A DNA stretch of 64,000 nucleotides from assembly GCA_013306675.1 (NCBI GenBank), contig JABLUY010000073.1, forward strand, positions 1-64,000. The letters run 5' to 3'. The notes under the pieces are model-generated. The model made no database searches. It saw nothing but the letters and a program-made list of their open reading frames with translations, and had not been told where the DNA came from. Shown piece by piece: positions 1 to 64,000 of the stretch (position 1 is its first letter; every line of letters starts with the position of its first letter). The stretch is from Thraustochytrium sp. TN22 (lineage: Eukaryota > Sar > Bigyra > Thraustochytrida > Thraustochytriidae). The position numbers and the translations under genes are program-made.

Positions 1-247
1 GCGAGGCGGGCGGGCGGGGCGAGCCCGAGCGGGCGCGCGTTTTTTTGAATTTTTGATGAGGAATTTTTGAAAAGTTTGAAAACAGCGCAGGCGGGGGACT
101 CGGAGCCTGAGCACAAGCGCGGTCAAGGAGGAGCCGGGGGCAGGCAGACCCCGATCGGCGCGCGCGCGACGCAGCGCGGCGCAGCGGTGCGCGGAGCGGC
201 GGTCGCGGAGGGAGGCGGCGGCGGCGGCGGCGCTCGCGGCGGCGGCG

Positions 248-287
<40 letters not shown>

Positions 288-375
288 GCGTCCAGTTTTG
301 GCGGCTTGTCTGCCTGTCTGCTTGCCTGGCGGCGCGCGCATCGCGCATCGCGACAGCTGGAGGCGCTGCCAGCTC

Positions 376-413
<38 letters not shown>

Positions 414-481
414 TTGCGCGGTAGCAGGAGCGGCGGCGGCAGAGGCGGCAGAGGCGGCAGGGGCCGCGCGGAGGCGGCGCG
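1..481 (+). promoter_or_regulatory. Upstream/leader region of the class-I myosin, with simple repeats
   Basis: No gene is recognised here. It holds a GGC/CGG run at about 208-287 and a GCGT tetranucleotide run at about 376-412, just before the myosin ATG at 482. Open frames crossing it (poly-Gly/Ala/Arg) are compositional. It is probably promoter plus 5' leader; no TATA-like motif stands out. Confidence 0.4.
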
Positions 482-3400
482 ATGGCGCCCAAGGGCAATG
501 CGTTCGGGCACACGGCCATCGCGGAGCGCAAGATCGTGGGCGTGGAGGACATGGTGATGCTCAACAGGGTGGAGAATGATGCGATCCTGGAGAACTTGCA
601 GCGGCGGTTCGCGGCCAAGGAGATCTACACGTACATCGGCGAGGTGCTGATCGTGCTGAACCCGTTCGAGTGGCTGCGGTTGTACGACACGCCCTTCATC
701 AAGATGCACGAGAACGGCGTGCGGGCGGACCTGGCGCCGCACATCTTCGCCGTGGCGGAGTCGGCGTTCCGCAACATGCTGCTGGAGGAGGAGAAGCAGT
801 GCATCATCATCTCGGGCGAGTCCGGCGCGGGCAAGACGGAGGCGGCCAAGCAGGTGATGAACTACATCGCAGCGGTCTCGGGCAGCGGTGCAGGCGACCG
901 CAAGGTGACGGAGGTGAAGCAGATCGTGGTGGAGTCCAACCCGGCGCTGGAGGCCTTTGGCAACGCAATGACGCTGCGCAACAACAACTCCTCGCGCTTC
1001 GGCAAGTACTTCGAGCTCAAGTTCGACCTGGCCAACGGCGGCACGCCGCGCGGCGGCTTCGTGACCAACTACTTGCTGGAGAAGTCGCGCGTGGTCAAGC
1101 CGGGCCCGGGCGAGCGCTCCTTCCACATCTTCTACCAGCTGTGCCGCGGCGCGCCGCGCGACGTGCAGGCCAACCTGGGCCTGGCGGACCCAGAGGCCTT
1201 TCGCGTGCTGGCCGAGTCCGGCGTCACGGAGATCGACAACGGTGGCGGCCGCGTGGACGACGTCTCCGAATTCAAGGAGACGGTGCACTCGCTGCAGACC
1301 ATCGGCGCCTTCCCGGAGGATCAGTTCAACCTCTTCACCATCGTGGCGCTCTGCCTGCACCTGAGCAACATCGACTTTTACGCGGTCAACGTGGACGGCG
1401 CCGAGGGCAGCCAGGTCTCGGACCAGCGCGCGCTCGATACCGTGGCCGGCCTCATGGAGGTGGACGACTCGGCGCTGGCCTACGCGCTCACCTACCGCAC
1501 GCTCACCACCATGGCGCCCGGCGGTCGCCTCGAGACGTACCAGGTACCGCTCAACCCGTCGCAGGCACGCGCAGCGCGTGACGCCCTGGCCAAGGACCTC
1601 TATTCGCGGCTCTTTGACTACATCGTGAGCCTGGTCAACAAGGCGCTCGCCAACACCGGCGGCAACACTCGCGTCTCGATGCGCCGCGAGGTGCGCAAGA
1701 TCGGCGACGACGACGGCCTCAGCATTGGCGTGCTCGACATTTACGGCTTTGAGATCTTCGAGCAGAACCACTTTGAGCAGTTCTGTATCAACTACGTCAA
1801 CGAGAAGCTCCAGCAGATCTTCATCGAGCTCACCATCAAGTCCGAGCAGGAGACCTACGCCTCCGAGGGCATTCAGTGGCAGCCCATCCCGTACTTTGAC
1901 AACAAGGTCGTCTGCGACCTGGTCGAGGCCAAGAAGCCGCCCGGCGTCTTTGCCATTCTCGACGACACCGTCAAGACCGCGCACGCGCTCGGCAGCGCCG
2001 ACGACAAGTTCCTCGAGAAGCTGCACTCCTTCCACAGCTCGCACCCGCACTACTCCAAGTTCCGCGGCGGCTTCTCCATCCTGCACTACGCCGGCCGCGT
2101 CAACTACAGCGGCGACGGCTTCGTCGAGGCCAACAAGGACACCCTCAGCCAGGACCTCCAGCTGCTCGCGCAGAGCAGCGCCAACGACTTCGTGCGCGGC
2201 CTCTACCCGGAGACCGTCGACCTCGACCAGCGCCGCCAGCCCACCTCGGCCGGCTACAAGATCAAGCGCCAGTGCGGCGACCTCGTCTACACGCTCATGG
2301 ACTGCGCGCCGCACTACGTGCGCTGCATCAAGTCCAACGACGAGAAGCGCGCCGGCGGCTTCGACTCGGACCGCGTCATGTACCAGACGCGCTACCTCGG
2401 CCTGCTCGAGAACGTCAAGGTCCGCCGCGCCGGCTTCGCCACGCGCATGGAGTTTGACCGCTTCATCGGTCGCTTCAAGGTCCTTGGCGCCGGCAAGCTC
2501 GACCCGCACGTCCTCGCCCACGGCACCGACTACGACATCGCCGCCGCCATCCTCACCGTCGCCATGGAGACCGTCCCGGAGCTCGGCAACCCGGGCGAGG
2601 CCCAGCTCGGCCGCACCATGGTCTTCATCAAGACGCCCGAGACCTTCTTCAAGATGCAGAACATGCGCAAGTCCCTCGTCGGCGAGCAGGCCATCAAGAT
2701 TCAGAACGTCTGGCGCCGCTTCGCCAACCGCCGCGACCTCGTCTCGCTCCGCGTCGAGATGGCCGACCTTTGGAACGAAAAGGGCAAGGAGGCCACCCCG
2801 GCCGATCTCCTCCGCAACTACTACGCCTTTTACATCGAGGACCGCAAGCTCCTCTCCGCCATCAGCACCCTTCTCGACTGGTTTCAGGCCTCCGAGATCA
2901 AGAAGGAGCGCCTCCAGTACACCGAGCAGCTTGTGCGCCTCAACGGCCACGGCAAGCTCGAGCCCATCGTCTTTGTCCTCACCGATGCCGCCATCTACCT
3001 CGCCTCCTGGCAGCCCAAGCGTGGTCAGCCCCGCGTTGGCCCGCGCGGTGGCCCGGTCGAGCCCGAGTACGAGCTCTACCTGCGCCGCCGGACCTCGCTC
3101 TCCAAGGTCGAGGCCGTCCTGCTCTCCATGGAAGCCGACGACTTCATCTGCATCCAGTGCGCGCCCCAGGAGAAGCTCAACAAGCCCATCAAGGACGGCT
3201 GGGAGGACAAGAAGAAGATCAAGCGCTGCCAGGAGACCCAGCAGCCCTTTAGCTTCTTTGGCGCCTCCAAGCACCAGTGCAACGCCACCGGCGGCGTCTA
3301 CGTCAAGGAAGTCATGGCCGACGACAAGATTCCGCTCCCGGACCGTGGCTTCTACAGCCCTGTCGAGGTCCACGCCAAGGTTCCCGGCACTGTCTCGGTC

Positions 3401-4468
3401 GAGATGCGCGAGGACGTCATCCTCATGACCGAGAAGAAGGCCGAGATCACCGCCGTCCTGCGCAACCTCGTCACCCTTGCCAAGGGCGGCGCCGCTGGCA
3501 TGAACAAGCTCGACCGCGATGCGCTCTCTGCGCGCATCCCCACCGTCAAGGAGAAGATGATGGCGCGCGCGCTCTACGACTTCACCGCCACCCAGGAGGA
3601 CGAGCTCGACCTCAAGGAGGGCGAACAGGTCGAGCTGCTCGACACCGCCCACTCCGACTGGTGGCTCGGCAAGTACAAGGGCCGCACCGGCCTCTTCCCG
3701 GCCGCCTACGTCGAGAAGGTCCCGGCCGCCGTCAAGCCCAAGCGTGCCAACCCCAAGCGCTACAAGATGAGCGTGGACTTCAGCAACGTCTGGCAGATTC
3801 GCCAGGCCACCGTTGCCTCGCTCAGCGCATCGCCCAAGGGCCCCATCGAGTTCCGCCGCAACGAGGCCCTCGGCCAGTTCAACATCGGCCGCTCCGGCGG
3901 TAAGATTGTCATCTCCGTGCCCATCGGTGTCGCCGGCCGCAAGCTTCGCGAGATCCAGAAGAGTCAGGCCGAGCGCGCTGCGCGCCGCGAGGCCGAGCGC
4001 CAGGAGCTCTTTGAGCTCCGCAAGGAGAACGCTGTTCGCCGTGATGCCCAGCGCAAGGCCGACCGCGAGAAGCGTCTGGACGCCAAGAAGGAGAAGCGCC
4101 GCGCCGAGAAGGCCAAGCGCGACAAGGAGGCCGACGCTCTCAACTTTGGCGCCCGCAACGCCGCCCAGGGTGGCGCCTCCTTTGCCGCGCGCATGGAGCA
4201 GCAGCGCGGCGGCGGCGGCGGCGGCGGTCGCCCGGGTGGTGGCAGCGGCGTGACCGCCGCTCCGCCTCCTTGGGTCACCGCCCGCGCCAACAAGGCCACC
4301 CCGGCCGCGGCCGCGCCCAAGCCTGCGCCGCCCAAGAAGAACAACGTCAACGACCTCTGGCAGGCTTACCGTGATGACGACACGGGTGACATTTACTACT
4401 ACAACACCAAGTCCGGCGAGACCACCTGGGACAAGCCCACAGGCTTTACCGGCGCGGTCGTAGCCTGA
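482..4468 (+). CDS. Class-I-type unconventional myosin with TH1, SH3 and C-terminal WW domain
   Basis: A single-exon gene of 1328 aa encoding an actin-dependent motor, expected at the plasma membrane/cortical actin. The motor occupies about residues 18-730: P-loop GESGAGKTE at 112-120, switch I NNNSSRFGKY near 166 and switch II DIYGFE near 419. One IQ-like helix (IKIQNVWRRF) lies near 738. A membrane-binding TH1-like tail spans about 763-1003 and an SH3 domain (ALYDF start, ALYDF...WWLGKY...GLFPAAYV) about 1026-1080. A Lys/Arg/Glu-rich helical stretch and a Gly run (about 1243) follow, then a WW domain at about 1289-1322 ending TTWDKPTGF. Long-tailed class-I myosins usually carry TH1 plus SH3; the terminal WW is an addition seen here, suggesting binding to proline-rich partners. 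The start is the first ATG after the GC-rich leader and matches the family N-terminus. It converges on the next myosin. The family call is firm; the exact class is inferred. Confidence 0.93.
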   Translation: MAPKGNAFGHTAIAERKIVGVEDMVMLNRVENDAILENLQRRFAAKEIYTYIGEVLIVLNPFEWLRLYDTPFIKMHENGVRADLAPHIFAVAESAFRNMLLEEEKQCIIISGESGAGKTEAAKQVMNYIAAVSGSGAGDRKVTEVKQIVVESNPALEAFGNAMTLRNNNSSRFGKYFELKFDLANGGTPRGGFVTNYLLEKSRVVKPGPGERSFHIFYQLCRGAPRDVQANLGLADPEAFRVLAESGVTEIDNGGGRVDDVSEFKETVHSLQTIGAFPEDQFNLFTIVALCLHLSNIDFYAVNVDGAEGSQVSDQRALDTVAGLMEVDDSALAYALTYRTLTTMAPGGRLETYQVPLNPSQARAARDALAKDLYSRLFDYIVSLVNKALANTGGNTRVSMRREVRKIGDDDGLSIGVLDIYGFEIFEQNHFEQFCINYVNEKLQQIFIELTIKSEQETYASEGIQWQPIPYFDNKVVCDLVEAKKPPGVFAILDDTVKTAHALGSADDKFLEKLHSFHSSHPHYSKFRGGFSILHYAGRVNYSGDGFVEANKDTLSQDLQLLAQSSANDFVRGLYPETVDLDQRRQPTSAGYKIKRQCGDLVYTLMDCAPHYVRCIKSNDEKRAGGFDSDRVMYQTRYLGLLENVKVRRAGFATRMEFDRFIGRFKVLGAGKLDPHVLAHGTDYDIAAAILTVAMETVPELGNPGEAQLGRTMVFIKTPETFFKMQNMRKSLVGEQAIKIQNVWRRFANRRDLVSLRVEMADLWNEKGKEATPADLLRNYYAFYIEDRKLLSAISTLLDWFQASEIKKERLQYTEQLVRLNGHGKLEPIVFVLTDAAIYLASWQPKRGQPRVGPRGGPVEPEYELYLRRRTSLSKVEAVLLSMEADDFICIQCAPQEKLNKPIKDGWEDKKKIKRCQETQQPFSFFGASKHQCNATGGVYVKEVMADDKIPLPDRGFYSPVEVHAKVPGTVSVEMREDVILMTEKKAEITAVLRNLVTLAKGGAAGMNKLDRDALSARIPTVKEKMMARALYDFTATQEDELDLKEGEQVELLDTAHSDWWLGKYKGRTGLFPAAYVEKVPAAVKPKRANPKRYKMSVDFSNVWQIRQATVASLSASPKGPIEFRRNEALGQFNIGRSGGKIVISVPIGVAGRKLREIQKSQAERAARREAERQELFELRKENAVRRDAQRKADREKRLDAKKEKRRAEKAKRDKEADALNFGARNAAQGGASFAARMEQQRGGGGGGGRPGGGSGVTAAPPPWVTARANKATPAAAAPKPAPPKKNNVNDLWQAYRDDDTGDIYYYNTKSGETTWDKPTGFTGAVVA

Positions 4469-5011
4469 TGAGGAAGAGGATGTATGTGAGGAGTGGTTGA
4501 GAATGGAGGAGGACGAGCGAGGACGAAGATTGAGGAGGAGGACGGAGATTTTATCTGGGTGCGCCTCCCGGCCGGACGCATGTTGCACCTGCCTTTGGCC
4601 TTTGATTCCCTTTGCATTGCCATACCATGCCATACCAACACACAATTTGATGTTTCTGTTGTTACCGAAGAACAAAACGTGCACCCAGGTCCAAACTGGT
4701 GAGACTCTAGCCCGATGGTGAAAGTGATGAAGGATTTGAGTGCGCCAAGCGGCCGGGCGCAGCTTCTTTCATGTCATGCCAACACAAATCCAGAGACCCG
4801 CCAACCCGAACGGCGCAGGAGGCGCCTTCGAAGCGAGGAATGAGCCTCGAAGCGAAGAAGCACGCCAGCAAGCAGTGGTCTTCTCGTATTGACTTTGCAG
4901 CGATCCGGGCGCCGGCGAGCACAGACCTCGGGAAGCTTGTCTCCAGCGAATGCCACCAGATACTTTTTTGTTCGCTTGACTCTGCCTGGCTTGGTTGTTG
5001 GCTTGGCTTTG
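4469..5011. other. Convergent intergenic region between two myosin genes
   Basis: This 543-bp stretch lies between the two convergent myosin stops. It is lower in GC than the genes and has no convincing coding frame. It probably holds both 3' UTRs and cleavage sites. Confidence 0.5.
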
Positions 5012-8000
5012 TCACAAATCTTGCTTCGACTCGTAACGGCGCGAAATCTCGTGCAAATAGGGCTTCAAGCCGTGAATCGCCGTCGCCAATGCCGGGTCCA
5101 ACGCCTTCTCGTGCGCGCCATTCTTCTGCGACAACGCCTCCACCTGGCCGTCGCGCCATGCCAGCAATGTGCACAGCGTCTCATTCGCTGCCTCCGCGTG
5201 CTCCGCGCGGGCATTCGCCTGCGATAGCTTGCGAAGGACCGCGTTGTGCCGCGCCCGCGTCTCAACGATCTCATCCATGAGAGCGATGTTCTCCTTCATG
5301 AGCGAGGTGATGGACGACGGTAGCGGCCCGCCATGACCACCACCGCTCGTCGCAGCCCTCGACTTCTTGTCCTCTGGGCCATCCCCGGGAGGTGTCGACG
5401 TCTCAGGCTTTGCATCAGCCGCCGCCGCCGCCGCGGCAGTCGCCGCTGCCAGCTTTTGGGCATCCTCCTCTCTGCCCTTTTCGAGCTGCGCCACGCGCTC
5501 GAGAAGCTCGCGCGTCTCACGGTTCGCCTGCGCGAGCGAGCGCTGTGCCTCCTTGACCTGCTCGCGGGCGTCCTGGGCGGACGCCTCAGCGCTCTGCGCC
5601 GCCTGCGTCAGGCGTGAAACCTCAGTATGCGCCCGCATCAGCTCTCGCTCTGTGTCCTCGGCCTTGCGTTGCCAATCGCGCTCGCCACGCTGCCGCGCCG
5701 CGTCGCCGCGGATGCGCCGACGAATTGTGTGCAGGAGAGCGTCAACAGCGAGCTCCATGGTGGACGGAGACAGCCGTGAGCGCTTGGACGAGCTGCCGCG
5801 CTGCCCATGCGGCGGTGTGCTCTCTTCATCCTCATGGTGTTGCGGCTCAAGCGCCCGCTGCTGAAGGCTGCCGTGTCCGTTCTCCTCCTTGCCCTCTTCC
5901 ACCCCGTCGTCGTCATCGTCGTCCGCTAGGTCCGCTATCCCATAGAGCGACTGCACGAAGCTGTCCAGGTCGCAGAGCCGCGAGACCACGGCCTTCTCGC
6001 GCTGCTCCCAGCGCAGCAGCGCTAGCTCGTGCGCCTGGTCCGCGCTTCCGCGCTCCCTGGGCGCGGAGAACGTCGCGGACCCCTCTTGGCTCGCTTTCCG
6101 GGTCGGGCCGGACCCGCCGAACTCTGGCGTGCCACAGATGGAGAACGTGCGGCCCGGGGCCAAGGTGGGCGGGCGCGGCATCGAGGCGGGCGATCGCGGC
6201 ATCGAGGCGGGCGATCGCGGCACAGTGCCGGGGTGGGGCTGCGGCGCGCCCAAATCCTTATCGGCGAGGTCGAGCGGCACCTCGATGCGCGTGCTGGGCT
6301 CGCTCGAGGAGCTGCCCGAGACGCCGGAGGACGGCTCACCGGAGAGCGGCGAGGCGTCGGGCGTGCTCCAGAGAGAGGCAGCCTCGGCGACGGCGCGCTC
6401 CCGCTTGGCGCGCAACGCCGCCTCGAGGTGGCGGCAAAAGGCGACGCGGGCACGCACGGCGCGCACAAAGCGCTGCACACGGACGACGGCCCGCACGAGC
6501 GCCACGAAGCGCACGCGCGCGAAGAAGGCCTGCAGGCGCTGCGCAGCACGCACGCGCTTGGCCAGCAGGCACCGGCGGAAGGCGCGGGCGATGATGCGCG
6601 AGGCTGCCGTGAGGCGCGAGGCCACGGTCCGCTCGAGACGCGTCACGAGCTCGCGGCGCAGAAAGACCTTGGTGTGACCCAGCTGCCACTGCTCGTTGTC
6701 CAGGCCGAAGAGACGGGAGATTTGCAGCACGAGGTCGCGGCACGAGGTCGCCTTGGGCGCCAGCACGCGGAAGCGGCGGAAGAACGCCTCGTGCGGCTCG
6801 CGCAGCGCGTAGCCCTGGTTGCGGATGCGGATCGTCTCGAGCATGCCGGCGTAGCGCAGCTGGTCCAGGCACTTGCGTGCATGGAAGAAGCCCGCGCGCT
6901 TGACCTCATTGGGCTTGATGCAGCGCACAAAGTGCGGGTCGCACGACTCGAGGCGGCTCATGAGCGAGTTGAGCTGCTTGCGGAACTGCTCCGACACCGT
7001 GGGCGGCCGCAGCGAGGCCGCGCGCTTGCGCGAGCGCTGCTTGGCGGAGCGCGAACCGCGGCCACCCCCGAAGAGCGTCTGGAACCACACCTCGTTCGAC
7101 TGCTGCATCGCCGTCGACAGGCTCTCGGACAGCGAGTCGTTGTTCTTCTGCAGAAAGCCGTCCACGTCGTAGTGCACCGTGCCGGCGTAGTGCGCCACGC
7201 CGAAGCAGGCGTCATTGCGGAAGCGCGGGAACACGTAGTGTGGGTGGCGGTCGCGGTGGTTCGTGTGCAGCTTGCGCAGAAGGCTCTGGTCCGAGCCGCG
7301 CGGCATGAGGCACTCCTCGTCGAGCAGGCACAGGAGCGACACGGACGGGCCCTCGATCAGGTCCAGGCACGGCTGGTTGTCATTGAACTCCACGCGCGAC
7401 CAGTCGATGCCCTCCTTGGCGTACTCCTCCTGTTCCACTTCGAAGATGTGCTTGTTGAAGTGCCGCTGCAGCCGCTCGTTTGCGAAGTTGATGGCGAACT
7501 GCTCGAACGAGTTGTGCTCAAACACCTCGAAGCCGTAAATGTCCAGAATGCCGATGCTGCGACCCGAAGTCGGGACGCACAGCGACTCCAGCGTCGCGTT
7601 GGAGTCCATGGACGCCCCGCGCCGCAGCGTTCCGGGCCCGCGCGCCGAGGCTGCCGCCCCCGCCCCCGCCGATGAGGCGGACCGCGCGCGCTCGTGACCC
7701 GCCAGGCTCAGGTTGATGCGCTGGATCAGCCAGCGGAAGAGCAGCGCGTAAAGCGCCTTGGCCAGCGCGTCGCGCTTGCCCAACGCCACGGTCGCCTTGA
7801 CCGGCGTCAGGATGGTTTCGGTGCCCACCGTCACGACGTTTGCGCAGATGGCGTTCTGCATGTCCTCCACGTCCAGGCCAAGCACCGCGGCCGCGGCCGC
7901 CGCGTCCTCCTCCGCGCACCGCGAGCCCTCCTGCTGGTCGCGCGTGTCCTCCGCGATGCGCAGCTGGCCCAAGAGCAGCACGCCCGCCAGCGTGCGCAGG

Positions 8001-9013
8001 ACTAGCTGGCGCTCCTCAGCCGAGACGCCGATCGATGCAAGGCACTCCATCGTGCGCGTGAAGTTTGCCACGTCGTTCTCCTCGTGCAACGGCAGGTCCG
8101 CACCTTCCGCAATATAGACCAGGTCGTGCTCCGTGAGCCCGCCCAGGCCGATCTCCTCAAGCACCTCCGGCTCCGCACCCCGCAGCAGCTGGTAAAACAC
8201 GTGGTAGTTGCGCTCGCCCTCGCCCTGCCCGATGATGCGACTCTTCTCCAGCAGGTAGTTCAGGATGCGCGCGCCCTTGATGAGCCCGGTCTCGTCGATC
8301 TCGATCTCGATGAACTTGCCAAAGCGCGACGAGTTGTCGTTGCGCACCGTCTTGGCGTTGCCAAAGGCCTCCAGCAGCGGGTTCGAGTCCAGCACGCGCT
8401 GCTCCAGCCCCGGCTCGCCCGCGCCCGCCCCTGCGTCGCGGAATTGCCGTCCGGCGCTCGACAGATACTTCATGATGATCTTGGTCGCCTCCGTCTTGCC
8501 GGCGCCGCTCTCGCCGCTGATGATGATGGCCTGGCTCCTGGCCGCAGCGCGCGTCCCGTCGCCCGCCTCGCGCCCGCCCTCCACCACCGCGCGGTACGCG
8601 TTCTCCGCCGTCAGGAACACGTGCGGCTGCACCTGCGCCTGCCGCTTCCCGCGGTACGTGGTCATGTCGCGGTTCGCGTAGATGTCGCACCACTTGTACG
8701 GGTTGATGGACACCAAGATCGGCCCTACCATCGTGTAAAAGGCATCCCGCTCGTACCGCTCGCGCAGCGAGTGCACCAGCGACTGCTCGCTAAATTCGCA
8801 CAGATTCAGCAGGTCATCCTCTGCGCGCCCGCTCTGCACCGTCGTCGGCGTCAGCGCATCCGCGCCCACCTCCACCTGATCCCCGCGGCTCGTGTACACC
8901 GAGTACACGTGGTCGTCGCTCACGTGCGTCACCTCGCCCAGCTCAAACAGCCGCCGTTCGTCCGCCACCTGCACCCAGACCTTGGACCCCACGAGCACCG
9001 ACGTCGGCGCCAT
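5012..9013 (-). CDS. Unconventional myosin with N-terminal SH3-like domain, IQ repeats and coiled-coil tail
   Basis: A single-exon gene of 1333 aa. An SH3-like N-terminal subdomain (GSKVWVQV) precedes the motor: P-loop GESGAGKTE at about 167-175, switch I NDNSSRFGKF, switch II LDIYGFEVFE near 489, and an actin-binding segment ending CDPHFVRCIKPNE. A neck rich in Arg and hydrophobics (about 811-870) looks like several IQ motifs. A Ser/Pro-rich linker with a tandem SPASMPR repeat (about 928-947), an acidic run DDDDDD, and coiled-coil segments (about 1105-1318) follow. The N-terminal SH3-like fold, IQ neck and coiled coil recall class V/XI-like motors, but no globular cargo (DIL) domain is visible, so no class is assigned. 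It may be a dimeric transport motor. The ATG at 9013 begins the conserved N-terminal subdomain directly. It converges with the class-I myosin. Confidence 0.92.
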   Translation of the reverse strand: MAPTSVLVGSKVWVQVADERRLFELGEVTHVSDDHVYSVYTSRGDQVEVGADALTPTTVQSGRAEDDLLNLCEFSEQSLVHSLRERYERDAFYTMVGPILVSINPYKWCDIYANRDMTTYRGKRQAQVQPHVFLTAENAYRAVVEGGREAGDGTRAAARSQAIIISGESGAGKTEATKIIMKYLSSAGRQFRDAGAGAGEPGLEQRVLDSNPLLEAFGNAKTVRNDNSSRFGKFIEIEIDETGLIKGARILNYLLEKSRIIGQGEGERNYHVFYQLLRGAEPEVLEEIGLGGLTEHDLVYIAEGADLPLHEENDVANFTRTMECLASIGVSAEERQLVLRTLAGVLLLGQLRIAEDTRDQQEGSRCAEEDAAAAAAVLGLDVEDMQNAICANVVTVGTETILTPVKATVALGKRDALAKALYALLFRWLIQRINLSLAGHERARSASSAGAGAAASARGPGTLRRGASMDSNATLESLCVPTSGRSIGILDIYGFEVFEHNSFEQFAINFANERLQRHFNKHIFEVEQEEYAKEGIDWSRVEFNDNQPCLDLIEGPSVSLLCLLDEECLMPRGSDQSLLRKLHTNHRDRHPHYVFPRFRNDACFGVAHYAGTVHYDVDGFLQKNNDSLSESLSTAMQQSNEVWFQTLFGGGRGSRSAKQRSRKRAASLRPPTVSEQFRKQLNSLMSRLESCDPHFVRCIKPNEVKRAGFFHARKCLDQLRYAGMLETIRIRNQGYALREPHEAFFRRFRVLAPKATSCRDLVLQISRLFGLDNEQWQLGHTKVFLRRELVTRLERTVASRLTAASRIIARAFRRCLLAKRVRAAQRLQAFFARVRFVALVRAVVRVQRFVRAVRARVAFCRHLEAALRAKRERAVAEAASLWSTPDASPLSGEPSSGVSGSSSSEPSTRIEVPLDLADKDLGAPQPHPGTVPRSPASMPRSPASMPRPPTLAPGRTFSICGTPEFGGSGPTRKASQEGSATFSAPRERGSADQAHELALLRWEQREKAVVSRLCDLDSFVQSLYGIADLADDDDDDGVEEGKEENGHGSLQQRALEPQHHEDEESTPPHGQRGSSSKRSRLSPSTMELAVDALLHTIRRRIRGDAARQRGERDWQRKAEDTERELMRAHTEVSRLTQAAQSAEASAQDAREQVKEAQRSLAQANRETRELLERVAQLEKGREEDAQKLAAATAAAAAAADAKPETSTPPGDGPEDKKSRAATSGGGHGGPLPSSITSLMKENIALMDEIVETRARHNAVLRKLSQANARAEHAEAANETLCTLLAWRDGQVEALSQKNGAHEKALDPALATAIHGLKPYLHEISRRYESKQDL

Positions 9014-10256
9014 CTCGCCAGCTTCTCTTCGATCGATCGATCGCGCGTGGCCTGCGCGTCGCCTGCGCGCCCTTGCGCCAATCCCGCCGCGTCAACAACT
9101 GCGCGTCAACCGCGCGTCGCTCGCGTGTCACTCGCGCGTCAATCGCGCGTCAATCGCGCGTCAATCGCGCGTCAATCGCACGACAATCGCGCGTCGATCG
9201 CGCGCTCTTCGCGCGTCCGTCGCGCTCCCGATTTGCCTAACCTTGCGGCTCTCGCTCCTCCAGAGTCCGCACCATCTGGCCTCCAAACGTTGCTTTCTCT
9301 TTAGCGGTCACCGCACCGCACATGTGTGTGCCAACGGCTAGGTTCTTCAAGAGCCTCACATCCGAGCCATGGACAGCCTGAGCGCGTCTCACACACACGA
9401 ACAGGTGACTCTCAGGCGAGCCAGAGCCAGAGGTAACAGTAGGCCTAGTCAGCGGAGACGAGGACCATGATGGCGGAGGAGACGAGATGGCTGAGGCGAA
9501 GTGATGGCGGAAGCTCCGGTTCGCGCGAACAGGGTTGTCATATTTTCAGACCGTGACCATGGCTGGACCGGCCGGGGATCGCCGTTGAGAGAAGACGAAG
9601 CAAAGGCAAGGACGGAGCACGGAGCACGGAGCACACAACGCCGCTCATGGCACATTTTCTCAGAGACGACGCGAGAGAGAGAACAAGAGGAAGAAGAAAC
9701 GCATGTCTGACCGGCCAGAGCTCACGCTCGGGAGCCGGAAGCGTTTGTCTGGCCAGAGCAATCAGCGCCACCTATCAGCGCGCGAAAAAGCCGTACCAGC
9801 AGGACAAGCGGTGCACGCCGAGCAAGCGCCACATTGTGAGTGACGAAACATGAGCGAATCTCTGACCGCACCCGATTTGCAAACCGGCAAGATCCCGAAC
9901 GTCTCCCCGCGCCCACGCGCCCACGCGCCGCCCGGCCTCCCGACGACGCCGGCCGGCTGCCCGCCGCCGCGCCGCCGCGCCCCACGGCCCTCGCCTCTTC
10001 CTTCTCTTATTAGAGTCGCTCTCGCCGCTCCCAAGCTGCGCTGCGTCCTACGTGCTGCCGACCACCGCCCGCCCGCCCCCTCCCTGCCCGGCGCGGGCCC
10101 GCGGCGCCCGGCGCGAGAAGGAATGGCGGCATGGCATGCGCGATGGCGCCTGCGATGGAATGATGAAGTTCAAACTGGGCGTCAGATGGATGGATGGCTG
10201 CGTGCATACCGCGATCGACCAGCCGGCTCCCGCGCGCGACCGCAGGCCGAGGCAGC
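9014..10256. other. Divergent intergenic region, with a GCGCGTC-type minisatellite
   Basis: This 1.24-kb gap separates the minus-strand myosin from the plus-strand ferredoxin, so it probably holds both promoters. At about 9100-9225 there is a short tandem array of degenerate 11-bp units (AATCGCGCGTC-like). Small frames here have no recognisable content and no gene is called. Confidence 0.5.
9100..9225. repeat. Short-unit minisatellite (AATCGCGCGTC-type, about 11 bp)
   Basis: Around 9130-9180 the unit repeats almost perfectly several times, with degenerate copies (TCGCGCGTC, CGCACGACAATCG) on both sides. It lies about 100 bp upstream of the myosin ATG on the opposite strand, so it may overlap the promoter or 5' UTR. 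Confidence 0.75.
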
Positions 10257-11156
10257 ATGCTCGCGCGGACGCTGGCGGCGCGCGGCGCGCCCGCGGCGCG
10301 GCGCGCGCTCTCGACGCGCGGCGGCGGCCTGGGCGGCGGCCTGGGCGGCCTGGGCAGGATGAAGCGCGGCGGCGACGCCGTCGTCGCCGCCGGCGACGCG
10401 GCGGCGCCTAGCGCGGCGCAGCTGCGGCCCGTGCTGGGCGCGCAGCGCCGCTGGCACGGCGACGACCACGTCGACCCCGACGCCAAGTCGTACGTGCTCG
10501 CGCGGGTGGGAGCGGCGCCGACGGAGGGAGGCGGCGGCCTCGGGGCCTGGCGACGCGCAGGGCGCACTGGCGGCGCGGCGGCACGCCCGCGATGAAGCGA
10601 GTCTCGACTGACCCTTTGCGAACCGATGCAACGCAGCGTGAACCTGACCTTCATCAAGAAGGACGGCGTGGAGGTCGACGTGGTGGGCAAGGTGGGCCAG
10701 AACCTGCTGCGTCTCGCGCAGAAGAACGATATCCCGCTTGAGGGCGCCTGCGAGTGCAGCGTGAGCTGCTCCACGTGCCATGTCATCCTGGAGGACGAGA
10801 TCTACGAGCGCCTCATGGACGATGGCCACGAGCCCTCCGAGGACGAGGACGACATGCTCGACCAGGCCTTTGGCCTCACCGAGACGTAAGTGTTCATGCG
10901 CGCGTGCTTGCATGCTTGCGTGCCTGCTTGCTGGCCGGAAAGAGGCTCGCGCCCGCTCGGCACTTTTGCCTTCGCGCGCAGACAGACCATGGATGACTCA
11001 CGTACACCTTTCTTGCCTTTCTCTGTCCTCCACGCACACAGCTCGCGCCTTGGCTGCCAGGTCCACGTCGAGGAGTGGATGGAGGGCACCCGCGTGCAGC
11101 TGCCCGCTGCGACGCGCAACTTTTACGTGGACGGCCACGTGCCCGAGCCTCACTAA
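10257..11156 (+). CDS. Mitochondrial [2Fe-2S] ferredoxin (adrenodoxin/Yah1 type), three exons
   Basis: Exons at 10257-10489, 10637-10885 and 11042-11156 give 198 aa. Both introns (147 and 156 bp) are phase 2, with GTACGTG and GTAAGTG donors and CAG acceptors; splicing restores DAKS-VNLTF and LTET-SRLGCQ, matching adrenodoxin. The four cluster ligands are Cys116, Cys122, Cys125 (C-x5-C-x2-C, GACECSVSCSTC) and Cys166. The Arg/Ala-rich N-terminus (MLARTLAARG...) is a typical matrix-targeting peptide, with RRW at about 64-66 as a plausible processing site. The family passes electrons to Fe-S cluster assembly and to heme A or sterol reactions in the matrix. Intron 1 carries a GACTGACC branch-like motif. 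An extra Cys118 lies inside the cluster loop and is unusual. The 5' exon is less certain than the core. Confidence 0.93.
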
Positions 11157-13053
11157 CTGCCTACGGGGCGCCGCGCAGAGGCACGCAAGTGTGGGCAGCC
11201 AGGCAAGAGCGTCGACGCTCCAGCCCGGGTGCGGCTGGGCCTGACGGCAACGTGAGCAAGCAAGGGCGGCGCGACGCTTCGCAAGCATGGGCGGCGCGAC
11301 GCTTTGTAGGCAAGGGACCGCCAGACGATGCGCGTTTCTGCCGCTCGCCCACACGAGTAGAGTCCAGTATTTTCTTTTTGCGAATCACACCCCAGTTGCT
11401 TGAAGTGTAGGTGCTCAAGGCTGACGCGGGTGCATTCCTGGACCAGGTCAATCTGCGCCCAATGCCTCACAGTCAGTCATCCAGAGCATTGTCGCGACGC
11501 AAGCGCGTCGTGGCGAGCCTCCGGCCCAGACCTGTAGCTCTGCAGGACTTCGCCGAGCTTGCCCTGCGCCTGCCTGCAACGCCGTACCAAGATTGCGCGA
11601 GCTGCGACCGAATATTTTATTGTGCGTGCCAAGAATCTCGCCGCGGTTTTGGAGAGCCTTTGGCCGCTGTGGCCGCCGGCAAGCAACAAGCGCTATCCCA
11701 AGGTCTCGAGGCGGACGCCCAATTTTTCCTCGTTACACTGTAGCGCCCTTTTGTTCTTGCGCAACCAATGCCCGTGGATGAGGAGGCCCATCATCTTGTG
11801 CGTGTAGGATACTACTCTCGCATTGCGTGAACCGAAAATGCAGTGCGCCGAGGCTTGCAAGTGAAGGTTTTTCTCGTGGCCTGGTAAACGTAGCTCGCAC
11901 GCACGCCGCGTCCATTGGGTTCAAGTTCGCACGCGTGAGACGGGTGTCCGCGACCTGCTCCTTCGAAACCGAGGATCCCGGCCAGCCCGTCACAAGCCTC
12001 CCAGTCTGCCGCGAGCGGGCCTTCCAGCTTGCTCGTTCTCCAGCGCAGACCGCGTAACTCGCAGGGCAGCAGTGGTCGACAAAGTCCCGTATCCGTGACT
12101 CCGCCCGCTGCGAAGGTCGCCAGCGTGTCCGTGGTGTCCCTGGCGTCACCGCCCAGTGGCAGGCGCCGCGGCCCCTCCGAAGCTAAGAGTAAGCCGTGTC
12201 GCAGCCTGAAGCCGGCCGGCGCGCGCCGCCGCCAGTGTCATGCTGCGTCACGTCCGCCGCCGCGACACTGCTGCGCACTGCACTCTTGCGGTCCAAGTCG
12301 TGGAACGTTACGCGCACGTACACCAATTCTCCAAAGTTCTCCAAGTCGATGTTGTAGTTTCAGCCACCACTGGAGGCATTTTCAGAGGCCGCTCTGTCAC
12401 TGGCAGATCTCGTGGAACTCGTCCGGGCCCTGGCGGCCCAAAGCCAAGCTGCTGATCGTCGACATCTCGTCCTGGCTTCCGGCCGAGCTCTGCATCGACG
12501 CCCCTCTCGCCAGGCCATTTCGCGACGTGCTCACACTGTCGCTCCCAGCTCCTCCTCGCCCCCGCTGCGCAGAGCCCCTTCGCGCCTCGCGCGACGCTGA
12601 CGCTATCTGACGCGAGCGCGCGCTCTCGACTCGCCATCGCACGCGCCTCTTGATCACAGTCCAGGCGACCGAGCCTGAGTCGAGCGCGCTCGAGCCTCGA
12701 GCAGCTCGCTAGCTAGCAGCCAGAAGCGGCCACGGGTGCCCCGCGCACGGACGCCCCGACCCTGCGCGGTCCTGCGGTCCTAGGCCCTGCGCGTCAGCCT
12801 GGGCCTGTCCGAGCGGGGCCCCGCGCCGGGCCCGCTCGGACCGCGGAGTCGAGCGTGACGCGCGGGGCCGGGCGCAAGAGGCGCAAGAGCGCGCGTCGAG
12901 TCCGAGCTCGAGCTCGAGCTCGAGCTCAAGTTGAAGCGGAACTCCGAGCTGCAGGAGCTGGCGGGCAGGAAGTGTCTCGAGCTGAGCCCGCGAGCGCAGA
13001 ACCCGAACGCGGCGAGCGCGGCGAGCGCGGCGAGCGCGGCGCGCGGCGGCGCG
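11157..13053. other. 1.9-kb region without a confident gene
   Basis: This gap between the ferredoxin and the TPR gene is unusually long for the locus. It has lower GC (about 11300-12400) and open stretches on both strands, none with recognised domains. A 16-bp direct repeat GGGCGGCGCGACGCTT occurs at about 11264 and 11288. A self-complementary GAGCTC run lies at about 12904-12927. Two or three minus-strand open segments between 11800 and 12640 could be exons of an unrecognised gene; this is not supported enough to call. Confidence 0.35.
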
Positions 13054-15195
13054 ATGAGCGTGGCGGCGCTGCGCAGGGGCCTGAGCTGGCGGCTGAGGCG
13101 GCGCAGCAGCAGCCGCAGCGAGGCGGCGTACGAGGCGGAGGAGCGGCGGGTGATCGACTACAGGAGCATCAGCCTGCGCGCGGTGCACAAGGTGCTCCAG
13201 GGCGTGCTGGACGGCGAGCTCGCGGCGGGCGTCGACCTCGTGGTGGCGCGCAAGAGGCTCGCGGCGGAGGTGCCCAAGGGCGCCACGCTGCGCGTCGTCG
13301 GCAGGGTCGACGGGAACCTCGTGCGCGTCAAAGCGGCGTACGTGGACGCGGACGTGGTCGCGCTGCTGGGCAGGGACGTGGTCGCCAAGCCGCGGGAGGC
13401 GTGGAGCACGGAGGACATCGCCGAGCACGTGGTCATGCCGTGCGCGATTGAGGCGCCCGACGACCAGGCCATCTACCTCAACTCGCTCGAGGCGGAGGAC
13501 GTGGGCCGGCGCTTCCAGGGCACCTTCGTGAGCCAGGCGCGGCGCTGCCGCTTCGCGGACCTGGTGAGCGCGCTCCTCGAGCACTTCGGCGACCAGAGCC
13601 CGTCGGAGGTCTTCGTGTGGCTGGACCTCTTCTGCGCCAACCAGCCACTCCTCACCAGCAGGGACCTGCCTTCGCACGACACGCGCAAGCTGCGCGAGCG
13701 AATCCTGACGGACGACCTGCACGGGGCCATGACCCGCTTCGACAACTCGCTCATCTTTTTGGATCGCTGGGACGAGCCCGCGCCCCTGCAGCGCGCGTGG
13801 TGCGTGTGGGAGATTTATGGCGCCTTGCGCTCCGGTCGCCCCCTGCAGGTGGTCTACACGCCGGGCCAGGAGGCCAGGTTCCTGCAGCAGTTCTCCAGGA
13901 ACGTCGACCAGGTGGCCATCGTCATGGCGGACAAGATGGACGCGCGCAAGGCCGGCTGCTGGAAGGCCGAAGACAAGGCCATGATCGACGCGGCCGTCGC
14001 CAAGGAGCTCCCCGGCGGATACACGACGCTCAACATGAAGATGCAGGACCGCCAGCGCGCCTGGCTCACCGGGATCGCCGACGCCGAGGTCCGCAGGCTC
14101 AGGATCGAGCACGCACGGACGGGCGAGCTCGGCGAGCGGCTTGGCCGCATGGTGCATCAAATGGGCTACCTGCAAAACGCCCAGGGTCGCTATGACGAGG
14201 CGCTGCGGTCCTACGAGGAGGCGCTCGAGGTTTTCAAGCAAGCGCTGGGGCCGCGGCACCCCAAGGTCGCCACCACGTGCAACAACATCGCTGGCGTGTA
14301 CAGAGCGCAGGGGCGCTACGAAAAGGCGCTGCAGTTCTACCAAGAGGCGCTCGGCATGCGCAAGGACGCCCTTGGCGCGCGCCACCCCAAGGTGTCCACG
14401 ACGCTCAACAATATCGCCGTCGTGTACCGAGCCCAAGGCCGCTACGACAGGGCGCTCAAGTCCTACGGGGAGGCGCTCGACATGCGCAAGGAAGCTCTCG
14501 GGGAGCGCCACCCCAAGGTGGCTACCACGCTCAACAACATCGCCGCCGTTTACTACGCCCAGGGCCGGTACAATGTGGCGCTCCATGCCTATCAGGAGGC
14601 GCTTCTCATGCGCGTCAAGGCCCTTGGCCCGCGGCACCCCTCCGTGGCCTCCACATTCAATAACGTCGCCGGCGTCTACTATGGCCTGTGCCGCTATGAC
14701 GAGGCGCACCAGGCCTACAAGAAGGCGCTCGACATGCGCAAGGAGGCTCTCGGGCTGGGCCACCCTCTCGTTGCCGCCACGCTCAACAAGATCGGCGAAG
14801 TCTACCGAGCGCAAGGCCGCTACGACGAGGCCCTCCGCACCTACGCGGAGGCGCTCGACATGCGCAAGGCCGCTCTCGGCCCGGACCACCCCAAGGTCGC
14901 CGCCACGCTCAGCAATATCGGATGCGTGCACCGAGCCCAGGGTCGCTACGAAGACGCGCTCCAATCATACAACGAGGCGCTCCAGGTCCGTCGCCAGGGC
15001 CCCAGCCCGAGACACCCCGACGTCGCCATCACGCTCCACAACATCGCCTGGGTATACCGTGCCCTCGAGGAGTGGCGCACCGCGCTCGAGCTCTTTCAAC
15101 AGGCCGAAGCCATCCTGCTCGACTCCTTGGGCCCTGCCCACCCAACCTCGCAAGACGTCCAGACCTCCATCCGTACCTGCCGCGAGCACTTGTAA
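13054..15195 (+). CDS. TPR-array protein with N-terminal TIR-like/protist WDLF-NQ domain
   Basis: Single exon, 713 aa from the first ATG (13054); the frame is open upstream but has no ATG there. Residues about 180-276 hold a pattern of the kind WLDLFCANQ ... LIFLDRWD ... LQRAWCVWEIY, resembling TIR-like folds common in protist TPR proteins. Residues about 353-696 are eight consecutive 42-residue tetratricopeptide units of the kinesin-light-chain type (YRAQGRYDEAL, ALG..HP.VA.TLNNI), visible as a 126-bp DNA periodicity. Such TPR arrays bind protein partners; they do not by themselves mean kinesin. The architecture (sensor-like N-domain plus superstructure repeats) recalls STAND/NLR-like proteins, but no NTPase P-loop is present. 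Function unknown. Confidence 0.85.
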   Translation: MSVAALRRGLSWRLRRRSSSRSEAAYEAEERRVIDYRSISLRAVHKVLQGVLDGELAAGVDLVVARKRLAAEVPKGATLRVVGRVDGNLVRVKAAYVDADVVALLGRDVVAKPREAWSTEDIAEHVVMPCAIEAPDDQAIYLNSLEAEDVGRRFQGTFVSQARRCRFADLVSALLEHFGDQSPSEVFVWLDLFCANQPLLTSRDLPSHDTRKLRERILTDDLHGAMTRFDNSLIFLDRWDEPAPLQRAWCVWEIYGALRSGRPLQVVYTPGQEARFLQQFSRNVDQVAIVMADKMDARKAGCWKAEDKAMIDAAVAKELPGGYTTLNMKMQDRQRAWLTGIADAEVRRLRIEHARTGELGERLGRMVHQMGYLQNAQGRYDEALRSYEEALEVFKQALGPRHPKVATTCNNIAGVYRAQGRYEKALQFYQEALGMRKDALGARHPKVSTTLNNIAVVYRAQGRYDRALKSYGEALDMRKEALGERHPKVATTLNNIAAVYYAQGRYNVALHAYQEALLMRVKALGPRHPSVASTFNNVAGVYYGLCRYDEAHQAYKKALDMRKEALGLGHPLVAATLNKIGEVYRAQGRYDEALRTYAEALDMRKAALGPDHPKVAATLSNIGCVHRAQGRYEDALQSYNEALQVRRQGPSPRHPDVAITLHNIAWVYRALEEWRTALELFQQAEAILLDSLGPAHPTSQDVQTSIRTCREHL

Positions 15196-15224
15196 ATCCG
15201 TATCTGCCGCGAGCACTTGTAGAT
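15171..15224 (+). repeat. Tandem duplication across the stop codon of the TPR gene
   Basis: A 27-bp unit (CCGTACCTGCCGCGAGCACT with TTGTAAAT) is followed at once by a near copy (CCGTATCTGCCGCGAG...), so the last codons CREHL and stop occur twice in line. It arose by a short tandem duplication. The second copy is untranslated. Confidence 0.8.
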
Positions 15225-15904
15225 AGAATTGATTCACCGCAAATGTACCCACTCAAGATCTACGTTCCTTTGAGTCCGCCAATCTTGCGCCAACAAGCTT
15301 CACAGTCGAGAAGGCCTCCTGCTGCGCCTGCACCACCCGCACAACCACGCCGGCAACGAGCACACCGCCTGACAGTGTCAGGCGCATTCTCTTCTTTCCA
15401 CCATTCCCAAGCTCTAACGTTAGCTAGTAGCGAGCGAGCGAGCTCCGCCACTGGCAGCACCACCAGCCAGCTAGCCAGCTGCGACGCCTCGTGTTGTAGT
15501 AGCCTGTGAAGTAAAGGTCTTCTACCGCCGCCCACCGCCACCCACGTCGGCGGCTCGACGAGAGTGAAGCGTTGTTTTGGCCGTCGAGTTAGTGGCCGTC
15601 GACGGCGATGTCGCGAAGTCCACTCGAGGCCTGCCGGGCTGTGCCAGTGGTCCTGACGCGTCCTGACAGTGACTCAGCTCCTGGTCCACCGCCGCCGCCT
15701 CGGCGCCCTTTGCGGGAACGAGCGAAAAGCGCCCCAAGAAGCGCCCCAAGGACCGCCGCAACGTGCGGCTGCGCGGCGCTCCAGATCACCATCGCGCTCG
15801 CGCTCGCGCGGCGGCGGCGGCGGCGCGCGCTCGGCAGCGGCGGCGGCGGCGGCGGCGCGGCGGCGGCGGCGCGCGGCGGCGAGCCCCCGCGGCGCTCGGT
15901 CCCT

Positions 15905-15942
<38 letters not shown>
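15196..15942. other. Intergenic region and GC-rich TrpRS leader with CGG runs
   Basis: No gene is seen in about 15225-15940. The last 130 bp are dominated by CGG/GGC trinucleotide runs that end directly at the TrpRS ATG, as in the class-I myosin leader. Poly-Ala/Arg/Gly frames here are compositional. Confidence 0.45.
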
Positions 15943-17429
15943 ATGGCGGAGGAAGTGGCGGCCGCGGCCGCGGCCCCGGCCGAGGGCGAGAGCGCGCAGA
16001 AGATCACGCCGTGGGAGGTGGAGGCCGGCGAGGATGGCGTGGACTATGAGAAGCTCGTGCGCGACTTCGGCTCTGCCATGATCGACGACGACCTGCTGGC
16101 GCGCATGGAGAAGGTCACCGGCAAGAAGGTGCACCACTGGCTGCGCAAGAAGATCTTCTTCTCGCACCGCGACCTGAGCGAGATGCTCGACCTGTAAGTG
16201 AGGGAGTGAGGTAGAAAGAACGAGAGACAGAGGACGGCAGGGAGGGGGAAAAGGTCTTGCGGGCTTGCTGTGGCGTGATGATTCAAACAATAAAAGCATA
16301 GTTCATCCGAGCGCAGCGCTGAAGATGACATTGAGAAATTAGTCTTTCGCTCCTATCTGACCCCAGCCAGCCCGCACGCAACCCCCCCCCCGCCCATCAC
16401 CGCGCCGTAACATTCTGCGCTCAGCGCTGTGTGACACCAGCCGACTAACATATGGCCTCGATGCGCGAGACTCACAGGTATGAGGCCGGCAAGCCGTTCT
16501 ATCTGTACACAGGGCGCGGGCCGTCGTCCGGCTCGCTGCACTTTGGTCACCTGCTGCCGTTCATGTTTACAAAGTGGCTTCAGGATGCCTTTGACGTGCC
16601 GCTGGTCATCCAGCTCACGGACGACGAGAAGTTCCTGTGGAAGGACCTCACTCTCGAGGAGGCCAACTACCTGGCGTACGAGAACGCCAAGGACATCATC
16701 GCCGTGGGTTTCAACCCGAAGAAGACCTTCATCTTCTCCAACATCGACTACATGGGCCACCTCTATGAGACCGTGCTGCGCATTCAGAAGAAGGTCACCC
16801 TAAACCAGGTCAAGGGCGCCTTCGGCATGAACGAGTCCATGAGCATCGGCCAGCACTCCTTCCCGGCCATCCAGGCCGCGCCGTCCTTCCCGAACGCCTT
16901 CCCCATCCCGCTCCGCGGCCGCGAGGACATGCCCTGCCTCATCCCGTGCGCTATCGACCAGGACCCGTACTTTCGCGTCACGCGCGACGTCGCACCGCGC
17001 CTCGGCTTCCGCAAGCCGGCGCTCATCCATTCCAAGTTCTTCCCGGCGCTCCAGGGCGCCAAGACCAAGATGAACGCTAGCATGTCGTCCAGCTCCATCT
17101 ACCTCACCGACACCCCCGATATCATCGACATGAAGGTCAAGAAGTACGCCTTCTCTGGCGGCGGCGAGACGCTCGAGGAGCACCGCAAGAGCGGCGCCAA
17201 CCTCGAGATTGACATCCCCTACCAGTGGCTCAACTTCTTCCTCGACGACGACGCCGAGCTCAAGCACATCGCCGAGGAGTACGGTGCGGGCCGCATGCTC
17301 ACCGGCGAAGTCAAGCAGCGCCTCATCCAGGTCCTCAGCGATATCGTCGTCGACTTCCAGGCCGAGCGCGCCAAGGTCACTGACGACGTGCTCGCCGAGT
17401 TTATGAGCATCAGGCCGCTCGACTTCTGA
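15943..17429 (+). CDS. Cytosolic tryptophan-tRNA ligase (TrpRS), two exons
   Basis: Exons 15943-16193 and 16478-17429 give 400 aa. The 284-bp phase-2 intron has a GTAAGTG donor, a GACTAAC branch-like motif and a CACAG acceptor; splicing restores [21 protein letters not shown], the eukaryotic TrpRS core. Class-I synthetase signatures are HFGH (105-108, the HIGH motif) and KMNAS (281-285, the KMSKS position). The usual eukaryotic/archaeal form is KMSAS, so Asn283 is a departure. There is no WHEP domain. The enzyme charges tRNA-Trp using ATP. The start is the ATG after the CGG run. The conserved [13 protein letters not shown] and MLTGEVK segments confirm the family. Confidence 0.95.
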
Positions 17430-17629
17430 GTGACTGTTGGTTTGCTCGCTTGGCCGCGAGGCGCGTGTGAATTGGCCACGGACCTGAAGCAACAGTAGAC
17501 TGCTCTCCAGCCGCGCGCCACGCGCTCTCTGCATGTGTGTATTCGATAAAATCCAAAGAGAGAGATACAGACTTTGTGTGCTACGTGTACCTCTCCACCT
17601 GCCAATTGAGCAATCAGAGGCAACGCTTT

Positions 17630-17662
17630 TCTCTCTCTCTCTCTATATGTTCTCTCTCTTTA
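17630..17662. repeat. CT-rich microsatellite
   Basis: A run of CT dinucleotides (interrupted by TATATG) lies in the 273-bp convergent gap between TrpRS and the CEP104-like gene. No gene lies in that gap. Confidence 0.8.
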
Positions 17663-17702
17663 GTTCGAAAGACGCGTGACTCGTGTCCGCTGTGCCTCAT
17701 CA

Positions 17703-20546
17703 TCAGCTAATGCTACATACCCCCGACTTGTCCGCCTTTTCCGCTTCGCTCTCCGCCTGCTCCTTCCCAGCCTGCTTGGGTGCCGGCTTGTCTTCAGGCT
17801 TTGGGGCATCCGCCTTGGGTTCCGGCTTGTCTTCAGGCGTTGGGGCATCCGCCTTGGTCTCGTCGGCGATCGGCGCGACGGCCGTAGAGCGCCGCTGGCG
17901 AAGCTTCTCCACGTGGGCCTGCGCCCTGTCAAAGTGCTTGGCGTCCCCTGGCTCGCGCTGGTGCTCCTCCGGCTTGGCAAAGAAGTCCTCGATGCATGCC
18001 CACGCCGTGTCCGGGATCTCGGCGTCCTCGTGCAAGCGGTCGCTGACGAAGCCGAGTACGTTCTCGCATCGATTCGGTACCATGTCTTGCTGCGGCCGCT
18101 CCTTCATCTTCTCCAATAGCCCGTGCGCTGCCTGCGCTGGCAAGAGCCGCGCGTCCCTCTCACATAGCAGCTTGATAAACTGGAAGCAGAACTCGTGCAC
18201 GGTGGCCGACTCGCTCTTGCAGCAATGCAGCGTCAGCACCTCGTGCACCATGTCGTCGTGGTGGGGCGCTTCTAACGCCAGTGGAAATTCGTACCACTTG
18301 TCCAAAAGGACTTGCAGCTCATCCAGAACATCCTCCGGATCCGGGTCCTCCAAGACGCGCTTCGTCAGCTCCAACACCGCTTCGCCGCCCACGCGCTCCG
18401 GAACGAGCTCCTCAAGTGCGCTTGTCATGACGTCCAGCGCTGCGGCGCGAGCAGGACCCTTGCCGCTGATGAGGCAACGCGTGGCGAGCTCGCCAAACGC
18501 GTTCGTCAGGCTCGTGGCCAGCGGCTCGCCGTTGCGATCCTTCGGCGTCTCCAGATTGCGATCCTCCAGCAGCCGCAGCATTCTTGCAGCGAGCGGATCT
18601 GCGCTCGGTGAGGACCAGTCCACTGGGACCTCATTCCACGGCACGGTCTCGGCTGGCGAAGCCGGCCTCGCCGACCCTTGTGTCAGTGCATGGCCTGTGT
18701 CCTTCTCGTTGCCTGTTCTGGTATTGGCCTTGTCCGCTTCGGCAGACGGTGGGCCTGCTTCGGTTGTTGCACTATCTGCTTCAGCAGTCAGTGCGCTTGC
18801 TTCGGCCTTTGGCTCCCCGGCCGCGGTCTCCTTGGCCTCGTCACGAGGCGACTTGCCCTGCTTCTTACTCCGAGAGCTCAGTGGCCAAAAGCGCGAGCGG
18901 CCCGTGGACGGCGTGCTGCGGTCTGTTGCCGGCGTGACCTCAGCCGCGGGCGTGATTTCTTTGCCCGGAGTGGCCTCCGTTGCGGCCGGCAAGCCCCCCT
19001 TGCGGCCCGAAACAACCTCCTTGCGGCTGCTCTCCACGCGCTCAGGCTCAATCCTGAGCTCTCTATTGGACTTTCCCTCTACGAAGATTTCATCCTCCGC
19101 GTCATCTTCTTGCTGCGTGAGATCTTCTTCGCGATAGCCTTCCTGCCAATTCCCTTCGCGAGACCCATCGGCGTTCTGGTCCTTGGACTCCTCCTGCTCG
19201 TCCACGTCTGGTTGCTTGGTTTCGTATCGCTGCCCGCCGGTCGGAGAATCATCCGTGTAATGCTCCTGCTCACGCTTTTCCTCGTACGTCGCCTCGCGGC
19301 TTTGGTCGCTCAAAGGCCTGGGCGCCTTGTCCGTGGCCAGTGCAAGGTCGGCGTCTTCTTGAAAGTGCTCGCTCAAAGGGCTGGGCGCCTTGTCCGTGGC
19401 GAGTGCAAGGTCGGCGTCTTCTTGAAAGTGCTCAAATGCGGCCAGGGCACCCCGCGAGATGCGCTCGACCGTGGCGCGAACTTCGGGCACGTCCACATCG
19501 TCGTCGCCATGTAGATGGTCATGCGCGAGCGCAGCACGCGCAAGGCGCGTGCCAGCTTCTAAGAGGACGTCAATAGCGCCCTGCAGACGCTGGACTGCGA
19601 CGAGAAGCTGGGCCTGCGAGATGCGCAAGGTACCGGCGATCGCCTCGTCTTCGAGGGCAAGCAGAGCATCGACGCGGTCCCGCAGTGGCGAGATGTGGTC
19701 TGCGACAAAGCGCGGGACTCGATTTGGCGTTGCTGTCAAGTTGACAATCTGCATGGGAACCCCAATGGACAGGAGTGCGCGGTCGACCTCGGTCATGCGA
19801 GCATGGTCCCAGCGCTCATCCTCCAACCCGACGGCGTCCTCGTCTTCGATGACCTCATAATATCGCCGCCGTCGCAGGTCCTCACCCTCCTCGTCCTCGT
19901 CCGCGTCTTTGCATTCGTCCCGCGCACCAGGGCTGACCGCATGGCGCGCGACCGCTCGAGGACGCGGCGCGGGCGACGCGTGGAGTAGCTCCGGGCAAGC
20001 TTCCCCAAAGACACGCACGCGAATGAGGCTGGCCTGGCTAAAGAGGTTTCGCGCGTTCTCAAAGCAGTCCTCGACACGAATGACGAGACCCGTGCCAAAG
20101 GCACCGACCTGCAGGCGCTTGCACTCGTTGTAGGCGTGGTCCTGCAAGAGGTTTGAATCAAACATGGTGTGCCCGGCGTAATAGGGACCGGCGTCGGCCT
20201 GGAAGCCCGTGACGAGCAACGCGACGCGACGCGGCGTGCGAAAGGAGTGAGCCACTAGCTCGACGCTATCGACCCTGCAGCAGCCGTCTTCGAAGGCGAG
20301 CTCCACCTCCTGGGGCCACTCGCAGAAGCCCGCCGTGCACCAGCCGCGTAGGTCCTCGGCGCCGTCAACCTTGGTTTCCTGAAGCGCCTCCGCGGGGCAC
20401 AGCGCGTCCTCCGAGGTGCAGCGCAGCACGCGAAACTCAAGCTCCTCCTCATCGGCATCGTCCGCGGCGCTGCTCGCCAGGCCCGTGGTCACCGAGAGCG
20501 CCCGCGCCGCGTGCGGCGCCTCGGCGCCCGCGCCACGCGCCGCCAT
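17703..20546 (-). CDS. CEP104-like centriolar/ciliary-tip protein (jelly-roll plus TOG-like helices)
   Basis: Single exon, 947 aa from the ATG at 20546; an in-frame TTG upstream is not taken as a start. Residues about 33-183 resemble the N-terminal jelly-roll of CEP104: a GWCTAGFCEWPQEVEL element, then VELVAHSF and a YNECKRLQVG-like segment. Residues about 652-862 form a helical, TOG-like array (LTKRVLEDPDPEDVLDELQ), as expected for CEP104, which binds tubulin at the tips of cilia and growing microtubules. The middle is low-complexity and acidic, with a tandem 21-residue repeat (HFQEDADLALATDKAP) and Lys/Ala/Pro/Asp-rich repeats near the C-terminus. The C-terminal zinc-finger array known from animal CEP104 is not seen. 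It implies a flagellated stage. The orthology call rests mainly on the N-terminal domain. Confidence 0.72.
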   Translation of the reverse strand: MAARGAGAEAPHAARALSVTTGLASSAADDADEEELEFRVLRCTSEDALCPAEALQETKVDGAEDLRGWCTAGFCEWPQEVELAFEDGCCRVDSVELVAHSFRTPRRVALLVTGFQADAGPYYAGHTMFDSNLLQDHAYNECKRLQVGAFGTGLVIRVEDCFENARNLFSQASLIRVRVFGEACPELLHASPAPRPRAVARHAVSPGARDECKDADEDEEGEDLRRRRYYEVIEDEDAVGLEDERWDHARMTEVDRALLSIGVPMQIVNLTATPNRVPRFVADHISPLRDRVDALLALEDEAIAGTLRISQAQLLVAVQRLQGAIDVLLEAGTRLARAALAHDHLHGDDDVDVPEVRATVERISRGALAAFEHFQEDADLALATDKAPSPLSEHFQEDADLALATDKAPRPLSDQSREATYEEKREQEHYTDDSPTGGQRYETKQPDVDEQEESKDQNADGSREGNWQEGYREEDLTQQEDDAEDEIFVEGKSNRELRIEPERVESSRKEVVSGRKGGLPAATEATPGKEITPAAEVTPATDRSTPSTGRSRFWPLSSRSKKQGKSPRDEAKETAAGEPKAEASALTAEADSATTEAGPPSAEADKANTRTGNEKDTGHALTQGSARPASPAETVPWNEVPVDWSSPSADPLAARMLRLLEDRNLETPKDRNGEPLATSLTNAFGELATRCLISGKGPARAAALDVMTSALEELVPERVGGEAVLELTKRVLEDPDPEDVLDELQVLLDKWYEFPLALEAPHHDDMVHEVLTLHCCKSESATVHEFCFQFIKLLCERDARLLPAQAAHGLLEKMKERPQQDMVPNRCENVLGFVSDRLHEDAEIPDTAWACIEDFFAKPEEHQREPGDAKHFDRAQAHVEKLRQRRSTAVAPIADETKADAPTPEDKPEPKADAPKPEDKPAPKQAGKEQAESEAEKADKSGVCSIS
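19314..19438 (-). repeat. 63-bp tandem duplication inside the CEP104-like gene
   Basis: Two adjacent, almost identical copies encode a 21-residue unit with HFQEDADLALATDKAP. They differ at only a few bases, which suggests a recent in-frame duplication in a disordered linker. Confidence 0.85.
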
Positions 20547-20914
20547 CGCGCTCGTGCTCGTGCTCGTGCTTGCGCCTGGGACGCGCCTGGCGCCCGCTGC
20601 CGCGTCTTGACTCAAGTTGTCCGCGCCAAGAAGCCCGCGCCGCAGGCATCCTCAGCTGATACTGACGGATGGTGACTGCGAGTGTGTACTACCTGGTTCG
20701 GAAAGAGGGCGGCCGAGCGAGTGGCTCCGGACCGAGCATGCCCAGGTTCTCCGTCGCCGGCCGGCGGCCAAGCCCACAAACCAGGGCAACGGAGGATCCA
20801 GGTGCAAAAACTATCGTGCGTATATTTGTGTCCGTGGCTGAACATTGCGGCAACAAGCTATCGTACGTCCATTTTGTGTGCGAGGCTGGACGGGCCATCA
20901 CACTCACTACGTTA
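20547..20914. other. Short intergenic region between CEP104-like and MFS genes
   Basis: This 368-bp segment lies upstream of the CEP104-like gene and downstream of the MFS gene. It has moderate GC. No gene or repeat is recognised. Confidence 0.4.
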
Positions 20915-22495
20915 TCAGACCTTGTGGAGAAGCGGAAGCTCGGTGTGGGCGGCGAGACGGTCCTTGGCAAAGTGCCAGTGTAGCGCGGAGACAAAGGTGG
21001 CACAGCAGGTCCAAGGCAGCAGCGTGTTCCAGAGCAGCGCGTTGCCGAGTGCCGCATGGTTGTGCTCGTCGGCACAGCCGTCGCAGACTGCAGCGGTGGC
21101 GGCGTCCTGGATGCGGTAGCCATAGAGGTGCTCAGCCAGCATGCCAACGAGCGGGGCGGCCATGACGCCGAAGACGCTCTCGAGCGCGAAGTGGTAGCCC
21201 AGCACGGTGCCTGAGGCGCTGGCCGGCACGAGCTCAGTAAGCATGGGCATGAGGGCACCGCTGCCGACGCCAGGAATGATGACGCCGAGCAGGAAGAGGC
21301 TGGCGGCGGAGGCCTCTGCGCTGCCGGAAAGGGCCTCGGAGAAGATGGCGAGCGCCATGGGGATGCGCAGCGCGTCAGCGGCCTGCGCGAGGTAGATGCG
21401 CCCGTGGTCCGGCTGGCGGCGCGCCGCCATGTCGCCGAGCGCGCCGGCCAGCAGGTGACCGAGGACGCAGCCACAGTGCAGCGCGTTGGCGTACAGCCCC
21501 GCGAGCGCCGCCGGCACCCCGTCAGTCTGGAACCAAAGCACGAGAAAGCTGAAACCGCTGTAGGGAAAGGAGCCGAAGACGCCGTGCAGGACGATGAGGT
21601 GGAAGGATCGCAGGCCGAGCACGCGGCGCACGAGCTTTTGCGGGTCAGCGGCGGTCGAGCCGTCGCTCGGCGAGGCGGCCTCGCCGCGGCGGCCCTGCTT
21701 GCTTGAGGCATAGGGCGACTCCACCTTGGCGTCAACGTGTGCGCGCCACGCGAGACGGGAATCGGCCGGCAGTGCCAGCCACAGGAGCACTGCAGCCGCC
21801 AGGCACACGAGGCCATAGCCCACAAGGAGCTCGCGCCAGGTCGCGCTAAAGGCCGCGCCCAAGGCCGTGCCGATGATGCGCCCCACGCTGCGCGTCGTGC
21901 TGAGCACGCCAAAGAGCCGCCCGCGCTGGTTGCGCTCCGAGCCGCCCGCGATGACGCTGCCGACGAGCGGGCGCAGCAGGCCGGCGAGGGCGCCGGTGCA
22001 GAAGCGCGCGACCGCGAGCTCCTCGAAGCTCATGGCGTGCGCCGTCAGGATGCTCGCGCACCCGATGCCGGCCAGCGAGATGCGCAGGAAGCGCCCCGGG
22101 TCGCGCGCGCGGTCCACCCGCGGGCCCCACAGCAGCACGGCGCCCTTCATGGCCACGCTCTGCGCCAGCGCCAGATACCCTAGCAGCGTGGGTGTCAGCT
22201 GCAGGTCCGCCTCGAACGACCTGAACAGCGCGCTCAGAAACGCCAGGTCGATGGCCTCCGCGAGGCAGAGCAGCAGCAGCCCGGCCCACACACGCCGCGC
22301 GACGCGGGCATCCTCGCCCTCGCTCTCTCCTCGCGCAGCCAAGGCCTTGGCGGTCACGACCTGCGGCACTTGCTGCTGCCGCTGCTGCTGCTTGTGCACG
22401 TGCAGCGGCTGCGTGTGCTGCTTGTGCGCGAGCCGCGACTGCTGTGCCTGTGCGGCCAGGAGCACCTCGCTCTCGCGGTCCTCCGCCTCCAGCAT
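20915..22495 (-). CDS. Major facilitator superfamily transporter
   Basis: Single exon, 526 aa from the ATG at 22495. After an N-terminal cytosolic stretch with Gln-rich low complexity (QQQRQQQ) there are about twelve hydrophobic segments. The first half contains PRVDRARDPGRFLRIS at the loop 2-3 position and GVLSTTRSVGRIIGTALGA in a TM5-like segment, as in 12-TM MFS carriers. A cytosolic loop lies in the middle, and the second half repeats the six-helix pattern. The substrate cannot be told; the drug/H+ antiporter-like groups are the nearest resemblance by eye. It diverges from the MYB gene across a 1.2-kb gap. Confidence 0.85.
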   Translation of the reverse strand: MLEAEDRESEVLLAAQAQQSRLAHKQHTQPLHVHKQQQRQQQVPQVVTAKALAARGESEGEDARVARRVWAGLLLLCLAEAIDLAFLSALFRSFEADLQLTPTLLGYLALAQSVAMKGAVLLWGPRVDRARDPGRFLRISLAGIGCASILTAHAMSFEELAVARFCTGALAGLLRPLVGSVIAGGSERNQRGRLFGVLSTTRSVGRIIGTALGAAFSATWRELLVGYGLVCLAAAVLLWLALPADSRLAWRAHVDAKVESPYASSKQGRRGEAASPSDGSTAADPQKLVRRVLGLRSFHLIVLHGVFGSFPYSGFSFLVLWFQTDGVPAALAGLYANALHCGCVLGHLLAGALGDMAARRQPDHGRIYLAQAADALRIPMALAIFSEALSGSAEASAASLFLLGVIIPGVGSGALMPMLTELVPASASGTVLGYHFALESVFGVMAAPLVGMLAEHLYGYRIQDAATAAVCDGCADEHNHAALGNALLWNTLLPWTCCATFVSALHWHFAKDRLAAHTELPLLHKV

Positions 22496-23686
22496 GGCGG
22501 CGGCCGCGTCGCCGGCGGCGCAGGCGGCGGTCGCCGGCGGCCTCACGCGGTCGTACGCGGCGTGGTCGTCGACCGCATCAACGCGCGGCAGGCGCGGCAC
22601 GCCGGCCGGCCGGGTCTCGCGAGCTTGCGGGCGGGCGGGCTTCTGGGTCCGCGAGTCAGCTTCTCCTCACGCTTGCCTCGCGGCGGAGGCCGCGCGTCTC
22701 GCTGCGGTTCGGCCGCCTTTGCCTGCTGGGTGCCAGCGGCGCGGCGTTGGCGGTCTCCGGGCTGACACGGTCGCGGTCGCAGGGGATGCTCACTCGGGTC
22801 TCGCCCTTACATTCCGAGTCGCAGTACAAGTCCGAGAGCTTTGGAGCTCGGTGACCACAACGGCCTCGATGATTCGCCATGACTCGGACGGCTTCAGTTC
22901 GCGTCGCGCCTTGCTACACGACCATGTGACTGATGTGAGGGCGCTGCCCTTTCACAGTAAGCTCGCAATCGTTGTGCAGGCACACGGACATTGACATTCA
23001 TTGCCGCGAATCCCGTCCTCGCGCACTTCCCACAAGTCAGCAATCCTCAGAGGCCCCTTGGGTCCAACACAAGTCAGCAATCCTCAGAGGCCCCTTGGGT
23101 CCAACCCGTCCTTTGATTCCTTTCGCGAGAGCGCCGACGTCCACCGTTGTGACGCAAGTGTCTCAGTTAGACCCGTCGCTTACACAACCTCCGCGCCGGC
23201 CCGCGTCCCCAAACCTCTTTGAGAACTCAGTCGACCATCTTCCCAGGACCTCCTCACCGCTTCGCCCGGGCCCTGTCCCTGCTCGGCGCCCTCCGCGACG
23301 CTCCACGACGCTCCGCGACGTCCTCGGCGACGTTCTGGCGGCGGTGTGCTGGAATGCCCTCATGCGGTGGAAAAGGGTCCCGAAAGGGCAAAGGGGACTC
23401 GGCAGCCGTTGGGGCGCTAGATAGGACGGCGCGCGGGCTCGCGCCCAAGCCCGAAGCACGCGCGCGCGGCGCGGCAGCGAGCGGCTGCGAGCGCGGCGGC
23501 AGGCCCGCGTCGACCCCTCTCCCGGCCCCGCCGCTCCGCGCGGCCGGCGGCGAAGTGTAGTGGGCGCGAGGCGCGATTCCGCAGCGCCCGCGCGAGAGGG
23601 ACGCGGCCAAGGTGGCCAAGAAAGCAGACAAAGCGCAGCTCGGCCAGCCAGCAGGCAGGCAGGCAAGCAAGCAAAGGAGGATCGCG
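22496..23686. other. Divergent intergenic region between MFS and MYB genes
   Basis: This 1.19-kb segment probably holds both promoters. It contains an exact 37-bp tandem duplication (23032-23105) and no convincing coding frame. The 3' part is very GC-rich. Confidence 0.45.
23032..23105. repeat. Perfect 37-bp tandem duplication
   Basis: Copies at 23032-23068 and 23069-23105 are identical, starting ACAAGTCAGCAATCCTCAG and ending CTTGGGTCCAAC. It lies about 540 bp upstream of the MFS start and 580 bp upstream of the MYB start. Confidence 0.95.
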
Positions 23687-24487
23687 ATGGAGAGCGCGAG
23701 CGGCAAGAGCGGCAAGGCCAAGTACCAACGGCGGTCGTGGACGCAGCAGGAGGATGAGGTGATCCTGGAGCTGGTGGGCGAGTCCGCAGCGGGCATGGCG
23801 TGGTCCAAGGTCGCGCAAGGGCTGAACGAGCGCGTCCCGGAGGCGAAAAGGACCGGAAAGCAGTGCCGCACGCGGTGGATGAACCACCTGGACCCGACCA
23901 TTTGCAAGGAGCCGTGGACGACGGAGGAGGAGAAACTGCTCACAGACGCGCAGTCGCGCATGGGCAACCAATGGGCCAAGATCGCCAAGATGCTGCCCGG
24001 GCGGACCGACAATGCCATCAAGAACCACTGGTACTCGACGCTGCGCAAGCGCAAGCGCAAGCTGACGCGGCCGCCGTCGCTCGCGCCGCACGATCGCTAC
24101 ACCATGCACATGGACGGCTACGGCTCGCCTTATGGCATGCCGCCGCCACCCATGTACGGCTCTCACACGGGCATGTGCATGCAGACGCCTGCCCAGTACG
24201 CGTCCGCCCCGGCCATGCAGCCGTCGCACACCGCCTCCTACATGTCGTGGTCCCTCCCGATGCCGGGACAGCCGGGGCTCATGTCGCATTACTCATTGAC
24301 GCCCGCATCCATGTGCGGCCCTCACGCCGGGGCGGATGATGCCTACCGGAGCATGTCAGCCGCTGCTTCTCGCAAGCGCAAGGCACGTCCCAAAAGGACC
24401 TCGCCGTCTGGATCCGTGCCCGAAGCCACCAAAATGCACAAACGGGAACCCGAAGTTGCACCGCCGTTGCATGACACCACCTCCTTT

Positions 24488-24525
<38 letters not shown>

Positions 24526-25246
24526 CAACAACAATAACAATAACAACAACAACAGCAGCAGCAGCAGGAGCGGCGTCGGCGGCGTGATGACCCCGGAAAA
24601 GGCCAAGGCTGCCGCCGACGCCATTGCCGCCCGCGCAGTCGTCGCCAGCGAGCCGCGACGGTTCCAGCGGCCGCCGGCAATCGACACGGCCGTCTCGCCC
24701 CGCCTGTACACGCACAACGGTTTCGTCGGCGGCGTCTTGCCCAGCTCGGACCGCCTCTCCACCAGCACCATGTCGCCCATGATGATGCCCATCGGCCTCA
24801 GCCCGCGTGCATACGAGGGCGCCAGCCCACAGGCGCCGACGCCGCGCATTCCGGAGCTGCAGTCCGTCTACGGCTCCGGCCAGACGTGCTTCATGCCCAG
24901 CCCGCTCTCGGGGAGCAGCGACCTGGGCGTGGAGCGCACGCCCACGTACAAGAAGCATCGGGCCGGCCTTGCGCTGCCGGTCTTGGATAGCGCGCTGCGC
25001 TCGCCCACGCACGGCATCCCGGCGCTGCCCTCGCCGATGCCTTTTTGCCCATCGCCCTTCTTCCAGGATCTGCGCACCTCTCCTCGACTCTACACTTGCG
25101 GCGGCGTTGGCAGCGCTCGCGGCCGCGGCGGCAACGGCAGCGGTACCTGCTTCTCCTTTGAGGACACGTCACCAGTCAAGCGAGGCGTGGCCCTCGAGGA
25201 GGACCTTTTGGCGCACTCCGCCTCGGCCATGGGCGTGGACGCATGA
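23687..25246 (+). CDS. R2R3-type MYB transcription factor
   Basis: Single exon, 519 aa from the ATG at 23687. Two MYB repeats lie at about 13-70 and 74-121. Both keep the spaced tryptophans or equivalents, and the recognition helices contain [14 protein letters not shown] and [18 protein letters not shown], the classical R2R3 signature. The rest is disordered: Met/Pro-rich, then a Ser run passing into an Asn run and back (about 267-295, from AGC/AAC triplets), and Ser/Pro-rich segments that may be phosphorylated or act as activation regions. The protein is predicted nuclear and DNA-binding. Its targets cannot be read from the sequence. Confidence 0.94.
24487..24567 (+). repeat. AGC/AAC triplet repeat coding Ser and Asn runs
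   Basis: About 27 codons alternate between AGC blocks and AAC/AAT blocks inside the MYB gene. This trinucleotide expansion site is probably length-variable between strains. Confidence 0.9.
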
Positions 25247-25299
25247 TGCGCCCTTGCGCCACCAGGACACCCGCTCGTTCAACGAGGCTCTGATGTCAA

Positions 25300-25302
25300 C
25301 TG

Positions 25303-25340
<38 letters not shown>
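25300..25340. repeat. CT dinucleotide repeat
   Basis: A nearly pure CT run lies in the 189-bp convergent gap between the MYB gene and COQ4. It probably falls in a 3' UTR. Confidence 0.85.
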
Positions 25341-25435
25341 CCCTCCGACAGACAAATACATTACCTGACACTGGGGTACTTCCGGTGGGTACCACCACAA
25401 CCAAGAATCATCATCATCATCTCTGTTCTTTCAGA

Positions 25436-26335
25436 TTACGTTGATGATGCAGTTGCCGGCGCTGCCGCGCGCTGGGCCTCAAGGCCATCCAGGGCGCGCA
25501 GGTACGTCTCAAAGGGCGCCCGGCGCGCGGCCTCGGCTTGCGTGAGGCCCGGGCCGAGCGCCTGCAGCGCCATTTCGTAGTGCTTGCGCATGAGCGCGGC
25601 GCGCGATGGGTCCCAGGACGCGTCGAGGCTGGCCAAATTGGCCGGCAGAGCGCGCAGGCCAACCCGCTTGCGCAGGTCTTGCAGAGGCTCCTCCCAGCAC
25701 TCCTCGAAGATGATGCTCAAGAAAAAGTCCGAGCGGCGCGCCTCCTGCACGCACCACGTCACGTAGGCGGTGAGCTCGGAAGGGCGCTCCAAGCCGAGCA
25801 GGCCGGCGAGCGGGCCGCCGCGCAGCAGCGAGCTGCGCATGCTGGGCTCGGCGCGCAGGCCACCCGCGAAGGCCGCCATGGCCGTCATGGGCAGGCCGGT
25901 CTGCACCATCTCGAACCACTTGAGCGCCACCTCGCCGCTCACGCTCACCGGCACGCCGCAGATTGCGTGCAGCAGATCGTGCGTGTCCCGGTACCTCTGC
26001 ATGATGTACGCCAGCTCCTCGTCCTCCACGTAGCGCACCTGCGGCCGCGTCCCGAACTCGAAGCCGTGCATGTTCAGGTACGCCGCGAAGGCGCCGCCCA
26101 CGGTGTCGGCCGGCAGCGCCGACAGCGCCGCGAAGTCCACCGACTTGCCGTCCAGCACCGGCCGCTCGCGCAGCAGCCGCCGCCCGCCCTCCAGCCGCCG
26201 CAGCCGCGTTCGCATCCCGCGCAGCGCCACATCGCCCGTCGCCTCCGCCACCGCCGCCACGGACTCCCCGCCCAGGTACGGGTCGCGCAGCGCGCGCACC
26301 GCCTCGCGCGCCGCCAGCCCCAGCCGCCCAGCCAT
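25436..26335 (-). CDS. COQ4: Coq4-family ubiquinone biosynthesis protein
   Basis: Single exon, 299 aa, whole length. The zinc site of the family is intact: HDLLH at 119-123 and Glu135 fit HDxxHx11E. Conserved flanks are YIMQRYRDTHDLLHAICGVP and the C-terminal WEEPLQDLRKRVG. Coq4 acts on the matrix face of the mitochondrial inner membrane in the CoQ synthome; recent work assigns it oxidative decarboxylation of the ring. The N-terminus (MAGRLGLAAREAVRALRDPY) is Arg/Ala-rich and could target mitochondria. The ATG at 26335 is the first in frame. Confidence 0.93.
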   Translation of the reverse strand: MAGRLGLAAREAVRALRDPYLGGESVAAVAEATGDVALRGMRTRLRRLEGGRRLLRERPVLDGKSVDFAALSALPADTVGGAFAAYLNMHGFEFGTRPQVRYVEDEELAYIMQRYRDTHDLLHAICGVPVSVSGEVALKWFEMVQTGLPMTAMAAFAGGLRAEPSMRSSLLRGGPLAGLLGLERPSELTAYVTWCVQEARRSDFFLSIIFEECWEEPLQDLRKRVGLRALPANLASLDASWDPSRAALMRKHYEMALQALGPGLTQAEAARRAPFETYLRALDGLEAQRAAAPATASST

Positions 26336-27057
26336 GCTGCGCGCGCGCCGCCGCCGCCGGGGCCGCTTTGATTCAGGTTCTGCGCTTCTCTACCTGGGTC
26401 TTCTGGCTGCAGCTGTTCGAGCTGCGCGCCGCCGTCCTGCTCATCTTCGTGCTCCACAACCTGAACTCGGCCGCCATCTGCCGCAGGCTGCCGCCGGCGC
26501 GGGCTGCTTCTCTGCGTCCAGATGACTGTGCAGGCCGCCGCCAAGGTGAAGGAGGACGACCTCGTGTCTTCAGGAGCACGAGACCGTGGGCACGATCGTC
26601 CTGGGAAGCGCAGGCGTCTTGTCCGCAGCGTAGCGTCTCCTTGGAGCGGGCCTGGCCAGGTGGCTGTGCGTGAGCTTGTCGTGCAGTGCAGTGCAGTGCA
26701 GTGCGGGCTTCTTGGCTAGGCCGCCGGCGACAGGCGAATGATGCCTCCGGGCTGCTTGTGCTGGCCCAAGCAAAGTCCTCGTCTCGCGAAGAAAAGACAT
26801 CGTCCTCGAGGCTAGCTAGCTAGTAGCGTGAGCTCAAATTGCAAGGCTCAGCTGTAGCGCACGGGCTTCCTTCGTCGTAAGTTAGTTGGTTTCGTGGTCT
26901 GGACCTTCGTACCCACCCAGCTCGCCAAGTCCCGGCCCGGCGCCCTGGTCCTGGACCTTGTGCGGAACTCTTCGAGGCACGGCGCCGGCCAGAACCCTTC
27001 CGCGCGACAGCCGGAGAGAGGCCGCGGGACGCACGCGAGGACGAGCGGTGCAGCGCC
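26336..27057. other. Divergent intergenic region between COQ4 and the headpiece gene
   Basis: This 722-bp segment is probably a shared promoter region. It contains a short GCAGT tetramer-like run (GTGCAGTGCAGTGCAGTGC) near 26680-26702 and a TAGCTAGCTAGTAG stretch near 26815. No gene is seen. Confidence 0.45.
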
Positions 27058-27681
27058 ATGGTCCGCACGCGCGAGCAGCTGACCCTGCGCACGACGGCGA
27101 CGGCGACGGCGTCAGCAAAGGCGGCGACCGCGCGCATGGCGGCGACCGCGCCGCAGGTGACCTCGCCGCCGGCGCTGCTAGAGCTCTGCGACGCGGCGCT
27201 GCGCAAGCGCGCCAGGACGTCGGCGCGCGACGTGCTGGATATCCTCGCGCTCGCGCGGCTGGCGCACAGAGAGGCGCTTGAAGAGGCCTGCGTGCAGGCC
27301 GTCTGGCGCAACTTCGCGCTCCTGCGCGACAGGCACGAGGAGCACGAGCTGCGCGTGGCTCTCGGCAGCGAGCGCTTCGAGCGCTTCGACGCGGAGCTTA
27401 CCGCCTTTGAGGAGTGCAAGGCCGGTACGGCCCGCCTGCGATCTGGACGCATCCTCCCGGCCACCGCATGTGCGCCGCCCGCGCCGGACGCCGACGGTAA
27501 CTACCCCCTCGAGGCCCTGCAGGCCGGTGTGAGCTGGCCGCCCGACGTAGACCCTGCGCGTCGCGAAGCCCACTTGGAGAACACCGCCTTTGAGCGCCTT
27601 TTCGGCATGGACAAGAAGTCCTTTGCGACACTCCCCAAGTTCGTCCGGCTTCGCGAGAAGCAGCGCCACAACCTCTTCTGA
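27058..27681 (+). CDS. Small villin-headpiece (VHP) protein with BACK-like helical N-terminal part
   Basis: Single exon, 207 aa. Residues 149-207 form a complete villin headpiece: YPLEAL, WPPDVDPARREAHL, FERLFGMDKKSFATLPKF and a C-terminal hydrophobic LF. In villin and dematin this domain binds F-actin through basic residues before the terminal LF; here the end is REKQRHNLF. Residues about 39-95 (LLELCDAALRK, VLDILALARLAHREALEEAC, NFALLRDR) resemble the helices after a BTB fold or in a BACK domain, but the BTB itself is absent. No gelsolin repeats are present. It is likely an actin-associated or scaffold protein. The start at 27058 is the first ATG, and a long Thr/Ala-rich segment precedes the helical part. 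Confidence 0.85.
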   Translation: MVRTREQLTLRTTATATASAKAATARMAATAPQVTSPPALLELCDAALRKRARTSARDVLDILALARLAHREALEEACVQAVWRNFALLRDRHEEHELRVALGSERFERFDAELTAFEECKAGTARLRSGRILPATACAPPAPDADGNYPLEALQAGVSWPPDVDPARREAHLENTAFERLFGMDKKSFATLPKFVRLREKQRHNLF

Positions 27682-27741
27682 TCTCCAGCAGAGCGGCTGT
27701 ACAAACAACACATATTCATGCTTACACACACAATCTCCTTC

Positions 27742-28578
27742 TTACTCGTCGTCCAGGACGATGACATCTTCCGAGCTGCGCGTGTCAGGCTTATCGGTCG
27801 GCTCGTCCTTGTCCGTAGACGATTCTCGACGCGCGCGCTTTGCGGCAGGCGCGGTGAAGAAGGAACGAAAGCTGGATGCTGTGGCGCGGCGACTGCGCCA
27901 GGCCTTCACGCCACGCACCCATGAGCGGCACGAGAGACCTTCGTCGCGATTGACCTGAAAGCCGACAATGCCAAGCTTCTCGGCGGTACGAATGTTAAAG
28001 GCGAGGTCGTCGAAGAAGAGCACATCCTCGGCGCGCACGCCGCGATTCCGGCGCAGCAGCTGCGAGAGATGTGGCTCCTTGCTGCCGCTAAAGACGAAGA
28101 TGGAGTCGGGCTTGAAGGCGTCCAGCACGCCGAGCGCCCGCAGCGCGCTCTGCGCCAGCTGCGTGCTGGGCGAGCTGCTGGCGATGGCCACGGGCAAGCC
28201 GTGTTCCTGCAGTGCCGCGAGCAACGGCACGACCTCGGGGAAGAGCGTCAGCTCGCTGAGCTCCCCCTGCGCGTCGAGGCACCGGCACACGCCCGTTGTC
28301 GCGCCGGCCTCGAAGGGCGGCCGCTTGTGTGCCAGCAGCGTCGTCGGCCACAGCGTATGGTCTAGGTCCACCACCACAAGCGCCGGTAGCCGGCCCTTGT
28401 CGAGCTTGAGCTCCTCGGCCGAGAGCGCCCGCGTCGCGCCGGCGAGCGGCGCCGCCGCCTCCGCCTTGACCTTGGCCTTGGCCATGGCCTCGGCCATGGC
28501 CTCGGCCTCGGCCTCGGCCTTGGCCTTGGCCTCGGCCTTGGCCGCCTCCTCCTCCTCCTCCTCCTGCTCGCCCGCCAT
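27742..28578 (-). CDS. HAD-family phosphatase of the MDP-1 (magnesium-dependent phosphatase-1) type
   Basis: Single exon, 278 aa from the ATG at 28578 (the frame runs on upstream into GC-rich sequence). Motif I VVDLDHTLWP has the nucleophile Asp71 and acid/base Asp73. Motif II is SSSPS, and motif III/IV is VLFFDDLAFNIRTAEKLG. This is the MDP-1 arrangement (DLD.TLWP, no large cap), acting on protein phosphotyrosine or sugar phosphates in other organisms. The N-terminal 55 residues are a Glu/Ala/Lys repeat, and the C-terminus adds a Lys/Arg-rich and acidic tail (about 218-278) ending VIVLDDE, which resembles a SUMO-interacting motif. It diverges from the zinc-transporter gene with 149 bp between ATGs. 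Confidence 0.86.
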   Translation of the reverse strand: MAGEQEEEEEEAAKAEAKAKAEAEAEAMAEAMAKAKVKAEAAAPLAGATRALSAEELKLDKGRLPALVVVDLDHTLWPTTLLAHKRPPFEAGATTGVCRCLDAQGELSELTLFPEVVPLLAALQEHGLPVAIASSSPSTQLAQSALRALGVLDAFKPDSIFVFSGSKEPHLSQLLRRNRGVRAEDVLFFDDLAFNIRTAEKLGIVGFQVNRDEGLSCRSWVRGVKAWRSRRATASSFRSFFTAPAAKRARRESSTDKDEPTDKPDTRSSEDVIVLDDE

Positions 28579-28727
28579 GCCGGTCGCGCCGCAGAGAGGG
28601 CGGGCGGGCGGTGCAGTGGTTGAGGTCTGCCAGCGAGCAAGACGATGCCTGGGCATGGTCTTCATCTTGGGCGCTGCAGAGCAAACCCGAGTCGCCGCGC
28701 CGCGCCGCGCCGCGCCCGCGCGCGAGG

Positions 28728-31655
28728 ATGGCCGACCGCGGCGGCGGCGGGGCGCTGGCGGCCGCCGCGGGCCCGCTGGGCCCGCTGGCGCGCGGCGCGC
28801 TGGCGCGCGAGGCCAACGCCGCGGCGGCAGCCGCCGCGGCCGGCGCGCACTACAACCGCGCCGCGTACGAGCAGGAGCAGCGGAGGCACGTGCAGCAGTA
28901 TCAGCAACAGCAGCAACAGCAGCAGCAGACGCAGCAGCAGACGCAGCAGCAGACGCAGCAGCAGGAGCCAAAGGCGGGGCTGCGAGACGGCTGGCACCCG
29001 CAGCCGCCGCCGTTGATGCCGCTGGTGACGGCCGTGCAGCAGGCGCAGAGGCCGCAGCGGACGCGTACGGACAGCATGAGCAAGATGGCGAGGTCGCCCG
29101 TGGGCCCGCAGAGCGCAAGGCGCGACGCAGGCCCGGCCGCCCAGGCCAAGCTGTTCGCTGCCAAGTGCGCGCGCGCGCTGGGCGTCTCGTGCTGCGCGGA
29201 CCTGCTCGTCGCGGAGCGCGGCGCGCTGCCTGCGGTGGTCTTCAGCTTTCTTACACTGACCGCGGCCGCCGCCGTGGTGTGCGCACTGCAGCAGCCGTGG
29301 CGCAACCCTCAACTGCGCCGCCCGCAGACCTGGACGCGCGTGCTCATCAACGGGTTCCTCATCGGCAGCGGCTGGCTGCTCTGGGCCAAGGGCCTGCAAG
29401 AGTGCGGCCTGCTGCGCACGCTCGTGCTCGAGCACTCGCAGGTCTGTGTTGCTGGCGTGCTGGGCATCGCCGCGCAGCGCTTCCGCGACTGCGGCCGTGT
29501 GCGGCGTGGCCGCGGTGGCAGCACCGGCGGCCGCGGCGTGGGCGCCGGCGCCGGCGCCGGCGGTGGCGGCCTCGGCGCCATACGTGCGGCCTTCTCCGCT
29601 ATCGTGGGCCAGCTTGCGAGCGGCGAGCTGCTCTTTCTGACCGCCGTGGGCCTCCTGCTCTACGACGGCGATAAAGTGTACTGGGGCATGGCCTTTCTGG
29701 TGGCGAGCTCGCTCATGCGCGCCGTGTGGACCAAGTTTTCCCAAAAGGTGGCGCGCGACATTGGTGGGCCAAAGAAGCTGCACGCGCTCTCGCTCTGCGC
29801 CGCCGCTGGCATGCTCTTCCCCCTCGTCGTGCTCGACGTGGTTGGCGAGGCCGTCGTCGGCGTGGACTACAACTATAGCGTGATGCAGACCCACACGCTG
29901 GCGTACGCGGCGGCGGTGGGCTTTTTGGCGCTCGCGCTCGATTTTTACGCGGAGTCACTTTTCCCGGTCGCCAGCATCGCGCCGCTCGCACTCACCGCCG
30001 GAGCCCTCACCTCCGCGGTCACGGGCGCCATCTTGCCCAGCGCGCTAGAATGCGGCGCACTGGCCTGCGCGCTCTTCGGCCTAGTGGAGTCCTCCCGAGC
30101 GAAGCATTCGGCGGAGGACGGCGGCTTGCTGCCCACCACCACGCGCGGCAGTGGCGCGCCCAAGGGTGGCGCCGTGAACGGCCTCCTGAGTGAGCCGCTC
30201 CAACGCCTGGCTCAGTTCATCCTCGATGATGACAACGTGCAGGCGTTTCGCTTCGCCAAGGGCGCGGGCGGGCGCGGGCGGTCTCCCTTCGCCGCCGGCG
30301 TCGACCTTTCGCCGAGTGGCCTCGCCGCAGGCGCGCGCAAGCTCTACCGGCACTCGATGAGCTCTCCAGACTCGCGCCGCATCGTCATCTTCCTCAGCAT
30401 CAACCTCCTTTTCATGTTCGTCGAGGTCATCGTCGGGCTCTGGACGAACTCGCTGGGGCTCATCTCGGACGCGGGCCACATGCTCTTCGACTGCATGGCG
30501 CTGCTCATCGGACTCTTCGCATCCTTTGTCTCGCGCTGGAACCCAGACCCGTACTACACCTATGGCTACGGGCGCTTCGAGACCATGTGCGCATTCGTGA
30601 ATGGCGTCTTTCTGGTCTTTATCGCGGTCTTCATCATGACCGAGTCGCTTGAGCGCATCTCTGACCCGCCCGAGCTCGGCACCTCGGGCCTGCTCACCAC
30701 TTCAGTCCTGGGCTTCATGGTCAACATGGTCGGGCTGGTCTTCTTCCACGGTCACTCGCACCTCGGCGAAGGTGGGAGCGCGCACGGGCACAGCCACGGC
30801 GGCGACTCGCACGGCCATAGCCACGGAAACGAGAACATGCACGGCGTCTTTTTGCACATTCTCGCCGACACCCTCGGCAGCCTCGGGGTTATCATTTCCT
30901 CGCTCCTCATTGAGTACCGCGGCTGGTTCGTCGCCGACCCCATCTGCTCGCTCATCATCTCGCTGCTCATTCTCAGCAGCGTGTATCCGCTCTTGGCCGC
31001 CACGGCCTCCACCTTGCTCCTCGCTGTGCCGTCCTCTGCGGCCGCCAGCTTTGGCTTTCTGCTCGACGAGGTCATTCTCCTCGATGGCGTCATCGCGGTG
31101 CGCGAACCACAGCTCTGGCAGTTTAGTGCGCCCGTGACGGTCCTCTCGCTCCACGTCGTTGTCGAGGACGGCGTCGCCGTGCAGCCTGTGCTGCGCCTCG
31201 TCCAGGACCTCGCGCGCAGGCGGCTTCCCTCCGCGCGTTACGTAACTGCGCAAGTCTACCATCGCAGCACCTACCACGCCCTGGTCGAATCTCAGCGCCA
31301 GCACAGCGTTCCGCTCTTCTGGGATCCCGCAGCCGGGGCGCTCTCTCGCACCATGGACTACCCCTTCATCAACGCCCAGGGCAAGCTCGCGCTCGCCCAT
31401 CGTCGTGGCCGGCAAGGAGCCTGCGACCATGGCGACCATTCCCACGCGCATGCGCATAACCATGGCCACGCGCACGGACACGGACACGCGCACGCGCACA
31501 CGGACACGCACACGCGCAGCCACGGCCACGCTCACGTGCAGGCACCATCGCACGGTCACTCGCGCGCGCATTCGCACGGCCATGGCCGCCACGCACATGC
31601 GCACTCGCAGTCGCATGACGCGCACGAGGACCACACGATGGCCAACCTACTCTAG
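28728..31655 (+). CDS. Zinc transporter of the ZnT5/Msc2 (CDF, SLC30) type with extended N-terminus and His-rich tail
   Basis: Single exon, 975 aa from the ATG at 28728. A Gln run (about 53-81) precedes an N-terminal multi-pass region (about 171-451), like the extra helices of ZnT5 and yeast Msc2. The CDF module starts near 551. TM2 has SDAGHMLFD and TM5 has HILADTLGS, the paired His/Asp zinc sites. A His-rich cytosolic loop (HGHSHGGDSHGHSHG) lies at about 675-705. The cytosolic CTD is followed by a C-terminal tail (about 900-971) made largely of HxHx repeats. These carriers move Zn2+ into the secretory pathway by H+ exchange, often as heteromers with ZnT6-like partners. The long terminal His tail is unusual and may act as a zinc sensor or store. 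Confidence 0.91.
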   Translation: MADRGGGGALAAAAGPLGPLARGALAREANAAAAAAAAGAHYNRAAYEQEQRRHVQQYQQQQQQQQQTQQQTQQQTQQQEPKAGLRDGWHPQPPPLMPLVTAVQQAQRPQRTRTDSMSKMARSPVGPQSARRDAGPAAQAKLFAAKCARALGVSCCADLLVAERGALPAVVFSFLTLTAAAAVVCALQQPWRNPQLRRPQTWTRVLINGFLIGSGWLLWAKGLQECGLLRTLVLEHSQVCVAGVLGIAAQRFRDCGRVRRGRGGSTGGRGVGAGAGAGGGGLGAIRAAFSAIVGQLASGELLFLTAVGLLLYDGDKVYWGMAFLVASSLMRAVWTKFSQKVARDIGGPKKLHALSLCAAAGMLFPLVVLDVVGEAVVGVDYNYSVMQTHTLAYAAAVGFLALALDFYAESLFPVASIAPLALTAGALTSAVTGAILPSALECGALACALFGLVESSRAKHSAEDGGLLPTTTRGSGAPKGGAVNGLLSEPLQRLAQFILDDDNVQAFRFAKGAGGRGRSPFAAGVDLSPSGLAAGARKLYRHSMSSPDSRRIVIFLSINLLFMFVEVIVGLWTNSLGLISDAGHMLFDCMALLIGLFASFVSRWNPDPYYTYGYGRFETMCAFVNGVFLVFIAVFIMTESLERISDPPELGTSGLLTTSVLGFMVNMVGLVFFHGHSHLGEGGSAHGHSHGGDSHGHSHGNENMHGVFLHILADTLGSLGVIISSLLIEYRGWFVADPICSLIISLLILSSVYPLLAATASTLLLAVPSSAAASFGFLLDEVILLDGVIAVREPQLWQFSAPVTVLSLHVVVEDGVAVQPVLRLVQDLARRRLPSARYVTAQVYHRSTYHALVESQRQHSVPLFWDPAAGALSRTMDYPFINAQGKLALAHRRGRQGACDHGDHSHAHAHNHGHAHGHGHAHAHTDTHTRSHGHAHVQAPSHGHSRAHSHGHGRHAHAHSQSHDAHEDHTMANLL
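28885..28975 (+). repeat. CAG/ACG triplet repeat coding Gln and QTQQ units
   Basis: Alternating CAA/CAG codons give a Gln run and then QQTQQQT units near the N-terminus of the zinc transporter. It may vary in length between strains. Confidence 0.88.
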
Positions 31656-31875
31656 TCGCGGCCGTGACCGACGCAAGAAATCCTGTCCGTGTAACGGGGT
31701 CAAACGCACGCAAGCCTCGTCTGCATGTGTGGGGTTCTCTGCGACTGTTGCGAGGCAGAGAGAATTTGGGACGGGGCAAGTATCCCCTGAATTTGCCCGC
31801 CTGTGTATCATGGTGCCCCCTCCTTCTCACACACGAATACATTTGTGCAATTCTCTTTCTTGCTCTTAGAAACTT

Positions 31876-34800
31876 TCAAAGACTGTTCACGAGGTCGCCG
31901 ACGATGGAATGGCACAGCTGCAGCGTCTGACAGTAGTCGCGGAGGTCGCGAAAGGCCTGGAGAGTGGCCTCGTAGACAGCAGTCTGCTGCGTGGATGTGG
32001 CCACGAGCCTGTTCTGCAGAAACTCAATGCCCTCGTTCGAAAAGTGCAGAAAAGCGTAACCATGGCGGTGGACAAGGATGGGCCAGTGGATCCCGGTGCG
32101 GCGCTCCGAGGCGACCGAGTCGATGGCATAGTCGAAGCGCGCGATGAGCGTAGAGGTGAGGAGATCTAGAAAGCCGGGGCGCTCCTCGAGCTTGAACGAG
32201 AAGGCGATATGCTTGGGCAGCACAAAGGGGTGCGGCACGCGGTGCTCGACCTTGTACGAGTCCGCCGTGGACCGGCAATACTCCGGGATTTGCTGCAGGT
32301 TGAGCCCGTGCTGCTTGGCACGGCGTTGCATGGCAGAGCAAAAGCTCTGGATGGACGCGCCGCTAGCCACCATCCACTGCACCTCGAGGTGGTAGGACTG
32401 GTACGGCGAGTAGATGGAGTCATACTGCAGCACAAACCACTCGTAACGGCCTGCGGCGCGCGTCTGGAGCTCGACTTTGACGTGGTTCACGGGCGAGCTG
32501 AAGGGCTCAAGCACGCTATCGTCCTTGACAATGGCACCGTCGGGCCCCTCGCGCGTGAACCGACGGCGTACGGCAATGTCCAGCATTCCGGTCTTGGTCT
32601 CGATCCATGCCTTGAGCTTCTCAAAGCCGTTCACCAGGTCAGTCTCTTGCACCTCCGTGAGGCGCTTCGAGCTCCACGCACGCAGACTGGGCCGCAGTCT
32701 CGAGACCGAAGCGGATCCCGGCACCGGACCAGGCCGCAGGGCCCGCGTGCTCCCGGAGCCCCCGGAACTTCCGGCGTGTACGGCGGCGGACCCATGCCTG
32801 CGCATCCTGCTCGCGCGCGACTGGACAGGCGTCGCCACGGGCGGTACCAGCTCCTCCGAGGCGCCGCGTGCGTGACGGCCCCGTTGCTGCGCGTCCGCAT
32901 CTGCGTTGTCCAGCTGGGCATCCGGCCCGCCCACCCCGTGGGATGGCGTTGGCGCCAGCACCGGTTGCGCAAAGGAGGCCGCCGGCAATGCGGACCCGGG
33001 AATGTTGACGCCAGGAATGGGCTCTGACGGCGGCACGATGCGCGACTGCGGGGAACGCTTGGCGGCCGCGCCCCCGAGCTCGGGCCCGGCCGGCAGTACA
33101 CTCATCATGATGCGACGGTACCGCACCAGAGGAACGAGAAGCTTCTCGTCGTTGTCGTCGCCGTTGAGGCCGTCGCCGCGGATCAGCCTGTCGAACCAGC
33201 TCCAGTTGTAGAAGGGCACGGTGTCGCTGAACTGCAGCGCGACCGGCTGCACCTCGTCCTCGGCGCTATCGTACAGCAGGTACTCGTAGCTCCACCTGCC
33301 GTTGTTGCTTTTTTTCGTGTTGCTGTCGGTTTTGTGACGGTACTGCAGCACTTGAATCATGCCTTTTTCCGGCTGGTACGCGATGAAGTGGATCTGGTGG
33401 CCCATCGTGAGCACGTATTCGGATTGGTACAGCGGCGACTGCGACTTGGTCCGGCCCTCGCGTGCCTTGGAGTTCTTCAGCTCGCCTGCCTCAGGTCCCG
33501 CTTCCCTCATCCGCCTCGTCTCCAGGTTCTTGCTCCGTCTGCCTGTGATGACGATCGTGTTGCTCGTGCTCCGGTCCTTCCTTCCGCTGTTGCCGATAAA
33601 GCTGGTGCTGCTGCTGAAGCCGGATTTGGTGCTCGTGCTGTTGTTGCTCATGGAACTCACTCTGCGCGCGTGGCTGCTTTGCGCTGCTCCATCTTCGTCC
33701 GCCTCCTCTTGCTGGCGCTGGTGGTGGTGGTGCTGCGTTTGGTACAGCGGCTTGGTCTGGTCTTTCGCGGCAACCTGGCCGTCCTTGGCAGCCTCGCTGC
33801 GGTTGTCCTCGTTGTCCTCGTCTTTGTCGCCATCGCCATCGTCGTCGGCATTCTCGCTATCTTCGCCGTCCTGGCTGTCTGACGCCTGGATTGTGGGGAG
33901 ATGGCCGTCGAGGCCAAAGCGGGCACTCGTTGCGCCAATGTGCGGGCGCCGTGAAGACTGGTGCATACGGTGATAGTTCGAGGAGCGCGTGGCAGCGTTG
34001 CGCCCGGCATCCTCGGTCTTGCCACGCGTGACGAGCTGGAAGTCCTGCGAGAGGCGCTGGCACACGAGCTCCGTCATGAGGTCGGTGTAATTGCTGTAGC
34101 CCGACTCGCCGTTCGAGTCGGGCTGCATGAGGGTGAGCGGCGTGTGCCAGAATTGGTTTTGGAGTTCCACGTCGTCCGGCATGTAGTCCGTGGTGAGAGG
34201 CAAAATACCAGGCGACTGCAGCGACTTCCAGTTGAGCCGAAAGGACTCGATCGTAATGGGCGTCACCTCGGCCTCGGGCGCCTTCGACTCCTCGTCCCCA
34301 TCCGAATCGTCATCCGAGGAGTCCGATTCGTCCACCTCGTAGTCCTCCACGCGGACGCCGTACGTCTCGTCGTCAAAGCGACCCGTCGGGAAGAGGTGAC
34401 TCCAGCGGCGCCGGTTGTGCGTCAAGCGCTCCTGGTACAGCGTGCTGGAAAACACGCTCCAGTCAAACGGGTTGATGTTTGGCCCAAACGCTTGCTGCTG
34501 CAGGGAGTGCGAGCTCCCGCTCGAGCTCATGCCCGCGATCGCCGCCGTGCTCACTTCACGCTTGAGGCGCGGCTGCGAGCGCACGCGGCTCATAGCACCC
34601 GCCATAGCTTCCGGCTGCGCCGACCCGTGCAGAGCCGAGTGCATTCGCGAGGGCCCGAGCTCGGGCGAGTGTCCGGGCTCCACTGCGGCGAAGGCCACAT
34701 TGCGGTGTTGAAGCGCGGGGCGGCCTGAGGCTCGAAGCCCGGCATGAATACTTGATCCGGACCCAGTGGAGAACTGCGAGAAGTGGGACTCCATCGAGTC

Positions 34801-37800
34801 CTGCGCCTCCAGCGATCGGCCCAGGGGCGGTGGCTGGTGCACCGGGGACGAGGACAACGAGCCGGGCGTGGAAGAGCGGTCAACTTCGTGGTCGCCCTCG
34901 CTCGGGTGGTGCCGCGGCACCAAGTAGCCCATACTCGCGCGGCTCGAGGGCCGGTCTGAGCGGCGCAACAACGACTGGTGACTGCTGGGGGGCGTGCTCA
35001 TGACTTGGTGGCTCAGCGACCGGGGCATCCAGGAACCCTTGATGCGCGCACTGCTCGCATGGACGACTTCCGTTGATCCGCTGTGCGCGCGTGCACTCTT
35101 CTGAGGTTTGGAAAAGACTGCAGCGTCGTGCGCCTTGCTCACCTGAAGGAGTTGGCTCGATGTGGTCAGCCATTCCTGAAGGTGCTGTTGACGCTGTTGC
35201 TGCTGTGGTTGCGCTTGCGCTTGCTGTTGTTGTTGTTGTTGCTGCTGATGCTGCTGATGCTGCTGCTGACGGTAATACTGCTCCATGTGCATGCCAAAGT
35301 CCTCATTGTCGGGGTGCGAAAAGGAGGAACCGAGTCGGCCCATCGTGGAGAGGCTCGGCGGGATGAAGCCAAGGCCGGAGTTCGACGGCATGCGATGAAG
35401 CGTGTCGGATCGGTAAAGGAGAGCCACCGAGCTTTGCCGGCCGCCGTCCTGACTAGCACCAGCGCCTGCGCCTGCGCCTGCGCCTGCGCCAGTGCCTGCA
35501 CCTGCGCTTGCGTCGCCCATGAGCACGCTGCTCGCATGCGCAAGCGTGGCGGAGCGTGGCAGTACTGGCTCGAGGTGCGCCGTGTCCATGAGGAGTGGAT
35601 ACCAGGCCTTCATGACGCTTTGGCGTGGGACCTGGTGCAGCTGGTGCTTGGGAAAGCCCTTGAGATGGTTGAGCAGCGCCACCGGCATGCTGCTGGCGCG
35701 CGGGTTGGTGATATCGAACATGCGATTAGGCGGGAGCGGCTCGAACTGCTCACCCCAGGAAAAGGAGCCCATGGTGAGGAGCTGCAGCTTGGCGAAGGCG
35801 GTGTCGGAGGTGCCGAGCTCTTCAAGCGGGACGTCCGGTCCGCCGACGGGGCGCACGCCGGAGCGGTGGAACGGGAAGCTGAGATGAATCCAGTGCGGGA
35901 TGTTGAAGACAGAGGTTCCCTGGGCCTTGTCCTGGGCCTTGTCCTTGGCCGTGTCCTGAGCCTTGTCCTGGGCCTTGTCCGAGTCGCGCTTCTCCGCGGA
36001 CTCCTCCGCGGACTTCTTCTCGGTCAGAGTGTACAGGGACGGGTCCGCAAAAGGGTGTGGGCGGTCGAATTCCCCATTCTGCGAAGGCTTGAACACGAAG
36101 AGCGGTGCCACGTGCAGCGGTGCGCGCGAGAGGCTGACAAAGTCGCAGCCAATGGCGTTGTCCATCATGCGTTGCTTGGTGATGTTGGTGAGGTGGCGGT
36201 CCACCTCAAAGACGCCGCAGCCGGGCGTCACGAGGACCATGGCCTGGCCCGTGCGCACGAGATCACGGTCCATGTAGTGTTTGTCGAGGATGTTGAGACA
36301 CAAGTTGATAGCCTCCAGACAGTTGCCCTCCTGCGCAGTGCCAGGCAGGCCGTGGTACGCGTAGTCCTGCTCTTCTTCCTCCCCCTCCTCCTCCTCTTGC
36401 TCCACTTCTTGTTCTTCTTCTTCATGTTGTGGTTGTTTTTGTTGCTTCGACTCCTCTTGCGCGGGGGATGGCTCGTCTGAGTCTTTGTCCAGGTCGAGCC
36501 CGAGATCGTGCGACTCCAAATGATGGTCGTGCTCGCGTTCCTCGCCGCCATGGCCATCAAGCCGTTGGTGCAGGTGCCGAGGGGGGTGGCGCGAGTTGTC
36601 CCTGCCCTCACGTCCACCGTCGTCCGCGCCTTCACCCTCGCCTTCGCCGTCGTCCTCGCCTTCGCCATCCTCCTCGCCTTCGCCTTCGCCTTCAAAGATG
36701 CCCTGGCCGTCATCCAGGACGCGGCGCGATACAGCACCATAGTTGGAGTAACGCTCGTGCGCACGACGCCTGCGGCCAGGACCGGACGTTGCCTGCGGCG
36801 CGCGCGGGTGGTTAATGGCGTCGAGTGACACAGATCTGATGAGATCAGCGTTGTCCGGGTCGGGTCGTGACCCAGGGGCTCCAGCAAAGAGCTCGTGGTG
36901 GTGCTCGCTGGTGCGCGAAGGCGCCCTCGAATAGAGGCTCTCGCGTTCGCTGTCACTACCGCTCTGATCGCCGAAAAACGGAGCGCCCGGGTCACGACTC
37001 GCCACGGAGGAGGCACCCCCCGAGGCGCCCGAGGATATGGAACTGCCGCTATACGCGCGCGATACGAGGTCCACGGACGAATGAAAGCGACCGACGAGCG
37101 GCGGAGGCCGTGCAACCTCGCCGCCAAAGGTAGCGCCGGGCGTCACGGAGCCCGGTGGTACGCCAATGCCGCCCGGGTGGAAGCGGCGCGCCGGGGGCTG
37201 CTTCTGCGTCGGTGTGAAGCACTCCTCCGGAGCGCTCCAGCGCGAGATGGTGGGAAACTTGAGGAACTCGCTCTTGAGAAGCTCCCGGAGCGAGGTCCAG
37301 TCCGGACGCGTCTCGTTCTCCACGACAGTGTGGTAGAGATCCGTGTAATAACGGCCGTCGTAGTCGCAGCGCACGGCGGGCGTACCGGGCGGTGGCTTGC
37401 GGTCGAAAAAGGTGCGCGAGAAGTACACGATGGTGAGGCGGTGGGTAACCTTCTTCGCGGTCCACTTTTCGAAGACCTGCGAGACGAAACGGTTCAAAAA
37501 GCGCTCAAAGTACAGCTCGCCGTCCTCGGTGAAGTTCCACATCTCCTTGCTCATCTGCACGAGATAGAAGAGACGCGCGGAGCAAGACCGGAAGATGAAC
37601 TTGGTGGTATCGCGTACAATGCCGCAGGCGACGGGCTTGTTGCCTCGGATGAGCATCTCGTCGATACTCACGTTAACGCCGCTGAGCGAGATCTTCTGGC
37701 CGATATAACAGCTATGGCCTCGCATGGCGCCGCGAAAGCGCCAAAACTCACCCTGCGAGATGTACTGGTCCTTGAAGCTCACCTCGATGTAGCTCAGATC

Positions 37801-38851
37801 GTACTTGCGCGACTCCACCTTGACGACCGCCACAGGCTGGAACGTCTGGAGCTGGAAGGCTGGGTTGCGGATGATGGACTTGGCCACACTCACCTGCACA
37901 TTGCCGCGGGTGGGCTCCAGCGTCGTGACCCGCTGCAGGAGCCGCCGCCGCGGTTCGTCCAAGTGATAGATCTCCACGTAGTCGCCCACCTTGAGGTTGG
38001 GGAAGAGCGAAGGGTTGAGGACGAGCTCCGCCTTGAAGTCCGACGGCGAGTGGCTCAACAGCACGAATACCGCTTGCGATTTGGCCAAATCTGCCTGCGG
38101 TTTCGCCACGGTGGGCTCAGGGGGGGCAAGTTCACGATCCGCCTCGATGGATGCGTTTGCTTCGCCAGAGCGGCTCTCGGCGAGCCCGGCGTCCTCCTCC
38201 ATTTTCACCGCATTTGCAGGACTTCCGTCCGTGGCCTTGGCGGGTGGTGCGGTGGCGGTCTCGGTCGGCAGAAGCGGCAATGCGCCGCCGACGTGACCCT
38301 TTGCCTCGGCCGTGTCTGTCTTGTCTGGAGCAGACGCGGGCGCCTGGGCCAAGGAGATCGCCGCGGCGCCGCCTCCGTCCTCCGGCAGCGTGACGGCGCT
38401 GCGGGAGGTGCGCAGCGGCGAGGGCAGCGGTGTACGCGCCCCTGCAGCGGTGGTGGGCGTGCCGGCCTCCTTCCCCGCCCCGGTCGCAACCTGGGAAAAG
38501 GCCGTGTCGACCTGAAGATTCCGAACCGGTCCCGCTTCGCCGGGTGCCGGCGCGCCGCCGTTTGGGCCCGCGGAGAACGCTCTGCGCACTGGAACAACAC
38601 CGCCGCTGCCGTCCAACGGGTACGGCGGCGCGGCAGGGAAATTCCTTGCGGATACGGATCGCTCGAGCGAGGTTGCGTCATTGTCTTCATCGCCGAAGAA
38701 GTTCGTTGCGCGGGGCGTTGGCGTCAGCGATTTACTCTGCAACACGTCTTGTGGCGTGAGCGGCTGGCTCGAGCCGGGCGGCGTTAGAAGGCGCCCGGTG
38801 TCAGGAGAGAACGACCTGGTGCTTGTCGGGCGCTGCTGCTCTTGACGTTGC

Positions 38852-38920
<69 letters not shown>

Positions 38921-39403
38921 GCCTCGGTCGTGCCCTGCAGCGGCGGCGTGGTGCTGGACGGCGGGGGCGGGAGGTTTCCGTCACCGCCAGAGGGTGGCGT
39001 GATACTGCTCCCCCCCTCGGCCAGCTTGTAGTCGCGGGCGGCCCTCACGTCCACCGTCAGACGCGCCGACGTCTGTGAGGTCAGATTGGTGCGCAAAGAC
39101 TGCGCGCGCTGCGGCATCGCGGGTTTGCTTGCTGGAGTCTGCGGGCTCGATAAGGGTTGCGTCAGCAGCGTGCTGGTCTTGCCAGCAGTCGCAGGGTTCG
39201 CTGCCAGATGCGACCTCAGTGCCGACGTGGGCGTGGTCTGCGACCGGATATTCGCCGCCGCAGACGTCGTGGGCTGCTCCGTGAGGTGGTCCAGGTCCGC
39301 CGTCTGCAGTCCTTGCTGCAGCGCCTCGCCCTTGGACTCCGCGCCCTTGAGCTTCTGCGCCTGACCGTCCTGCTGCTGTTGCTGCTGTTGCTGTTGTTCT
39401 TGT

Positions 39404-39462
<59 letters not shown>

Positions 39463-39609
39463 CTCGCCCGGCGGCGCGAGCTGCTGCTCGCCCGGCTGCA
39501 CGAGCTGCGCCTGCGCCTGCGCCTGCGCCTGCGCCTGCGCCTGCGCCTGCGCTTGCGCCTGCACGGGCGACGGCGTGGCGCGGGCAGCGCGGCGCGCGTC
39601 CTCCGCCAT
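31876..39609 (-). CDS. Iml1/DEPDC5-family GATOR1 subunit, very long
   Basis: Single exon of 2577 aa, about 1000 residues longer than yeast Iml1 or human DEPDC5. The conserved N-terminal domain is at about 517-734 (VGDYVEIYHLDEPRRRLLQR, FFRSCSARLFYLVQMSKEMW, LTIVYFSRTFF). A middle segment has LTHNRRRWSHLFPTGRF and YVLTMGHQIHFIAYQP, and the family C-terminal domain is at about 2324-2577 (WFVLQYDSIYSPYQSYHLEVQW). Iml1 is the GATOR1 subunit with Npr2/3 that turns off TORC1 under amino-acid shortage, at the lysosome or vacuole. Insertions are low-complexity: QA hexanucleotide repeat and poly-Q at the N-terminus, acidic GEGEDDGEG, DKAQ repeats, GAGA runs. No DEP domain is evident to the eye between the middle and C-terminal domains. 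Confidence 0.9.
38830..38925 (-). repeat. CAG (CTG) triplet run coding Gln in Iml1
   Basis: About 30 nearly pure glutamine codons in the minus-strand reading, with CAA interruptions. A polymorphic triplet array. Confidence 0.9.
39370..39560 (-). repeat. CAG run and GCGCAG-like hexanucleotide run coding poly-Q and QA repeats
   Basis: On the minus strand, 39505-39560 encodes a run of Gln-Ala dipeptides from a hexanucleotide unit (CAGGCG), followed at 39370-39470 by long poly-Gln stretches interrupted by Glu. Both lie at the N-terminus of the Iml1 protein. Confidence 0.9.
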
Positions 39610-39982
39610 GGCACCGCGCGCGCGGGTGGCCGGGCGGCCGCGACGGCGATTAGAATTTGAATTTGAACGCGAACCCGCGGCTGCCCATGGCCATGGCGGC
39701 AGGTAGACCCAACAAGAAGAGCAGGGCTATCTCGTGGCCGGCGGCGGCAGCATTGGCGGCGAGGGAGCGCCGGCAAATCCGCTTGCTCCGGCCGGCGGCG
39801 CGCGGCGGCGGCGGCGCGGCGGCGGCGGCGGCGCGGCGCGGCGACGCGGCTCTCCCACCCTCCCGCTGTCCTGCGTTCGCTCGCTCGCTCGCTCGCTCGC
39901 TCGCTCTCGCGCCGCTCGCTCGCTCTCGCTCCAAGCCTGAGACTGCGGGCAGGCAGGCAAGCAGGCTTCGAGGCGGGCGGCC
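39610..39982. other. Divergent promoter region with GCTC tetranucleotide run
   Basis: This 373-bp gap separates the Iml1 and UBA-like ATGs. It has a GCTC/GCTCGCTC tetranucleotide array at about 39878-39930 and GGC/GCG runs before it. It is probably a shared promoter. No gene is seen. Confidence 0.5.
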
Positions 39983-41458
39983 ATGAGCGTGAACTGGCAG
40001 ACGGTGGACTCGGCGATCTCGCGAGAGCTGGGCGTGGCCGCCGAGGAGGTGGCCGAGCTACTGGCCAAGCCGCCGGACGCGCTGGCCAAGCAGTTGAAGC
40101 GGGCCAAGCTGCAGACGCTGGTGCGCATCATGCAGCAGTACGGGGTCACGGAGCTGCTGGCGCACAAGCTGCCGCCCCTGAACCGCGGCGCCGGGATGAC
40201 AGACAAGGACCTCGCCTCGTACGTCGGGGCGTGCTCCGGGAAACGGCAGGCCTCCTCGCAGGAGACGCGCAAGCGGCGACCGATGGACCGCAGCTTCCAA
40301 CAGGCAGCCCTCGCGCAGGAGGCCTTCGCCAAGAAGCATCGGTCCAACATCATGGCGGCGGCGGTCGCCGCCGCGGGGGCGGGGGCTGCCGGAGCAGGCG
40401 CAAACGGGGGAATGGCCTCTGGCGGTAATGCGTACCACTCGGCCTTCATGTCGGGCGGCGGCGCCGGCGGTGCCATGATGAACGCGTACGAAGCATACCA
40501 GGCCATGCCGTTCCGCAACGAGCTGCTCTCGGAGACTCAGCGCATCAAGAATCTGGCAGACCAAAAGGAGGCCCGTAGTAGCGACGAGGCCAAGGAGGAG
40601 CCCCCGCGGCTCAGCGAGGTGCCACCACCGGCACCGCACGAGCAGCAGGCCTTTGATGAACTCATCAAGCTGGGCTTCTCGCGCGCGCGCACACTCGAGG
40701 TGCTGCGCTCTTGCAACAACGACCGCATGCGCGCGCGGTCCAGGCTGCTTGAGGACCTGCGCGACTACCAAGAGATGAAGACCATGGATCAGATCCGCGA
40801 GTCCTCGGAACACACCGCGCGCCTTGACAAGGCCAAGGCTGACCGCGAGCTGCGCACGCAGCTCAGCTACACTGACGTCATCAAGGGCGGAGTCTTCAAG
40901 AACAGCATGCTCCTCGACCCGAACATTGGCGCGCCCGCGCTCAAGGAGATCCTCCTTGTCGACCGCGATGGCGCCGTCGACCTCACGCACGCCGAATTGC
41001 GCGACTCTTGCATCAAGCTGCTTAACCTCGAGGCTCAGTGCTTCAAGTGGTTTGGCATTGGCTCCTGTGCGTTTATTTGCCAGCTTATCGACCGCCTTAA
41101 CGCGCCCAAGGATCTCGTCGCCGACCTTATAGAGTGTACGGTCGACGAGTTCGAGTGCATCATCGTTAGCATGCCCACCAAGCAGGGCCACATGCCCGCC
41201 CCTTTCGTGCGCGCCCTGCACGAGGTACCGCTTGGACTCATCCAGGCCCGCTGCACACCCGCGTGTTTTCTGTACGGCAAGCGCATTCCCGATGTTGGCG
41301 ACGAAGATGTCGTTGTCCAGGAGGACGATGACGCCAACGCCGCGCCCCATGCTGCTGCCGCTGCTCCCGCCTCCTCCTCCTCCTCCTCCTCCTCCTCCTC
41401 CTCCTCCTCCTCCCCCTCTGCTCCCGCTTCCAGCGCCCCTCTGATTGACTTGACTTGA
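39983..41458 (+). CDS. Unrecognised protein with a UBA-like helical domain
   Basis: Single exon, 491 aa. I do not recognise the family. Residues about 1-90 are helical (SAP- or UBA-like in pattern, ...LQTLVRIMQQYGVTELLAHKLPP). An Ala/Gly-rich stretch follows, then a UBA-like segment at about 219-255 (AFDELIKLGFSRARTLEVLRSC, with the GF/S pattern). A charged helical part leads to a predicted globular region of about 300-430 rich in conserved-looking hydrophobics and Cys (FKWFGIGSCAFICQLIDRL, FECIIVSMPT), possibly a catalytic or binding domain. The tail is acidic and then a Ser run, ending APLIDLT. The start is the first ATG downstream of the GCTC array. A ubiquitin-linked role is only suggested by the UBA-like segment. 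Confidence 0.7.
   Translation: MSVNWQTVDSAISRELGVAAEEVAELLAKPPDALAKQLKRAKLQTLVRIMQQYGVTELLAHKLPPLNRGAGMTDKDLASYVGACSGKRQASSQETRKRRPMDRSFQQAALAQEAFAKKHRSNIMAAAVAAAGAGAAGAGANGGMASGGNAYHSAFMSGGGAGGAMMNAYEAYQAMPFRNELLSETQRIKNLADQKEARSSDEAKEEPPRLSEVPPPAPHEQQAFDELIKLGFSRARTLEVLRSCNNDRMRARSRLLEDLRDYQEMKTMDQIRESSEHTARLDKAKADRELRTQLSYTDVIKGGVFKNSMLLDPNIGAPALKEILLVDRDGAVDLTHAELRDSCIKLLNLEAQCFKWFGIGSCAFICQLIDRLNAPKDLVADLIECTVDEFECIIVSMPTKQGHMPAPFVRALHEVPLGLIQARCTPACFLYGKRIPDVGDEDVVVQEDDDANAAPHAAAAAPASSSSSSSSSSSSSSPSAPASSAPLIDLT
41372..41412 (+). repeat. CTC triplet run coding Ser
   Basis: A TCC/CTC triplet array near the 3' end of the UBA-like gene encodes a C-terminal Ser stretch. Confidence 0.85.
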
Positions 41459-42137
41459 CTCCAATGTAAGATGATGTTACATCACATCTGCGTTGTCAGC
41501 GACAGTGAGAGCACGGCGACCAAAGGCTGGACGGACAACGTCGGATTGCGAGTCCAGGTCGGAGGTCCTCGTCCTCGCGCGTCCTCGCTCTCGAAGCAGG
41601 TTCGCAAAGGCCACGCAAGGCCTCCTCGCGCTCTGGCTGCCAGCGCTGGCGGCGATGCTCCGACTCAGCTCAGGCTCAAGCTCATCGCTGACTCTGATCA
41701 CTGACTGTGAGCCAGCTTTCACTGTCAGTTAGGCCTAGTCAGGCTAACTAACTTAACTGTCAGCAGCCCTCTGCAGTGGAGGTCCTCGCACTGCTCGCAG
41801 GCGCTACCCGAGCCAACAAACCCCGGGTCGGCGCGTTCACAGTCAGTCAAACCCGGAATCGAATTCAAACGCGCGGCCGCCCACCACGCAAGCAAGCCGG
41901 CAACGCGGCGCTGCGCGGCAGAGCGCTTCGCCAGGAGCGCTTCGCCAGGAGCGAGTTCCTGCGCACGCGCTCGCGCGCGCGCGCGCGCGAGCGCGCTGGC
42001 CGCCCGCGCGCCCCCGGCGGCGTCCGGTGGCGCCGCGCCAGCCCGCGACGATCGAGCGAGCGCGCGGAGGCGGCGCAGAACCGCGGCCTGGCGCGCAGAA
42101 AGAACTCGTCCAAGCCCACGCAGCGCGCAAGGAGGCG
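41459..42137. other. Intergenic region before the LRR gene
   Basis: This 679-bp segment has an AT-richer middle (GGCCTAGTCAGGCTAACTAA near 41730) and then a GC-rich stretch with GCGC runs. No gene is recognised. A GTG-initiated extension of exon 1 upstream to 42027 would be in frame but has no ATG. Confidence 0.4.
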
Positions 42138-44117
42138 ATGCCCCTGGGCGCGGACGACGGCCCACGGGCGCCGCGGCGCGGGTCGGCGCGCGCGGCGGCC
42201 GTGGCCAGGCGGATGCGCAAGAGGTCGCTGCGCGAGAAGGCCATCACCAAGGCGTGCGAGCGCCTGCGCGCCGGGAGCAAGCACCTCGTGTACGTGCGCG
42301 CGCGAGCGGACCGGGCGTGGGGTGGCGCGGCGGGGAGGGCGGACGGCTGACTGATGCGGAATCGAACGCAGCTTGGCTGGCAAGGGCCTGGAGACCGCGC
42401 ACCTGATGCAAATGGCCGACGAGCTGAGCGTCACCAGCACGCTCGTGCTGCTCGAGTACGTGCGCTGGCCCGTGTCCATGTACAGCAGAGCGCAGCGGTG
42501 ACTGACGAACACGGTGCTCGCAGCCTGAGAAACAACAATATTGACCCCTTCGGCGTCAAGCTCCTCGTCAGTGCCCTCGAGGGCAGTTCCTCGATCCATA
42601 CGCTGCTGTAGGTTGCGCTTGTCAGCGATACGATGGCATCCGCCGGTGACAAGCTAACTTGGACTCGCCCCCTCTACTAGGCTCGCAAACAACGACCTTG
42701 GGCCGCTTGGCGCCAAGAACATCGCGCAGGCCATCCGGGCCAACTGCTCGCTCCGGACACTCGAGTACGTGACAAGCCTCCACACGCCCACCGAGTACGG
42801 TCCCACTGACGCAGGTTTCTCTTGTTGCATATAGTGTCGGATGGAACCAGGTGAGCGCCCCTGGGGCGACGAGTCTGGCCAAGTCGCTGGCGGGCAACAC
42901 GCGCCTTCGCGATCTGCGGTACGTGGAGTTCGAAATTGCTTCGTCGTCCCGGAGCGAGTTGTATACTGACGCCACCGTGCAGACTGCAAAACAACGACAT
43001 CGGCCCGCAAGGCCTGCGCGCCCTAGCCTTTGCCATCGAGGAGAGCTCCACACTCCGCAGTCTCGAGTAGGTTTTTCTTGGCCATGGCCATCACAATCCT
43101 CCTCCTCCTTGCTCGAATCCTGGACTGACCTAACGCTCCTTGTGCAGCGTGGGCTACAATGCCATCGAGCACAGCACCGTTCTCATCCTGACGGACGCGT
43201 TGCGTACGTCCTCGCTCGTGGCACTGGACGTCTCCAACAACGCGCTGGGCGCTGTGGGCGTCGAGGCCCTCGTGGATGCCGTCGAGAGCCAGGGCCGCGT
43301 GGAGAGCCTCAGGTACGTCGCGCGCCCGTGCGTCAACTTGAAGCGCGCCAAGCTGACGCGCGCTGACCCTCAGCCTGCAAAACACCTGCTGTGGAGGGCG
43401 AGTCGTGGCCGACACGCTCGGCCCCATGCTGCGCGACAACGACGCGCTCTTGTACCTCAAGTATGTGATCGCTGCAGGGCCATGTGCACCTCCTTTGCTG
43501 ACGTGCCTGCCGCGCGTGTGCGCAGCCTCTCGTACAACGCGCTTGGGGCGACGGGCGCCCGGGCCATCGCGGACGCACTCGTGCAGAATTCAACGCTCCA
43601 GTCCCTCATGTACGTAGGCGCAACGAGGGGCTCGTCCCCCGCAAAGTACCATTCTGACGTATCTCGAGCTGCGACACAGTCTGGCTTTCACGCGCATCGG
43701 GGCGCGTGGCGTCGAGGCGATTGCCTCGGCGCTCGAGGGCCATTCGTCCGTGGGTGAAGTCGAGTACGTCTTGAAGGGTTTGCCGTTGACTTTGTTTGCC
43801 ATGGGGTGGGCTGCGCCTGCCGCGGGCTGCGAGTGCCGAGCTGACGTAATCTGTACCTCAGCCTCTCAGGTACCATGCACAGCGCGGAGAGCGCGGAGGC
43901 CGTCGCCCATCTGCTCAGCGAGAACACCGTGCTGCACACGCTGTCGCTAGACTGCAACTCGCTTGGCGACGACGGCGTGACAAAAATTCTGGACGGCCTG
44001 GAAGAGAACGAGAGTCTCCACAAGATTCGCTTCGTCGACAATGGTGTGGGCCCAGCGGGCCAAAACGCCATAGGCGCCGCCACGGCCCGGAACCCGGCGC
44101 TCGAGGTGGTCGTTTGA
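42138..44117 (+). CDS. Leucine-rich-repeat (ribonuclease-inhibitor type) protein, 11 exons, one LRR per exon
   Basis: Exons: 42138-42289, 42372-42455, 42524-42607, 42681-42764, 42835-42918, 42983-43066, 43148-43312, 43374-43460, 43526-43609, 43680-43763 and 43862-44117, giving 415 aa. All ten introns are phase 2, 61-98 bp, with GT-AG ends (mostly GTACGT) and a CTGAC/CTAAC motif close to the 3' end. Seven internal exons are exactly 84 nt and encode one 28-residue RNI-type LRR (LDLRNNNIDPFGVKLLVSAL style); exon 7 holds two repeats without an intron between, and exon 8 is 87 nt. The total is in frame through the stop. The LRR fold binds proteins. No other domain is visible: the N-terminus is short and basic, and there is no NTPase, so it is not a full NLR. 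Start: the first ATG in frame. The exon structure is my reading of splice motifs plus repeat register; the sum (1248 nt) being a multiple of three supports it. Confidence 0.9.
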
Positions 44118-44156
44118 GTACCATTTTCGTTTCTTGTATCAGCTACGCTTCCTCCT

Positions 44157-45437
44157 CTACTGAGCAGCAACGGGCTCTAGTTCGGGCGCGCGATTGCCGG
44201 CCTCGACCTCGGCCTTGCCCTCGTCGTGCTCCTCACTGCCAACCGCTTCGCCCTTGCCCTTGCCCTCGACCTCGCCCATGCCCTCTGCCTCGCCCTCGGC
44301 CTTGCCCGTGCCCGTGCCCTCGGCCTCGGCCTTGGCCTCGCCTTCGTCCTCATGCCCGCCCTCGTCGTCGTCGTCGTCGCCCTCGTCGTCATCATCGTCG
44401 TTTTCAGCGTCTGCGGTTCGCGCGCCGCCACGGCCGCCGCCGCCACCGCCGCCGAGAAAAGAAGGTTTGATCGGCTCGATGATGCTCTCGAGCGTGGACT
44501 CGATAGAACGCGCGTCATTGCGGTGCTCGACGACGCGTTGCGCACCGAGCGTCTGCAGAATCTGGTCCACAAAGCCCGCGAAGCCAGCGTCGCGGTCGAG
44601 GGAGCCCTCCAGGGCGCGCATCTTGTTTTTGGACTGTTCAATCTGCACGAGAATGTCCACGATGCGAGAGTCTCGCATGAGGTTCTGGATCTTTGGGTCT
44701 CTATCCAGACGCGCCAAGCAGCCCGGCCGCAAGCGAAAGCCCATGTCGTCGCAGAGGCGTTCCACGGACGGGTCGAGCTGGCGGTCCTTCATGAAACTGA
44801 GGTCGGGGCGAGGTCGCTTGCGCGTGGGCTCCTGCTTGGGCGTGCCCACCTCCGCTTGCGCCTTGGGGGGCGCGGCCGCCTCTGGCGCCGGGAGCTTGGC
44901 TGCCGCATCGCGAATGGCCTGCTCCGCCGCGGCCAGCGCCGCAGCATCGTCGGCGCAGGAGTCGAAGCGGTCGCCAGGCGCCAGGAAGACGCGCAGCTTC
45001 GACTTGGCTGATAGCTTAATCTGCCTATTGAGCGGCTCCTCCTTGCGCAGCGGCTTCTTGCAGAACCACAGCTCGGCGCCAGCCAGCACGTCCTCCTCCT
45101 GCTGCCCCTCCTGCTCAGGCACGACCTCCTTGGCAAGTGCCTCGAGCGCCTCGCGTGCTACCTCGAGCGTGGACGGCTTCTCCGCGCTCGCGAGCTCCGG
45201 GAAGGCGGCCGCCACGCCCGCCGCGAGCTTGCGCTGGCCGGCGTCGTCCTTCGTCGAGGTGGTCTCGTCGCGGGCCAGCCATTGCGCCGCTGCCCTGGAC
45301 GCCGCCACCTGCGCCGCGCAGACCGCGCGCACGGCGTCCAGCGCGGCGCCGCCCGTCGTCTCGTCTGCCACGCGCACCTCCACGCCGCCCCAGAGCGCGC
45401 GCCCGCGCCCGCTGCGCGCCACCGCGAGCACCACCAT
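44157..45437 (-). CDS. CFAP298-like N-terminal part fused to a ZNHIT3-like C-terminal part
   Basis: Single exon, 426 aa from the ATG at 45437, ending 39 bp from the stop of the LRR gene (convergent). The N-terminus (MVVLAVARSGRG...) and the segment AGAELWFCKKPLRKEEPLNR recall CFAP298 (C21orf59/kurly), a protein needed for axonemal dynein assembly. Residues about 210-300 (VERLCDDMGFRL ... RIVDILVQIEQSKNKMRALEGSLDRDAGFAGFVDQIL) resemble the C-terminal helical domain of ZNHIT3, a box C/D snoRNP assembly factor; no HIT zinc finger is seen. The tail is a Gly run followed by long Asp/Glu and GEAEGKG-like repeats. Both similarities are by eye and of medium strength. If right, this is an unusual chimera. 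Confidence 0.55.
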   Translation of the reverse strand: MVVLAVARSGRGRALWGGVEVRVADETTGGAALDAVRAVCAAQVAASRAAAQWLARDETTSTKDDAGQRKLAAGVAAAFPELASAEKPSTLEVAREALEALAKEVVPEQEGQQEEDVLAGAELWFCKKPLRKEEPLNRQIKLSAKSKLRVFLAPGDRFDSCADDAAALAAAEQAIRDAAAKLPAPEAAAPPKAQAEVGTPKQEPTRKRPRPDLSFMKDRQLDPSVERLCDDMGFRLRPGCLARLDRDPKIQNLMRDSRIVDILVQIEQSKNKMRALEGSLDRDAGFAGFVDQILQTLGAQRVVEHRNDARSIESTLESIIEPIKPSFLGGGGGGGRGGARTADAENDDDDDEGDDDDDEGGHEDEGEAKAEAEGTGTGKAEGEAEGMGEVEGKGKGEAVGSEEHDEGKAEVEAGNRAPELEPVAAQ

Positions 45438-46115
45438 TCTCACGCGCGACCCGGCTCTGCTCTGCACGCAAGCTCAGGCGGCACGTGAGGCCTGGGCCAG
45501 GCCACGGACTCGGCGTGGCGGCCCGGCGCCGCGCGCCTCGCCTCGCCTCGCTTCTGCTGCGGCCCGTCCACCTCCGCCTCGTCGCCGTGCATCCCAGGCC
45601 TGTCCGCGAGGTCCTCGTTCTGCTCGTCCAGGTCGTCCTGCAGGTCGGCCTCGCCTCGGTCTCGCTCGAGCTGCAGCTCGCCGACCTGGAGCTCAGGCGC
45701 GCTCGCGGGGCGTACCTTTCGCGGCTCTCGGGCGGCGGCCTCGCGCTCGGGCTCGACCTCGACCTCGACCTCCTGCTCGGCTCGGGCTCGGGCTCGTACC
45801 CGTGGCCGGAGTCGGCCCCGGGCTCGGACTCCTCGGACTCGGGCTCGGGCACGTACCGCGCGGGGCTCAACGCGGCGCGTACTCGGGCCGGCTCGGCGGC
45901 GGCGGCCGCGCGCGCGCGCGGCAAAAGCGGTTGCGGGCGGGCGCGCGCGCGCGGGCGGCGGGCGGCGGCGGCGGGCGGCGCGCGGCGCGGCGGTCCTGGC
46001 CGCGGCGGTCGGAGTTGTCTGGGCGGCGGCGTGGGCGGCGGCGGCAGCGGCGGCGGTCCCCGAGCGCGGCGCGTACGTTGCGCACGGCGGCCGCGAGAAG
46101 GCAGGCTCGGGCAAG
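45438..46115. other. Divergent intergenic region, GC-rich
   Basis: This 678-bp stretch lies between the divergent CFAP298-like and membrane-protein genes. It has alternating CTCG/CGG runs (CTCGACCTCGACCTCGACCT near 45757), and frames are open on both strands for compositional reasons. Probably promoters; no gene is called. Confidence 0.4.
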
Positions 46116-46877
46116 ATGGTGGAGTCCGGCGCAGGCCAGGTGCTGGTGGGCGCACTGGGCGGCGCCACGGTGGGAATGAGCGTGTCGCTCCTGGTGAACC
46201 ACGCGCTGTTGGAGATTAGCGTGAACGGCGTGTTCGCGGTCATGTTCGGCGCGGCGCTGGTCTTCATGGGGACGCTCATCCTGTACCGCGTCAACGCGCT
46301 GAGCTGGCAGACCGGCATGGAGGCGGCCGGAGGTCCGACGCCGCGGCGCAGCATGTCCACGTACATGGTGATGCTCTTCGCGTGCCTGGTGATCGTGGCG
46401 GGCGTGTGCTGCTTCATGCTGGAGCGCAACTGGTTTCGGGGCATCTCGTCGGGCGCCAAGGTGCCCATGTACATGCTGGTGGGCGTGGCGCTGTGGTTTG
46501 CGCTGACGTTCACCATTATGGATCTGGTGAACTTTTTGGGCCAGTACTGCGTGGTCAAGATGTCGCGCGGGCGGCGGCTGTGGCAGCCGCTCGTGTCGAC
46601 GCCGGTGCAGATTGCCGTGGTGCTGCTTGCGGCGGTGCTGCTGGGCCTCTTCTTCGGAGTCGTCTTCGGCACGCTCGACGTGGAGGACGACCTTTCCAAG
46701 GCGCACTTGCGGCGTGCAGAGGACTTTTTCTACACGCTGCCAGTGGGCGCCTTTGCGTGCGCCATGGTGGGTGGCCTGAACCACGCGTACCTGCGTCCGG
46801 GCGCTGCATTCGCCCGTGAGGCCAACGAGGAGCCTTATGTGCCTCGCGGGAAGGCTGCCTTTGATGATGGCATCTGA
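46116..46877 (+). CDS. Unrecognised multi-pass membrane protein
   Basis: Single exon, 253 aa. I do not recognise the family. About six hydrophobic segments are visible: VLVGALGGATVGMSVSLLV, VNGVFAVMFGAALVFMGTLI, TYMVMLFACLVIVAGVCCFM, VPMYMLVGVALWFALTFTI, PVQIAVVLLAAVLLGLFFGV and LPVGAFACAMVGGL. The C-terminus is short and soluble. The ATG at 46116 starts close to the first helix; an upstream extension is possible but has no obvious ATG. No catalytic motif is visible, so the function is not assigned. Confidence 0.72.
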   Translation: MVESGAGQVLVGALGGATVGMSVSLLVNHALLEISVNGVFAVMFGAALVFMGTLILYRVNALSWQTGMEAAGGPTPRRSMSTYMVMLFACLVIVAGVCCFMLERNWFRGISSGAKVPMYMLVGVALWFALTFTIMDLVNFLGQYCVVKMSRGRRLWQPLVSTPVQIAVVLLAAVLLGLFFGVVFGTLDVEDDLSKAHLRRAEDFFYTLPVGAFACAMVGGLNHAYLRPGAAFAREANEEPYVPRGKAAFDDGI

Positions 46878-47272
46878 TTGGAACATGCTATGAATAAGAG
46901 TTGATGTGTGTGTGGGGGAGCAAGCAAGCAAGCAAGCGGGCGAGCGCATGTCAACGCGCTCGCGGGGGGGAAGGGAGGCGCGCGCGAGAGAGAGAGAGTT
47001 GTCATCGATCATCATCAATCATCGTTGCATGGTGTGGATTTTGCATACTTCTACGAGCCCCCGCTCCGTCCCTTTTCATGGTGAGATTGCGCCGCCCTCT
47101 TCGAGTCGCTCTCTCTATCTACTACATGCGAGCTCGCGATGCGCGCAACCTGCCATGAAATTGTGAATCTTTCCCTGGTCGCGGGCCAGTTCTGCCGCGA
47201 AGAGGCCGCGCAAAGTGAGGAGCTCTTCGCTCCCCCCGCGCGCGATGGCGGCAAGGAGGCGAGCGGGATGTA

Positions 47273-47303
<31 letters not shown>

Positions 47304-47594
47304 TAGGCAGAATACTCTCTCGACTTGGCCTGGAAAGCTTGGGAAAAGGAGGCCAATGCACTCGCAAATGGGAAAAAAGGCAGGAAGGTATTTGTCGTCG
47401 TGGTCTCACCAACGCAGCCGAGGCGGGTCCAGGTCGCCTCGACCGGTGTGTGTCTGTACGTCTGTGTCTGTGCGTTTGTGGCCTTTCGAAGAAAGGAGCC
47501 AGGTGAATGACGCAGACTACCATGCAGGCAGGCAGGCAGGCAGGCAGTCAAGCAGGAAAAGCTGGAGGGAGACCCTCTCATCCCTCTGAGTCCG
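46878..47594. other. Convergent intergenic region with GGCA tetranucleotide arrays
   Basis: This 717-bp segment lies between the membrane protein and PP2A-B55 stops. It holds GCAG/GGCA arrays at about 47274-47312 and 47521-47547, a GA run near 46988-47002 and TGTGTCTGTG-like runs near 47450. It probably carries both 3' UTRs. Confidence 0.5.
47274..47312. repeat. GGCA tetranucleotide microsatellite
   Basis: About nine AGGC units in a row, followed by one TAGGC variant. A related but shorter array lies at 47521-47547. Confidence 0.9.
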
Positions 47595-49187
47595 TCAGCG
47601 CGAGTAGATGAAGAGATTGTTGAGACCGGCGACGGCGAGGAGCGGGACCTGCGGGTGCCAGGACATGTGCATGGCCTTGCGGTTGTAGTCGAGGCCAGCG
47701 GCGTTTTTGGTGTCGTCGGCACAGACCTCCATGGCCGGGCTGAACTCGATGCCCTGGTTGCGGAAGGAGAGAGCCTGCTTGGGCGGCATTTTGCCCGCCT
47801 CAATACATAAGTCGTCCTTGCCGTTGCGGTCGGCGATGTGGAACTGAGAGGAGTAGGAGCCAGTGGCGAAGCCGGCGCCGTCCGGGGACACGGCGACTTC
47901 GAACTTGTCGAATATGCACTCGTTCTCGTAGAGCTCGGAAAGCTGGGTACGCAGCTGGTCGTGAATGGGGATGGTCTTGACGGGCTTCGACTCCATGTTG
48001 ACGTCCCAGACCTTGACGGTGAGGTAGTCGCGAGAGACGATGTAGCGGCCGTCTCGCGTGAACTTGATGTCGGAGAGCGAGGCGATAATCTCGGAGAAAA
48101 AGGACTTGTTGCCGGGCACCTCGGGCTCCTCGAAGGTCTTGGCCTGGATGTCGCAGAGCGCGCGCGCGCGCATGTCGCCGAGGCGGATGCTGCCGCGGCT
48201 GCTGCTGTACATGAAGAGGTTGCACTGCGTGGGGTGGAATTCGGCGGCCGTGATCACCTCGGCCAGCTCTTCCATGTTGTCGGGCTTGATGTCGACGATG
48301 TTGAAGGAGCTGTCGCTAACGTCGAGGTTCCAGTAGTTGATGCGGAGGTCATCGGCGGAGATGAAGGTCTCGCCGTCGCTGTTTACAGAGACCGAGTTGA
48401 TGTGGTAGGCGTGCGCGTTGGCGTAGACGCGGCGCACGGCGGAGGACATGCAGCGCGACTCGAACTTGAGCTTGGGCACCTGCAGGCGCGGCACCTGGCG
48501 CCGCTGGAAGAGCGGGACGTCGGGCTCCTTGCCGCGCTCCTCGACCATCATATCCATGATGTCGGCGTCGGCGTCGGCATCCTCCTGCGGGCCGCGCGCC
48601 TGCAGGGGCTGCTTGGAGCGACCGACCTTGCCGCGGGCGGCGCCGGCACCGGCGCCGCTGGTTCCGGGACCGCCGTGCTCGACGCGGCTGCCCGGGCGCG
48701 CGCCGACGCTACTGCCGGCGCTGCTGTCGTCGGCGGGGCCAGAGGCGTTTAGGTTGCAGACCGACTTGATGGTCTTCTCGTAGACCTTCCAGAGCTTGAC
48801 GGTCTTGTCATTGGTGGAGAGCAGGAAGAGCGAGTTGTTTGATGGCCGGCACCAGCGGATGCGGTTGATCTTCTCCTCGATCTCCAGCGACTTGAGGTAG
48901 TCGAACTCGGGCTCATGGCTCTGGAACTCGCTCTGGAACCTGAACTCCAGCGGCGCCTGCAGCGGCCGCCGCTTCTTGCTCACCGCCGCCGCCACGCCCT
49001 GCACCGCGTTCTGCCCGTCCAGCTCGAAGACCACCACGCGCCCGCCCTTGTCGCCCGTCGCCAGGAAGGCGCCCGACGGGTCGAACTCCACCGCCGAGAT
49101 GATGTCCGCCTCGTTCAGGTCCTCCAGCGCCGTCTTCTCCCCAAAGCACTGGCTGAACTTCCAGTCGTCGCTCCACTCCTCCGCCAT
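47595..49187 (-). CDS. PP2A regulatory B55 (PR55) subunit, WD40
   Basis: Single exon, 530 aa, longer than the usual 440-450. It starts with WKFSQCFGEKTALEDLNEADIISAVEFDPSGAFLATGDKGG, a signature of B55, and has the WD repeats of the family (FISADDLRINYWNLD, FMYSSSRGSIRLGD, IVSRDYLTVKVWD). B55 is the substrate-choosing subunit of the heterotrimeric phosphatase 2A, with roles in mitotic exit and cytoskeleton. The extra length is mainly an inserted low-complexity, Gly/Ser/Arg-rich loop at about 146-210. The ATG at 49187 matches the family start. Catalytic activity belongs to another subunit. Confidence 0.95.
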   Translation of the reverse strand: MAEEWSDDWKFSQCFGEKTALEDLNEADIISAVEFDPSGAFLATGDKGGRVVVFELDGQNAVQGVAAAVSKKRRPLQAPLEFRFQSEFQSHEPEFDYLKSLEIEEKINRIRWCRPSNNSLFLLSTNDKTVKLWKVYEKTIKSVCNLNASGPADDSSAGSSVGARPGSRVEHGGPGTSGAGAGAARGKVGRSKQPLQARGPQEDADADADIMDMMVEERGKEPDVPLFQRRQVPRLQVPKLKFESRCMSSAVRRVYANAHAYHINSVSVNSDGETFISADDLRINYWNLDVSDSSFNIVDIKPDNMEELAEVITAAEFHPTQCNLFMYSSSRGSIRLGDMRARALCDIQAKTFEEPEVPGNKSFFSEIIASLSDIKFTRDGRYIVSRDYLTVKVWDVNMESKPVKTIPIHDQLRTQLSELYENECIFDKFEVAVSPDGAGFATGSYSSQFHIADRNGKDDLCIEAGKMPPKQALSFRNQGIEFSPAMEVCADDTKNAAGLDYNRKAMHMSWHPQVPLLAVAGLNNLFIYSR

Positions 49188-50643
49188 CTTGCCCTCGCTC
49201 CTCCCCCCCTGCGCCCTGAGCCTCCGCGCGGCCGCCAGGCCCCCGCGCGGTCGCGCCCGCGCCGCGCGCCGCCCTCGCGCGCCTAGCTAGCAACGCGCGG
49301 GCCGCCGAGCGGAGCGGCCTGGCCGCCGCAACTGCCGCCGCGCCGCCGCGCGCCGCCGCCGCGCCCGCGCGCGAGCGCGCGCCCGAGCGCCGCCGCAGGC
49401 CCGCGCCGCCGCGCGGCGCCGCCGCCCGCGCGCCGCCGCGCGCCGCCGCCCGACGCCCGCGCGCCGCCCGCGCGCAACCGGTTTGGCCAGGCTGCCGCCG
49501 CCGCGCGCGCCGCCGCGCCGGAGGTTTCATCGGCGAAACGCGCGCGGCCGGCGCTCCGCGCCCGCCCCGTGCGCGCCGCGCGGCCCCGTGTGCGCCGCGC
49601 CGCCGCGGCCGCCGCCGCGGCGGGACGGCGCGGGCGGGAGCGCCGCGGCCGGGCGCGGGTTTCGCCGGTGGGACGGGCGCCGCCGCACTGCGCCCGAGGC
49701 GGCGCGGCGGGGCGGCGCGCGCGCGCGAGGCGGCGGCCTCGCGCGCGCGCTCGAGGCGGACGCGGCGGGGAACTCGGCAGCCGGGCGTGGAGGACGACCT
49801 GCGCGGGTTTTTTCAGCCCGAGGCGCGCGTGGAGGACGCTGGGACGGGTTTCGCGGCGCGCGGATTGCGCGGACGGCGCCACGACGACTGCCCGTTGCAG
49901 GGCGGGAGCTGGGGCTCGACATGGGAGCCGTGCGGGGCGTTGTGCTTGAGCCTTGCCGCGATGGTGGTGGTTGCCGCGGTCATGGAGAGAGAGTCGTCGC
50001 GCGACTGGCAGGTCAGCAAGCACGTTTGTCTCTGGTTGAGCAAACCGCTCGCTGCCCCTCGAGCTTCGTGACGTGCTTGCCGGTCTCATCCTCGCGCTGC
50101 GACCTTGCCCTGCGCCCGGCTCGCAGGCCGGGCGTGCAGAGGAGCGGCGAATAGGGATAGCTATGGCCGCCTTAGCCAGGTGGAGGAAGAAAGCATGGCC
50201 TGAGGGCAGGTTGCAGTTCCTCCCATGTTGACGGAGTTTGGCTTGTCCGTGTACGTATGTACGCACGCTGCGAGGTGCCATCGTGTGCACGCTGATGTTG
50301 TCGATCCGAGTGGGCCCATCTTGGGCCTCTCTAGGTAATGCATGGTCGTTACAAGCATCGAAAGAAAACGCTTTGCCTTTTGCATGACTTGCTTTTTTAC
50401 CTACTTACTGGCAGGAAAAGGGGGGTTGGCGGTACTCGCGGCATTGGAAGAGGTCGCGAGTGTCCTCGTACAGGCCGAAGCTGCTGTTTCAGAACGACGA
50501 CGTCTCATTCGAGTCACCGTCCGTGCTGCTGACCGTCACCGAAGCCGTCTAGTTCCAGAACGACGTCTCGTCCCAGAACGACGTCTTGTCCGAGTCCGTG
50601 CTGCGGACCGAAGCCGTCTCGTCGCTCCGGGGTGGCGAGGGAA
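49188..50643. other. Extremely GC-rich promoter-like region, then the start of the lower-GC Fanzor island
   Basis: The first part (about 49200-49790) is almost pure G and C with CGCC/GCGC runs upstream of PP2A-B55, resembling a CpG-island promoter. From about 49900 the GC drops and the sequence becomes the left flank of the Fanzor gene, including short degenerate direct repeats (50484-50633). No host gene is seen. Confidence 0.45.
50484..50633 (+). repeat. Degenerate direct repeats just upstream of the Fanzor ATG
   Basis: Two copies of GTCCGTGCTGC(T/G)GACCG(tcac)CGAAGCCGTCT alternate with three variants of CAGAACGACGTCT(C/T)G within 150 bp. They may be remnants of the element's left end or a leader. 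They do not form a clean terminal repeat by eye. Confidence 0.7.
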
Positions 50644-51771
50644 ATGTGTCCCGGGAACATTCGTCATTTCGAGCTACACTTTCAGAGCCGCAAGAAGAAG
50701 CGCGGCTTCGTTGAGATCCCCATACAGAAGCCCTATGCCAAGAAGAAGGCTGATGAGAAGACCGCGGAGAAGTCCGGGGAGGAGGAGGTCGTGGTGGAGA
50801 GTGAGGCCGGACGAAGCAAGGCGATGGCCAATGCGAAGACCAGGAAGAAGACCAAGAGGAAGAAGACCAAGAGGAAGTCAAAGCGCTGCCCGGATGGCCA
50901 TTTCGGCCTTTGGTCCCGGCTCAAGTGGCATCTCAAGGACGCCGACGGTGAGCGCAACGTGCGCTTTGGTCCTCTTCGCTTCAAGCGCCAGGGGAGCAAG
51001 CGACGCGGGCGCAAAGTGCCGCCGTTCGTAAAGGACCGCAAGCTCATCTACGAAGAGCCCGGGCGCTGGTACATGGTCGTGCCATACACCAAGACCCGCC
51101 GCGAGACACAGCCTGCATTCAGAGACGTCACGCTCGATCCGGGAGGTCGCACGTTCCAGACCTTTTACTCCAACGACGCGAAGATGACCGGGACCATCAA
51201 TCCCATGCTCCGCACGATCAGGTCGCGCAGCAACGGCACGGTCAAGCAGTACAGCATCGGAGGCCTGCTCAACAAGATCGACTCGACACGTAGCGCGGCC
51301 GCCATGACACTCGCGACGCGTCCTGAGCTTGACTCCGAGACCAGACGCAAAATCCTAGCCAAATCCAAGTACGCGGAGCAGATGCTCTGGGCCAAGATCA
51401 AGAACAAAGTCAAGGACACGCACGACAAAACCCTACGTTTCCTGGTCGACAACTTCCGGGAGGTTCGGGTAGGCGCGATCGACATCAAGAGCGTCGTGCG
51501 ATCCAGGAACATCAACAAGAAGTCCAAGAGAGCGCTCGCGATGCTCTCACACTGTCGCTTTCGCGACAGACTCATCAAAGACCATGGTCAGGCAAGAACC
51601 ACGCTGGCCGTGCCCGAAGAGTACACCTCCAAGACATGCACCAAGTGCGGCGAAATCAAGACGGATCTCGGATCCGCCGAGATCTACAACTGCACTCGCT
51701 GCGGCCTCCAGCTCGGTCGCGACGTCAACGGTGCGCGAAACATCTACCTCAAGTCCATCACCAATGGTTAA
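50644..51771 (+). CDS. Fanzor nuclease (eukaryotic TnpB/IS605 OrfB relative), intact
   Basis: A single uninterrupted frame of 375 aa from the ATG at 50644 (an in-frame GTG at 50632 is not needed). The C-terminal half is a RuvC nuclease with a zinc ribbon: RuvC-I TLDPGGRTFQTFYS with Asp165; RuvC-II position GAIDIKSVV; then HCRFRDRL and VPEEYTSKTCTKCG; zinc Cys332, 335, 350, 353; RuvC-III LGRDVNGARNI with Asp360. The canonical RuvC-II Glu is not present where expected; Glu325/326 lie about 45 residues later, the alternative acid position reported for Fanzors and related TnpBs. The N-terminal 150 residues are Lys-rich and helical, plausible for guide RNA binding. Fanzors are RNA-guided DNA endonucleases linked to transposons; RNA partner and target motif are not seen here. 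GC is lower than in neighbours. Confidence 0.9.
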   Translation: MCPGNIRHFELHFQSRKKKRGFVEIPIQKPYAKKKADEKTAEKSGEEEVVVESEAGRSKAMANAKTRKKTKRKKTKRKSKRCPDGHFGLWSRLKWHLKDADGERNVRFGPLRFKRQGSKRRGRKVPPFVKDRKLIYEEPGRWYMVVPYTKTRRETQPAFRDVTLDPGGRTFQTFYSNDAKMTGTINPMLRTIRSRSNGTVKQYSIGGLLNKIDSTRSAAAMTLATRPELDSETRRKILAKSKYAEQMLWAKIKNKVKDTHDKTLRFLVDNFREVRVGAIDIKSVVRSRNINKKSKRALAMLSHCRFRDRLIKDHGQARTTLAVPEEYTSKTCTKCGEIKTDLGSAEIYNCTRCGLQLGRDVNGARNIYLKSITNG

Positions 51772-51779
51772 CGTTGGTG
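51759..51779 (+). other. Hairpin at the Fanzor stop codon
   Basis: CACCAATG and CGTTGGTG pair as an 8-bp stem (one G-T) around a GTTAA loop that contains the stop codon. Just after it, GAGA...TCTC (51779-51793) can form a second small stem. In TnpB systems the guide RNA comes from the 3' end of the gene, so this is a candidate scaffold, but the case is only structural. Confidence 0.45.
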
Positions 51780-53442
51780 AGAGTGACATTCTCTTCGAGC
51801 AATACATAGCTAGTTACGGCTCGGACCTCTGACTTTGATTAGTCATGTAACAAGTAACGGCACTACCAGCCTCCTGGTGCCGCGAGCTGAAGCTCAGATC
51901 TTGCTTGCTGACGGACCTTGAGCAGAAATTAAGATCTTGCTTGCTGACGGATGTCGAGCGGAAGCTCAGTTGTCGGCTGTTGACAGCTGCTGACAGACCT
52001 CCAGCCCGCTCAACGTCAGGGTGGTTCAAGATCAGGGTCGCACCCGGCCCAATCCATGGCCAGGACACTGTCCTAGCAGCAGGCCACGTAGGATGCCGCA
52101 GCGCCCATGGCATTGTGCTGCGGCAAGAAGAGGGGAAAGAGGCGCACCGATGTGCGCACCGCTTGGCCACTGACCGGCTTACGAGACAGGAGCATGAGGC
52201 CAGGCCAAGAAACCGGTGGGGGCCAAGAAAAAATGGTCGGGTCTGGGGACTGGAGCGGCAGATTATCAGTGAACAGAAGCTGCTCAGAAGCAGGGCAACG
52301 AGTATCGCGCACGAGGAGTGTTCACATGACTGTGAAACCCACGCATCGATGCGACGGCCTCTTCGTTCAATCAAATCACCGGGTGCTCGTCGCCTCTGCT
52401 CCACGCAGTTCTTGGTGTCTCGAAGACGGCGCTAAGGTTTGCGCTGGCACTGGCGATGAGGAACGACATCGCGTCCGCGGCAGGTGTCGTGCGCGACCCA
52501 GGTGAGCTTGTCGACCGAGCTGACGGTTGGTCTCGGGGGCGTGACCGACGTGACTCGCGGACGTTGTACCCACGCCCGATCGCTGCCGTAACCAAGTGAT
52601 GACGGGCGGGCAACCACTTCATCCATTTGGCGCCCCCCCTGCAGTCAGGCAAGACATTGCGAGCCGCTTCACAGATCCGAAACTTGCTGTCACTTGTCTT
52701 TGACGTGCCGTGCCATGGTGCCGCTTCCCTGCCTCTCGCGCGGAGCTCTCGTCCGGACCAGGCCGCGGAACCTCAACCAGTGCTGGGACACGGCGCACGA
52801 CGACGATGACAGGAGAGCCGCGCCCGAGTCCGGGTTCGAGCCGAGTCCGCGAGTCGGGGCCTCGTGGTTTCGACCAGGTTGCTGACTGTCGCGGTGATGG
52901 TGGAGAGAGAGCTGGACCTCGGCTCGTGTGGGACTTGAACGTGCTCCAAGTCTTTGGGGATGGAGTCTGGTGGGTGAACTTGAAGGAGGATGGGACGTCA
53001 GCGTGCGAGGTGCTGCTCGGGCGAATGGACGCCGTCGTTACCGTGCAGGGTCTGGGTGCAGAGTTTACGAGGCCGGCTTGGTGCTGCACACTGCGTGGGG
53101 GCTGCGTGGTGCTGCGTGGCATGCATAAGGTTTTCAACTGCGTTGCAGGTGCGGTCTTTCTTTGTGCTCGTGCGTCCTGCTGATCTCCATTGCGCCGCCG
53201 CGAGGCTGCTCAGCCGCGCCCAGTTGTCATCTTGATGAGCCCCTTGGCGGGCCGGGCCCTGCCAGAGGCTGCTTCCGCGCATCATGATGATGATCACTGG
53301 CACAGCACAGATGAGAGAGAGAGCAGAGAGAGAGATAGCGCGCGCACAGAACCCGAACCCCGCAAAGATTGCTCTCGCGCGCTCTCGGCGCGGCCAGGCG
53401 ATAGCACCGGCAGCGGCCGCACTGGCACCGGCAGCAGCGGCA
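51772..53442. other. Right flank of the Fanzor gene: lower-GC region with direct repeats, no clear gene
   Basis: This 1.67-kb stretch is distinctly lower in GC than the host genes. It contains a 20-bp exact direct repeat (AGATCTTGCTTGCTGACGGA) 36 bp apart, many Ser/Arg-rich chance frames, and near 52918-53000 a short frame with FGDGVWWVNLKEDG. GA runs at 53304-53333 precede the S28 peptidase. Element ends could not be fixed by eye. Confidence 0.4.
51896..51951. repeat. 20-bp exact direct repeat in the Fanzor right flank
   Basis: Copies of AGATCTTGCTTGCTGACGGA at 51896-51915 and 51932-51951 (36-bp period); related AAGCTCAG motifs sit beside both. Candidate remnant of an element end or a small array. 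Confidence 0.8.
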
Positions 53443-55323
53443 ATGGCGGCGAAGCTAGTCGCTCTAGCGGTGGCGACAGCGGCCGTGGCGGCGGCGCAGG
53501 GCGAGCATGCGTCGTTGGCAAACTGCACCTTGATGCTGCGCGTGCAGCAGCCCGTGGACCACTTCAACGGCGGCGGGCGCACGTTCGCACAGCGCGTGTG
53601 CGTACACGATGGCTTCCGGCGCGCCACGGATGGCGCGACGGCGCCTATGCTATTCTACACGGGCAACGAGGGCCCGGTGGACCTGTACGTGAACAACACG
53701 GGCCTCATGTGGGAGCTGGGCCGCGAGCTGGGCGCTGTCTTGGTCTTCGCGGAGCACAGGTACTTTGGCGAGTCCGTGCCGGAGCTTGAGGGCATGGACA
53801 ACTGCATGGCCTACGTGTCAAGCGCGCAGGCGCTGGCGGATTACTCGCTCGTGGTGCCGCTCGTCAAGGACCGCCTCGGGCTCAGCGCGGACGCCAAGGT
53901 GGTCGCCTTCGGCGGGTCCTACGGCGGCATGCTGGCCGCCTTCTTCCGTCTGCGGTACCCTCACGTGTGCAACGGCGGCGCCGTGGCCGGCTCGGCGCCC
54001 GTGCTCGGCTTCGCGTCCTCGCGGCCCCAGCTCGACGGCTCCTTCGCCGCCATCTCGCGCGGCTTCGAGGACGGCGCCGGCAAGCTCGACATGCAATGCT
54101 GGGACAGCCTGCTGGCCGCCTGGGCGCTTATCGACGTGCTTGCGCAGACCGAAACCGGCCGCGATCTGCTGCTGTCCGAGCTGCGCTGGTGCGCGCCTCT
54201 GCCGTCTCCGCGCGACCTGCTCGCAGCGCTGCAGGGCGTCTTCTTCTTGCTGGCCGAGTCCAACTTCCCCTTTCCCTCAGACTACATCGTCTTCTCGATC
54301 CTCAACGTGCGTGGCTTCCCGCTGCCCGCCTGGCCCATGCGCAAGGTCTGCAGCAAGGTGCGCCAGCCGCGCGACGAGCTGCGTCTCGTTGGCGATCGCT
54401 CCGAGGTGCAATTCACGGTCGAGCTGGGCGGCAAGGCGGCCATGGAGGTGGACTGGGACATGGCCCGCCGCGCAGAGGACGCTCCGGACCTCGAGACGCT
54501 TCCGGCCGCGCAGGCGCTCTTGGCCGGCGTGCGCGAGGCCTACGGTATGCTCTATAATATCACCGGCGAAACCACGTGCTTCGGCCCCGGTCCACAGGAA
54601 GACGCGGCCCAGCGGCACTCGAGGCCGGCCTTTGGTCGCGGAGCTACCGCTGCTCATGCCGCTGCTCATGCGAATGCTCATGCTGATGCCCCGGCGGCGG
54701 CTCGCGTTTCCACCACTTTCGCTCACAACGCAGAGACCTCGTCAACCTGCTCCGAGGCAGGCGTGGAACCCCTGGACGGCTGGGGCGCGCTCGTTTGCAA
54801 CGAAGGCTTCTTTCTCGTGCAAGACATCGTGCAGGGAGTGGGACGCGACGCCTACTGGCCGCCGACCGTGACGCGCGAGCAGTTTGCCAATGCTACCTAC
54901 CGGGACCTCGTCATGGGTGCCGACGTTGCGTCGTTCTGCGCCTCCTACCGCGAGCGCGGCCTCTACGGCGTCACCGATGACCCAGCCCTCCTGGACCCGC
55001 TCGGCGCCTGGCCTTACGCGCAGTACATGGGTCGTGCCATCTCCGACCACGCCACCAAGATTATTTTCAGCAACGGCCGCTACGACCCATGGTCCGCCGC
55101 TGGCGTCCTCAACTCCGTCGAGGAGCGCGAGATTTTTGCTGTGGAGTTCACTCACGGGGCGCACCACACCGACTTTATGTTCTCGCGCCCGGACGACCCG
55201 ACGTCTCTTCGGGAGGGCCGCGAGCGCGAACGCGAGATCATCGCGTCGTGGCTTGGACGCGCCCGCCCCAGCAAGCAGCAGCTGCATGAGCAGCAGCAAG
55301 AGCAGCAGCAAGAGCAGTCGTAA
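53443..55323 (+). CDS. Serine carboxypeptidase-like S28 family peptidase (Pro-X carboxypeptidase/DPP7 type)
   Basis: Single exon, 626 aa from the ATG at 53443, which starts a signal peptide (MAAKLVALAVATAAVAAAQG). The nucleophile Ser159 sits in FGGSYGGML, the family signature; upstream QPVDHFN and LFYTGNEG are S28 landmarks. The acid Asp548 is in SNGRYDPWSAAG, and the catalytic His is one of His571/574/575 in THGAHHTDF. S28 enzymes cleave after proline at the C-terminus (Pro-X carboxypeptidase) or at the N-terminus (DPP2/7), in lysosome-like compartments or secreted. A His/Ala-rich insert (about 405-425) and a Gln/Glu C-terminal tail are extras. Which end it attacks cannot be told. Confidence 0.93.
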   Translation: MAAKLVALAVATAAVAAAQGEHASLANCTLMLRVQQPVDHFNGGGRTFAQRVCVHDGFRRATDGATAPMLFYTGNEGPVDLYVNNTGLMWELGRELGAVLVFAEHRYFGESVPELEGMDNCMAYVSSAQALADYSLVVPLVKDRLGLSADAKVVAFGGSYGGMLAAFFRLRYPHVCNGGAVAGSAPVLGFASSRPQLDGSFAAISRGFEDGAGKLDMQCWDSLLAAWALIDVLAQTETGRDLLLSELRWCAPLPSPRDLLAALQGVFFLLAESNFPFPSDYIVFSILNVRGFPLPAWPMRKVCSKVRQPRDELRLVGDRSEVQFTVELGGKAAMEVDWDMARRAEDAPDLETLPAAQALLAGVREAYGMLYNITGETTCFGPGPQEDAAQRHSRPAFGRGATAAHAAAHANAHADAPAAARVSTTFAHNAETSSTCSEAGVEPLDGWGALVCNEGFFLVQDIVQGVGRDAYWPPTVTREQFANATYRDLVMGADVASFCASYRERGLYGVTDDPALLDPLGAWPYAQYMGRAISDHATKIIFSNGRYDPWSAAGVLNSVEEREIFAVEFTHGAHHTDFMFSRPDDPTSLREGREREREIIASWLGRARPSKQQLHEQQQEQQQEQS

Positions 55324-55507
55324 CCTAAAGTAAAGTATTGCGTGGCGGCGCCTGCAGTTGCCCGAGAAACCCGCGCTGGGGCAGCTCAGAAGCACAAGAT
55401 GCGATGTACTTTTCCTCTCACGGCCGACCAGGTACCCCGGCCGACCATCGGTCGCTCGCGCTCTCAAGCTTACAGCGCTCGCACGGACGCATGGACACAG
55501 CTTGCAT

Positions 55508-56584
55508 TTACACGGCACGCTTGCGCAGCTCAACAAAGTGTGGCTGGAAAGAACGCGTCTCCTCGGTTCGCGCCGCCTCCACAATGAAGGCGAGGTCCTC
55601 GGTGGAGTCGCGCACGTGGAAGCGAGCCTGGGCTCGCGCGAGAAAGAGCTCCAGAGAGCGAAACCGCGGCGGCGACACGATGATGCAGCGCGAGGTCTCT
55701 GCGTCGCGCAGCAAGTGGTAGATGGCGTTGAGCAGATCCGCGTGAAGCTTGTTCAGGTACAAGCAGTCGGCCAGCACGATCACATCGAAGACCTCCTCGC
55801 CTGCGTAGTCCGCCTTGCGGTCCCAAAAGATGCGCTTGGTGCGTGCCGCCTCATTCAGGCCGTTTAGCGCAATGTGCCGCGCGGCAAGGTCCAGGCACTC
55901 CTGACTGCCGTCGCTCAAGCACACCGAGGCGCCCTCGGGCAACGTCCGCGCCAGCATAAGGCCGGCGAGGCCGCAAAAGCCTGCGCCCAGCTCCAAGACG
56001 TGCTGCCCGGCAAAGTCCGCTGCGTGCAGCATCAGGTAGGCGCCCAGGACCTCCTCGGACGGGTACAGCTTGAGCAGGCCGGTGGTGTCGACCTCGGCCT
56101 CCTCTGGTCGCGCTCCAACCTTGTCGGCGTGCTCGAACCTGGGTCGCACCACGGCAAGCGGCGCGAAGTCAGGAAGGGCCAATGCCGTCGCGTTTGCTGC
56201 TGCTACGACGCGAGGATGCCATGCCGCAAAGTCCAACCTTGTCCCATCTTGGGCCTCGCTGCGCTCCTTGGCGAAGAGACCGATCTCGAGTTCCGGGACG
56301 TCCACGAAGAGCTTGGCTCGCGAGCCAGAGAAGACAGCCCGCCGCAGCCGCGCCCACTTGTTCGCCTCATCGCCGCTGCCCGGCGTCGTCGTTGTGGTCG
56401 TCGTCGCTGTCGCTGTCGCCGACGCCGTCGTCGTGGTCGTCGTCGTGGTCGCCGTCGTGGCATGGCCTGTCTCGTGGCCCGGCGCCGCGGGCGGCGCCAC
56501 AGCGGCCTTGCCAGCGTTGGCCTCGGCGGCAGGTCGGCTGTCACTCGCCGCAGTGGCCGCCGTCGCCGTGGCTTCCTGCTGCAT
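55508..56584 (-). CDS. Calmodulin-lysine N-methyltransferase-like (CAMKMT) seven-beta-strand methyltransferase
   Basis: Single exon, 358 aa. Residues 1-70 are Thr/Ala-rich low complexity from ACG/GCG repeats. The core starts NKWARLRRAVFSGSRAK, like CAMKMT's WKLLKKAI. Then DTTGLLKLYPSEEVLGAYLM matches its TG..WPSEEVLA pattern. The SAM motif I is LELGAGFCGLAGLMLA (198-208) and a later strand has VIVLADCLYLNKLHADLLNAI, aligning with CAMKMT's DCLFLDQYRASLVDAI. CAMKMT trimethylates Lys115 of calmodulin. The distinction from METTL21-like enzymes rests on the YPSEEVL and DCLYL segments. Its 3' end is 184 bp from the S28 stop. Confidence 0.85.
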   Translation of the reverse strand: MQQEATATAATAASDSRPAAEANAGKAAVAPPAAPGHETGHATTATTTTTTTTASATATATTTTTTTPGSGDEANKWARLRRAVFSGSRAKLFVDVPELEIGLFAKERSEAQDGTRLDFAAWHPRVVAAANATALALPDFAPLAVVRPRFEHADKVGARPEEAEVDTTGLLKLYPSEEVLGAYLMLHAADFAGQHVLELGAGFCGLAGLMLARTLPEGASVCLSDGSQECLDLAARHIALNGLNEAARTKRIFWDRKADYAGEEVFDVIVLADCLYLNKLHADLLNAIYHLLRDAETSRCIIVSPPRFRSLELFLARAQARFHVRDSTEDLAFIVEAARTEETRSFQPHFVELRKRAV

Positions 56585-56711
56585 GATCTGATCCGCGAGC
56601 GAAGGAGGGAATGGTCTTTGCTGTCTGGGGTGCTCTTGTGCTGATACCAGTACTGCTCTCGCGTTGGCTCGCCGCCAAGCGGGCGCAAATCGAGGACGAC
56701 TTCAACAGGCT

Positions 56712-56757
56712 GGCGAGGCGAGGCGAGGCAAGGCGAGGCGAGGCGAGGCGAGGCACG
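56712..56757. repeat. GGCGA pentanucleotide array
   Basis: About nine GGCGA units with one GGCAA variant. Confidence 0.92.
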
Positions 56758-56782
56758 GAGCAACAGCGAAGGCAAAAAGGAG

Positions 56783-57021
56783 CCAATATGCAACACCTGT
56801 CCTGTCGCCAACGTACAGCACATGCCCTGTCACCAATGTGCAACACTTGCCCTGTCGTCAATGTGCAACACATCGCCAATGTGGCAACACATCGCCAATG
56901 CGCAACACACGCCCTGTCGTCAATGTGCAACACATGCCCTGTCACCAATGTGCAGCAATTGCCCTGTCGCCAATGCGCAACAATTGCCCTGTCGCCGATG
57001 TGCAACACATGTCCTGTCGCT
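56783..57021. repeat. 24-bp-type minisatellite (CAACACATGCCCTGTC core)
   Basis: About ten units of the form CCAATGTGCAACACATGCCC TGTC with CAATT, CACTT and CGCAA variants; spacing is close to 24 bp, with some short copies lacking the TGTC half. Because the unit length is divisible by three, several frames stay open across it and give repeat peptides on both strands. It is probably variable between strains. Confidence 0.92.
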
Positions 57022-57124
57022 GCTTCAGCGGCAGTCCAGTATCATGCGCCCGAGGCTTGGAGACGAGCAAGTTTCATTCAGAGCAAGTTGTGCGAAGAAG
57101 TGTTGGCGGCTATCGAATGGAAAG

Positions 57125-60100
57125 CTAGTCTTCATCAAGCTCGTCCGTGGCGTTGCCCGCCGCGAAGGTGTTGAAGATGTGCTCGAGCGAGGTGACCGAG
57201 AGGCTGTAGCCCTCGATGCCTGCCTCGTCGCGCGCTCGCTCAATGATGCCGAACATGTCAGAGAGGCGCGTGTCGTCGCGGGAAGGCAGGTTGATGCGGA
57301 GGCGGAGGCCGACACGCTCCAGCAGCTTGTGACCAGGGAAGCGCGTGTCGAGAATACCGATGAGACGCTGGTATGCGCGCTCCACCAGGAGCCACTCGCC
57401 CAGGTTTTCTGACTGGATCATGCCGCTGCCAGAGTTGAGCTGCTGCAAGAGCGCGGCGGCGCTGCCGCTGTCCGTGAAGCTTTCCTCGTAGAGGTCCTGG
57501 GCGCCCGCACGGGAGGTCGCCGCCACGACAGAGTCGTGCGTGAGCATGGTGCTGGGCTGCACGCCAAGGTCTACCAAGGCCTCCGCGACGTCGTCCTCCG
57601 TGGGCACGCGCAGGTTCACCTCGAGCTGGAAGCCCTGGCCGTAGCGCGTCTTGAGACGGTGCGCCGTGCCCAGACACCGCAGGCGGCCGTCCACCATGAT
57701 GGCGATGCGCGACGAGACCGCCTCGGCCTCCTCCATCGAGTGGGTCGTCAGCAGCACCGAGGTGCGCTTCGAGAGCCGCGAGACCACCTCCAGCAGGAAG
57801 CGGCGCGCCGCAGGGTCGACGCCGGCGCTCGGCTCGTCTAGCATCACGATCGCCGGCGTGCCGAGGCTGGCGATGGCCACGCTCAGCTTGCGCTTGTTGC
57901 CGCCCGAGTAGCTCATGGACAGCTTGTCGGCGTGCAGCGAGAGGTTCATCTCGCGCAGCGTGCTGTCGATGAGCGGGCCGAGGACGTCGTCCGGAATGCC
58001 CTTGACGCGGCCGTAGAACTGCAGGTGCTCGCGGCCCGTGAGACGGTCGAAGAGGGCGTCGAACTGCGGGCAGTAGCCGATGGACTGCTGCGCCGCAACG
58101 GTGTCGGTGACGATGTTGTGGCCGTCAATGTAGATGAGGCCCGAGGAGGGCCGGTGCTCACCGGAGATCATCTGCATGGTGGTGGACTTGCCGGCGCCGT
58201 TGATGCCGAGGAGGCCAAAGCACTCGTGGCGGCGGATGCCAAAGCTGACGTCCTTGACGGCGACCTTATCGGGCGTGAGGGTGGTGCCCGGGTAGACCTT
58301 GCGCGCGTGCTGAAGGACGACAACATTGTCGGGATCGGTGCCAGATGCAGACGTCTCGAGGGCGAGCGGCTCGACGCGCTCGCGCTCGGCCAGGACATCG
58401 TCGTCCTCGTCTTCGTTAGCGTCCAGGTCGGCATCCTCGGGCTCGGGGCGCTCCGCGGAGGCGTCTGCAGCGCGGCAGGCAGCACACGGCAGCGTGAGGC
58501 ACTTGTGCAAGCAGCCCTGGCGGCCACAGGCCAGGCCGCCAGGGAAGCAGAGGCCGTTGCGGAAGCGCGACTGCAGCAGGACGAGCAGCAGCGTGTAGGC
58601 GACGCACTCCACGGCGAGGTAAATGATGTCGAGGCCGGCAACCTCAAGGCTGAGCACCCCGTAGGAGACTGGGTTGCTGGGATCGCCACCGCGCGCATCC
58701 GAGTTGAGCACGAAGTTGATGATCTGCTGGTTGGCGATGTTGAGCAGGCCGTGCGCGAAGCAGAAGGAAGGCAGCAGGCGGTAGATGTACATGAGGCTGT
58801 CGTTGGTCTCATAGGTGGTGCTGATGAAGGACATGATGAAGGCGACAATGACGAGCACCATGCCGCCGAGCAGGTTGATGAGGATCATGCCGAACTGTGA
58901 GAACTTGCTCGTCTCGAAAAGGAAGGTGCAGCAATACGTAAAGCTCGTCACGGCCATGCCATAGAGGATGAAGATGAGCGCGACCGTGCCGAACTCCACC
59001 TGGAAGGCCTCCACCTCAAACGCGAAGAGGAGGGCCCAGGCCAGCGCCATGGGCACCAGGTAGGTGCAAAAGTCGAAGATCCAGTTGGACGACCAGTAGG
59101 CGAGCGGCTTGATGCCGTTGAGCAGCTGCTGGTGCCAGCTGCGCTGCTCCTTCTCGCGCACAATGAAGACCGCGAAGCCGGACGGAACAAAGGAGAAGGC
59201 GATGGCGAAGGCGAGGGCCGAGGTGAAGACCGAGAAGCCCGCGATGATCTCTAGTTCTGCCTTGGTGCTTGGGAGCGGCTCGTTGGTGACGGAGATGGTG
59301 TCTTTGGCGGCGGCTGTGGCGCCCTCGGCCCTGATGCGCTTGAGCAGCGCCTCGTTGGCGCGGTTCATCATGAGCGGCGCCGCGTGAATGCCGGTGTAGT
59401 TGTACACGACGGTGTACTCGGTCTCGAGCGTGTCGAGCGGTGCGACCGGTGCGGGCCCGTAGACCTCGTCCGGCACGAGGCCGAAGAGCAGACCGCCGTA
59501 GCGGGCGCCAGCGAAGGCGTCGCGCGTATCGAGGAGATTCTCGGAAAAGGCGTACGCAGAGGCGTTGTACTCGTCGCCGATCGTGCAGGGGGCCGCCACG
59601 GTCCCGCCAAAGTAGGCCGATGCGTCGATAGGCGTGCCGAAGAGATAGCTGAGGTATGCGTTGAGGATGACGTCGAGCTCAATCGGCCTGCAGTACGGCG
59701 CAGTAGGTCCGACGTCGTCGAGGCCCGCGTCGCGGTCGATGCGCGGCATGGTGACGTCGGCCACCCAGGCGCGCGTGGCATTCTCGGAGATGGAGGGCCC
59801 GTTGCCAAAGTTGAAGGGCAAGGGGTTTTCAAGGTCTGCGTTCCAGTCGTCTGTCGAGCCGCTGAGCGTGTAGGCGCTGGAAATGACGTTGAAGCTGGCG
59901 CTCGTGGCGAGCAGGCCGAGCACGAGAAAAATGACCGGGATAAGCAGCTGACAGCACCAGGCGCTGCGGTCGCGGCGCACGTAATGAAAGCGTTTGAGCA
60001 AAATGGCCTTGGCGTGCACCGCGCTCGAAGATGCGCGCTGCGCCTGCAGAGCGCGCTTCTCCGGGTCCACCTCAAGCATGAGGCCGCTGTCGTCAGCTTC

Positions 60101-62899
60101 CAGGTCGTCGGCTTTGGCGGCGGCGGGTACCAGCGCGCCGTGGTCGTCGCCGTCCGCGGCAGGCTCTGCCATGGGCGCGTCCTTGTGCGCGGTTCCGTGC
60201 TCGAAGACGTTGACCGTGCCCTCGGCCACGCGCAAAAACACGTTCTCCAGACTCGTCACGGAGATGCCCACGTTGACGATGCCCAGGCGGTCCGCGTTGC
60301 GCTCCAACTCTGCCAGCATGGCCTGGAAGCGGGGTGACGCGCGCAAGGGTAGCTGCAGCATGATCTCCGTGCCCACGTCCGAGAGCACCGCGGCCTCCTC
60401 GACGTGGCGCTGCACGATGCCAATGACCTCGCTACGGTTTGCGTCCACGCCGTCATCTGCCTTCTCGATGGTCATCTGGTAGCCGACGCCGAAGATCTTC
60501 TTCAGGTACAGGCTGGTGCCGATGCAGCGCAGCTTGCCCTCGCTCATGATGGCGATGCGGTCACCCAGCAGATCGGCCTCGTCCATGTAGTGCGTGGTGA
60601 GCACGACGGCGCGGCCCTCGCGATGGCGCTCGATGGTCTTCCAGGTGAAGGTGCGGCTGTACGGGTCCTGGCCGCTGGTGGGCTCGTCCAAGACGACGAG
60701 CTTGCTGTCGCCCAGGAGCGCCAGGCCGAGGTGCAGCTTGCGCTTCATGCCACCCGAGAGGCTCTTGGAGAAGGTGTGCATCTTGGGCGTGAGGCCAACC
60801 TCGGCGATCATGTCGCGGACGACCGACTCGCGCTGGCGCCAGGGCACGCCCTTGATGCCGGCGTAGATGCGAAAGTGCTCGATGACCGTGAGGTTCGGGA
60901 AGAGGATGTTCTGCTGGGGGCAGACGCCGAGCGAGCGTCGGATGGCGCCCATGTTGGTGCTGATGGGCTGGCCGTACACGTAGGCCTCCCCGGAGGTGAG
61001 GGGGAGCACACCAGTGAGCAGATTCGACAGGGTGGTCTTGCCGGCGCCATTGTGGCCAAGGAGCGCCAAGATCTGGCCTTCGTAGATGGTGAAGGAGACG
61101 TCGTCGACAGCGTTGACCCGGCCGCGGTCAGTCTTGAAGGTCTTGGAGAGATCCCCGGTCATGACGCACCGGCGCGCGGCGCGCAGGTCGTTGAGCGTCT
61201 TGGGCACGGGCTCGAAGTTCGCGTCGTCGTCGGCGATGAGTGCATTCTCGACCTCGGCCTGACGCTCGACGGCGAGGCGGTAGGCGTTCTTGTCGACGTA
61301 GTCGTCGCCGTCCTCGCAAAAGAGGCAGCCGCAGAGGCAGCACCACCACCACCGGATGCGCGAGGCGCCGCCAACCGAGGGGAGGCAGGCGTCCAGGTAG
61401 AGCGCCAGCAGCATGTAGAGGACGAAGTCCCAGACCAGCATGCCGACGCACGTGGAGAGCGTGTAGCCGCTGCTGGCGGACTGCGCGGCGTTGTCCCACG
61501 TGAGCGGCACAAGGCCGCCCTCGTACTCGACAAAGGGTATCGTGCCGAGCGTGAGCGCGGCGGACGGGATGTGGCTGACGAGCAGCTGCAAGCCCCCGGG
61601 TGAGTTCGAGTCGCTGAGCGGCGTGGCCAGGAAGAAGCCGACAAAGTAGAGTAGCACGCCAACGACGATGGCCAGCGTGGTGCGCTGGAACATGGAGGCG
61701 ACGAAGAGGCCAAAGGCCAGCGTGGCCATGAGGTAGAGCCAAATGTACACGAAGACGACGCTGGTCTCGGCGAGCGTGAAGACGTTGATGCGCGCCACGG
61801 CCGTGAGAATGCCGGCCAGCGTGGTGAAGAAGACCGTGTAGTACGTGACCCAGGCAAGCAGGTAGGCGTGCGGGCGGAGGCCCATGATGAACATGAGCTC
61901 TCGCAGGCGAGTCTCCTTGAGGCTGACGAGCTCCATGATGATCATGGCGAGCGGGAAGAGCAGCGCAAGCACGAAGAAAAGAGCAAAGGTCGTGCCGGCC
62001 GAGGTCCAGAACGGGTCGATGTGGTACTCGCTGGTAGGCATGGCCAGCATGTTGACGCGCACGGTCGCGTTCCCCGAGGTGGTGGCCTGCGATAGGATGA
62101 AGGCGTCAACCTCGCGCTGCACGGTCAAGAAGCCTGACATGAGGTACTGCTTCGCGTACTCCGTCTGGCCGCGGTCCAGGTCGTTCGTGGCCGTGGTGAG
62201 CCGCGGCGAGGCGTACGGCACATTGAGCTTGGTCCCGCCTGTGTAGGTGGCTGTCCTGTTGACCCGGATCGTGTAGGCCCAGTTCGGGCCAGCTGACGTA
62301 AAGACCACGGCCATGCCCACCCTGGGGCGCGCGGTCGTGCCGTAGGCGGCGTCCTGCACGTAGCTCTCTAGGTCCGCGCTGTCGTGGATGAGGTCTTGTA
62401 CGACGTCAAAGCGATCCTGGGCGGCCAGCACCGGGTTGCGCGCCTCCCAGAAGCTGCGAAAGTCGGTGGCCGCCTGCGCCTGGGTGGCATTATCGGCGTC
62501 GTTCGGGATGACTACGAAGCGGTTTGACTGGCACAGGCTGCCAAGCCCGCTCGTGAAGATGGCCGCAAGCTCGGCCGGCTCGCTGTCCGCGATGAGGTCC
62601 GGGTGGCACGTGTACGCCATGTTGGACATGCCGTGTGAGATGAAGGGCACGAGCTGCGCCACGTACCATCCCGGTGACAAGAACTCAGTCGTGCTCGGCA
62701 CCTGCAGCGTCTCGTTCACGTAGACGCCGGACGGCAGCACCTCCGGGTCGGTGATGGACTTGATGCCCACCAGCGCGAACATGAGCAGCAGCGGTATCGC
62801 CACCTCCGCCAGGAGCCGCATCGGCTGCCGCGCTTTGATGAGCACCACCATGCGCAGCTGCGCTGCCAGCTGCGCCCCGAAGCTCGCACCGCGCGCCAT
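57125..62899 (-). CDS. Full-length ABCA-type ABC transporter
   Basis: Single exon, 1924 aa from the ATG at 62899. The frame runs on upstream without ATG. Layout TMD1-NBD1-TMD2-NBD2. TM1 begins near MRLLAEVAIPLLLMFALVG, followed by a large extracytosolic domain typical of ABCA. NBD1 (from about residue 610): Walker A GHNGAGKTT, signature LSGGMKRKL, Walker B LVVLDEPTSGQDP (D at the GVDP position is kept, but the Q is unusual). NBD2 (from about 1560): GINGAGKST, YSGGNKRKL, IVMLDEPSAGVDP. Cys-rich clusters (CCLCGCLFC, CFPGGLACGRQGC) precede both NBDs and may be lipidated. ABCA proteins move lipids across membranes. A second related copy follows at 63838. Confidence 0.96.
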   Translation of the reverse strand: MARGASFGAQLAAQLRMVVLIKARQPMRLLAEVAIPLLLMFALVGIKSITDPEVLPSGVYVNETLQVPSTTEFLSPGWYVAQLVPFISHGMSNMAYTCHPDLIADSEPAELAAIFTSGLGSLCQSNRFVVIPNDADNATQAQAATDFRSFWEARNPVLAAQDRFDVVQDLIHDSADLESYVQDAAYGTTARPRVGMAVVFTSAGPNWAYTIRVNRTATYTGGTKLNVPYASPRLTTATNDLDRGQTEYAKQYLMSGFLTVQREVDAFILSQATTSGNATVRVNMLAMPTSEYHIDPFWTSAGTTFALFFVLALLFPLAMIIMELVSLKETRLRELMFIMGLRPHAYLLAWVTYYTVFFTTLAGILTAVARINVFTLAETSVVFVYIWLYLMATLAFGLFVASMFQRTTLAIVVGVLLYFVGFFLATPLSDSNSPGGLQLLVSHIPSAALTLGTIPFVEYEGGLVPLTWDNAAQSASSGYTLSTCVGMLVWDFVLYMLLALYLDACLPSVGGASRIRWWWCCLCGCLFCEDGDDYVDKNAYRLAVERQAEVENALIADDDANFEPVPKTLNDLRAARRCVMTGDLSKTFKTDRGRVNAVDDVSFTIYEGQILALLGHNGAGKTTLSNLLTGVLPLTSGEAYVYGQPISTNMGAIRRSLGVCPQQNILFPNLTVIEHFRIYAGIKGVPWRQRESVVRDMIAEVGLTPKMHTFSKSLSGGMKRKLHLGLALLGDSKLVVLDEPTSGQDPYSRTFTWKTIERHREGRAVVLTTHYMDEADLLGDRIAIMSEGKLRCIGTSLYLKKIFGVGYQMTIEKADDGVDANRSEVIGIVQRHVEEAAVLSDVGTEIMLQLPLRASPRFQAMLAELERNADRLGIVNVGISVTSLENVFLRVAEGTVNVFEHGTAHKDAPMAEPAADGDDHGALVPAAAKADDLEADDSGLMLEVDPEKRALQAQRASSSAVHAKAILLKRFHYVRRDRSAWCCQLLIPVIFLVLGLLATSASFNVISSAYTLSGSTDDWNADLENPLPFNFGNGPSISENATRAWVADVTMPRIDRDAGLDDVGPTAPYCRPIELDVILNAYLSYLFGTPIDASAYFGGTVAAPCTIGDEYNASAYAFSENLLDTRDAFAGARYGGLLFGLVPDEVYGPAPVAPLDTLETEYTVVYNYTGIHAAPLMMNRANEALLKRIRAEGATAAAKDTISVTNEPLPSTKAELEIIAGFSVFTSALAFAIAFSFVPSGFAVFIVREKEQRSWHQQLLNGIKPLAYWSSNWIFDFCTYLVPMALAWALLFAFEVEAFQVEFGTVALIFILYGMAVTSFTYCCTFLFETSKFSQFGMILINLLGGMVLVIVAFIMSFISTTYETNDSLMYIYRLLPSFCFAHGLLNIANQQIINFVLNSDARGGDPSNPVSYGVLSLEVAGLDIIYLAVECVAYTLLLVLLQSRFRNGLCFPGGLACGRQGCLHKCLTLPCAACRAADASAERPEPEDADLDANEDEDDDVLAERERVEPLALETSASGTDPDNVVVLQHARKVYPGTTLTPDKVAVKDVSFGIRRHECFGLLGINGAGKSTTMQMISGEHRPSSGLIYIDGHNIVTDTVAAQQSIGYCPQFDALFDRLTGREHLQFYGRVKGIPDDVLGPLIDSTLREMNLSLHADKLSMSYSGGNKRKLSVAIASLGTPAIVMLDEPSAGVDPAARRFLLEVVSRLSKRTSVLLTTHSMEEAEAVSSRIAIMVDGRLRCLGTAHRLKTRYGQGFQLEVNLRVPTEDDVAEALVDLGVQPSTMLTHDSVVAATSRAGAQDLYEESFTDSGSAAALLQQLNSGSGMIQSENLGEWLLVERAYQRLIGILDTRFPGHKLLERVGLRLRINLPSRDDTRLSDMFGIIERARDEAGIEGYSLSVTSLEHIFNTFAAGNATDELDED

Positions 62900-63837
62900 C
62901 TTGCCCCCTTCCTCGCCCTCCCTCGCTGCCACGCCGCCACGCGCCGCCGCGCCCGTTCTGGGACTGCCGCCACGACCTCCGAGTCGCCAGGTCCCAACTT
63001 GTCCTGTTACTAGTAGTGCAGCATTGCTGCGACCACATGAGCAAGCCTGGGTGTGGCCGTCTGTCCCGGCGCGTGCAGCGAGCGCGCAGCGCGCTCGGCG
63101 CTGGCAGAGCGGCGAGGCGCGTGGCGCGCGAGCGGCGCGGGCCGCCGTCCACGGTCCAGCGCAGACCGCGCAGAGCAGGCCGCGCGGCGCACTTCGCCGG
63201 TCTGCGGATCGTTGGGTCCGCCCTGATGATGGGCGCGGGACGAGCAGGGAGGCACCGGCGAGTCTGCGAGACTGCGATTGCGATGCGGTGCACGCGCTGC
63301 CGTCATGCCAGTGCAGTGCACGTGGCCGGAGCGCCGGGCGGGAAGTACACCGGGTGGCGGGCGGGCTGGCCCGGCCGTGTCCGGACCGGCCGAGGTGGGA
63401 GCTCGGCCGCGGCGATACAGGCGAGCGAGCCAGAGGTCGGCGCGGTGGACACAAGCGTGGACCGTCTTTGGTCGGCCAGGGGGTAACCCTTAGCACTGCG
63501 AGATGATCGAGATCGCGGAAAGGCTCCGAGTCGTGCATTGACAGTGGGATGTGGATACGCGCGGTTGTGCATGTGCTTGATGCGCAGTATTCGCTGCGCT
63601 GAAAACAAGACGTGTTCACGGCTGGCCCTCGCGTCAGCCGGCTTGCGCTCGCCGCCAAGCCAAGCTAGCTCTCGCGTCAGCTTGCGCGTGTCCCGGCACC
63701 GGCGGCAGCCATGCTTCGCCCAAGGAGTGCTGCACTTCAACTTCGTACTACCTACCTGCCATCCCGCCATGGTAAGATGTTTTCTCTCGCCACTTCGCGC
63801 GTTCGTAAGATGTTTTCTCTCTGGCTGGATGGTTAGG
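62900..63837. other. Intergenic region between two tandem ABCA copies
   Basis: This 938-bp stretch is the promoter side of the first ABCA copy and the 3' side of the next. It contains a 17-bp direct repeat GTAAGATGTTTTCTCTC near 63772 and 63806. Long open frames here extend upstream from ABCA but begin with non-ATG codons. No other gene is recognised. Confidence 0.45.
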
Positions 63838-64000
63838 TTATGACTCATCCCGGCCGTCGACCAAGGCTTGGCGCGCGGCAAAGGTGTTGAAGATGTGCTC
63901 GAGCGAGGTGACCGAGAGGCTGTAGCCCTCGATGCCAGCCTCTTCGCGGGCGCCTTCGATGATGCCGAACATGTCCGAGAGGCGCAGCTCGTCGCGAGAG
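63838..64000 (-). CDS. C-terminal end of a second ABCA transporter copy (cut by the window edge)
   Basis: The minus-strand frame ends at a TAA at 63838-63840. Its last 54 codons encode the same conserved ABCA C-terminus as the copy at 57125 (SLEHIFNTFAA shared) but diverge after the A-A to RQALVDGRDES. At DNA level 63881-63936 is identical to 57165-57220 over 56 bp. Only the end is in the window, so a whole gene is assumed. It indicates tandem duplication in the same orientation. Confidence 0.9.
   Translation of the reverse strand, partial: SRDELRLSDMFGIIEGAREEAGIEGYSLSVTSLEHIFNTFAARQALVDGRDES

Follow-up and report, generated by a model that had tools for sequence, protein, structure and literature searches.

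A 5'-truncated and probably non-functional Fanzor2 gene copy of an IS607-type transposon family in Thraustochytrium sp. TN22

The reading frame and its lineage

The window, i.e. the whole stretch of 64,000 nucleotides of Thraustochytrium sp. TN22 DNA that was analysed (on contig C424 of a genome searched as 37.9 Mb in 453 contigs), contains on its forward strand a frame of 375 aa, which starts with an ATG at 50644 and runs open to 51771 without stop or frameshift. Its neighbours, a WD40-repeat protein at 47595-49187 on the one side and a Peptidase_S28 protein at 53284-55323 on the other, indicate a eukaryotic chromosome. The first-pass annotation had described this frame as an intact Fanzor, i.e. 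as a member of the eukaryotic TnpB lineage with all its landmarks. Frame and landmarks were all confirmed, namely LDPGG (residues 164-168), VGAIDIKS (276-283), PEEYTSK (324-330), CTKCG at 332, CTRCG at 350 and GRDVNG (358-363). The features of the locus are as follows; C343 and C413 denote two longer copies found elsewhere in the genome and C234 a contig with a paralogue of the flank.

49991..50651, no strand: flank with piecewise homology to C234:11447-12169, its main piece at 81%
50644..51771, +: truncated Fanzor2 ORF of 375 aa (frame and alignment to C343)
50651..50652, no strand: left breakpoint, where DNA of host origin meets the inside of the Fanzor2 gene (codon 99/100), with shared bases CG at the joint
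50652..51860, +: 3' 57% of an IS607-type element with Fanzor2 gene (blastn against C343)
50749..50883, +: lysine-rich insertion of 45 residues (residues 36-80; alignment)
51136..51138, +: codon of Asp165, RuvC-I (DPG; motif and alignment)
51616..51618, +: codon of Glu325, alternative RuvC-II glutamate (ExxxxxxC; motif and alignment)
51637..51702, +: zinc ribbon with four cysteines, C332, C335, C350 and C353 (Pfam and alignment)
51721..51723, +: codon of Asp360, RuvC-III (GRD, RD being residues 359-360; alignment)
51758..51780, +: 9-bp hairpin that spans the stop codon and recurs in three copies, a candidate for the first omegaRNA scaffold stem (alignment and folding)
51772..51860, +: non-coding right end, terminating in ...AAGTAACGG, right after which three copies diverge
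51830..51845, +: right-end hairpin of 5 bp, without change among three copies (alignment)
51861..51880, +: DNA just past the right end, inferred guide position (its sole exact match in the genome)

The assignment to the Fanzor/eukaryotic TnpB lineage, in which Fanzors are eukaryotic kin of the CRISPR nucleases, likewise holds. The fingerprint of Fanzors and their bacterial relatives, DPGx(120-160)ExxxxxxCxxCx(12,18)CxxCx(4,8)D, as given in the relevant part of Yoon et al. (PMC10711439), was found by regular expression in the window protein as well as in those of C343 and C413; in the window the spacing is DPG, 157 residues, ExxxxxxCxxC, 14 residues, CxxC, 6 residues and D. Pfam PF07282 matches the window protein at E 2.9e-13 (50.2 bits against a cut-off of 26.3) and NCBIfam guided_TnpB at E 9e-20, with 71.3 bits being under that model's cut-off of 100. 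Among solved structures the top match is the mimivirus Fanzor2 9b0l (phmmer against structure chains, E 2.6e-22; next entry 1.5e-07). These motif and profile matches far exceed chance and the frame is, on sequence grounds, a genuine member of the Fanzor/TnpB lineage. Profile searches combined with phylogeny, one of the checks that the annotation had proposed, place the protein inside the TnpB/Fanzor clade, and structure prediction, another, yields a model whose C-terminal half matches RuvC nucleases and whose residues 1-47 and 75-125 have pLDDT values below 50. The lysine-rich insertion, which is partly made of repeated AAGACCAAGAGGAAG-like units, is common to the Fanzor2 proteins of the window and C343 and absent from that of C413; judged by eye, it looks like a nuclear localisation signal.

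Active site and relatives

The catalytic set of the window protein is most likely D165-E325-D360. In an alignment of 27 rows (24 relatives, the window, mimivirus L79 and the canonical TnpB L008) the columns of Asp165 and Asp360 are invariant (27/27). The Glu325 column holds E in 26 of 27 rows and Pro in canonical L008, conservation among the 24 relatives being given by construction, since they were drawn by a pattern demanding the alternative Glu, so that the independent rows for this column are only the window, mimivirus L79 and L008. The canonical Glu column holds E in L008, G in the window (Gly277), in mimivirus and in five others, P in 18 rows and Q in one. Asp280, which had been assigned to the canonical RuvC-II position, thus lies three residues past the column that alignment with L008 identifies as Gly277. 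Of the two neighbouring residues suggested as alternative acid, Glu325 stands, as it is in the conserved column, and Glu326 does not, its column being E in only 11 of 27 rows.

Started from the single protein, the related-locus search yielded a canonical TnpB as its one relative; started from alignment A1, it yielded none. A search with a degenerate pattern returned 52 viral stretches and, among the matches listed of at least 120 stretches, at least 80 genome loci. Of the 132 ORFs from this search, 64 that fit a loose RuvC/zinc pattern were kept and 68 discarded; 63 of the 64 matched the C343 Fanzor2 at E 1e-3 or better. L139, in which the motif is absent, was removed before tree construction, and the 24 relatives of the alignment (A2) were chosen from the 63. 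In the midpoint-rooted tree the window protein falls in a clade of 31 of the 66 rows together with IS607-type DPG TnpBs and viral Fanzor2 and apart from other TnpBs (support 100/99), in which known Fanzor2 is represented by mimivirus alone, on a long branch, in a tree that has no Fanzor1 row. The DPG label was preferred where several motif starts fitted, with 3 of 29 DPG-labelled rows lying outside the clade, and a long-branch warning applies to several rows, mimivirus L79 and L061 among them. One Fanzor-like protein of a viral contig (L063:2203-3756) has DCG in place of DPG in RuvC-I and is placed inside the DPG clade.

An element family with damaged tnpA and the loss of the front half

The protein search of the genome revealed the two further Fanzor2 copies, C343 (469 aa) and C413 (444 aa). 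In both, tnpA is located upstream of fanzor2, between it and the left end, and its product combines a MerR-type DNA-binding domain with a serine-recombinase domain (Pfam). Whole-genome family searches detected PF07282 at three places and NF033518 ('IS607 family transposase', six-frame, cut-off 110) at three loci, with 121.1 bits in C221, 119.9 bits in C343 (with an internal stop) and, under the cut-off, 63.3 bits in the best piece of C413. Besides tnpA, C221 keeps only the beginning of fanzor2, and the family comprises two longer copies (C343, C413), one front piece (C221) and one back piece, that of the window. The right ends stop at the same base (...AAGTAACGG) in all three copies having one and are followed by different flanks. 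They finish in CGG (3/3), and the left ends of the two longer copies begin with TTGG (2/2), that of C221 being diverged; a flank repeat at C343 suggests that TT is flank sequence and that the element itself begins with GG. IS607 transposition targets GG dinucleotides and leaves no target duplication, according to the account in PMC6188088, and by eye no terminal inverted repeat was seen at the element ends. The left end of the C343 element (L005) adjoins a minisatellite with units ending in GGGCCTGGTGGC, and its left flank has a second 50-bp copy about 180 bp upstream.

The comparison with these copies shows that the window frame is not intact, as had been claimed, since the proteins of the two longer copies extend 99 residues further at the N-terminus. 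By blastn, window 50652-51860 corresponds to bases 915-2117 of the 2,118-bp C343 element (98.9% identity over 1,209 columns, with 7 mismatches and one gap of 6 bases), and window residues 4-375 are the counterpart of 100-469 in the C343 Fanzor2. Residues 1-2, including the ATG, are encoded by the flank outside the element and residue 3 straddles the junction. Absent are the first 99 Fanzor2 residues, about a fifth of the protein, with the start codon, and the whole of tnpA; in C343 and C413 the protein begins with MKVRV[ML]PTK, 99 codons earlier by C343 numbering. Similarly, the guided_TnpB profile is matched from position 82 by the window protein and from position 2 by the other two.

By homology, the missing 99 residues would comprise the first WED strand and the REC helices. 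In the two Fanzor2s and the ISDra2 TnpB covered by the relevant section of Saito et al. (PMC10432273), REC is an insertion into WED that is made of three helices and measures about 100 aa, with which the missing piece agrees in place and approximate size; its direct alignment to 9b0l is weak (9.8 bits). An N-terminus encoded nearby or spliced on was considered and rejected: the missing half of the element has as its best blastn match in the whole window one of E 0.014 over 20 bases, and tblastn gave a best E of 3.9 for the missing Fanzor2 piece and of 0.53 for TnpA, without any convincing homologue in the window. At the sensitivity of the DNA search the window's contig holds only bases 915-2117 of the C343 element. 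The window copy hence has neither an adjoining IS607 TnpA nor a complete protein of WED, REC and RuvC. That no partner transposase adjoins it had been correctly noted, and is because the tnpA-bearing half of the element is missing; the sister copies C343 and C413 both have tnpA.

In the upstream flank, homology to C234 runs up to the joint. On C234 the homologous stretch (11447-12169) forms the 3' end of a frame that lies on the minus strand, is rich in Ser/Asp repeats and has no Pfam match; this C234 frame (L016:4952-6136) contains repeats such as SDETASVxSTDS, and on the minus strand of window 50500-50651 only the 3' end of such a frame is kept, cut by the Fanzor fragment. On the other side window 52294-52877 aligns in four pieces to C234:13593-14277. 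The two loci look like old duplicates, in which the window carries the Fanzor fragment and 433 bp without match in the place of about 1.4 kb of the C234 version. At the search sensitivity used, nothing else in the genome matches the right flank at 51861-52293. The simplest account is an insertion of the element followed by a deletion, which removed the element front and part of a host gene, and the two-base CG overlap at the left joint would be compatible with end joining. A genome-wide search for copies and empty sites, as the first-pass annotation had suggested, succeeded for the other copies and the exact right end; no empty site of the window copy was found in the genome, the C234 paralogue defining the left breakpoint only. 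The flank also contains a 55-bp stretch (50277-50331) that recurs, whole or largely, at 88-93% identity in at least 13 other places of the genome, of which at least five lie on C160 at a regular spacing of 1,043 bp; no Rfam match was found at this repeat.

Each of the three copies found to carry tnpA has it damaged. In C343 it is interrupted by a stop and, aligned with the others, shows a 42-base gap; C221 has a frameshift, and C413 an 81-base gap in the catalytic domain as well as a His in place of the Asp of the YRDRLCR motif of C221, an Asp which we take to be catalytic in serine recombinases; the open frame of the C413 tnpA overruns the start of fanzor2. The family therefore looks immobile. 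In both C343 and C413 Fanzor2 has an open frame; close to the end of the latter (L006) one base has been lost, so that the frame shifts, the last residues differ and the C-terminus runs on into right-end sequence. With neutral change set at 0.25 per site, each of the two frames should have gathered about 10-11 stops, so both were selected for much of their history; dN/dS between them is 0.28 at dS 0.49 (421 codons). The values for tnpA (C413/C343 0.64 at dS 0.10; C413/C221 0.40 at dS 0.33; C343/C221 0.32 at dS 0.44) indicate that it, too, was constrained for most of its history, so that the dN/dS contrast does not establish a domestication of fanzor2. Between C343 and C413 tnpA is much closer (dS 0.10) than fanzor2 (dS 0.49), which suggests separate histories of the two genes, as by gene conversion or module exchange. 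Between the window and C343, 6 of 367 codons differ, 5 of them nonsynonymously (0.6% divergence), a comparison that omits the first six codon pairs at the junction with one nonsynonymous difference beyond the joint (residue 6) among them. At this divergence neutral decay is expected to have produced about 0.22 stops in the window frame. That the frame is free of stops is thus correct as an observation and uninformative about function, for which it had been offered as a hint: the frame is young, and its youth suffices for the absence of stops.

Interpretation and comparison with known systems

In our view the window copy is what remains, after 5' truncation, of a small IS607-type transposon of eukaryotes that encodes TnpA and Fanzor2, and is probably non-functional (probability about 0.9). 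In such an element TnpA would have exchanged strands at a GG dinucleotide, as in known relatives, and the 3' end of the fanzor2 transcript together with the right end would have formed an omegaRNA, its guide being taken from the DNA just outside. Cutting of sites emptied by excision allows an element to be copied back, and Fanzor2 would have served this element in the same manner. A deletion or a faulty insertion may then have taken the front of the window copy, leaving intact the RuvC/zinc-ribbon half and the right end, without the native start, the first WED strand and the REC helices. Lacking these, the window protein should not assemble a working guided nuclease alone, and working parts, if there are any, would be the full-length Fanzor2 frames of C343 and C413.

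The opposite reading takes the 375-aa protein for an intact Fanzor that stands alone, is or recently was active and truly starts at the upstream ATG. It draws on the open frame, that ATG and the presence of every catalytic landmark, as well as on the recent common origin that the 98.9% identity to C343 documents. We regard it as very improbable, as the ATG and residue 2 come from the flank, both longer copies start 99 codons earlier, about one REC's worth of ~100 aa is missing (compare PMC10432273, in the part cited above) and the model is of low confidence in the two stretches given above. An assembly error at the left joint, with a copy that is really full length, would be conceivable in a single assembly in which near-identical copies can confuse assemblers; continuity of the flank with the C234 paralogue up to the joint, and a right flank unlike that of C343, which speaks against a simple collapse of two copies, make it equally improbable. 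Still harder to credit is that the RuvC/zinc-ribbon half has been kept by the host as a protein with another DNA- or RNA-binding role: its frame is open and includes the lysine-rich stretch resembling a localisation signal, but no other copy of such structure was found in the genome searches, and the mainly nonsynonymous differences from C343 give no sign of constraint, their number being too small to test.

The RNA of the right end could act as a guide donor, used in trans by the C343 Fanzor2 and marking or defending the insertion site despite the broken local protein. For this speak a right end nearly identical to that of C343, with both hairpins kept, a guide-sized flank without a second exact match in the genome and a full-length Fanzor2 frame available in trans. 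Allowing no mismatch that flank finds its own site only, and six others are found at 3 mismatches, compared with three for a reversed control. The hairpins are weakly compatible with an omegaRNA scaffold: 14 of 14 pairs are formed in 3 of 3 copies, but with two one-sided changes, no compensatory one and a chance-like outcome of the shuffle control; partners slid by 1-3 columns are paired in 14-62% of cells, and single-sequence folds of the right end have z-scores from -0.44 to -2.28. Rfam gave three matches on 49000-54000, all under the gathering score, and the window has no tRNA. As the original promoter side is also lost, we think this reading unlikely. Rather doubtful, too, is the wider proposal that Fanzor2 has outlived its transposase here and persists in the nuclear genome as an RNA-guided nuclease that has no transposase and is served by several dispersed guide loci, to which the window copy would still supply a matching right-end RNA. 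The long open Fanzor2 frames of C343 and C413, the damage to tnpA in all three copies found and the fanzor2 dN/dS of 0.28 favour it, yet this value may reflect selection before tnpA died, and the tnpA pairs are constrained as well. The truncated copy of a transposon remains our preferred reading of the locus. It illustrates that even where no stop breaks the frame and the active site is perfect, the gene may be no more than a fragment of recent origin. With it comes a small IS607-Fanzor2 family of a eukaryotic genome that can be dated and that, if the longer copies are expressed, would lend itself to studying whether Fanzor2 outlasts the decay of its transposase or is reused.

The locus had been proposed as a candidate for an undescribed system. 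It is of a known kind, IS607-linked Fanzor2, which has been known since 2013 from IS607-type elements of eukaryotes and their viruses, as the pertinent part of Bao and Jurka 2013 (PMC3627910) reports. The mimivirus Fanzor2 (L79, 9b0l) is the best match in both sequence and fold and shares DPG, the alternative Glu, the zinc ribbon and RD, at an identity of 26-35% over the shared part. The mimivirus ISvMimi elements have an IS607-type tnpA partner (PMC3627910, same part), which is here present in the sister copies; the window copy is without the region that aligns weakly to 9b0l from residue 136 onward, and its host, unlike mimivirus, is a eukaryotic genome, with a G+C content of 58-73% in the window. 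With the cyanobacterial 'pro-Fanzor' IS607 TnpBs, as treated in the corresponding part of PMC10711439, the window protein shares DPG, the alternative Glu and the same clade of 31 rows, whereas these proteins are bacterial and reach 25-33% identity to the C343 protein in the best segment. Fanzor1 (SpuFz1, 8gkh) occurs in cut-and-paste and other eukaryotic transposons and not in IS607, as far as the sections used of PMC10711439 and PMC3627910 describe it, and none of the 15 phmmer matches at E <=1 was a chain named Fanzor1. Finally, the canonical TnpBs of IS200/IS605 and IS607 have the RuvC and TNB domains in common with the window protein, and those of IS607 the tnpA-tnpB layout, but the window protein differs in having Gly277 for the canonical Glu and, in addition, the alternative Glu325.
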